From the NCBI GenBank assembly GCA_903865745.1, contig CAIPKV010000042.1, positions 1 to 33,766 on the forward strand: a DNA stretch of 33,766 nt, given 5' to 3'. The notes beneath the pieces were generated by a model, which saw only the letters and a list, made by a program, of their open reading frames with translations, had not been told where the DNA came from and made no database searches. Shown in pieces: positions 1-33,766 of this stretch. The translations under genes were made by a program, and so were the position numbers. Source of the DNA: an uncultured Verrucomicrobia subdivision 3 bacterium (lineage in GTDB: Bacteria; Verrucomicrobiota; Verrucomicrobiia; Limisphaerales; UBA11358). Numbering within the stretch: the stretch's first letter is position 1; each line of letters opens with the position of its first letter.

Positions 1-878
1 AATAGTTCGGTTTCTTCCGCTGAGACCATGTCCGGGTGGGCGTCCAGCACCTGTTCCAACAAGGTGGTGCCGGAGCGCGGATGGCCGGCCAGTAAAGCCA
101 GCCGGTGGGGTGGCGCCAACTGCGTGGCAGCCTCAAACCATTGTTGCAGCACGTCAGCGGTGGCCTGGGTGGTCAGGTGCTGGAGGCGGGCGCGCATGAC
201 TTTCAGCTCGGCAGCGGGGCGGACGGCCAGCGGGAATTGCAGCGCTTTGGCCTCAAGGAAGGCGGCCATGGCTTCATCGTAGCGGCCCTGGCGGTCTAGG
301 ATGCCGCCCAATTCATAGCTGGCCTGAATGCGCAGCGTCGGGTCAGCTTGCGCGGGGAGGGTGCGGAGGAGTTGCTCGGCAGATTCGAACTTACCCGCCT
401 GCCGTTCAAGGCGGGCGCGGAGCAGTCGGGCAGGTCCAAACGTAGTATCGGCCTGCAAGACCCGGTCAACGAGTCCGGCGGCGGATGCGGTTTGGCGCTG
501 GCGTTCGTACAGTTCCGCCAGTTTGATGATGGCGAGGGGAGCGGCGTCTTTTCGCTCTGCGACTCGTTTCAGATAGGCTTCGGCCATAGCCGAATGGTTG
601 AAGGCGAGGCAGCCCTCGCCCGCAGCGGCGAGCGTCTCAGTTTTCTGGCCGGTGAGGCGCAGTGCCCGTTCAAAGTAGCGTTCGGCCGCGGCGTAATCAT
701 GCCGCAGACCATGCAGTCGACCTAGGTCTAGGAGGAGTCGGGTGTTCGCAGGATCACGGCGGCTGACGCCTTCCAGCATTTCGATGGCGGTCGAGAAGTC
801 GCACTTTTTCCAAGCCTCATTAGCCGCTTGAGCAATACGGTTCAAGGTATTCGGAGAGACCGAGGTGGCGCGCTTCAT
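1..878 (-). CDS. TPR-repeat sulfotransferase, C-terminus cut by window edge
   Basis: The minus-strand frame opens with ATG at 878-876 and stays open for 292 codons to the window edge, so the C-terminus is missing. The first 240 or so residues are helical TPR-like repeats (for example LLLDLGRLHGLRHDYAAAE and YELGGILDRQGRYDEAMAAF). At about residue 265 the motif GHPRSGTTLLEQVLDAHP appears. This is the 5'-phosphosulfate-binding loop of PAPS-dependent sulfotransferases, here in the form seen in TPR-sulfotransferase (protein-tyrosine-sulfotransferase-like) families. The protein would transfer sulfate from PAPS to an unknown acceptor; the rest of the catalytic domain lies outside the window. It lies 84 bp downstream of a pseudopilin gene on the same strand with no visible terminator between them, so co-transcription is possible. 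Confidence 0.85.
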   Translation of the reverse strand, partial: MKRATSVSPNTLNRIAQAANEAWKKCDFSTAIEMLEGVSRRDPANTRLLLDLGRLHGLRHDYAAAERYFERALRLTGQKTETLAAAGEGCLAFNHSAMAEAYLKRVAERKDAAPLAIIKLAELYERQRQTASAAGLVDRVLQADTTFGPARLLRARLERQAGKFESAEQLLRTLPAQADPTLRIQASYELGGILDRQGRYDEAMAAFLEAKALQFPLAVRPAAELKVMRARLQHLTTQATADVLQQWFEAATQLAPPHRLALLAGHPRSGTTLLEQVLDAHPDMVSAEETEL

Positions 879-962
879 GTTGGCAACGAAGTTAGTGGCG
901 ACCTTATTGAATGCAAGTCGTCTTTGAGCGGATTTATCGCCAACTGACGGAGCGTGGCAAGA

Positions 963-1847
963 TTATTTAAGGACGCTGGCGTGTTGTTGCAACCATTGCA
1001 AGTCTTCGTTGCCGCTGCCGGAAATCAACCGAACGTGGTCACCGTCGCCGCCGTTGGAATTCAGCCAGTTGGGATCGGGCGACGAGCCGGTGGTGGTGAT
1101 GGTATGGGCTAAGTCCCAAGTCTGCGGATTGGTCCAGCGGTGGGCTTCCACATGGCCATCGGCAAACGCCACAGTACCGAGATGGCCGTGCTCGACGGAA
1201 GGTCGATGAAAAAAATAGGAATTCGCGCCCGGCCCCAAGATGACTTGAAATGCCGGAAAGCAGACGCTGATGGGCGAGGTGTCAATGAAGGAGAACAGTT
1301 CGGTGGGATTGTGGGCGGCCACATCGGAAGTTTTGCGGAAAGTGAGGTAAGTTTTGACGTTGTTACTGACATTATACTGGCCCGTATATTGCCAATTCAA
1401 ATAAGAGTTCAAGGCATAGGTGCGCAGACGCGGTTGGAAGGTGCCGCCAATATTCAGGGAACTAGGGTCGCCGGGGCAGCGATAGACGGCAGCTGCCTTC
1501 ATGTAATTGGCAAACAGGGAGTATTGCGGGTCGGTGAGATAGCTGGGGTTTCCGAAAGCTGGGACATCGTTGTGTTCATCCCCAGCCACCCACATTTTTT
1601 TGTTCGGGTCAGTGCCGTAGCCGTTGGCTACCAGTTGTTCGGCGTTGTCGCCGGTGTAAAGATGCCAGGAGAGCGAGAGTTGCCGGAGGTTGCCCAGGCA
1701 TTGGATGCGGTAGGCCTGGGCTTTGGCGCGGGACAATGCGGGCAGGAGCAGCGCCGCCAGAATGGCGATGATGGCGATGACGACGAGCAGTTCGATGAGC
1801 GTGAACGCCGTGTGCCGCCGGGGAACGTTGTTGGCCGGGGATTGCAT
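963..1847 (-). CDS. Type II secretion-like pseudopilin (DUF1559-type, H-X9-DG)
   Basis: A protein of 294 aa. It has a short charged leader, then [16 protein letters not shown] (residues about 15-30), the class III signal cleaved and N-methylated by prepilin peptidase and forming the hydrophobic pilin helix. The rest is a globular extracytoplasmic domain. Near the C-terminus the segment [17 protein letters not shown] carries the H-X9-DG pattern of the large DUF1559 families expanded in Verrucomicrobiota and Planctomycetota. Its specific role is unknown; such genes occur in many copies and are usually orphans away from secretion operons. A similar gene lies at 23052-23735. The long open frame antisense to this gene (1140-1904, plus strand) is a GC-rich shadow. 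Confidence 0.9.
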
Positions 1848-1903
1848 CGCAGTTTCAAACGCAAGCTAACATCGGAACGGCTGACGTCCAAGCCCGTACT
1901 TTG

Positions 1904-2232
1904 AGCCACAGATTTTCACAGATGAAACACAGATAAGGCAATTTACGATATTCGATTGACGATTTGGGAAATAAAGCTGGGAAGGACTTTGCCCGCAGAT
2001 TCCGCTGATCAACGCAGAGCCGGCCATTTACGATATACGATTTGGGTAAAGTTCATTGAACCGCCTGTTGCAACTCTGCCTTGCGTCTCTGCCGCTTGGC
2101 GCCTTGGCGTTAAGTCCTGTTCCCCTAATCGTAAATCGAATATCGTAAATGTCCCCAATCGGTCTTCAGCAGCGAAATCTGCGGGCAAAGCCTTGCCGGC
2201 TGATTCGTGATCATTGGTGAAATACGGGTCTC
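1904..2232. repeat. Modular intergenic repeat block, left of VapBC
   Basis: This fills most of the 455-bp gene-free gap 1848-2302. It starts with the 36-bp ACAGAT-word repeat (1904-1939). It continues with ATTTACGATATTCGATT (1941-1957), a second ATTTACGATATACGATT (about 2029-2045) and the inverted partner AATCGAATATCGTAAAT (within 2126-2151). A CGCCTTGGCGTTAA module lies near 2100 and GATTCGTGATCATTGGTGAAAT near 2203-2223. The same modules recur at 2958-3036 and 3657-3871. The short frames here are repeat sequence, not genes. Confidence 0.75.
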
Positions 2233-2302
2233 CACACGGCGGCAGTTTTTCGCATTCTGCTTTGCAGTTGCCTGTAAGCAATACTGGCATTAAGGTTCAG
2301 CC

Positions 2303-2560
2303 ATGCATGCCACGATTTATGGGCGCGGTCAGATGGTGATTCCGGCAAAAGCCCGCCAACAGGCCGGCATTGACACCGGCGATGTGCTGTCGGTCGAGCC
2401 GGAAGGGGACGGGCGGATTGTGCTGGTGCGTCTCGAACGGCCCAAGCCGGGGTTGCCTCAAATCCGGCTGGTCCGGCGCAAAGGGCGGCACGCGGTGCTG
2501 ACCGGCGGCGCGGTGGTTACGCCGGAACAAATTCGCGCCGCCCTGGCGGTTTTGCCGTGA
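2303..2560 (+). CDS. AbrB/MazE-fold antitoxin of a VapBC-like pair
   Basis: An 85-aa protein with a SpoVT/AbrB-like swapped-hairpin N-terminus: ATIYGRGQMVIPAKARQQAG followed by IDTGDVLSVEPEGDGRIVLV (residues about 3-43). This is the DNA-binding half of VapB/MazE antitoxins. The C-terminal 40 residues would wrap the toxin. The gene overlaps the toxin by four bases (GTGA: toxin GTG at 2557, antitoxin TGA at 2558-2560), so the pair is translationally coupled. The start is the ATG at 2303. The complex would be expected to repress its own promoter. The pair sits between modular repeats on both sides. Confidence 0.85.
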   Translation: MHATIYGRGQMVIPAKARQQAGIDTGDVLSVEPEGDGRIVLVRLERPKPGLPQIRLVRRKGRHAVLTGGAVVTPEQIRAALAVLP

Positions 2561-2934
2561 AATATCTTTTGGATGTGAATTTTCTGGTCGCGGCGATGCT
2601 GGATTCCCATACCCAGCATGCGGCGGCCGACCGGTGGCTCGCCGGCAAATCACTGGCCACCTGCCCGCTGGCGGAAACCGGGTTTCTACGGATTGTCACC
2701 CACCCTAAAATTTACGGCGTAGCCATGCCGGTGGCGCGGGCGGCGCTGGGTGATTTTATTTCCCGCCATGAAGCGCTGTTCGTGCCGGATGACTTGAAGG
2801 CGTTAAATAGTTCGGCGCAGAACTCCGACCAGGTGACGGATTTCTATCTGGCGGAACTGGCGGCAGCCCATCACCTGAAACTGGCCACGTTTGACACGCG
2901 CATTTCACATCGCGCCGTGGAAATCATCCGCTGA
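2557..2934 (+). CDS. VapC-like PIN-domain ribonuclease toxin
   Basis: A 125-aa single-domain PIN protein, the usual VapC size. The acidic metal-binding residues are all present: D6 in LLDVN, E40 in AETGFLR, D95 in QVTDFYLAELA and D113 in ATFDTRI. The LAETGFLRIVTHP segment resembles the TA_system_VapC group that cleaves tRNA or rRNA; the target here cannot be told from sequence. Translation starts at GTG 2557, overlapping the antitoxin stop. All active-site residues are intact, so the toxin is probably functional and must be kept in check by the upstream antitoxin. Confidence 0.88.
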   Translation: MKYLLDVNFLVAAMLDSHTQHAAADRWLAGKSLATCPLAETGFLRIVTHPKIYGVAMPVARAALGDFISRHEALFVPDDLKALNSSAQNSDQVTDFYLAELAAAHHLKLATFDTRISHRAVEIIR

Positions 2935-2957
2935 AACCGGGTTTTATTGGCGGCTGA

Positions 2958-3036
2958 AGGTTTCCGCTTTCAGCCTTTGCGCCTTGGCGTTAATTCCCAC
3001 CCCAGTCGTCAATCGAATATCGTAAATCGTAAATGC
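2958..3036. repeat. Modular repeat fragment between the two TA operons
   Basis: Contains the GCGCCTTGGCGTTAA module (about 2977-2991) and AATCGAATATCGTAAATCGTAAATG (3011-3035). Both match, in the same orientation, modules at about 2100-2151 in the left repeat block. It is therefore a partial copy of the intergenic repeat that separates the two toxin-antitoxin operons. Confidence 0.65.
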
Positions 3037-3052
3037 CCCCCCCCATCCTTCC

Positions 3053-3080
3053 TTGACAGGTTTTGGCTGGCGGCTATTTT
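3053..3080 (+). promoter_or_regulatory. Sigma70-type promoter of the Phd/RelE operon
   Basis: A perfect -35 TTGACA (3053-3058), a 16-bp spacer and a -10-like TATTTT (3075-3080). Transcription would start near 3087, only a few bases before the ATG at 3091, so the mRNA would be leaderless or nearly so. No Shine-Dalgarno site is visible, which fits. Confidence 0.6.
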
Positions 3081-3083
3081 ACA

Positions 3084-3103
3084 TAGAATTATGAAGAGTT
3101 CTA
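3084..3103. promoter_or_regulatory. Candidate operator palindrome over the antitoxin start codon
   Basis: TAGAATT (3084-3090) and AGTTCTA (3097-3103) form an inverted repeat (6 of 7 pairs) centred on the start codon of the antitoxin and overlapping the likely transcription start. Phd/YefM antitoxins repress their own promoters by binding such palindromes; that this is the site is inference. Confidence 0.4.
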
Positions 3104-3342
3104 CATATACCATCAGCCAGGCGCAGGCCCGGTTGCCCCGACTGATAAAGGAAGACAGCTTTGCCATCTCCGTCCACGGTGAAGTGAAGGGCTTTTACCT
3201 GTCCAAGGAGCGGCTGGAAGCGATGATTGAAACCGTCGAATTGCTGGAAAACCCCGCCTTCGCGTCCGCCCTGAAGACCCATCAAAGCGGCAAAGGCAAA
3301 GCTTACACGGTGGCGGAACTGGATAGTGAATTTTCGGCGTGA
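3091..3342 (+). CDS. Phd/YefM-family antitoxin
   Basis: An 83-aa protein from ATG 3091. A longer in-frame start at 2947 would run through repeat sequence and the promoter, so it is rejected. The N-terminus has the Phd/YefM pattern: YTISQAQARLPRLIKE (hydrophobic and alanine-rich DNA-binding fold), then FAISVHGEVKGFYLSKERLEAM, where the hydrophobic strand and YLSKE loop match PhdYeFM_antitox. The C-terminal acidic tail (VAELDSEF) is the expected toxin-binding part. The gene ends in a GTGA overlap with the toxin start. It has its own strong promoter and a palindrome over the start codon, suggesting autoregulation independent of the upstream VapBC pair. Confidence 0.85.
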   Translation: MKSSTYTISQAQARLPRLIKEDSFAISVHGEVKGFYLSKERLEAMIETVELLENPAFASALKTHQSGKGKAYTVAELDSEFSA

Positions 3343-3647
3343 AGACCCAGGTGGTCATTCGCCAGCCGGTCAGAGATTTTATTGCCGCACTGGCACCGGT
3401 CCCGCGCCGGAAACTGTGGGCAGGTATCAAGGCCTTGGCCGACGGCAAAGGGGATGTGATTCAATTGGAAGGCAGCCTCGCGCCCTATTTTCGGCTGCGG
3501 GTAGGCAAGGTCCGCGTGGTGTTTGAGGCGAAAGCTGCGGGTGGCGAGCGGGTGCTGGTTTGCTTCTTCGCCGATTACCGGGCGACGGTCTATCAAACTC
3601 TGGCCCAAATGGTCGCCAACAATCTGCTCGGCGAACTTCCCATATAA
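3339..3647 (+). CDS. RelE/ParE-superfamily toxin
   Basis: A 102-aa basic protein starting at GTG 3339, overlapping the antitoxin stop by four bases. The pattern VVIRQPVRDFIAAL, then LEGSLAPYFRLRVGKVRVVFEA, then ERVLVCFFADYRATVYQTL follows the RelE/ParE fold: two N-terminal helices and a four-stranded sheet with basic residues on strands 2-3 and an aromatic in the last strand (ADYRATVY). RelE members cleave ribosome-bound mRNA while ParE members poison gyrase; sequence alone does not separate them. Pairing with a Phd/YefM antitoxin makes the mRNA-interferase role more likely. It is directly followed by the repeat copy at 3657. Confidence 0.82.
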   Translation: MKTQVVIRQPVRDFIAALAPVPRRKLWAGIKALADGKGDVIQLEGSLAPYFRLRVGKVRVVFEAKAAGGERVLVCFFADYRATVYQTLAQMVANNLLGELPI

Positions 3648-3656
3648 ACCACGGAT

Positions 3657-3871
3657 GGCCACAGATTCACACAGATGAAACACAGATAAGGCAATTTACG
3701 ATTGACGATACTCGATTTACGGTTTGGGAAACAAAGCAGGGCTGAGCCTTGCCCGCAGATTCGTGATCATTGGTGAAATTCGTGTCTCTCTGCGTCTTTG
3801 TTCCTTGGCGACTTTGCGTTAAATGCCTTTTCTCAGCCTTATCTGTGTTTCATCTGTGAATATCTGTGGCT
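3657..3871. repeat. 215-bp MITE-like repeat with inverted ends
   Basis: Occupies most of the 292-bp gap after the RelE-like gene. The ends 3657-3692 and the reverse complement of 3836-3871 match at 32 of 36 positions. Inside are a TACGAT-type array (3693-3730), GATTCGTGATCATTGGTGAAAT (about 3756-3777) and a CCTTGGCGACTTTGCGTTAA module (about 3803-3822). All of these also occur in the 1904-2232 block. It has no coding capacity. Confidence 0.65.
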
Positions 3872-3939
3872 AAAATAAGGTTTGGCCGCAACTTTAGCCG
3901 GGTGCTGGTGTTTTCTTTGGCATCCGTTATATTGATTTC

Positions 3940-4761
3940 ATGAAATTGCGTCGGGGCATCCTCAGCGGTCTGGCCGCAGTTGTCTGGCTTGTCAGCCAGC
4001 CACTACTGGCATCCGTTGCGCCGACGGACAATCCCTATACGACCATCGTAGAGCGCAATGTGTTCGGGTTGGTGCCGATTCCGCCGCCGGCGGCTCCCGT
4101 TGACCCGGCTACGCTGGTGCCACCTCCCAAGATTACGCCGACGGGTATCATGACGCTGTTCGGCAAGTTGCAGGTGCTGTACAAGGTATCGGGTGTGACG
4201 CGCCCGGGCCTGCCACCCAAGGATGAATCCTATGTGATGAGCGAAGGCGATCGGCAGGATGACATTGAGGTCCAGAAGATTGACCAGACCTCGGCCACCA
4301 TCACCTTCAACAATCATGGGGTTATTCAAGCCCTGCCGTTGGTGGCTAGCACGGGGGGTGAGGTCGCTTCAGCGCCCGGCGGCGGAATACCGCCGCCGGT
4401 GATGCCCACTCCGGGACCGGGTGGACCGCACTTTGGTTTTGGCGGACGGTTCGGGCACGGACGGTTTAATAACGTGGTGTCCGGTGGCGGTGGCAATCCC
4501 AGTGCGGGTGCCCAGCCTGGATTTGGTGGGTCTAGCGCGCCCGCTGCGCCGAGTGCTCCGGCTGCACCACCCCTGTCTCCAGAGGAACAGGTGCTCATGA
4601 TGGAAGCTAATCGTATGGTGACTCAGGATGCTGTAACCAAAGGTGATCTGCCGCCAATACCACCCACGGAAATGACTCCACCGGACGCAACCGGCATTGG
4701 TGGTGGTCCGTTAGTTGCCCCGCCATCAACCCCCGGCACGCCCTCAGCGCCAGGGGAATAG
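3940..4761 (+). CDS. Secreted PilP/GspC-like protein with Pro/Gly-rich tail
   Basis: A 273-aa protein. It has a cleavable signal peptide (basic MKLRRG, hydrophobic core, LLASVA near residues 22-27). Residues about 30-135 resemble the small beta domain of GspC/PilP-type pilus or type II secretion proteins: ERNVFGLVPIPPP, then ITPTGIMTLFGKLQVLYKVS, SYVMSEGDRQDDIEVQKID and ATITFNNHGVIQALPL. The rest (about 140-273) is low-complexity and rich in Pro, Gly and Ala, probably disordered. No other pilus or secretion genes lie next to it. It would act in the periplasm or at the envelope. The family assignment is by pattern only, and a lineage-specific envelope protein is the alternative. Confidence 0.6.
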   Translation: MKLRRGILSGLAAVVWLVSQPLLASVAPTDNPYTTIVERNVFGLVPIPPPAAPVDPATLVPPPKITPTGIMTLFGKLQVLYKVSGVTRPGLPPKDESYVMSEGDRQDDIEVQKIDQTSATITFNNHGVIQALPLVASTGGEVASAPGGGIPPPVMPTPGPGGPHFGFGGRFGHGRFNNVVSGGGGNPSAGAQPGFGGSSAPAAPSAPAAPPLSPEEQVLMMEANRMVTQDAVTKGDLPPIPPTEMTPPDATGIGGGPLVAPPSTPGTPSAPGE

Positions 4762-5021
4762 GTCTGAATAGGCCTTTGACGGTGTGCGCCCGAGTTAATT
4801 TCTTAAGCGGGTCATTTTGTGCTGGACATTGGGCGGCAAAAGAACGTTGATGGTCTCACAATTCGCCATGAAAACGTCCCGTCGCTTTTCAGGGGGTAGT
4901 TACGGCTGGCCAAAGGCTTGGCCGTGGCTGCGGGATTATTCTGGCGCGGTTCCAACGCCCGTGTCTGTGACCACCAAATGATTTCAACTCCAATCAGATA
5001 ACCAAACCTAACTACAAAACT

Positions 5022-5321
5022 ATGACCCTGACCAAACGTGACCTCGTCATCCGCATCAGCGAAGAAACCGGCCTGATTCAGACCCAAGTCTTCGAGGTGC
5101 TGCAAAAAACCTTGAACTATATCACGGAATCGCTCGCCAAAGGCGACAAGGTGGAACTGCGCAACTTCGGCGTGTTTGATGTGAAAATCCGCAAGGCGCG
5201 CGTCGGCCGCAATCCAAACAAGCCGGAGAAGGATGTGCCCATCCCGGCCCGCGCGATGGTGAAGTTCAAGGCCGGCAAGGAAATGAAGGCCGAAGTGCTG
5301 AAGCTGACCCCTAAAACTTAA
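5022..5321 (+). CDS. HU/IHF-family DNA-binding protein
   Basis: A 99-aa protein matching the HU/IHF fold throughout. The N-terminal helices are TKRDLVIRISEETGLIQTQV and VLQKTLNYITESLAKGDKVEL. The strand RNFGVFDVKIRKARVGRNP leads into the arm and contains the family signature, including the RNP tip that intercalates into DNA. It ends with VKFKAGKEMKAEVL. It would bend and compact DNA. HU versus IHF cannot be settled here. The coding sequence is followed immediately by a repeat: the TAA stop (5319-5321) shares its last base with the start of the ACGGAT repeat. The 260-bp gap upstream holds no gene. Confidence 0.93.
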   Translation: MTLTKRDLVIRISEETGLIQTQVFEVLQKTLNYITESLAKGDKVELRNFGVFDVKIRKARVGRNPNKPEKDVPIPARAMVKFKAGKEMKAEVLKLTPKT

Positions 5322-5350
5322 ACCACGGATTAACACGGATGGACACGGAT
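5321..5350 (+). repeat. ACGGAT iteron repeat, left end of GxxExxY cassette
   Basis: Three ACGGAT words at exact 10-nt spacing (starting at 5325, 5335 and 5345). It matches the reverse complement of 5886-5915 at 25 of 30 positions. The GxxExxY start codon (5339) lies inside it, so residues MDTD are encoded by the repeat. Confidence 0.75.
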
Positions 5351-5749
5351 CAAAGACCCGACTTCCACCGTGGCGGGCCAGCCAAGCTGCTGTTGAAGGC
5401 GGAGACGGAGAAGATTATTGGGTTTGCTTTCGAGATTTTAAATGAAATCGGGCACGGACTGCTGGAGAAAGTGTATGAAAACGCTTTGACGGTTTTGTTA
5501 AAACAGAGTGGCATCGCATTTGATCAGCAGCGCCGGTTTTCCGTTTTATTTCGTGGAGTTGAAGTGGGGGTATTCATCCCGGACCTGATTGCTTTTAATT
5601 CGGTCATTGTGGACACGAAGGTCATTGACCGGATTACCGACCATGAGCGGGGACAGATGTTGAACTACCTGCGCATCACCAAGCAACGGGTTGGTTTGAT
5701 TTTGAACTTCAAAAATGCTCGACTGGAATTCGATCGGATAGTCTTGTAG
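5339..5749 (+). CDS. GxxExxY protein (PD-(D/E)XK-like family)
   Basis: A 136-aa protein. The family-naming motif is GHGLLEKVYENAL (residues about 41-53), followed by VEVGVFIPDLIAFNSVIVDTKVID. In that stretch the D and the E/D-x-K-like pair suggest a PD-(D/E)XK nuclease fold (the family is often linked to PDDEXK_3); here the last position reads DTK rather than the usual E-x-K. QMLNYLRITKQRVGLILNF completes the conserved core. Biochemical function is unknown for the family. The first four residues come from the flanking ACGGAT repeat, so the start may have been supplied by the repeat; a later in-frame start is not obvious. The gene lies alone between inverted repeats. Confidence 0.85.
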   Translation: MDTDQRPDFHRGGPAKLLLKAETEKIIGFAFEILNEIGHGLLEKVYENALTVLLKQSGIAFDQQRRFSVLFRGVEVGVFIPDLIAFNSVIVDTKVIDRITDHERGQMLNYLRITKQRVGLILNFKNARLEFDRIVL

Positions 5750-5772
5750 CTGTCATCCGCGACGAACAATAA

Positions 5773-5802
5773 AACCACGGATGGGCACAGATGGAAACGG
5801 AT
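5773..5802 (+). repeat. ACRGAT iteron repeat downstream of GxxExxY
   Basis: AACCACGGATGGGCACAGAT followed by a third word in the same 10-nt phase. Direct orientation relative to 5321-5350. It forms an imperfect hairpin (25/30) with 5886-5915. Confidence 0.7.
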
Positions 5803-5885
5803 GTGATGAAAACTTGATAGCTTCTATTTTTTGATTTGGTTTCGTCCCTGAATTCTTTATTAAAAAAATATTAAGCCTGCTCAGT

Positions 5886-5915
5886 ATCCGTGTTTATCAG
5901 TGTCCATCCGTGGTT
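5886..5915 (-). repeat. ACGGAT iteron repeat, right end of GxxExxY cassette
   Basis: Read on the minus strand this is AACCACGGATGGACACTGAT followed by AAACACGGAT, an inverted copy of 5321-5350 and 5773-5802. It closes a 595-bp interval (5321-5915) containing only the GxxExxY gene. hisS begins 48 bp further on. Confidence 0.7.
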
Positions 5916-5963
5916 AACAAGGTCTTTGCTTTCCTAATTGATAATTTTTCTTAAACTGCCGGG

Positions 5964-7202
5964 ATGGAACGACTGCCTGGATTCCGCGATTTTTATCCCG
6001 AACCGCTCCCGCACACCGATGTCTGGAGCGCGGACGCACGCCAATACATTTTTGATCTGTGGCGCAAAATTGCCAAGCGCTACGGCTTCCGCGAATACGA
6101 CGGCCCGCCGCTGGAACCGCTGGAACTGTTCACGACGAAGAGCGGCGAGGAGATTGTCGGGCAACTTTACAACTTCACGGATAAGGGCGAACGCGCCGTG
6201 TCGCTCCGCCCGGAAATGACGCCGACGCTCGCGCGCATGGTGGCCGCGCATGAGCGCAATTACAAAAAGCCCATCAAGTGGTTCGCCATCCCGCAACTGT
6301 TCCGCTACGAGCGCCAGCAGAAGGGCCGGCTGCGCGAGCATTTTCAGTTCAACGCCGACCTCATTGGCGAGACGGATCCGGCGGCGGATGCGGAGTTGAT
6401 TGCGCTTCTCATTGATACGCTGCGCGCCTTTGGCTTGACGGCGGAGGATTTTGTCATCCGCCTGAGCAGCCGCAACGCGTGGCAGGATTTCTTCAAGCAC
6501 GGCGGCGGGGACCACGCGCACGAATACGTGTTTTTCCAGATCATCGACAAGCTGGAACGCTCAGCCCCGGAGGAATCGGAAAAGAAACTGGCCGCGCTCG
6601 GATTTTCGCTGGAAAAAGTCAACGCCTTCATCGAGTCCGGGGCGCCGACGGTGGAACTGCAAAGTATCCTGACCAACCTTGCGGCGCGCGGGCTGAAGGA
6701 TTTCGTGAAGATCGATTACCAGGTGATTCGCGGTCTGGCCTATTACACCGGTGTGGTGTTCGAGGCGTTTGATCGCAAGGGTGAGTTTCGCGCCATCGCC
6801 GGTGGCGGCCGCTATAACAACCTGGTGAAGCTCATCAGCGGCGGCAAGGTGGATTTGCCCGCGCTCGGCTTCGGCATGGGCGATGTGGTGTTGGCGGAGT
6901 TGCTGAAGGCGCGCGGCCTGCTGCCGAAGTTCGATTCGCAGATGGATGTATTTGTGTTGATTGAGGACGAGGCCTTGCGCCCGATTTCGCTCAAGCTGGT
7001 TCATGATTTGCGGGCGGCGGGCTATGCGGTGGAGTATCCCATCACGCCGGCCAAGCCGGACAAGCAGTTCAAGCGCGCACAGGAATTGAAGGTGGCCCAC
7101 ACCGCGCGACTGGAGAATGACGATTACGTGCGCATCCGCAATGTGTCGACGCGCAATGAAATTGTCACCGGCCTGGCGGGCGCGGCGAATCATCTGGGAT
7201 AA
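5964..7202 (+). CDS. hisS: Histidyl-tRNA synthetase
   Basis: A 412-aa class II aminoacyl-tRNA synthetase that charges tRNA-His. Motif 1 region: RYGFREYDGPPLEPLELF. Motif 2: LFRYERQQKGRLREHFQFNAD, with the FRYER arginine that contacts ATP. The histidine-specific motif is RGLAYYTGVVFEAFDRKGEF, then IAGGGRYNNLV (HisA/motif 3 region). The C-terminal anticodon-binding domain is present (VFVLIEDEALRPISLKLVHDL onward), which argues against the regulatory paralogue HisZ. The length is typical. The start ATG at 5964 has no Shine-Dalgarno site. The upstream promoter region is occupied by the repeats at 5773-5915. Confidence 0.95.
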   Translation: MERLPGFRDFYPEPLPHTDVWSADARQYIFDLWRKIAKRYGFREYDGPPLEPLELFTTKSGEEIVGQLYNFTDKGERAVSLRPEMTPTLARMVAAHERNYKKPIKWFAIPQLFRYERQQKGRLREHFQFNADLIGETDPAADAELIALLIDTLRAFGLTAEDFVIRLSSRNAWQDFFKHGGGDHAHEYVFFQIIDKLERSAPEESEKKLAALGFSLEKVNAFIESGAPTVELQSILTNLAARGLKDFVKIDYQVIRGLAYYTGVVFEAFDRKGEFRAIAGGGRYNNLVKLISGGKVDLPALGFGMGDVVLAELLKARGLLPKFDSQMDVFVLIEDEALRPISLKLVHDLRAAGYAVEYPITPAKPDKQFKRAQELKVAHTARLENDDYVRIRNVSTRNEIVTGLAGAANHLG

Positions 7203-7231
7203 ACGGGGCGAAACTTTCTCCGACAACTTGT

Positions 7232-7267
7232 TCACCGCCGGATTTTGACGGTCTTGGGGCGGTGAAT
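7232..7267. terminator. Hairpin downstream of hisS
   Basis: TTCACCGCC (7232-7240) and GGCGGTGAA (7259-7267) form a perfect 9-bp stem with an 18-nt loop, 30 bp after the hisS stop. There is no T-tract after it, so it may stabilise the mRNA end or assist Rho rather than terminate intrinsically. Confidence 0.4.
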
Positions 7268-7372
7268 AACTGTCCGGCTGGAATGGTTAAAGGACTTGAT
7301 TTCATTAGGGAATTCAAATTGTTCACAACTTCTTCACTCCGCAATTTTGGTGAATAAAGGGTGCATATCAAT

Positions 7373-7403
7373 TTGTGGGCAGAACCGAAAATTCTGCTAA
7401 GAT
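7373..7403 (+). promoter_or_regulatory. Candidate extended -10 promoter of the structured RNA, with palindrome
   Basis: A -35-like TTGTGG (7373-7378), a 19-bp spacer and TGC-TAAGAT (extended -10, hexamer 7398-7403). The spacer contains the inverted repeat GCAGAA (7379-7384) / TTCTGC (7392-7397), placed where a repressor or activator would act. Predicted start near 7411. The hexamers are imperfect, so this is a proposal. Confidence 0.35.
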
Positions 7404-7410
7404 GTATACA

Positions 7411-8270
7411 GTTCATTGAAAGAACGAAGCGGGCGGCGAAGAGTAACATCGGCGTGGTTCGTTTCAGGATAATCCCAGGCGACTGGGGAAAAGCCGGGTC
7501 AGGCTGGTTGATCCGACTCCTCTAAAACCGGAGCGCAAGTTCCGGCGAGGCAGAATTCACCAGTTCCTCTGGCATGTTCGCACATGCCATACGCGAATGA
7601 GGGACTTGGCAGCAAGCCGCGATAAGAAGCCGCGGCGAGTTGAGTCAAGTAGTCCGGAGAAGTTTCGGTTCCGGGCGAATCGCAGTCACCCAGAGGGTGA
7701 ATAGTTGCTACTGTGCATCAGCACGGTGCGGCCGGCTCTGGCGGGGTTGAATCAAATCAAAACCGCCCAAAGAAAAACGCCGAAAGGCGGACAAAAGGAG
7801 CGGACGCATCGGGAAGAACACGGAAACTCGGCAGGTTTCGTGAAAAACTTCCAAGCGCCGGCGATGTTAAAAACGACACCGCTGGACTGTGAGATAAAAA
7901 GCAACTTGAGAGAGAAGAGGCGAGACCCGTGGCTAAGGGCGAACGCACCGCCAACAGCGGTGGCCGACCCGGAGCCAGTGGTCAAGACGCGAATGAAATT
8001 CGCAGGCGTGTCTTGACCTGGTTGGCAGGCCGGTGGCGCAACCACCAGCCGAAGCGAGCTGAAAAGCCTCACTCAAAATCCGCGCGGCGCACGCCGCCGG
8101 ACGGCCCTGCTACGAGGCCGATAACTCCGCTTGCCGTGGAGAATGGCGTCGGGAAGCCGGCAGCCCCGCAAGGGCGCGCCTAATGCCGGTTCGGGAAAGA
8201 GAGCATGGCGAACTCCCATCCCCCATTTGTCCCGGTCCGACCGCAAGGTTGGGCCGGGACTTATTGTTTT
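7411..8270 (+). ncRNA. Candidate large structured non-coding RNA (about 860 nt), unknown class
   Basis: This is the 1.16-kb gap between hisS and cysK. No frame in it resembles a protein, but stable hairpins are dense. They include CCCAG/CTGGG (7474-7487), CCGGAGC-GCAA-GTTCCGG (7528-7545), GGCATGT/ACATGCC (7571-7588), TCACCC/GGGTGA (7686-7700) and CGCC-GAAA-GGCG (7778-7789). Further along are CACCGC/GCGGTG (7946-7962) and a two-part hairpin with GGTCAAGAC/GTCTTGACC (7980-8018) enclosing GCGAAT/ATTCGC. Several loops are GNRA tetraloops. It ends in a strong terminator (8229-8270). I looked for hallmarks of RNase P RNA, tmRNA, SRP RNA, cobalamin riboswitch and group II intron domain V and found none. 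The alternative is an unusually long regulatory leader of cysK. The 5' end is estimated. Confidence 0.5.
8229..8270 (+). terminator. Strong intrinsic terminator ending the structured RNA
   Basis: A continuous 14-bp stem, 8229-8242 with 8247-8260 (two G-T pairs), capped by a GCAA tetraloop (8243-8246) and followed by TTATTGTTTT. It works only in the plus direction, since the other side is not T-rich. It separates the structured RNA from cysK, which starts 97 bp later. Confidence 0.85.
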
Positions 8271-8366
8271 AGGGCATAAAAACAATGATGAATTAAAACT
8301 TGCCCGCGCAGTTCTTTTCGCCAAGATTTCTGAACGCGGCACTGAATCATCCAATCAAATTAAATT

Positions 8367-9350
8367 ATGGGACGTATTTACAACAACATCATCGAGACCG
8401 TCGGCCGTACGCCGCTGGTTAAACTTAACAAGGTCACCGCCGGTGTGGATGCCACGATCCTGCTCAAGTGCGAGTTTTTTAACCCGCTCGGCAGCGTCAA
8501 AGATCGTATTGGCATGGCGATGATTCAGGATGCAGAGCAGCGCGGCGTCCTTAAAAAAGACACCGTCATCATTGAGCCGACGAGCGGCAACACCGGCATC
8601 GCGCTCGCCTTCGTCGCCGCGGCCAAAGGCTACAAATTGATTTTGACGATGCCTGAAACCATGTCGCTCGAGCGCCGCACTTTGCTGGCGATGCTGGGTG
8701 CGAAACTGGTTTTAACTCCTGGCGCAGAAGGCATGAAGGGCGCGATAGCACGCGCGGAGGCGCTGGCGAAGGAAACACCGAACTCTTGGATTCCACAACA
8801 GTTTAACAATCCCGCGAATCCGGCCATTCATTCGAAGACTACGGCGGTGGAGCTTTGGGAAGACACGGATGGCAAGATTGATATCCTGGTCGCCGCCGTT
8901 GGCACGGGCGGAACCATCACTGGCTGCGTGGAAACCATCAAACCAAAGAAAAGTTCGTTCCAGGCGATTGCCGTGGAACCAAAAGATTCACCGGTGATTT
9001 CCCAGACGCTGGCTGGCCAACCCGTCAAACCGGGTCCGCACAAGATTCAAGGCACTGGCGCGGGCTTTGTGCCCGGCAATCTGCATTTGAAGGACAGCGC
9101 GGGCAACCCGCAGATTGTCGAATGCGTGCAGGTTTCCAATGACGACGCGTTTGCGATGGCTCGGCGGCTGGCGAAAGAAGAGGGTATTTTGGTTGGCATC
9201 TCGACGGGTGCGAATGTCATCGCCGCCATCGAAGTGGCCAAACGTCCCGAAAACAAGGGTAAAACCATTGTAACCATCGCCTGTTCGACGGGCGAACGGT
9301 ATTTGAGCACCGCGCTTGCGGCGGAAGCGCGGGCGGAGGTCGGTGGCTGA
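8367..9350 (+). CDS. cysK: Cysteine synthase A (O-acetylserine sulfhydrylase)
   Basis: A 327-aa fold type II PLP enzyme that makes cysteine from O-acetylserine and sulfide in the cytoplasm. The PLP lysine is K45 in NPLGSVKDR, the substrate loop is [13 protein letters not shown], and the phosphate-binding loop is [10 protein letters not shown]. The [13 protein letters not shown] segment near the C-terminus is also typical. The length matches CysK, and there is no C-terminal CBS domain. The start at ATG 8367 has no Shine-Dalgarno site. The strong terminator just upstream means it is either transcribed from a promoter in the 97-bp gap or controlled by readthrough of that terminator. It is followed by its own terminator. 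Confidence 0.95.
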
Positions 9351-9368
9351 TTTGAGGCAGGCGTCTCA

Positions 9369-9404
9369 GGCGCGCAAATTCATCCAGAATTTGCGCGCCT
9401 TTTC
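9369..9404 (+). terminator. Intrinsic terminator after cysK
   Basis: A perfect 13-bp stem (9369-9381 with 9387-9399) with a 5-nt loop, followed by TTTTCATTT. It ends the cysK transcript before rho. The remaining gap to rho (9405-9565) shows no gene. Confidence 0.85.
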
Positions 9405-9565
9405 ATTTGGCGGCGAAAAATACTTGTTGCATTTCGCGGCTTTTGCCCGTAATTAAAAGGCTGTCGAAGGTTTCCGTTGGCGGCATTTGGTGTCGCTAGC
9501 ATTTTTCAAAATTCACTTTTCCCAATTTTTCGGAAGGGTCCCAGCCTTCGGCCACAAACAATTTT

Positions 9566-10714
9566 ATGAGCGAAACGCAAGCTAACGGCGATAAAACGCC
9601 CAATGCCAACTATGGTGCCGGCTATCTCGAGATTTCCGAGAAGGGCTTCGGCTTCCTGCGCACCGCGCAAAACCATTTTCATCCTAAGCCCACGGACATT
9701 TTTGTGACCCCGGACACCATCCGGCGCAGTTTTCTGCGCGAGGGTAGCTTTGTCGAGGGTGCCACCCAGCCACCGCATCGCGGTACGAGCCCGCAGCTCA
9801 AGTCCGTGGACAAAGTTAATGCCATGACTTTTCAGGATTACACGAAGGCTGTGCGCTTTGAGAACCTGACGAGCATTGATCCGATTGAAAAATTCAAGCT
9901 GGAGACCACCCCGGAATTGATTGAGACGCGCGTGATTGATCTGGTCACGCCGATCGGCAAAGGTACGCGCGGCATCATCGTTGCGCCGCCGCGTACGGGC
10001 AAGACCACCATTCTTAAGCAGATTTGTAATGCCATCACGACGAACCATCCAGAAGTCCACGCAATGGTGCTGCTAATTGACGAACGCCCGGAGGAAGTCA
10101 CCGATTTCCAGCGTTCGGTACAGGCTGAAGTCGTCGCGTCCTCGAACGACATGGATCTGGATACGCACGTCCGCCTGTCCCGTTTCATGATTGAACGGTG
10201 CCGCCGAATCGTTGAATCCGGCAAGGACGTGTTTGTGCTACTCGATTCACTCACCCGCGTTGCCCGCGCTTACAACAGCGTCCACAGCGGCAGCGGTCGC
10301 ACGATGTCCGGTGGCGTAGATGCCCGTGCGTTGGAAATTCCGCGCAAAATGTTTGCCTCGGCGCGCAAGATTGAGAACGGCGGGTCGCTGACCATTCTGG
10401 CGACGGCGCTGGTGGATACCGGCAGCCGCATGGATGAGTTGATTTTCCAGGAATTCAAGGGCACGGGTAACATGGAGTTGATTTTGGATCGCAAACTTTC
10501 TGACCGCCGTTTGTATCCCGCGATTGATATTCCGAAGTCCGGAACGCGCAAAGAAGAAAAGCTTTTTCCTGCCAAAAACCTTGAAGCTATTCGCAAGCTC
10601 CGGCGCACGATGGTGGACTTGAATCCTATCGAGGCGATGGAGACACTCACCGCCGCCCTTAAGAAATTCAAGACCAACGATGAATTTCTGGCCAAGATGG
10701 AAAAGGGTTCGTGA
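9566..10714 (+). CDS. rho: Transcription termination factor Rho, short form
   Basis: A 382-aa hexameric RNA translocase that ends Rho-dependent transcripts. The RNA-binding cold-shock-like OB domain begins already at about residue 16 (YGAGYLEISEKGFGFLRTA), so the N-terminal helical Rho_N domain found in E. coli Rho is absent. The motor domain has Walker A VAPPRTGKTT (K147), Walker B VFVLLDSLTR and the secondary-channel Q-loop SGSGRTMSGGVDARALE. FQEFKGTGNMELILDR follows. All catalytic parts look intact. The next gene starts six bases after the stop, so rho and the WYL regulator are probably co-transcribed. Confidence 0.95.
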   Translation: MSETQANGDKTPNANYGAGYLEISEKGFGFLRTAQNHFHPKPTDIFVTPDTIRRSFLREGSFVEGATQPPHRGTSPQLKSVDKVNAMTFQDYTKAVRFENLTSIDPIEKFKLETTPELIETRVIDLVTPIGKGTRGIIVAPPRTGKTTILKQICNAITTNHPEVHAMVLLIDERPEEVTDFQRSVQAEVVASSNDMDLDTHVRLSRFMIERCRRIVESGKDVFVLLDSLTRVARAYNSVHSGSGRTMSGGVDARALEIPRKMFASARKIENGGSLTILATALVDTGSRMDELIFQEFKGTGNMELILDRKLSDRRLYPAIDIPKSGTRKEEKLFPAKNLEAIRKLRRTMVDLNPIEAMETLTAALKKFKTNDEFLAKMEKGS

Positions 10715-10720
10715 CCGGAT

Positions 10721-11698
10721 GTGGCCGTGAATGATTCGCGCCATTCACGTCCGCCGCTGGAGCGGATGTTGCGCATCCACCAGGCATTGCAGACCGGTGG
10801 TTTCCCCAACGCCAGCAAGCTTGCCCGTGCCGCGGAAGTTTCCACCAAGACCATCCACCGGGACATTGAGTTCATGCGTGATCGGCTGAACCTGCCGATT
10901 GAATTTGACCCGGCTAAAAACGGCTATCTCTATAACGGCGAAGTAAGCGGCTTCCCCACGATGCAGATTACGGAGGGCGAAATATTCGCCTTGGTCGTCG
11001 CGGAAAAAGCGTTGCAACAGTATCGTGGTACCAGTTTCGAGAAACCGCTCTTAAGTGCGATCAAAAAAATGGAGCAGTCGCTGCCGGACACCATTTCGTT
11101 GAATCTCGCTGACATTGAACGCACCATTTCTTTTCGTACCCGTGCCGAGCCAATTCTGAATCTCGAAATCTTTGACGCACTCGCCAAAGCAGTTGCGCAG
11201 CGGCAGCAACTGAAACTTCATTATCGCAAGCCTGGTCATGTTGTTGAGCTGCGGATTGTGGACGCCTATCACCTCGCGAATATCAACGGCGAGTGGTATC
11301 TCTTCGCCTACGACCACGCCCGTAAAGACCTGCGCACCTTCGTCCCTGCGCGTATCCAGTCCGCGCAGCCGACGGGGAAGAATTTTGAGCAGAGACAAGG
11401 TTTTTCGCTGGAGCAAAGATTGCGCGACAGTTTTGGGGTTCATGCTGGCGAAGGCGAATTTAAAGTTGTCATTTGGTTTAATTCCCGCGCCGCCGATTAT
11501 ATCCGCGAAAAGAAATGGCATCCGTCGCAGACCGTACGCGAACTGAAGGATGGCGGTGTGGAATTAAAAATGACCTTGTCAAGTCTGGCCGAAGTACAGC
11601 GTTGGGTCTTAAGCTGGGGCGGTGATGCCACCGTTTTGAAGCCTAAGGAACTGGTCAAATCCATCCGGGCTGCGGCAGAGAAAATTCTCGCGGGCTAA
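10721..11698 (+). CDS. WYL-domain transcriptional regulator
   Basis: A 325-aa protein. A DeoR-like winged helix-turn-helix comes first (residues about 12-60: LARAAEVSTKTIHRDIEFMRD as the recognition segment). The WYL domain follows (about 150-225), with the name-giving residues in GEWYLFAYD and basic DLRTFVPARI. A WCX-type C-terminal domain is at about 240-325. Such proteins sense nucleic acid or small ligands and regulate DNA-damage, defence or other operons. The target is unknown. The start is GTG 10721, six bases after rho. The stop codon overlaps that of the convergent glcD-like gene. Confidence 0.88.
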   Translation: MAVNDSRHSRPPLERMLRIHQALQTGGFPNASKLARAAEVSTKTIHRDIEFMRDRLNLPIEFDPAKNGYLYNGEVSGFPTMQITEGEIFALVVAEKALQQYRGTSFEKPLLSAIKKMEQSLPDTISLNLADIERTISFRTRAEPILNLEIFDALAKAVAQRQQLKLHYRKPGHVVELRIVDAYHLANINGEWYLFAYDHARKDLRTFVPARIQSAQPTGKNFEQRQGFSLEQRLRDSFGVHAGEGEFKVVIWFNSRAADYIREKKWHPSQTVRELKDGGVELKMTLSSLAEVQRWVLSWGGDATVLKPKELVKSIRAAAEKILAG

Positions 11699-13065
11699 AC
11701 AAACTTCCCGGGATTTAAAATGCCGTGCGGGTCGAGTGCGTTTTTGACGGCATAGTGAAGCTTTTGTGATTCGGTGGAAACCGCCTGTGGCCACCAGCGT
11801 TTTTTGGCGAGGCCGATGCCATGTTCGCCGGTGATGCTGCCGCCGGACGCAATCACCCAGCGGAATAATTCATCCAAACAAATTTCGGCGCTCGCTTTGG
11901 CTCCGCGCTGATTGTAGTCCACCATGACATTCGTATGGATATTGCCGTCGCCAGCATGGCCGAAGCAAGCGATTTGCAAACCGTGCTTCTTTTGTAATCT
12001 CGCCGCGAACTCGAACAAGTCTTGCAGCTTTCCGCGAGGTACGACGATATCTTCGTTCAGCTTGGTCAGGCCGGTGTCGCGGAGCGCGTAGGAAAATTCC
12101 CGGCGGATTTGCCAGACGGCTTCACATTGTTCATTTCCAGAACCATGATCAACAAACAGGGGATTTTGTTTGCGGATTATTTTCTCAACCGCCGTGATTT
12201 CGCTACACACGGATTTTTCCTGTCCGTCCAGTTCCACGATCAGATGCGCCTTGCAGTCGAGGAGTCGGGGACTCTTGGTTCTTTTCGCGGCGGCGGCCAG
12301 CGTGAATTTATCTGCTAACTCCGCCGCGCACGGTAGGAAGCCGGCGGCGAAAACGGATTGCAATGCGCGGACGGCGGCATTCATCGAACCAAAACCGACG
12401 GCGAGATTCGCACGGAATGGCGGAAGTGGAATGAGTTTCAACGTCGCCTCAGTTATGACGCCAAGCAAGCCTTCCGAGCCGACAAATAGCCGGTGCAGAT
12501 CGAAGCCGGTTTTGTTTTTATGCGTGCGACCACCGAGCTTCACGATATTGCCGCTGGCTAGGACCACTTCGAGGCCGAGGACATAATCGCGGGTGACGCC
12601 GTACTTCAAACAGCGCGGGCCACCGGCGTTGGTGGCAATATTGCCACCGAGGGAATTATTCGCCCGGCTCGCCGGATCGGGCGGGTAAAAAAGCCTGCGG
12701 CGCTCGCATTTTTGTTGAAACTCCGCCGTGTTGACAGCGGGCTGGACCACGGCGACAAAATCCTTGGCGTTGATTTCTAGAATTTTATTCATGCGCTCAG
12801 TTGAGAGCGCGATGCCGCCCTGTACCGGCACACAGCCGCCAACATAACCGTGGCCCGCGCCGCGTGGTGTGACAGGTATTTTATACTTATGGGCAAACGT
12901 CAGTATCTTTGAAACAGATTTGGCGTTGCGCGGCAGGGCGACGGTGTCAGGCTGGTGAACAGCGAACCATTTATCGCTGGCGTACTTTTCCAACGTGGCG
13001 GGTTCGAGAAAAATTTCGCTGGGCAGAAGTTTTTTGAGCTGCCGGAGCTGGTGCAAATATTTCAT
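11695..13065 (-). CDS. FAD-linked oxidase, GlcD/D-lactate dehydrogenase type
   Basis: A 456-aa PCMH-type flavoprotein. FAD-binding region: TPRGAGHGYVGG and SLGGNIATNAGGPRCLKYG. C-terminal cap: CFGHAGDGNIHTNVMVDY and SGGSITGEHGIGLAKK, whose histidines form the metal/substrate site of glycolate oxidase subunit GlcD and D-lactate dehydrogenases. It would oxidise a 2-hydroxyacid such as glycolate or D-lactate; the substrate cannot be told apart here. No GlcE or GlcF partners lie adjacent. The ATG overlaps the stop of the DUF2007 gene (ATGA), making it the last gene of the minus-strand operon. The 3' end overlaps the WYL gene by 4 bp. Confidence 0.88.
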   Translation of the reverse strand: MKYLHQLRQLKKLLPSEIFLEPATLEKYASDKWFAVHQPDTVALPRNAKSVSKILTFAHKYKIPVTPRGAGHGYVGGCVPVQGGIALSTERMNKILEINAKDFVAVVQPAVNTAEFQQKCERRRLFYPPDPASRANNSLGGNIATNAGGPRCLKYGVTRDYVLGLEVVLASGNIVKLGGRTHKNKTGFDLHRLFVGSEGLLGVITEATLKLIPLPPFRANLAVGFGSMNAAVRALQSVFAAGFLPCAAELADKFTLAAAAKRTKSPRLLDCKAHLIVELDGQEKSVCSEITAVEKIIRKQNPLFVDHGSGNEQCEAVWQIRREFSYALRDTGLTKLNEDIVVPRGKLQDLFEFAARLQKKHGLQIACFGHAGDGNIHTNVMVDYNQRGAKASAEICLDELFRWVIASGGSITGEHGIGLAKKRWWPQAVSTESQKLHYAVKNALDPHGILNPGKFV

Positions 13066-13277
13066 TCGGCAGGGGCGGCCAGAAATTCCTTCGCATCGGC
13101 GGCTTCAGATTCGGGCACCTGCACGCGGATGCCGCCCACGGCCAAGGCGTAGCCTTCCATGCCAAGGGCAGCTGCCTCGTCGGCAACAAACGGATGAAAA
13201 CCGGCAGCTTCGAGGCGTGAGAAAACCAGCTGGGCATCGGCGGGATTTAGCGCTTTGAAGATGGTTGTCGGGTTCAC
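13062..13277 (-). CDS. Small DUF2007-type protein
   Basis: A 71-aa protein starting at GTG 13277. The pattern TIFKALNPADAQLVFSRLEAAGF, then HPFVADEAAALG, then GGIRVQVPESEAADAKEFL matches DUF2007 (putative signal-transducing protein), a small ferredoxin-like fold that probably binds partners or ligands. Function is unknown. It overlaps its neighbours by four bases on both sides (GTGA with the PIN/TRAM gene, ATGA with the glcD-like gene), so it is surely co-translated with them. Confidence 0.8.
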   Translation of the reverse strand: MNPTTIFKALNPADAQLVFSRLEAAGFHPFVADEAAALGMEGYALAVGGIRVQVPESEAADAKEFLAAPAE

Positions 13278-14293
13278 TTATTGCCTTCAGCTTTCACCTC
13301 GGCAAAGACGAGGACCCCGGCTCCAGTTTGGACGGTGCTCAATACCCGGGTGCCAACGGTCTGGCCGACGTATTCTTGACCGTTGTTGACAATGACCATG
13401 GTTCCATCCGGCAGATAGCCAATGCCTTGGCCCTTGTCGCGGCCTTCGCGGACTACCTTGAGCTGGACGATTTCGCCGGGGATGAGCGCGGCCTTCATGA
13501 GTTGGCTGATTTCATGGAGGTTAACGCAGGTGACGCTCTGAAGACTGGCGACCTTGGCGAGATTGTAATCGTTCGTGTAAAGCCGGGCATTGAGATTGCG
13601 TGCCAAGCGGACGAGCTTGGCGTCCACGCCCTTCTCCTCGGGGAAATCACCGTCGTGAATGCGGACCTCGAGCTTGGTATTGTGCTGAAGCCGGTTGAGC
13701 ATTTCAAAGCCGCGCCGACCACGGGCGCGCTTCACTTCGTCGGCGGAGTCAGCGATCTGCTGCAATTCCAGCAGGACGAAGCGTGGGACGACGACGAGGC
13801 CTTCGACGAATTTTGCCTCAATGAGGTCGGCAATGCGGCCATCAATGATGACGCTGGTATCGAGCAGCAGCAGGTTGTCCGGCTTATTTTGGGGCGAGAA
13901 GCGGACGTAGGGGATGATGAGAGAAAAATCTTCCTTGTTGCTACGCATCGCCAGCACGATGCCGATATAGCCAAAGCCGAGAAACAGGCCGAGCTGGATG
14001 AGCCAGCGGGACTTGTCGTCGGCGTTGACAAACAGGCCGGAGCGATCAACTAGCATGGCGACGCAAGTGCCCAGCAAAAGCCCGAACGTGGTGGCCGAAA
14101 AGGCGCGGAGTGAAAAACCTTTCAGCATTTCATCGACGGCGATGAGCAGTCCCCCGAAGCCGAACCCAATCATGATGCCAATAATCTCGCCGTGTTCATG
14201 GCCAACGTATTCCGGGCGGACCTGACTGACGGCGTAGCCAGCTACGATGCAAAGGCTGAGAAAGAGTAGGCGGATGGACCAGAGCGGTGTCAT
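13274..14293 (-). CDS. Membrane-anchored PIN-TRAM protein (YacL-like)
   Basis: A 339-aa protein from ATG 14293, which forms an ATGA overlap with mlaD. A start 27 codons earlier would lie inside mlaD and is rejected. Four hydrophobic segments fill residues about 1-130 (LLFLSLCIVAGYAV, IMIGFGFGGLLIAV, TTFGLLLGTCVAML, LGLFLGFGYIGIVLAM). A PIN nuclease domain follows with LLLDTSVIIDGRIADL, PRFVLLELQQIADSAD, VDAKLVRLARNL and YTNDYNLAK carrying the acidic residues. A TRAM RNA-binding domain ends the protein (IPGEIVQLKVVREGRDKGQG). This is the order in Bacillus YacL, a membrane-bound PIN/TRAM protein proposed to act on RNA. Confidence 0.9.
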   Translation of the reverse strand: MTPLWSIRLLFLSLCIVAGYAVSQVRPEYVGHEHGEIIGIMIGFGFGGLLIAVDEMLKGFSLRAFSATTFGLLLGTCVAMLVDRSGLFVNADDKSRWLIQLGLFLGFGYIGIVLAMRSNKEDFSLIIPYVRFSPQNKPDNLLLLDTSVIIDGRIADLIEAKFVEGLVVVPRFVLLELQQIADSADEVKRARGRRGFEMLNRLQHNTKLEVRIHDGDFPEEKGVDAKLVRLARNLNARLYTNDYNLAKVASLQSVTCVNLHEISQLMKAALIPGEIVQLKVVREGRDKGQGIGYLPDGTMVIVNNGQEYVGQTVGTRVLSTVQTGAGVLVFAEVKAEGNK

Positions 14294-15276
14294 GGGCGGT
14301 TGTGGGGTGAGGCGAGCGTCGCGTTGTTTACAGTGTTGGTTGGTGGCGGCTTGGTGGCCCACAAGATGCCCCATAGGCCGAGCCGGTTCAAGTTGCTGCT
14401 GGTAACGGCGAGATTAGCCGCAATGGCCTGAACATTAGTGGCGAGTTCGGGGTTTTGCAGGACAGTTCCGGCAAGACCTTTGCCCATCTGCAAATCGGTA
14501 GCGAGCTGTTTGAAAGTCGCCGTGGCGTCGGCAATGTCCTTTGTAGCCTGATTGATATTGACGCTGTTGGTGGCGAGTACATCCCTGGCGGAATTCTCTA
14601 AATCGACAAGGCCGCTGGAAAATTGTACCGCGTTGCTGATGGCGAAACCGAACTGCGCCCCATTCGTGGTCACAATACTGTTGATGTCCTGAACCGTATC
14701 GAGCGCCTGCTCGGTAAACAATTTCATATTTGTGATTGAAGTGCCAAAGCTGGAAAGGGTTTGTGCGTTCAAAACCTGTGAACGCAAATCAGTCACAGAC
14801 GCGTCGAGTTTTTTCGCCGTTTCGTCGATACGCTGGATGAAGCCTGCTGCGTCGCGGGCGACCTGCTGGAGGTTGAAAGGTGGCTGGCAGGCCACGTCGG
14901 CACCATCAGCCAAGACCGGCGGAGTATTCGTAGTGGGAATGATGGAAACAAACTGGTCGCCAAGAAAACCGGCCTGCTCAATCACAAACCGCGCGTCGTG
15001 ATAGATCGGAAAGTCATTGTAGATTTTTAGAGACATGGTGACGCTCTTGCCATCCGGTGCAAGCCGGATGTTCTCCACACTGCCAACCTGCACGCCGGCC
15101 AGCAGCACTGCAGCGTATGGCTTGATGCCGCCGACGTTGGCCGCATGTAAGCGCAGTTCATAAGTGCCGCGCCATAGGCTGGAACTCTTGCTGAACTGGA
15201 TTAGCAGCACAGCTAGTAGCCCCAGTCCTATGAAGACGAACAGTCCGACTTTGGTTTCCAATCGCGATTTGTCCAT
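14290..15276 (-). CDS. mlaD: MlaD-like MCE-domain lipid-transport protein
   Basis: A 328-aa protein with one N-terminal membrane anchor (VGLFVFIGLGLLAVLLI, about residues 10-26). The MCE domain covers about 35-115 (LHAANVGGIKPYAAVLLAGVQ, then QAGFLGDQFVSIIP). A long helical C-terminal region of about 200 residues (RDAAGFIQRIDETAKKLDAS onward) would form the periplasmic tunnel or coiled coil. MlaD hexamers hold phospholipids for transport between inner and outer membrane. It lies 12 bp downstream of the ATPase gene in the mlaE-mlaF-mlaD order, and overlaps the PIN/TRAM gene. MlaC and MlaB are not seen. Confidence 0.9.
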   Translation of the reverse strand: MDKSRLETKVGLFVFIGLGLLAVLLIQFSKSSSLWRGTYELRLHAANVGGIKPYAAVLLAGVQVGSVENIRLAPDGKSVTMSLKIYNDFPIYHDARFVIEQAGFLGDQFVSIIPTTNTPPVLADGADVACQPPFNLQQVARDAAGFIQRIDETAKKLDASVTDLRSQVLNAQTLSSFGTSITNMKLFTEQALDTVQDINSIVTTNGAQFGFAISNAVQFSSGLVDLENSARDVLATNSVNINQATKDIADATATFKQLATDLQMGKGLAGTVLQNPELATNVQAIAANLAVTSSNLNRLGLWGILWATKPPPTNTVNNATLASPHNRP

Positions 15277-15288
15277 GATAAAAAGCTT

Positions 15289-16020
15289 CTACGAATCCGC
15301 CACCCCGTCCACAAATTGCCGCACCACCGAGTCTTGCGAGGTAAATAGCGCTTCCGGTGTGCAGTTGGCATAAATTTTTTTGTCGTGCAGCATCAGTACT
15401 CGGTTGCCCACGCGTCGCGCGCTCCGCATATCATGCGTGACCACGATGCTCGTAACCCTTAAGTGGTCGCGAACGCGGATAATGAGTTTGTCGATACTAT
15501 CGGAGACAATCGGGTCAAGCCCTGTCGTCGGCTCATCATAAAGGACGATCTGCGGTTCGTAAATGATGGCGCGAGCAAGGCCGACTCGCTTGCGCATCCC
15601 GCCCGAAAGCTCCGCTGGATTTTTATTTTCGGTGCCGGGTAAGTCTACCATGTCGAGCGTGGCGGCCACACGTTTGGCAATCTCCGCTTCGGTTAAGTGT
15701 TCGTGGCGTCGCAGACCAAACGCTACGTTTTCCGCGACGGTCATCGAATCAAACAGCGCTGCACCTTGGAACACCATTCCGAATTTACGACGAACGCGCA
15801 GCAACTGCCTTTCATTCATCGCCACAATATCCTCGCTGTCGATCAGCACCGCGCCGGCATCTGGCTGTAGTAAGCCAATGATGTGCTTTAGCAAAACGCT
15901 TTTCCCGCCGCCGCTGCGGCCAATGATGACCACTGATTCACCGTTTTCAATTCGAAAACTCACGTCTTGCAGCACCGGCTGCGCGCCGAAACTTTTTTTA
16001 AGGCTGCGGACTTCGATCAT
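15289..16020 (-). CDS. mlaF: MlaF-like ABC transporter ATPase
   Basis: A 243-aa ABC ATPase from ATG 16020, overlapping the mlaE stop (ATGA). The longer in-frame start at 16167 would lie inside mlaE. Walker A is GRSGGGKSVLLK, the signature is LSGGMRKRVGLARAI, Walker B is IVLYDEPTTGLDP and the H-loop is VVTHDM. The MRKRVG form of the signature and IEVRSLKKSFGAQPVLQDVS at the N-terminus are typical of the MlaF/Ttg2A subfamily. It powers phospholipid transport with MlaE and MlaD at the inner membrane. Confidence 0.92.
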   Translation of the reverse strand: MIEVRSLKKSFGAQPVLQDVSFRIENGESVVIIGRSGGGKSVLLKHIIGLLQPDAGAVLIDSEDIVAMNERQLLRVRRKFGMVFQGAALFDSMTVAENVAFGLRRHEHLTEAEIAKRVAATLDMVDLPGTENKNPAELSGGMRKRVGLARAIIYEPQIVLYDEPTTGLDPIVSDSIDKLIIRVRDHLRVTSIVVTHDMRSARRVGNRVLMLHDKKIYANCTPEALFTSQDSVVRQFVDGVADS

Positions 16021-16802
16021 AGTCCTAAAATGATGCAAATATGTTCTAACACCAAAGTCAGGAAAAAATTGCAGATGAGAATTGTGATCGATGAATACAC
16101 CACCGCTTCCGTCGTTGCGCGTCCGACGCCTTCCGCACCCACGCTGCATGAAAGCCCTTTGTAACAACCGACCATAGCGATGATGCCGCCATAAAAAACC
16201 GATTTGATGAGCCCAATCATGACGTCTACATCGCCGGAATACTTAAGCATATTCCACCACGCATAAGCCGGGTCAATGCCCAGTAGGCCGACAGCGACGG
16301 CATAACTAGCTGCGATCCCGACAATCATGGATTCCACCGTGAGCAGCGGCACGGCAATGATAGAAGCAACAAGCCTCGGTACTACGAGATAATCCGTTGG
16401 GTGTGTCGCTAGTGTGCGCAGCGCATCAATCTGTTCTGTTACCCGCATGGTACCGATTTCCGCAGCGATGGCAGCACCAACACGCCCCGCGACCATTAGC
16501 GCGGTTAGCACAGGGCCAAGTTCGCTGCACATCGAAACGCTCACGACCGCCAGTGTGGCCGTGTCCATCTTGACTTTGTGAAATTGGAAATACGTTTGCG
16601 CTGCCAGGACCATCCCAGTAAACGCGCCGGTGACGATTACGACTGATTGCGACTTAATGCCTATGAAATAAATCTGATAAAGCACATCGCGTCGCGAAAA
16701 CTTGAAAGTTGACGCCGACGCAATAGCCTCGCGCGAGAGTAGGGTGATGCGCCCTAGTCCCACTAGCCATTCGCCAACCCATGTGCCAGCCAGAAAATTC
16801 AT
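16017..16802 (-). CDS. mlaE: MlaE-like ABC transporter permease
   Basis: A 261-aa permease using ATG 16802; a TTG six codons upstream is possible. The family features are GIKSQSVVIVTGAFTGMVLAAQ, MCSELGPVLTALMVAGRVGA and AAEIGTMRVTEQIDALRTL, the conserved cytoplasmic coupling segment. Several membrane spans follow to the C-terminus (TEAVVYSSITILICNFFLTL). First gene of the six-gene minus-strand operon. The 117-bp gap to fucI is divergent and must contain both promoters. Confidence 0.92.
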   Translation of the reverse strand: MNFLAGTWVGEWLVGLGRITLLSREAIASASTFKFSRRDVLYQIYFIGIKSQSVVIVTGAFTGMVLAAQTYFQFHKVKMDTATLAVVSVSMCSELGPVLTALMVAGRVGAAIAAEIGTMRVTEQIDALRTLATHPTDYLVVPRLVASIIAVPLLTVESMIVGIAASYAVAVGLLGIDPAYAWWNMLKYSGDVDVMIGLIKSVFYGGIIAMVGCYKGLSCSVGAEGVGRATTEAVVYSSITILICNFFLTLVLEHICIILGL

Positions 16803-16919
16803 CGCGCGCAAACTTAACAAACAAGCTTGCGGTTTACCAGTTTGGGAATTTAATCTCTTCCATCACCAGCGGACATAAAGTCCAAATGATTCAAATAAAA
16901 AAATTCGTTCAAAAAAGTT

Positions 16920-18704
16920 ATGAAAACATCCGTCTTCAGCGGTTCACTTCCTAAGATTGGCATTCGCCCCACGATTGATGGTCGACTCGGCGGCGTCCGC
17001 GAGTCGCTCGAAAAGCAAACCATGGAAATGGCCAAATCCGCCGCTAAATTGATTTCAGCCAGCCTGCACTATCCAAATGGGAAGAAAGTTGAATGTGTCA
17101 TCGCTGACACCTGTATTGGTGGGGTGGCAGAGGCGTCGGCCTGCGCGGAAAAATTCGCGCGTGAAGGCGTCGGTGTTTCACTCACGGTCACGCCTTGCTG
17201 GTGTTACGGAAGTGAAACCATGGACATGAATCCTGCGGTGCCGAAAGCGGTCTGGGGTTTCAACGGCACAGAGCGTCCCGGCGCGGTTTATCTGGCGGCA
17301 GTCCTGGCGGGGCATTCACAGAAAGGTATTCCCGCATTCAGTATTTATGGACGCGATGTACAGGATGGCGGTGATAAATCCATTCCCGCTGACGTGCAGG
17401 AAAAAATTCTCCGCTTCGTCCGCGCTGGTCTGGCAGTGGCCTTGATGCGTGGCAAGTCTTATCTCGGCATGGGCGGTGTCTCGATGGGAATAGCCGGCTC
17501 CATCGTGGACCAGCCGTTCTTTGAGGATTATTTGGGAATGCGCGTCGAGACGATTGACATGACAGAATTTCTTCGGCGCATGGACAAAGGTATTTATGAC
17601 CCCGTTGAATACAAAAAAGCCCTGAAGTGGGTGAAGGAAAATTGTCCTGAAGGCAAGGACTACAATTCGCCCAATACGACACGACCGCGTGCTCAACTCG
17701 ATAGCGAATGGGAAAAATCCGTCAAGATGTCGCTCATTGCGCGCGACCTCATGGTTGGGAATCCCAAACTCGCTGAAATGGGTTTTGGCGAGGAGGCCCA
17801 GGGCCATAACGCGATTGCCTCGGGTTTTCAAGGTCAACGCCAATGGACCGATTATCAGCCCAACGGAGATTTTCTTGAAGCGATGCTCAACACCTCCTTT
17901 GATTGGAACGGCATTCGCGCGCCCTATATTGTCGCGACGGAAAACGATTGCCTCAACGGCGCCTCGATGTTGTTTGGGCATCTGCTGACGAATACCGCAC
18001 AAATATTTGCCGATGTTCGGACTTACTGGAGCAAGGATTCAGTCAAACGAGTTTCTGGTCATACGCTTGACGGCCATGCGGTGAATGGCATTTTGCATCT
18101 CATTAACTCTGGCCCGGCTACGCTTGATGGCACTGGTCAGCAGGAAATTGATGGCCAGCCCGCCATGAAACCCTTCTGGGAAATTTCCAAGGATGAGGCC
18201 CAGAAATGTCTCGGGGCGACGACATGGCATCCGTCCATCACGGAATATTTTCCGGGTGGCGGCTGGAGCACACGCTTCCTCACACGTGGCGGTATGCCGG
18301 TAACGATGTGCCGCTTGAATCTGGTGAAAGGTCTTGGCCCTGCGCTGCAAATTGCCGAAGGTTACACGGTTGATCTGCCTGAGAAGGTTCACGATGCGCT
18401 CGACCAGCGGACTAATCCGACCTGGCCGACAACGTGGTTCGCCCCGCGACTGACTGGACACGGTGCATTCCGTGATGTTTATTCTGTCATGAACAACTGG
18501 GGCGCAAATCATGGCGCCATCAGCTACGGCCATATTGGCGCAGACCTGATTTCTTTGGCGGCCATGCTGCGCATACCGGTTTATATGCACAACGTCGTGG
18601 CGGAAAAAGTTTTTCGGCCAAGCAGTTGGGCGGCTTTCGGCACGGCTGACTTGGAAGGTGCCGATTATCGTGCTTGTAAAAACCTTGGCCCGCTCTACGC
18701 ATAA
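16920..18704 (+). CDS. fucI: L-fucose isomerase
   Basis: A 594-aa protein, close to E. coli FucI (591). It interconverts L-fucose and L-fuculose, and D-arabinose and D-ribulose, with Mn2+. Metal ligands are conserved in the right spacing: E341 in [11 protein letters not shown]365 in IFADVRTYW (24 residues apart, as in E. coli E337/D361) and the histidine in [15 protein letters not shown]. The N-terminal [19 protein letters not shown] is also typical. No fuculose kinase or aldolase gene lies next to it, so the rest of the pathway is elsewhere or the enzyme serves another sugar. It has its own terminator. Confidence 0.96.
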
Positions 18705-18731
18705 ACTACGGAGAGGGGAATCTGTAAACAC

Positions 18732-18763
18732 AAACGGCGCGGAAATCAATCCGCGCCGTTTTT
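18732..18763. terminator. Bidirectional terminator between fucI and zinc-ribbon gene
   Basis: A perfect 12-bp stem (18732-18743 with 18750-18761) with a 6-nt loop, T-rich on the plus side (TTTTTCTTG) and A/T-containing on the minus side. It serves the convergent ends of fucI and the gene at 18777-19148. Confidence 0.85.
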
Positions 18764-18776
18764 CTTGATTTATTAT

Positions 18777-19148
18777 TTAAACAGTTTGCAATCGCACGGA
18801 AGTCGGCTTGGTCTTCGTCTTTTTGATTTTCACTTCCGGCTTGGCGGGGCTAATGTGTTCCGGCAGGCATAGATAGCAGCCGCAGCTTTCGCAGATTTGA
18901 ATGTCCGTGCCATGCATCAGGATTAGTTCCGTATTCCGAGGTACCTGCACATGGCATCCGCTACAGACTTGGTTGCGGATCACAGCAACGACTTTTTTAC
19001 CGCGAACGACCAGCCGGTCATAATGTGCGAGGATTGGGGTCGGGATACGGGCGCGCAGTTCGGCGAGGTGTTTTTGCTTTTCATTACCCGCGATCCCCAA
19101 GGATTCGAGGGTTTGAAGCTTCAGGAGGTTTTCGATGGTATTTTTCAT
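18777..19148 (-). CDS. Short C4-type zinc-ribbon protein
   Basis: A 123-aa protein from ATG 19148; a TTG nine codons earlier is possible. It has a helical N-terminus (MKNTIENLLKLQTLESLG) and RIPTPILAHYDRLVVRGKK. The zinc ribbon is CSGCHVQVPRNTELIL followed by ICESCGCYLCLPE, with CxxC pairs about 35 residues apart. This matches the C-terminal half of the zf-RING_7 (CT398-like) proteins, but the long N-terminal coiled coil is much shorter than in the usual 240-aa members. A basic lysine-rich tail follows. Function is unknown, possibly RNA or ribosome associated. Confidence 0.75.
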   Translation of the reverse strand: MKNTIENLLKLQTLESLGIAGNEKQKHLAELRARIPTPILAHYDRLVVRGKKVVAVIRNQVCSGCHVQVPRNTELILMHGTDIQICESCGCYLCLPEHISPAKPEVKIKKTKTKPTSVRLQTV

Positions 19149-19294
19149 AGGCGAATGAAAGTTGAATTCACTCAATCTGACTGTACGATTCGCCGACGGT
19201 TCCAGCTAGACATCTTTTGCTGTGTTTTCACCATGTGGTTTAAAAATCCAAGCCGCGCGCGGTTGCCGGCGGCCGATTTGATTTTAAAAATCGC

Positions 19295-19894
19295 GTGTCT
19301 GTTGTAGGCTTGGTTGTGATTCGCAAACTGATTTTCCGCACCGTTGGCGGCTGTATTCTGTTACTGGCACCGGTACTCCTGGTGGCGTTTTTTTATCCGG
19401 AAACAATCCTGTGCTTGGATAGTGGTAAAAATGTTTCGGCGGATGTCATTGTCGTTCTCGGCGGCGGTGTGCATGAGCAGCGCGCCGACCGTGCGGCGGA
19501 ACTCTTCCAGCAGCACGCTGCGCCGCGCATCCTCATAACCGGAGCGGGTGACGACGAAATCAACCGGCTTATCCTGCTGCAAAAGGGCGTGCCCGCCACC
19601 GCCATCGAGGTTGAGGGCGATTCCATGACGACGAGGGAGAATGCTGAGTTCTCCCTCAAGCGGCTGAGCGCGGAAAATGTTCATCGCGTGATTCTGGTCA
19701 CGTCTTGGTATCACGCGCGGCGGGCGCTGAAGACGTTTGAGCATTACGCTCCGGACCTGAAATTTTATTCACGTCCATCTTATTTTGCGTTTGAACGTGA
19801 TGAGTGGCCTCACCATGGTAGCGGTCGGCGGATGCGGCTGGAGTTTATAAAGCTACCAGGTTATTGGCTTCGGTATGGTGTTAACCCATTTTGA
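19295..19894 (+). CDS. YdcF/DUF218-family membrane-anchored protein
   Basis: A 199-aa protein from GTG 19295; GTG 19316 is an equally good start. One N-terminal transmembrane segment (VGGCILLLAPVLLVAFFY) is followed by the DUF218 domain: ADVIVVLGGGVHEQRADRAA, RILITGAGDD, DSMTTRENAEFSLKRL and VILVTSWYHARRALKTFE. The ENA and SxYHxxRA motifs are the family hallmarks. Members include YdcF, which binds S-adenosylmethionine, and SanA/ElyC envelope proteins; the role here is probably envelope-related. The gene is monocistronic, upstream of the tRNA. Confidence 0.87.
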   Translation: MSVVGLVVIRKLIFRTVGGCILLLAPVLLVAFFYPETILCLDSGKNVSADVIVVLGGGVHEQRADRAAELFQQHAAPRILITGAGDDEINRLILLQKGVPATAIEVEGDSMTTRENAEFSLKRLSAENVHRVILVTSWYHARRALKTFEHYAPDLKFYSRPSYFAFERDEWPHHGSGRRMRLEFIKLPGYWLRYGVNPF

Positions 19895-19984
19895 TTGTCC
19901 TTAATGCTCATGTGATTGGTGAAACCATCGTCGTTGCGGCTTCGGCTTATTACGATGCTGAACTCTCCAAGTCGCTGAAAAAAC

Positions 19985-20014
19985 TTGTCTTATCAGGTCG
20001 GGTGTGACTACAAT
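19985..20014 (+). promoter_or_regulatory. Promoter of the initiator tRNA gene
   Basis: TTGTCT (19985-19990), an 18-bp spacer and TACAAT (20009-20014), placing the transcript start about 7 nt before the mature tRNA 5' end at 20028. Confidence 0.6.
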
Positions 20015-20027
20015 GCTATTCCTTGAT

Positions 20028-20104
<77 letters not shown>

Positions 20105-20109
20105 ATTTC

Positions 20110-20142
20110 ACGGCCATGAAACACGATTTCATGGCCGTTTTT
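20110..20142 (+). terminator. Intrinsic terminator after tRNA-fMet
   Basis: A perfect 12-bp stem (20110-20121 with 20127-20138), a 5-nt loop and a T-run (20138-20142), starting 6 nt after the tRNA CCA end. Confidence 0.88.
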
Positions 20143-20221
20143 GTTTGGTTTTATGAGATTTCTGCCTTTGGAGTCATATTTGTGAGACAAGGCGAACTTC
20201 CTGAAATGTGGTGAGCAAAAA

Positions 20222-20253
20222 CAAACACATCCACAAACACATTTCCAAACACA
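20222..20253. repeat. Three short direct repeats, 12-nt period
   Basis: CAAACACAT at 20222-20230 and 20234-20242, and CAAACACA at 20246-20253. It lies between the tRNA terminator and the gene remnants, in the gap 20143-20367, which otherwise shows nothing recognisable. Confidence 0.5.
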
Positions 20254-20367
20254 CGGCGAGAGCGAACGTCATTCCGCGATTTTGAGGTTTTACGTTCGTG
20301 AATTTGTAGATCACCGGTTGCTGGAAACCGATTTAGTTCAATGGTCGTATGACGCCGTGAATCCGCG

Positions 20368-20907
20368 TTAGGAAGAGCCAACATTTCTCTGGCCAGCGGC
20401 GATGGCCTCCAGATCGGCGCGGCGAAGTCGGAAGCTACCGGGCAGCACTTCAATCTTTTGTAGCAGTCCGGCTTTGGTCAGCCGTTTCAACTTGTCGGCC
20501 ATGTCCCGATACACGGAAAAGCCACGGTCTTGCGGCGTGGACAAATCGCAAAACACAAGCTGCGCCAAACGATCATCCTTCGTCGCCTCCCAAATCTGCT
20601 GAATCTTTTCCACGGCGAGATTTACTTTGCTCTGCGGATCATCCGGCAGGCTGGGTTTCATCAGCCGCAAATCCAGCGCGGCCTTGCGGCCTTCGGTGGT
20701 GATTTTAAGCATGTTGTCTTCGCGCGGATCAATGCGTCCGCGTTTCAACGCCTCGGCGCGCTTTGCGAGACCTTCAACAAACTCCTTCAGCTCCGCCGAT
20801 GCCGGCGCATTGCGGATGAACACGGCGAAAATCAGCGCCGCATGAATGAACAACCAAATAAAGACGAAGACCGATGATGGCTTTCTGAAAAAGACCTTAC
20901 CTGACAC
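20368..20907 (-). pseudogene. Fragment of a large phage/conjugative-element helicase
   Basis: A 179-aa open frame with a GTG start. Its core resembles an internal piece of the very large SNF2-type helicase/DNA-methylase proteins carried by phages and integrative elements: AELKEFVEGLAKRAEALKRG, then EDNMLKITTEGRKAALDLRL, then SKVNLAVEKIQQIWEATKDD and AQLVFCDLSTPQ (the start of the C-terminal helicase lobe). Neither the ATPase Walker motifs nor the arginine-finger region is present. The first 25 hydrophobic residues and the last 35 look unrelated to that family, so the piece is probably fused to flanking sequence by deletion. Recognition is from memory of the family. Confidence 0.55.
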
Positions 20908-21023
20908 AGGAAACCAACACTACTTGCAGAGAGGCATAATAACGTCTGCTACCAAAATTTATTTCGACATGGACGATTATTGGCTATGGGAAACAACTGG
21001 GTTTCCAGACATTTCTTTGAAAT

Positions 21024-21800
21024 TCAAAACCCGATAAGGACAGGCTTGTTTGTAATCACAGAACCTCCCATTCCGCGATATTTGAGATAACCGATCCATG
21101 TCTGTCTATTTGTTCTCAAGATAATTCTTATCCTGTCCTCATAAACGAGATCATTAATTGTTCCCTCGTCCCAGTCGGGACACTGATAGCCGCATTCTTT
21201 TATACGCCCGACCAACCATGATGCAAATTTCACTTCGCTAATTTTGTCGCCAATATCGTCGCTGAAAGGTTCCTTTGAAAGGCTGTCGCCAAATTGTGCT
21301 TCGCTAATTTTATCGCCGATATGCTCAACAATCTTGCGAGGTATTTCCTGAATCAACATTGAGAATCTTGAGTCCTTTTCAAAGTGCAGCAATTTGTTGT
21401 AGGCAGGCTTTGGAAGCTCTGGGAAGCGTTCGCATGGATACCATTGTTGCGTGGCCGGACATAAAACCATTGTCTCCGGCTCGACGACTTTCTTCCGCAT
21501 CAAACCGCGCATTTCGAGCTTGTTGAACGGGCCTTCCACCGTTTGACTTGGCGTGCGATAGAAATATTTTGCGCCGATGATTTGGGTTAATTTTGACGGG
21601 CCGCGTCCTCGAAAAAGTGTGTAAATGCAATTTGGGGCAACTGGCGATGACGGAACAGGGATAGCGGGTAAATCCCCCGCACTTGCCGTAGGCACGGTCA
21701 ATGATTGATTGCATTTTGGGCATTGAACAGACATTCCCGCGCCCGCCTCATCAATCAAGATATGTGTGCCACAACTGCTGCAATTAAATGATATATCCAT
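21024..21800 (-). CDS. Zinc-ribbon plus GYF_2-like domain protein of unknown function
   Basis: A 258-aa intact frame. Residues 5-32 form a small zinc ribbon (C7, C10, C27, C30: CSSCGTH and CPKCNQSL). A Pro-rich linker follows. Residues about 75-130 resemble the GYF_2/DUF4339 domain (YFYRTPSQTVEGPFNKLEMR, then MVLCPATQQWYPCERFPEL), which binds proline-rich or partner peptides. The last 125 residues are unrecognised and contain a near-duplication, HIGDKISEAQF and DIGDKISEVKF, about 22 residues apart. Codon use looks normal. It lies in the decayed island but shows no damage. No function is proposed beyond a possible adaptor role. Confidence 0.65.
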   Translation of the reverse strand: MDISFNCSSCGTHILIDEAGAGMSVQCPKCNQSLTVPTASAGDLPAIPVPSSPVAPNCIYTLFRGRGPSKLTQIIGAKYFYRTPSQTVEGPFNKLEMRGLMRKKVVEPETMVLCPATQQWYPCERFPELPKPAYNKLLHFEKDSRFSMLIQEIPRKIVEHIGDKISEAQFGDSLSKEPFSDDIGDKISEVKFASWLVGRIKECGYQCPDWDEGTINDLVYEDRIRIILRTNRQTWIGYLKYRGMGGSVITNKPVLIGF

Positions 21801-21821
21801 CGTCCTGAATTGGTTTGGCGC

Positions 21822-21998
21822 TCACCGATTTAATGCCACCACTGCGGTCTTTCCTAAATAGTCGGTGAGCACGCGCTCAAACTCTCGTGTGGCGTCCACC
21901 GTGCCAGTAGTGGCATGTCCCGCTTCATGTAAAAGGGTCGCGGCATAGCCAACCAAAGATGACAATTTGGTGCGCTTGATAACTATTGCTTGAATGGA
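21822..21998 (-). pseudogene. C-terminal fragment with HExxH motif
   Basis: The frame VIKRTKLSSLVGYAATLLHE, then AGHATTGTVDATREFERVL and TDYLGKTAVVAL, resembles the C-terminal tail of large ATP-binding (HATPase-type) proteins of accessory regions. Those carry a metalloprotease-like HExxH (here HEAGH near 21915-21929). Upstream of about 21998 the frame turns into sequence coding for another protein in a different frame, so the parent gene was cut here. Confidence 0.45.
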
Positions 21999-22345
21999 TG
22001 AATCCCAAATCCTCCTACGAGAATTGCCGCACTGGTCGTCACGCTCCCGACGATGGCCCGCAGCGGCGGATAAAAGATGGAGGTGAGCCCGAACAGGAAC
22101 AGGACGACGCCGACCCAAACAATGCCCTTGAGGCTGGCCAGCTTCGCGCTTAACTCGCGCGCCGTGTCCTTCTGAGCCGCGCCCAGCTCCGTTTTGGCTC
22201 GCGTCTCCTCATGCTCGACAACGGCCATCGGCGCGCTGATTACCAGGGCAGGGGAATTGGTGACGCGCGCTCCGCTCGTGTCGGCGGTGACGTGCGTCTC
22301 CACCAGCCGGGAACCGGCCGGCACGGTGTAGCTCCGCGTCTTCAC
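21983..22345 (-). CDS. Two-span membrane protein, 5' end uncertain or lost
   Basis: At least 120 aa from GTG 22345. It has a polar N-terminal region (YTVPAGSRLVETHVTADTSG), a helical stretch (KTELGAAQKDTARELSAKL) and two membrane spans (IVWVGVVLFLFGLTSIFY and VGSVTTSAAILVGGFGIH). It resembles small phage or plasmid membrane proteins but is not identified. The same frame stays open upstream to about 22545 with protein-like sequence (FGFEEFAKLVYDGRDFGLLE and RELAEQAVVQGENPAQV) but no ATG, GTG or TTG. The real start is therefore probably destroyed by a frameshift or deletion. The C-terminus runs into the HExxH fragment. Confidence 0.45.
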   Translation of the reverse strand: MKTRSYTVPAGSRLVETHVTADTSGARVTNSPALVISAPMAVVEHEETRAKTELGAAQKDTARELSAKLASLKGIVWVGVVLFLFGLTSIFYPPLRAIVGSVTTSAAILVGGFGIHPFKQ

Positions 22346-22583
22346 CGTCTCTTGATCCTGACGGGAAACTTGCGCTGGATTCTCGCCTTGAACGACGGCT
22401 TGCTCAGCCAGTTCACGCCCGCGAACATCACGGTCTTCGAGTAAGCCGAAATCGCGACCGTCGTAGACGAGTTTTGCGAATTCCTCGAAACCAAATGGGA
22501 AGACGGCACCTACCTCCGCATTGAGAAATAAACCATGAAATCGCCATCTTCGGCTGGCTTTCCCTTAGCAACAGCGCTGTCCG

Positions 22584-23045
22584 TTAGGACAGGTCGGATG
22601 CAACGTCACGTTGCCCCCAAAGTTTGGCAATCATTTCCCGTTGCGGCGTGAACGGATATTTAGCCTTGGGCTGCTTTTGCGATTCGTCAATGTACCGGAG
22701 CGCGAATTGCGCGCCGGTCATCAGCGCCGTTTTGCCAAGCTGTTCATTCAGTTTTTGCGCCACGTCATCCAACGCGCCCTAGCGTTCTTCATGCGTCCGC
22801 CCCCAAAGTGTCGGATGCGTGTCCAGCTTTTCAAGGTTGAACATCGCAATGTGAACCTGCCGCACCGGCAACCGCTGGCCGGCCATGATGCCGCGAAACA
22901 TTTGCTCCATAACCTCGTTGATGACGGAGTTTAGAAACTGCGGATGCATGAAACGGTGGCTGGTGCCGACTTCGGTAAAGTTTGTGAACCGGACACTCAA
23001 GTCCCGCCAAGCTGGCTCGGGGCGGCACAAAATTTTCATCGCCAA
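22584..23045 (-). pseudogene. Gene interrupted by an in-frame amber codon
   Basis: Two open pieces in the same frame are separated only by a TAG (22779-22781). The first piece reads DLSVRFTNFTEVGTSHRFMH, then LPVRQVHIAMFNLEKLDTH, ending RTHEER. The second begins GALDDVAQKLNEQLGKTALM and continues TGAQFALRYIDESQKQ. The junction ER-stop-GALDDV would read ERWGALDDV if TAG came from a Trp codon. The layout loosely resembles the C-terminal little-finger region and tail of Y-family (DinB/UmuC-like) polymerases, but this is weak. There is no good start and no N-terminal catalytic part, so it is a truncated, inactivated remnant. Confidence 0.5.
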
Positions 23046-23051
23046 AACCCG

Positions 23052-23735
23052 TCACTTCCAGCCGTGCATTGAATCGTAACGAAACGTCATCTCACCCACA
23101 TTGTAGCCAGGGTACCAGCGAATATGCCCATCAGCAAAAAGCAGGTTTTGCCCTTTTCCATGCGCCTGCCATTGCACCTGTTCATTGCCGGGCACACCGG
23201 CTTCGCCACCCACGCAATCTTGAACGAAATCATCTTTGTCACAATCCAAGGGCGAAAAGTAAAGTCCATTGTCAATCGTGTCCCCGGATAAAACAAAGCA
23301 CGCTGGAAACAGGATTCGACTCTGATTTACGGGGTCTTCGGTGCCGCTGGCAAAAAAGGCTGCACGGACGCTATTAAAATAATTAAACGGGGACTGGGCG
23401 TTTGCGGGAAGCTTCGCGTTGCCCGGACAATGATAAACATTAGTATTGGCCACCAGAGAGATAATCTGTTGCATCCAACCGTTGGTGTCGGCATCGGGAT
23501 TGGCCGGATTCCATGGGATCGTTCCGCCGGACTGGGGAAATAGTCCGTTATGGTCATCCGCAAACATGGACATGGCCAGACCGATCTGGTGAAGATTCGA
23601 ATGGCAAGCCGCCGTCCAGGCGCGCTGTTTGGCGGCCGCCAGAGCGGGCAGTAACATCGCCGCCAGAATGGCGATAATGGCAATCACTACTAGCAGTTCA
23701 ATCAGGGTGAACCCTTTGCGGAATAACTTTATCAT
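23052..23735 (-). CDS. Type II secretion-like pseudopilin (DUF1559-type)
   Basis: A 227-aa protein with the prepilin leader [20 protein letters not shown] (cleavage after the glycine before FTLIE), then a hydrophobic helix and [20 protein letters not shown], the usual conserved stretch after it. The C-terminal [16 protein letters not shown] is the H-X9-DG-type segment. Processed by prepilin peptidase and placed at the envelope; the specific role is unknown. It is divergent from the carbohydrate cluster. Paralogue of the gene at 963-1847. Confidence 0.9.
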
Positions 23736-24056
23736 ATCATATTTTTGACTTTCAAAGGTAGCATTTTAGGGTAAGACGGTTTGCTTGTCGTGTCGTCTTA
23801 ACGGATGACGCACAGCCACCAGACAAAAATGATGGCTCGCTTAGCCGATTAAAACAGGGCGAAACCCACCTCCGCCCGTTTCTAAAAACATAAAGAGAAC
23901 GGCTGAAAAAACCAGCCGCCGAAAAGCCCGATTTGAGCCTGATAAACACTTGGTTTTTCTATAATCTGCGTTACTAATTAATATCTGAGCCCGTTGAAGC
24001 GCGTCATCTGAATGGATGACGTTACAACCCGGTCGCGTTCGCACATCATGGCACCA
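23736..24056. promoter_or_regulatory. Divergent intergenic region with candidate control sites
   Basis: A 321-bp gap with no credible gene. It holds an inverted repeat TAAGACG (23772-23778) / CGTCTTA (23794-23800) close to the pseudopilin start. A hairpin CGGCTG/CAGCCG lies at 23900-23918. A perfect TATAAT (23960-23965) faces the ThuA-like gene, but its nearest -35-like TTGAGC is 21 bp away. GATGACGC near 23804 is also inverted at 24001. Any of these could regulate the two divergent units; none is certain. Confidence 0.35.
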
Positions 24057-24968
24057 ATGAAACATATTAAACAAACCAAAGGCTGGTTGTTGGGCTTGGT
24101 CATGGCCACTTCGTTATTAATCTCAGCGGCCGCCGACGAGGCTCAGATCAAGGTGTTGGTGATAAGTGGACAGAATAACCACAACTGGACAAAGTCTACG
24201 CCCTTCCTGGAAAAATTGCTCAACAGCACCGGCCGCATTCAGGCAACCGTTTGCAACTCGCCGAGCAACAATGCACCAAAGGCGGAGTGGGACGCGTGGC
24301 AGCCCAAGTTTGGCGATTTCGGTTGCGTCCTGTTGAACTACAATGGCGAGTCCTGGCCGGAGCGTGTACAGAAAGATTTTGTCGAGTACGTTCGGAACGG
24401 TGGCGGCGTGGTGGTCCTCCACGCCTCCAACAATTCCTTCACCGGCTGGAAAGAATACGAGCAAATGGTCGGCCTCCTGTGGCGCGGAAAGGAGTTCGGC
24501 GACAGCCTCTACTTCGATAAAGACGGGAATATTGTGCGTGAAAAAGCGGGTGAGGGTCGGAACATGGGACACGGTGGCCAGTACGATTGGGTGATGACAA
24601 CCCGTGACCCCTCCAATCCCATTACGCAAGGCATGCCGCTGCATTGGATGCACGCCAAGGACGAGTTGTATCATGGGCAGCGCGGGCCGGCAGCCGACGT
24701 CCATATTCTATTGTCCGCTTACTCCGATCCCACGAAGGGCGGCACCGGTCATGATGAACCCATTGTCTGGTGGGTGCCCTATGGCAAGGGCAAAGTTCTC
24801 ACCAACGTGATGGGTCACGTCGGGGAGCTGACCCCGCTGGAATGTGTGGGGTTCCAGGTTGTCCTGCTGCGATCCGTCGAATGGCTGTCCACCGGAGAAT
24901 GCCACACACCATTGCCGGAGAATTTCCCTAGTGAGTCCGAGGTCCGGCTGAACACGCCCAAATCTTGA
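24057..24968 (+). CDS. Exported ThuA-like protein
   Basis: About 303 aa from ATG 24057, chosen because it gives a normal signal peptide (MKHIKQTKGWLLGLVMATSL, cleavage near SAAADEA). ATGs at 24048 and 24012 are also in frame. The domain is ThuA-like, a class I glutamine-amidotransferase-like fold: IKVLVISGQNNHNWTKSTPF, VLLNYNGESWPERVQ, FVEYVRNGGGVVVLHASNN and PIVWWVPYGKGKVLTNVMGH. ThuA proteins are tied to disaccharide use, alongside 3-keto-sugar dehydrogenases; here the next gene is a Gfo/Idh/MocA oxidoreductase. The catalytic role of the family is unclear. First gene of the plus-strand cluster. Confidence 0.85.
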   Translation: MKHIKQTKGWLLGLVMATSLLISAAADEAQIKVLVISGQNNHNWTKSTPFLEKLLNSTGRIQATVCNSPSNNAPKAEWDAWQPKFGDFGCVLLNYNGESWPERVQKDFVEYVRNGGGVVVLHASNNSFTGWKEYEQMVGLLWRGKEFGDSLYFDKDGNIVREKAGEGRNMGHGGQYDWVMTTRDPSNPITQGMPLHWMHAKDELYHGQRGPAADVHILLSAYSDPTKGGTGHDEPIVWWVPYGKGKVLTNVMGHVGELTPLECVGFQVVLLRSVEWLSTGECHTPLPENFPSESEVRLNTPKS

Positions 24969-25002
24969 AGCGGTAGAACAGTAATTCCAACTTTTAAAAC
25001 AA

Positions 25003-26232
25003 ATGACTACGCAAAAAAAACTATCGAGACGCGCTTTCCTGGGCACAACGACAAAACTGGCCGCAGCCACCTTGGCATTTCCCACCATCATCAGCGCCCG
25101 CGCTTTTGGTGCCAACGACCGCATTACCATGGGGTTTATCGGCACGGGAGACCAGGGCCGGGGAGACACGGGAGCTTTGCTGGAATTCAGCGAGGTCCAA
25201 GGCCTGGCGGTTTGTGATGTTGTGGATGACCATCTGGAGAAGGGCAGGAATCTGGTCAACAATCACTATGGGAACCAGGACTGCAAAGCCTACAAGGACT
25301 GGCGGGAAGTGGTCGCCCGCCCGGACCTTGACGCCATCTATATCGGCACCCCGGATCACTGGCACGCGATCATATCGGTTGCGGCGATGAAAAACGGCAA
25401 GGACGTTTATTGCGAAAAGCCAGAGACATTGACCATTCAGGAAGGTAAGGAGATGTTGAAGGTTGCGCGGCGTTACGGCCGGGTTTTCTCTGGAGGCAGC
25501 CAGCGGGTGTGGGGCGATTACAATTGGTTTCACAAAATGATCTACGGCGGGCGCATTGGGCAGGTGCAGGAAGTCTGGGTAAACATCGGCGACCCTTCCG
25601 GCCCGTGCAATCTTGAGCCGGAACCGATCCCTCCGGGCGTGGATTGGAACATGTGGCTGGGGCCTGCACCGATGCGCCCCTTCCACCACACGCTCATTAA
25701 CCGGGACTGGCGACCGTTCCGGGATTACTCGGGCGGCGGCATGACGGATTGGGGATGCCACGTTTTCGGCGGAGCGCTCTTTGCCTGCAACCTGCATAAG
25801 ACCGGGCCAGTGGAGGTTATCCCGCCCGATGGCAAAGAGGTCAAGAATTTGACCTACGTGTTTGCGAACGGTGTGCGTATCTACCATAACGGCGGCTGGG
25901 GTGGGCAGCTGACCTTTAAGGGCACCGAAGGTGAGATCGGCCAATACGGTGATCGAAAGAATCAGAAAGAGATTCCGCCCAACATTCAGATTCCCAATTA
26001 CAAGGGAAACAGCGGCATCTTCGGCGACTTCCTTCACTGTGTGCGCACGCGCGAGAAGCCATTTCGCGATATCGAGATTGCGCACCGCACTGCCACCGTG
26101 GCGCACTTGGGCAATATTGCATACGGGCTCAACCGCCCATTGAAATGGGATCCAATTAAAGAGGAAATTATCGGGGATCCCGAGGCCAATCTTTTGCTGG
26201 ACCGCGCCAAACGTGAACCCTGGAGTGTCTAA
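25003..26232 (+). CDS. Tat-exported Gfo/Idh/MocA-family oxidoreductase
   Basis: A 409-aa protein with a twin-arginine signal (LSRRAFLGTTTKLAAATLAF), so it is exported folded, probably with bound NAD(P). The Rossmann part has MGFIGTGDQGRGDTGALLEF and AIYIGTPDHWHAIISVAAMK. The conserved EKP motif is present (DVYCEKPETLTI). The C-terminal domain contains SGGGMTDWGCHVFGGALF with the catalytic-type histidine. Members oxidise or epimerise sugars, including C3 oxidation of glycosides. It follows the ThuA-like gene by 34 bp and precedes the HEAT gene by 42 bp, consistent with an operon. Confidence 0.93.
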   Translation: MTTQKKLSRRAFLGTTTKLAAATLAFPTIISARAFGANDRITMGFIGTGDQGRGDTGALLEFSEVQGLAVCDVVDDHLEKGRNLVNNHYGNQDCKAYKDWREVVARPDLDAIYIGTPDHWHAIISVAAMKNGKDVYCEKPETLTIQEGKEMLKVARRYGRVFSGGSQRVWGDYNWFHKMIYGGRIGQVQEVWVNIGDPSGPCNLEPEPIPPGVDWNMWLGPAPMRPFHHTLINRDWRPFRDYSGGGMTDWGCHVFGGALFACNLHKTGPVEVIPPDGKEVKNLTYVFANGVRIYHNGGWGGQLTFKGTEGEIGQYGDRKNQKEIPPNIQIPNYKGNSGIFGDFLHCVRTREKPFRDIEIAHRTATVAHLGNIAYGLNRPLKWDPIKEEIIGDPEANLLLDRAKREPWSV

Positions 26233-26274
26233 TCAGGTGTTCCAATGCATTGAATTGTGAGAAACCAAACTGCG

Positions 26275-28773
26275 ATGAATACACGAATTATTGTTCTCCT
26301 CCTCGCCGGGTTCCTAAGCCTGGTAACGTCAAACAAGGCGGGAGATTTTTCCATGACCGCCTTTAACGAGGCGACCCAAAATCTCAAGTCGTACAAGTTC
26401 GGGGAGCGCGAGATTGATTTGCCACACATTGAGGCACTCGTTGCGTCTGCCGCCGTGGATACCCTCGCCCGCCCGAAGGTTGAAGAACGGCTGCTCGGCA
26501 TTCTGGCTAAAGCCACCAACTACGATTCCAGGCAGTTTATCTGCAGGCAGCTGAGGATCATCGGTACGGCAAAATCCGTAAAATCGTTGGAGCCGCTGCT
26601 GACCGATCCAGAAATGTCGAGCATGGCTCGATTTGCCTTGGGGGGAATCGAGGCTCCCGAAGCCGATCAAGCGCTGCTCCGGACGCTGGGCAAGACGGAG
26701 GGAAACTTAAAAGCAGGGGTCATCAACTCCCTGGCCCAGCGACATTACCGTGAGGCGACCCCGGAAATCGCGGGCCTGGTGGGTTCAACCAACCCGGAAG
26801 TCGCCCTGGCGGCAATCAAAGCCTTGGGACGGCTTGGAGGGGATCCAAAGTACACGGCAAAAGTGCTCACCCAAGCACGCCCAACGGCATCGGAGATCGA
26901 TAAAATCGAAATCGACAATTCCCTCCTGGCGTGTGCGGAGTCTTTCGCCGCGAACGGCAAGACGAGCCGGGCGCTAGAGATCTATCGGAACTTCTATACC
27001 GGAGATTATCCCGTTCAATTTCGCATCGCCGGGTTGCGGGGGCTTGCCTTGACGCAGGCGGAAAGCGCGGATCAACTGCTGATGGAAGCCATCAAAGGAA
27101 GCGATCCGGATTTGCGCCGGAGTGCGGTCGGGATGTTGACGCTCACAAAAGACGAAAAAACGAAGAACCTGCTCATTGATCTGGTTAAATCAGCCACGCC
27201 CGATGTGCAGGAATTGAGTATCATTGCGCTGGCGGAACGAGGTGAGTTGGGGGCAGCGCCGGCGGTGATCGAGGTGACCGGCAGTGAACACGAAAACGTG
27301 CGCGTGGCCGCTTATGAAGCGCTTGGTGAAATCGGCAACGAGAACGCCATTGACTGTCTGGCCAAGGCGGCAGCTTCGGGCACTGTACGGGAGAAGCAAA
27401 CCGCCCGGGTGAGCCTGGAGCGAATCAAAGGCCCGGGCATTGACGAGGCGTTGATTCGCGCCGCGAACGCCGGCGATCCCAATAGCCGACGGGAAGTCAT
27501 TCAAGCGATCGGTCTACGGGAGAATCCATCCGCGTTTTCGGCCCTTTATCAGATAGCCGAAACCGAGCCGGAAGCCACCGTTCGTCGGGCCGCGATCATT
27601 TCGGCGGGAAGGATAGGCGCCGCTCCCGAGATGAAGCAACTTGTGGATCTGGCGCTGGCACCGAAAGATCCAGACGATCGATCGACGATCCAGAAAGCCA
27701 TCCTGCTTACGTTCAATAAAATTGGCGACAGCGACGGGCAGGCAAATCCAGTAATTGCAGCCCTGAAATCCGCCCCGACAGAGGCCAAGCCCGTACTGTT
27801 GGGCCTGCTGAGCCAACCGGCCACACCTGAGGCATTGGCGGTGGTGCGCGCAGCGCTCAAATCAGATGAACCAACGACGGTTGACGCGGCGATTCAAACC
27901 CTGAGCGACTGGCCCAATGCCGATCCTGCGGACAATCTCTACGAGGTGGCCTCCACAACGACGAACCAGCCCCAACGGGCCGTGGCGTTCCAGGGCTACG
28001 TGCATATGGGTGAGTTATCAACCGAATCAACGCCCATTTATGTCAAAGCCATGGATTTAGCCATCAATGACGATGAAATAAAAATGGTCTTGTCGGGCCT
28101 TGGCAACGCCGACACCCTTGAAGCTTTGGAATTAGCCGAGAAATACATGATGCGCGAGGGTTTCAAAACTGAAGCGTCGATTGCTGCGATGAAGGTGGCA
28201 ACCCATTATGCAGGACAAAATCCGCCCCGGGCCCGGGCAACCTTGGAACACATCCTCGCTGAGGCTGCAACTGACAACATAAAAGCCCAGGCCCAGGCCG
28301 CACTTAAGCACATGGATGATTTCAAAGATTACCTTACCGCCTGGAAATGCGTCGGTCCTTATACAATGCCTGGCGTGAACGACGGCCTGCTGGTCTTTGG
28401 CACTCCGTTCGAGCCGGAGAAGAACCCTGACAGTCCGAGCCTACGCTGGATACGCATCCGTGACGAATTTGATGAAAACAAGCGCTTCAACCTGTCTTCC
28501 ACTTTCGGGCAGATAGACGCTTGTTCCGTCTATCTCCGCACACAGATTTATTCACCCGAGGAACAGGAAGTAAAGGTCGTTTGGGACGCGGATGACTACG
28601 TGAAAGGTTGGATCAACGGAAAGGTGATCGCCGGCGGCAAGCTCAAGTTGCAAAAAGGCTACAACACTCTTCTGCTAAAGGCGGGCAATGAAGGGGGTGG
28701 GTGGTGCGTCGGCTGCAAGCTCCTAAAGCTTGACGGATCTTCGATAAAAGGATTGCTATGCGAACCCAAATGA
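26275..28773 (+). CDS. Exported HEAT-repeat protein with C-terminal beta domain
   Basis: About 832 aa from ATG 26275, which gives a proper signal peptide (MNTRIIVLLLAGFLSLVTSN); a GTG six codons earlier is less likely. Residues about 80-660 are HEAT/armadillo-like helical repeats of about 30 residues (for example VAAYEALGEIGNENAIDCLA and VRRAAIISAGRIGAAPEMKQ). The last 150 residues are a separate domain (WKCVGPYTMPGVNDGLL, then VVWDADDYVKGWINGKVIAG and GYNTLLLKAGNEGGGWCVG). It resembles the carbohydrate-binding-like domain that many PVC proteins use with sugar enzymes. Probably a periplasmic scaffold; no catalytic site is seen. Confidence 0.85.
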   Translation: MNTRIIVLLLAGFLSLVTSNKAGDFSMTAFNEATQNLKSYKFGEREIDLPHIEALVASAAVDTLARPKVEERLLGILAKATNYDSRQFICRQLRIIGTAKSVKSLEPLLTDPEMSSMARFALGGIEAPEADQALLRTLGKTEGNLKAGVINSLAQRHYREATPEIAGLVGSTNPEVALAAIKALGRLGGDPKYTAKVLTQARPTASEIDKIEIDNSLLACAESFAANGKTSRALEIYRNFYTGDYPVQFRIAGLRGLALTQAESADQLLMEAIKGSDPDLRRSAVGMLTLTKDEKTKNLLIDLVKSATPDVQELSIIALAERGELGAAPAVIEVTGSEHENVRVAAYEALGEIGNENAIDCLAKAAASGTVREKQTARVSLERIKGPGIDEALIRAANAGDPNSRREVIQAIGLRENPSAFSALYQIAETEPEATVRRAAIISAGRIGAAPEMKQLVDLALAPKDPDDRSTIQKAILLTFNKIGDSDGQANPVIAALKSAPTEAKPVLLGLLSQPATPEALAVVRAALKSDEPTTVDAAIQTLSDWPNADPADNLYEVASTTTNQPQRAVAFQGYVHMGELSTESTPIYVKAMDLAINDDEIKMVLSGLGNADTLEALELAEKYMMREGFKTEASIAAMKVATHYAGQNPPRARATLEHILAEAATDNIKAQAQAALKHMDDFKDYLTAWKCVGPYTMPGVNDGLLVFGTPFEPEKNPDSPSLRWIRIRDEFDENKRFNLSSTFGQIDACSVYLRTQIYSPEEQEVKVVWDADDYVKGWINGKVIAGGKLKLQKGYNTLLLKAGNEGGGWCVGCKLLKLDGSSIKGLLCEPK

Positions 28774-28901
28774 TTTGTTCCTCAGACCCTGCACCGATGA
28801 AAGATGAACGGCTTCGCATTTCTTGGATTTTGGCCAAAACGCCGGGCTTTGCCATCGCATCGGGGTTGGTTTGGCGGAAGCGGGAAGTTCGGGTTCCTTT
28901 C

Positions 28902-30416
28902 ATGATAAATTCCCTAGTTCACGCACAACGAGCTTGGATTGTCGCTCTGGTTGTATGTCTGGCAGCGTCTTTTGCAAATGCACAGGGAGACAAAGAAAAC
29001 CAGGTCAGTACGGAGGGCCTTCTCAATGCCATCCATCAAGCAGGTGACAAGCAAGAGAAGCTCTCGCTCATCAGGAAATTGGGGGAGATGGGGGGGTCGG
29101 AATCAACCGCCGCCGCTTTGAACATCCTTGAGAAGGGAAACAGCGAAGAGCGGCTGGCTGCTGCCGATGGCTTGTCAAAAGCCCTGGTCTTTGAGGCGAT
29201 ACATCCGATAGTGCGCCTCGTGAGGTCGGAAGACGATCCGGATCGGCAAACTCAGGAGATAGGGTTTGCGCTCAGATTGCTTGACGCCAATCAGCCGAAC
29301 CGGCGAAAAGACGACGCGGTAGCAAATATTTCATCGCTGCTGAGCGGGGCCACTCGTATCGAAGATCGCAAGCGGATTTTGGCATCGCTCGCGGCAGAGG
29401 ATAACCGGTGCGAGTTTGGTTACGTCGTTGCCCAGGCGTACATGAGCTATCCCGGGCTGGAGTCGCAGGCAACGAAGGTTGCGGACGAGCTCGCGCGGGA
29501 CTTGGGAGTGAAGCCTCAGAAATTGCCATACTGGGGTGAATATGAGGGCGTCTGCGGCGGTAAGAAGAGTAGAGCGATGGTGGTTCCGGAGAAGCACGAG
29601 GACCAGAATCATTTCATCTATAGGATCAGAGTGATTGGCGATGGCATCGACACGACCATGGAGGGCCGGCCGGACAAGGAGGGGGTATCGATAGACAGTA
29701 ACGGCTGGAAGGGCGAGATCCGCGATGACACGCTCCAGGCGAAGAATGGCGACCGGGTCATCAAAATGAAGCGTCATGAGCGCAAGAGCCCCACGCTAGG
29801 ACAGAAGCCGCCGGCGGGAGCGATCGTCCTTCTCCCGCTCGGAGCGAACAAGCCGGCGGACATGGATGCATGGGCGAATGCCACCTGGCGGCTGCTGCCA
29901 GACGGTTCCATGGAGGTAGGCACAGGATACAACACGACAAAGCAAGAGTTTGCATCCTGCCGGATCCATATTGAGTTCGCTGAGCCGTTCATGCCCGAAG
30001 AGCACGGACAGGGGAGGGGCAATAGCGGCGTTTACCTCATGGGACGCTATGAAATACAGGTGCTGGACTCGTTTGGGGACAATCCGGATAAAGGAAACTG
30101 CGGCGGCATTTATAATAACGCCACTCCCCTGGTCCGGGACGTGCAGCTACCTCCCCTGCATTGGCAGACGTACGACATCTTCTTCCGTCCGCCGGAGTTT
30201 GATGCGAACGGCAGTGTCATAAGACCCGCATGCTTCGAGAAGGTGCTCCACAACGGCGTGCTCATTCACGAGAACATCCAGGTCTTGAAGCCGACCCCGT
30301 CTTCCCTATGGAACGACCAGAAGCCCGCGGCCCCGCTTGCGCTCCAGGACCACGACCACGGCAACCCCGTACGATTCAGAAATATCTGGATCGTTCCCGA
30401 AGGTGACCGGCAATGA
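28902..30416 (+). CDS. HEAT-repeat plus DUF1080 (3-keto-disaccharide hydrolase) fusion
   Basis: About 504 aa from ATG 28902, whose signal peptide reads AWIVALVVCLAASFANAQ. The upstream ATG at 28758 would overlap the previous gene and hide the signal. Residues about 35-185 are HEAT-like (EKLSLIRKLGEMGGSESTAA). The C-terminal DUF1080 jelly-roll (about 225-500) has RGNSGVYLMGRYEIQVLDSF, then GNCGGIYNNATPLVRDVQLP, WQTYDIFFRPPEFDANG and FEKVLHNGVLIHENIQVL. DUF1080 members include hydrolases of 3-keto-glycosides, which would act on the product of the Gfo/Idh/MocA enzyme. All characteristic segments are present. Confidence 0.9.
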   Translation: MINSLVHAQRAWIVALVVCLAASFANAQGDKENQVSTEGLLNAIHQAGDKQEKLSLIRKLGEMGGSESTAAALNILEKGNSEERLAAADGLSKALVFEAIHPIVRLVRSEDDPDRQTQEIGFALRLLDANQPNRRKDDAVANISSLLSGATRIEDRKRILASLAAEDNRCEFGYVVAQAYMSYPGLESQATKVADELARDLGVKPQKLPYWGEYEGVCGGKKSRAMVVPEKHEDQNHFIYRIRVIGDGIDTTMEGRPDKEGVSIDSNGWKGEIRDDTLQAKNGDRVIKMKRHERKSPTLGQKPPAGAIVLLPLGANKPADMDAWANATWRLLPDGSMEVGTGYNTTKQEFASCRIHIEFAEPFMPEEHGQGRGNSGVYLMGRYEIQVLDSFGDNPDKGNCGGIYNNATPLVRDVQLPPLHWQTYDIFFRPPEFDANGSVIRPACFEKVLHNGVLIHENIQVLKPTPSSLWNDQKPAAPLALQDHDHGNPVRFRNIWIVPEGDRQ

Positions 30417-30437
30417 ATTCGCGGGGATCAAAGCACC

Positions 30438-33158
30438 ATGAAATCAGGATATCGAAATGCGGCGACGTTACAGAAGAATGATTCCCTTAGGAAGAAATTC
30501 GGGTTGGTGATTATTGCCCTGAGCGTCCTCGGCGCATGGGCTCAAGCGGAGGATACTCGCGTCGGTTCCTACTTCGCAAATGCGTGGAATGGCGTCACAG
30601 TGATCGCGGGAAACAAGGCAGCTTTCCTCATGCGTATCGGCTGGGTTGATAATGCCCGAAAATATCGTTCTGGTGATACCGGGTATAAATTCAACAACTA
30701 TGACGGGAAATACGCCGATAGCGATATCGGCCAATACTTTCATACCTGGGGGATGGAGTCGATGCCGATTAACCCCGACACGCGGCCGCTATTTGTCGGC
30801 CCCGCCGCTCCGGATCAATCCTATTCCCGGTTGGGATGGAAGGTTGATGCGGCGGAGGTGGTGTTGGAATGGTCCAAAGTTGGTTCGGGGTATGTTGCCC
30901 GTCTGAGTGCGGATGCCCCCGTCCGGCTTACCATAGAAATGGCGCCGTCCTGGGAAACGTTCCGTTCAGAATACACGGTGGTTGACCACGGCATTGACGG
31001 TAGAGGTGTCGTGAGCGGCGCAAAAGACGTGTCTTTTGTGCTTCGCACGGATCGCAAACCGGATTTTTCGGTTTGTCTCGACGGAGATTTAAGCGGGAAA
31101 TTCGGCGAGAAATCCCGTGCGCTTTCCCAACAGGCCGGGGACATGGTGGTTAAGCGGCACCCCAACGAAGAGACAAATGGAAACCTCGCCCTGCTGGTTT
31201 ATGATCTGCTGCCGGGCGAAGCGATTCATATTTCCGCCGGCATTGAAAACCCGGTTCCGGCGAACGAGGCCGACCGGATACTTCGGGAAGCGGAGGCGAA
31301 GTATCTGAAGAAGCGCACCTGGGCGGAAGGAGACTGGGGTGATTTTGTCAGCCCCATCGCGGAAAATCTGTCGCATACCAAGCTGTACAACTACGAGACC
31401 GGCGATATCACCTATTCGGTGAGCCGACGCTGGAGCATGGACGACGGAGTGGTGCTGTTCAACTGGGATTCCTTCTTTAATTCCGTGCTGGGAAGTCTCG
31501 AAGACCCGCAGACCGCCAAAGACACGGTGAGAGCGTTGCTGAAATCCCAGCAGCCCAGCGGTCTGCTGCCGAACTTTACCGGGCCGCATTGGGGGGTCTC
31601 AACGGGCCGAAGCCAGCTGCCGGTGATGGGACTGTGTGTTTTGAAAATGTATCAGCGATGGCCGGACCTGGATTTTCTGCGAGAGGTGTTTCCCCGGCTC
31701 GTAAAAGCCCATGATTGGTGGCTATCGGAGCGGCCGGAAGACGGTTTGCCGTATCGGGACGGGAATCGTGACGGCCTACTATCGTGCGGGGAAGAAAATG
31801 GTGAGGCCTCGCCGGCGGTCTATGAAGGACTGGATAATACGCCGCAGTGGGAGGAAACCACCCACAGTCGGACCACGCGAACTTTCCGGCACGAGCAACT
31901 GGATCTCAGCGCGGCATGGGTTGCCGATGCGCAGTTTCTGGCGATTCTCGCCGACAAACTTGGAGACACAGAAACCGCCAGAAGACTTCGGGAAGGTGGT
32001 CAGAAGATGGCGGAAGCGATCAATCGACGGTGCTGGAGCGAAGCTGAAGGGATGTACTGCAACCGATTCTGGGATCTGGAATCCATCATGCCTGCATTAC
32101 CGGTTCCTCCGGAATGCCTTTATACCGAGGACGGGAAACCGGGTCTGACAGGCGAGTATTATTCAGGAACCGATTTCAACGAACTCAAGCTTACCCGCAC
32201 GGACGATTTGGTGGACTTCATCTGGCCGGATGCTCCGGGAAAGGGAGTGCCGGCGAACAACTTTTCGGTGAGGTGGCGGGGCAAGATCAAGCCGTTGCTG
32301 GGCGGCAAATATATTTTTGGCGTGCGCGCCGGGAACGGTGCGCGCCTGTGGATAGACGATCAACTGTTGATTGATGACTGGGACGGCGCCAAGGAACCCA
32401 AGTGGGCTTCTCCCTACGGCCGGGAAAACAAGGCGGCCATCCAACCGACCGAGCTGGCTGCGGGCAGGGAATATTCCGTCCGCATCGAATACAAACATAC
32501 GACGGGTCCGGACGAGATGATTTTCCGTTGGTACCAGTGCAGCGAGGACGGAGACGGCTTGTTCTCCAAACGCATCGGAGCGTCGAACCTATATCCCCTC
32601 ATCGGAAATGTCCCGGACAAGGAAAGGGCCGAAAAGTTGGTGGAATACCTTGCGAACCCCCAAAAACTGTGGGGCAGATATGTGATTCCCACCATCAGCC
32701 GTGATGATCCGTACTTCAACCAGGACGAGTACTGGAGAGGGCGGGTTTGGGCTCCGGTGAACTATTTGGTCTATCAGGGCCTGAAGAATTACGCCCCGGA
32801 TGAAATCCGGCGTGAATATGCGAAAAAGTGCGTTGATCTGTTCATGGGGAATTGGATCGGCAACGGTGGATGCTGGGAAAACTACCATACCACCGGTCAA
32901 GGCGGAAACGACCCGCATTACACCTGGGGGGCGTTGCTGTGCCTGATCGGTCTTGAGGAAATTTGTGACGTTGAGCCGGATGGCCGCATTCGCCTGAACG
33001 GAAAAATCGACGCGAATATTTACGTCCACAATGTGCCGATTGAGGGCCGGTACTATGACGTGCGTGTTTCGCGCCAAAAGACCGAACTCCTGGAAAACGG
33101 CAAAGTCGTCATGAAAGCGGTTCATTCTGTAAACCGGCAGAAGCTGCATGAAAAATAA
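30438..33158 (+). CDS. GH63/MGH1-like glycosidase with inserted PA14 domain
   Basis: A 906-aa protein with a signal peptide ending near LSVLGAWAQAED (about residue 37). The N-terminal beta domain covers about 40-300. The (alpha/alpha)6 barrel starts with VVLFNWDSFFNSVLGSLEDP (about 336-355). The presumed acid-site region is VYEGLDNTPQWEE and the presumed base-site region GCWENYHTTGQGGNDPHYTW near the C-terminus; EYWRGRVWAPVNYLVYQGL lies between. All fit GH63/GH37-type or MGH1-like enzymes. Inside the barrel, at about residues 570-705, sits a PA14 domain (LTGEYYSGTDFNELKLTRTD, then ARLWIDDQLLIDDWDG), a sugar-binding module. Probable exo-acting alpha-glycosidase; substrate unknown. Confidence 0.88.
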   Translation: MKSGYRNAATLQKNDSLRKKFGLVIIALSVLGAWAQAEDTRVGSYFANAWNGVTVIAGNKAAFLMRIGWVDNARKYRSGDTGYKFNNYDGKYADSDIGQYFHTWGMESMPINPDTRPLFVGPAAPDQSYSRLGWKVDAAEVVLEWSKVGSGYVARLSADAPVRLTIEMAPSWETFRSEYTVVDHGIDGRGVVSGAKDVSFVLRTDRKPDFSVCLDGDLSGKFGEKSRALSQQAGDMVVKRHPNEETNGNLALLVYDLLPGEAIHISAGIENPVPANEADRILREAEAKYLKKRTWAEGDWGDFVSPIAENLSHTKLYNYETGDITYSVSRRWSMDDGVVLFNWDSFFNSVLGSLEDPQTAKDTVRALLKSQQPSGLLPNFTGPHWGVSTGRSQLPVMGLCVLKMYQRWPDLDFLREVFPRLVKAHDWWLSERPEDGLPYRDGNRDGLLSCGEENGEASPAVYEGLDNTPQWEETTHSRTTRTFRHEQLDLSAAWVADAQFLAILADKLGDTETARRLREGGQKMAEAINRRCWSEAEGMYCNRFWDLESIMPALPVPPECLYTEDGKPGLTGEYYSGTDFNELKLTRTDDLVDFIWPDAPGKGVPANNFSVRWRGKIKPLLGGKYIFGVRAGNGARLWIDDQLLIDDWDGAKEPKWASPYGRENKAAIQPTELAAGREYSVRIEYKHTTGPDEMIFRWYQCSEDGDGLFSKRIGASNLYPLIGNVPDKERAEKLVEYLANPQKLWGRYVIPTISRDDPYFNQDEYWRGRVWAPVNYLVYQGLKNYAPDEIRREYAKKCVDLFMGNWIGNGGCWENYHTTGQGGNDPHYTWGALLCLIGLEEICDVEPDGRIRLNGKIDANIYVHNVPIEGRYYDVRVSRQKTELLENGKVVMKAVHSVNRQKLHEK

Positions 33159-33250
33159 ATGTAATCAGCGGCTGCGCGACCCGGCAAACAACCTTGCACA
33201 ATCTTATTGTGAATAACCAAAAAATCCTTTGCGGCTTAAGATACGAATTT

Positions 33251-33766
33251 ATGAAAAACCTGCTGAACGGGATCGCAATTGCGAAGCTGATACCCAGAGG
33301 GTTGTCGCTGGCACTGATGCTGTTGGCTCCGGTTGTTCTGGCTGAGGACATTTCCTCCGGCGGCTGGCGGCTGGTGCTCGACCAGGAAGCCAAATGGGAG
33401 AAGGACAAGCTTTATCTGCCGGAAGAAACCGGGGACCTGAGCAAACTTCCCTATAATCCACCCACTGGGGGATGGCCAATGCTCTCGAATGATGCGGGCA
33501 TCCACGTAGATCTGCCCGCCACGGTGGAGGGATATTATTGGGAGAAGATGCTCCGCAAACCCTATCGCGACGACAGTATCAACTATGATGAGGGCATTCA
33601 CTGGGAAGGGTTCCGCATGGTTGGGGGCTACCGCGGGGTCTCGTGGTGGTACAAGACCATAGAGATCCCGGAGTTCAAGGACGGACAGCGGATATTATTA
33701 AATTTCAGGGCGGCGCGGTTTCGGGCGGAGGTCTTCCTGAATGAAAAACTGGTCGGCTACAGCTCC
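33251..33766 (+). CDS. GH2-like glycosidase, N-terminus only
   Basis: The frame opens at ATG 33251 and stays open for 172 codons to the window end. It starts with a long signal peptide (LSLALMLLAPVVLAED). Then WRLVLDQEAKWEKDKLYLPE leads to the sugar-binding jelly-roll of glycoside hydrolase family 2: YRGVSWWYKTIEIPEFKDGQ and ILLNFRAARFRAEVFLNEKL (residues about 132-165). The catalytic TIM barrel is outside the window, so beta-galactosidase, beta-glucuronidase or another specificity cannot be chosen. It follows the PA14-glycosidase gene by 92 bp on the same strand. Confidence 0.8.
   Translation, partial: MKNLLNGIAIAKLIPRGLSLALMLLAPVVLAEDISSGGWRLVLDQEAKWEKDKLYLPEETGDLSKLPYNPPTGGWPMLSNDAGIHVDLPATVEGYYWEKMLRKPYRDDSINYDEGIHWEGFRMVGGYRGVSWWYKTIEIPEFKDGQRILLNFRAARFRAEVFLNEKLVGYSS

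Follow-up and report, generated by a model that had tools for sequence, protein, structure and literature searches.

The stretch at positions 7411-8270, between hisS and a cysK-like gene, is a genuine large structured RNA gene, and it is a member of the known family MISL (Rfam RF03079) and not of a new class. By the window we mean the whole 33,766-nt stretch of DNA that was analysed, a contig of an uncultured Verrucomicrobia subdivision 3 bacterium (CAIPKV010000042.1). Sequence and fold of the RNA are conserved in relatives, independently of any particular neighbouring gene. The RNA has an extra 5' domain, pseudoknots and a covarying terminator, and a conserved array of DnaA-box-like sites lies upstream of its promoter. 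What is likely new relative to the Rfam covariance model is the probable start and end of the RNA, the extra folds and the upstream site pattern.

Results

A complete MISL RNA between hisS and cysK

We found by cmscan that RF03079 (MISL RNA) matches 7467-8216 on the plus strand with 581.9 bits, against a gathering cut-off of 274.6 (E = 2.1e-176). The model is complete in the window (positions 1-751 of 751) and not a fragment, and 159 of the 170 mapped Rfam pairs are canonical there. The RNA is single-copy in the source genome (a 3.63-Mb assembly of 87 contigs). The predicted fold of 7411-8270 reached -386.7 kcal/mol, compared with -322.5 (sd 6.8) for 20 dinucleotide shuffles (z = -9.4).

A sequence-only reading of this DNA had described a structured RNA of about 860 nt here, and its position, size and structure are borne out by the fold. 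It had counted at least eight hairpins; the RF03079 structure mapped onto the window sequence has well over eight. The two-part hairpin that it saw at 7980-8018 is largely an Rfam helix, with a loop that also takes part in a pseudoknot. It had seen no protein-like frame, in agreement with our finding that neither of the two ORFs tested inside the RNA (103 aa on the plus strand, 106 aa on the minus strand) had a Pfam match. Both of the neighbours that it named were identified by Pfam: hisS upstream (5964-7202, +; PF13393, 1.1e-38) and a cysK-like gene of the PALP family downstream (8367-9350, +; PF00291, 6.1e-76). Conservation and covarying pairs in relatives, which it had proposed to look for, were found on 133 sequences. 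It had also called the RNA one of no recognised class and suggested an Rfam search, and the match of RF03079 over the whole model at the above E-value ruled out a new ncRNA class.

MISL was reportedly discovered by Weinberg et al. in 2017. A MISL-like word in the Salmonella literature is a different gene name. The literature that we searched contained almost nothing on MISL, and no function for the family was found in it. In the Ribonanza report (PMC10925082), windows of a MISL RNA are chemically mapped for structure.

Ends of the transcript and the 5' domain

Loci were compared using 80 stretches of up to ~20 kb around relatives together with the window (81 loci). In the aligned flanks of these loci the sequence was conserved past the ends of the Rfam model. 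The whole MISL transcript would cover about 860 nt (7411-8270, +), judging by a -10 element at -13, a 5' motif, a 5' helix and a covarying terminator, and we infer a start at ~7411. Of the 81 loci, 63 carry the pattern GTTC.TTGA.AGAAC upstream of MISL, whereas none of 10909 control windows has it. A looser form, TC.TTGA.A, was found in 74 of 81 loci and in 65 of the 10909 controls. TC.TTGA.A, taken strictly, was missing within 110 nt in seven loci, five of which had small changes or carried it just outside that range, while L225 and L266 had no motif. In the assembly the 5' motif occurs once, at 7411-7425, and its first base (7411) is where the sequence-only reading had started the RNA.

The motif is predicted to form a 5' hairpin, GUUC-AUUGAAA-GAAC (7411-7425, +), whose loop 7417-7420 pairs with 7556-7559. 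All four of these pairs can form in 126 of 133 sequences, with four Watson-Crick types at one position (loop/partner UGAA/UUCA in 77, UGAU/AUCA in 33, UGAC/GUCA in 5, UGAU/GUCA in 5 and UGAG/CUCA in 3), and the other 7 have a mismatch (UGAU/CUCA in 5, UGAA/CUCA in 2). With a score of 113 the pairing falls short of the four-pair nulls, since three of the pairs are nearly invariant; the variable one is significant by itself. The hairpin is followed by helix P0 (7426-7465, +), which is absent from the Rfam covariance model. A terminal helix of at least 5 bp was found in 69 of 74 loci, with changing letters, compared with 30% of mononucleotide shuffles, and the covariation of 7426-7429/7462-7465 (252) was reached by 0 of 20 nulls.

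At the 3' side, a scan found the intrinsic terminator that had been claimed before, with a 14-bp stem at 8229-8260 and a T-rich tail (8229-8270, +). Such a scan alone proves little, as shuffles of the region gave 2.2 terminator-like sites on average. The helix 8229-8260 covaries, however, with a score of 307 that 0 of 20 nulls reached, and the earlier view of a large, independent structured ncRNA with its own terminator was upheld. A C-rich run (~CCCAYCCCC; 8217-8228 in the window), located around the Rfam 3' end and ahead of the terminator, was seen by eye in most loci.

The promoter is the weakest claim for the window sequence alone. A promoter-like site had been reported before the RNA, but a sigma-70 scan of the window sequence gave no plus-strand site; what stands of that claim is a TANNNT element conserved across relatives. 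In 48 of 79 loci this hexamer begins 16-10 nt ahead of the 5' motif, where 200 shuffles gave 12.15 loci on average and 21 at most; in 38 of 79 it lies exactly at -13. In the window the candidate -10 element is TAAGAT (7398-7403, +), and a possible weak -35, TTGTGG (7373-7378, +), is separated from it by a 19-nt spacer.

Covariation supports new helices and pseudoknots

For the analysis of covariation, 276 profile matches were reduced to 245 full ones, 173 unique ones and 133 after thinning at 92% identity. The seed profile left out four of the 81 loci (L225, L266, L269, L272). Segment 7907-7930 is biased, since the set includes loci that were fetched by a fixed pattern inside it. We used a tree-aware null, in which the substitutions of each branch were replayed at random sites; 12 null alignments served for the significance of pairs and 20 further ones for that of helices. 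At E<=0.1, 31 covarying pairs were found among the 133 sequences: 20 in the Rfam structure and 9 in new helices. The remaining 2 fall outside both, and one of them, 7922-8065, is canonical in just 53%.

Helices were scored by their best four-pair windows of stacked pairs against the 20 nulls, whose maxima were 131-169. Six new helices exceeded all 20 null alignments, P0 and the terminator among them. An H-type pseudoknot at 7578-7582/7592-7596 (+) scored 264 (0/20 nulls; 97% canonical cells). A second one, 7703-7708/7901-7906 (+), scored 259 (0/20 nulls; 97% canonical cells) and reads GGUUGC/GCAACC in 69 of 133 sequences. The third, 7887-7892/8000-8005 (+), scored 206 (0/20 nulls; 96% canonical cells), and its strand 8000-8005 sits in the loop of hairpin 7980-8018. 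An extra helix, 7858-7861/7882-7885 (+; score 203, 0/20 nulls), encloses a short Rfam hairpin. Three pseudoknots are therefore well supported by the alignment, with others weaker. A possible pseudoknot at 8108-8112/8144-8148 (+) was rejected as a supported helix: it is nearly always pairable (99.8% canonical cells), yet its score of 129 was reached by 20/20 nulls. Rfam helix 7917/8070, with a covariation of 34, did not exceed the nulls either, which is expected where there is little sequence variation and where the pattern-fetched loci fix letters.

Gene neighbourhood

Genes around the 81 loci were crude longest-ORF guesses, and the first downstream gene was counted if it had at least 150 aa. 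The immediate neighbours of MISL vary among loci while the RNA stays, as expected of an independent gene in intergenic DNA, and no constant chromosomal partner gene was found by synteny. The commonest neighbour clusters are all minorities (M23 peptidase 22, SecDF-head-like 17, cysK 16, Rho 13 and HrpB 12 of 81 loci). A Rho factor gene lies at 9566-10714 in the window, two genes past MISL, and at most 1.5 kb from MISL in 12 of 81 loci.

The sequence-only reading had offered, as its other option, an exceptionally long leader controlling cysK. In favour of such a long cis-acting, riboswitch-like leader, the cysK-like gene of the window starts 151 nt downstream of MISL. Counted as above, the first gene after MISL is cysK-like in 13 of 78 loci, all from the window's order, which supplied 49 of the loci; the count rises to 15 of 78 if two loci with a cysK ORF drawn over the MISL end are added. 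A different gene comes first in 65 of 78 loci, rather than the same gene or pathway at a constant position. This first gene shares the strand of MISL in 44 of 78 loci and lies on the opposite one in 34, and in the window the terminator separates the RNA from cysK. The changing gene context refutes the cysK leader as a general role; together with the terminator and the variable downstream gene and strand it leads us to reject this reading, to which we give almost no credence.

Distribution among genomes

Of 387 genomes of the phylum, 31 have MISL (28 of them above the curated cut-off). In the order it was found in 128 of 293 sampled genomes (122 above the cut-off), and in the window's family in 34 of 49 (all one genus, and all 34 above the cut-off); the three genome sets overlap. 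None of 14 control genomes had it. Among good genomes of the order it was present in 83 of 153 and not found in about half; the search was filtered and the assemblies incomplete, which limits these absences. Among the matches listed (80 of 117 core-pattern contig stretches), 79 have Verrucomicrobiota-type names and one is named just 'bacterium'. Plasmid and phage records searched with 7411-8270 gave no match.

Most genomes with MISL have a single match. Two full copies were found in G155 and G330, while additional matches in G410, G421, G431 and G454 are split or partial. In each genome with two copies (L208 and L209 in G330; L207 and L218 in G155), one copy has DnaA-box-like sites and the other does not.

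An array of DnaA-box-like sites upstream of MISL

Upstream of the RNA the window has two inverted pairs of DnaA-box-like sites, the first at 7228-7269 (TTGTTCAC at 7228-7235, +; TTATTCAC at 7262-7269, -) and the second at 7319-7357 (TTGTTCAC at 7319-7326, +; TTATTCAC at 7350-7357, -). The exact inverted pair occurs twice in the 3.6-Mb assembly, both times upstream of MISL. The density of TTRTNCAC upstream of MISL is 2.44 per 200 nt (81 loci) compared with 0.025 in 5650 control windows. Relative to the model start, the sites come in a recurrent order: plus strand at ~-250 (36 of 81 loci), minus at ~-200 (29), plus at ~-150 (36) and minus at ~-125 (44). Of the 81 loci, 34 have inverted pairs within 60 nt, and none of 4284 control windows does; by group, such pairs were found in 27 of 49 loci of the window's order, 7 of 22 of family f5 and 0 of 10 others. 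Five of the 81 loci (L208, L215, L218, L259, L263) had no DnaA-box-like site upstream of MISL. The ninth base of the sites is C in 115 of 215, compared with the A of the classical DnaA box in 84.

We then counted exact pairs genome-wide in 27 genomes, 21 that bear MISL and six of the same genus without a MISL match, and found 26 distinct places (our own count). In the MISL-bearing genomes 19 of 24 distinct exact pairs lie within ~260 nt upstream of MISL. The five pairs elsewhere are in G482, G389 (twice), G422 and G018, and five of the 21 genomes (G392, G403, G529, G444, G099) have no exact pair anywhere. Four of the six genomes without a MISL match have none, while G424 and G405 have one each. 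The upstream array is largely MISL-specific.

The regions upstream of dnaA have like sites at two recurrent positions, with at least one in 10 of 11 full-flank loci (our own count) and none in L298. As like sites recur upstream of dnaA, DnaA would be the likeliest binder of the putative sites upstream of MISL, though the many sites with C as ninth base and the second-copy genes that lack sites (L208, L218) speak for caution. Binding by another transcription factor is possible, if somewhat doubtful. The preference for C at the ninth base suggests such a factor, and inverted site pairs are typical of dimeric repressors. Many of the sites match the DnaA box, however, and like sites precede dnaA in the same genomes; moreover, the spacing between the pair halves varies, unlike that of a dimer site. 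The array could also serve as an independent DnaA-binding locus of the chromosome (a datA- or DARS-like titration or reactivation site, or a replication landmark) with MISL as passenger or helper, which we consider unlikely. In its favour, many loci carry a dense set of sites in a recurrent order. MISL also lies near a plus-to-minus GC-skew switch in G099 (within ~0.2 Mb) and G018 (~0.3-0.5 Mb), each sampled at 20 places; G529 had too noisy a skew to be of use. In 73 flanks the skew declines slightly, from a mean of +0.005 left of MISL to -0.012 right of it (right lower in 47 of 73; Wilcoxon p = 0.023). This slight fall is the opposite of what an origin gives, and gene orientation could cause it. 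A replication origin at MISL was rejected because an origin-like skew rise across MISL and linkage to dnaA are both missing, dnaA being ~0.16 to 2.2 Mb away in nine genomes taken as circular. The wider reading as a DnaA-binding locus has against it, besides, that the sites keep set distances from the MISL start despite changing gene contexts, and that most of the same-genus genomes without a MISL match also lack the exact pair. As a separate observation, the GC-skew switches of G099 and G018 are away from dnaA, with MISL at most ~0.5 Mb from the plus-to-minus one.

MISL letters on RNA-phage contigs

In viral scans we found MISL on three ssRNA-phage contigs, always on the 5' side and in the same sense, with three different breakpoints. 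L192 (1-5357) has the whole Rfam model (543 bits) and a replicase (PF03431). L193 (1-2347) has MISL letters up to ~480 (profile HMM, 282.8 bits) and a maturation protein (PF03863). L442 (1-4330) has MISL letters up to ~320 (profile HMM, 246.3 bits), ORFs in RNA-phage order and a YGDD motif in the last ORF. Identity to the closest host copy is 82.6, 88.7 and 84.8%, respectively. At gathering level Rfam gave no MISL match on L193, L442 or L443, the last being IMG/VR 3300016750_000508, where a 5' MISL piece (1-187; profile 96.9 bits) stands at the start of a stretch from a 15-kb contig classed as viral. L362 and L444 matched the pattern and were rejected as MISL by the profile. Relatives of the L192 replicase numbered 295; MISL was absent from the other 79 that were kept, and 20 contigs (19 of these 79, plus L362) had no gathering-level Rfam match.

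These joins are most likely reverse-transcription (cDNA) chimeras, as cDNA template switching predicts exactly such an arrangement; possibly they reflect capture of host RNA by RNA phages. ssRNA phages have no DNA stage, and the joins would therefore imply sense MISL RNA in the samples concerned. What bears on expression is these MISL letters joined to RNA-phage contigs, from organisms other than the window's.

Discussion

We consider it rather probable that MISL is a stand-alone trans-acting structural RNA of ~860 nt, with a transcription that is probably tied to DnaA. RNA polymerase would start at ~7411 and stop at the terminator after 8260, and DnaA, or a protein with a like site, would bind the inverted pairs just upstream. 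Such binding would couple production of MISL to growth state or replication. The RNA would fold into one compact knotted body and act in trans, providing the structural core for a particle of RNA or of RNA and protein; it would act neither by coding, nor as a leader, nor by simple antisense pairing. The role of particle core is suggested by compactness and by analogy. In a bolder, replication-coupled version, DnaA at the paired sites would set the level of an abundant, multiply pseudoknotted 860-nt particle-core RNA in Verrucomicrobiota, which RNA phages of these hosts may have acquired at their 5' ends; as a whole this is improbable.

Two further readings concern the RNA itself. The 5' motif could be a boxA, with MISL transcribed, like rRNA, by a NusB/S10-type antitermination complex. 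Part of the evidence is suggestive: the MISL motif (TCATTGAAA in 32 and TCCTTGA[AT]A in 29 of 74 loci) resembles the rRNA boxA of related genomes; no 16S was found in the window's own genome. In these relatives TGCTCTTTGAAA or GTTCTTTGAAA precedes 16S in 6 of 10 loci, and the spacer has TTCTTTGACA or CTCTTTGACA in 8 of 10. boxA elements are described ahead of CRISPR arrays and of long non-coding RNAs (PMC7862264), and for gamma-proteobacteria the consensus is given as GYTCTTTAANA (PMC5725501). The distant loci L215-L217 and L219-L224 have TCTTTGA, with an intact boxA core. The window and most relatives, however, have UCAUUGA or UCCUUGA in place of the core CUUURA, an A or C replacing a boxA U that the rRNA copies found keep, and the motif loop covaries with 7556-7559. 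The conservation of the motif is therefore explained as RNA structure, and boxA is kept as a rival that we hold distinctly unlikely. A large ribozyme is a putative alternative at the level of the RNA's action. Its size, several pseudoknots and strongly conserved junctions are in keeping with catalysis, but no known ribozyme family in Rfam matches, and we find this reading hard to favour. We prefer the structural RNA in trans.

With a likely 5' end, extra helices and a terminator, a construct can be designed for transcription, probing and imaging of the RNA as a whole. The upstream array of DnaA-box-like sites offers a first lead on regulation, and it makes function testable by asking whether the MISL level tracks DnaA and the cell cycle.

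MISL shares TTRTTCAC sites with DnaA-regulated promoters such as that of dnaA; it differs in having inverted pairs before an RNA gene and often C as the ninth base. rRNA boxA leaders have a likeness in the 5' motif of MISL, but in most MISL copies a core base is changed, and the loop covaries with a segment of MISL. OLE, ROOL and GOLLD are, like MISL, large, knotted, non-coding bacterial RNAs; none of the three matched the window at gathering level, or was among six matches at E up to 10 in 7200-8370. OLE is reported to assemble into an RNP associated with the membrane (PMC10898510). Homo-oligomeric RNA complexes are reported for all three, and GOLLD and ROOL are described as encoded in phages and prophages (PMC12286853). 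In contrast to these phage-encoded RNAs, as so described, MISL 7411-8270 matched no phage or plasmid record, probable chimeras aside. The nearest known system is RF03079 itself, which matches the window RNA over its full length with the same helices. Its covariance model spans 7467-8216 and holds no pseudoknots, whereas the RNA of the window adds pseudoknots, a 5' hairpin and helix, a terminator and upstream sites that fall outside the model.
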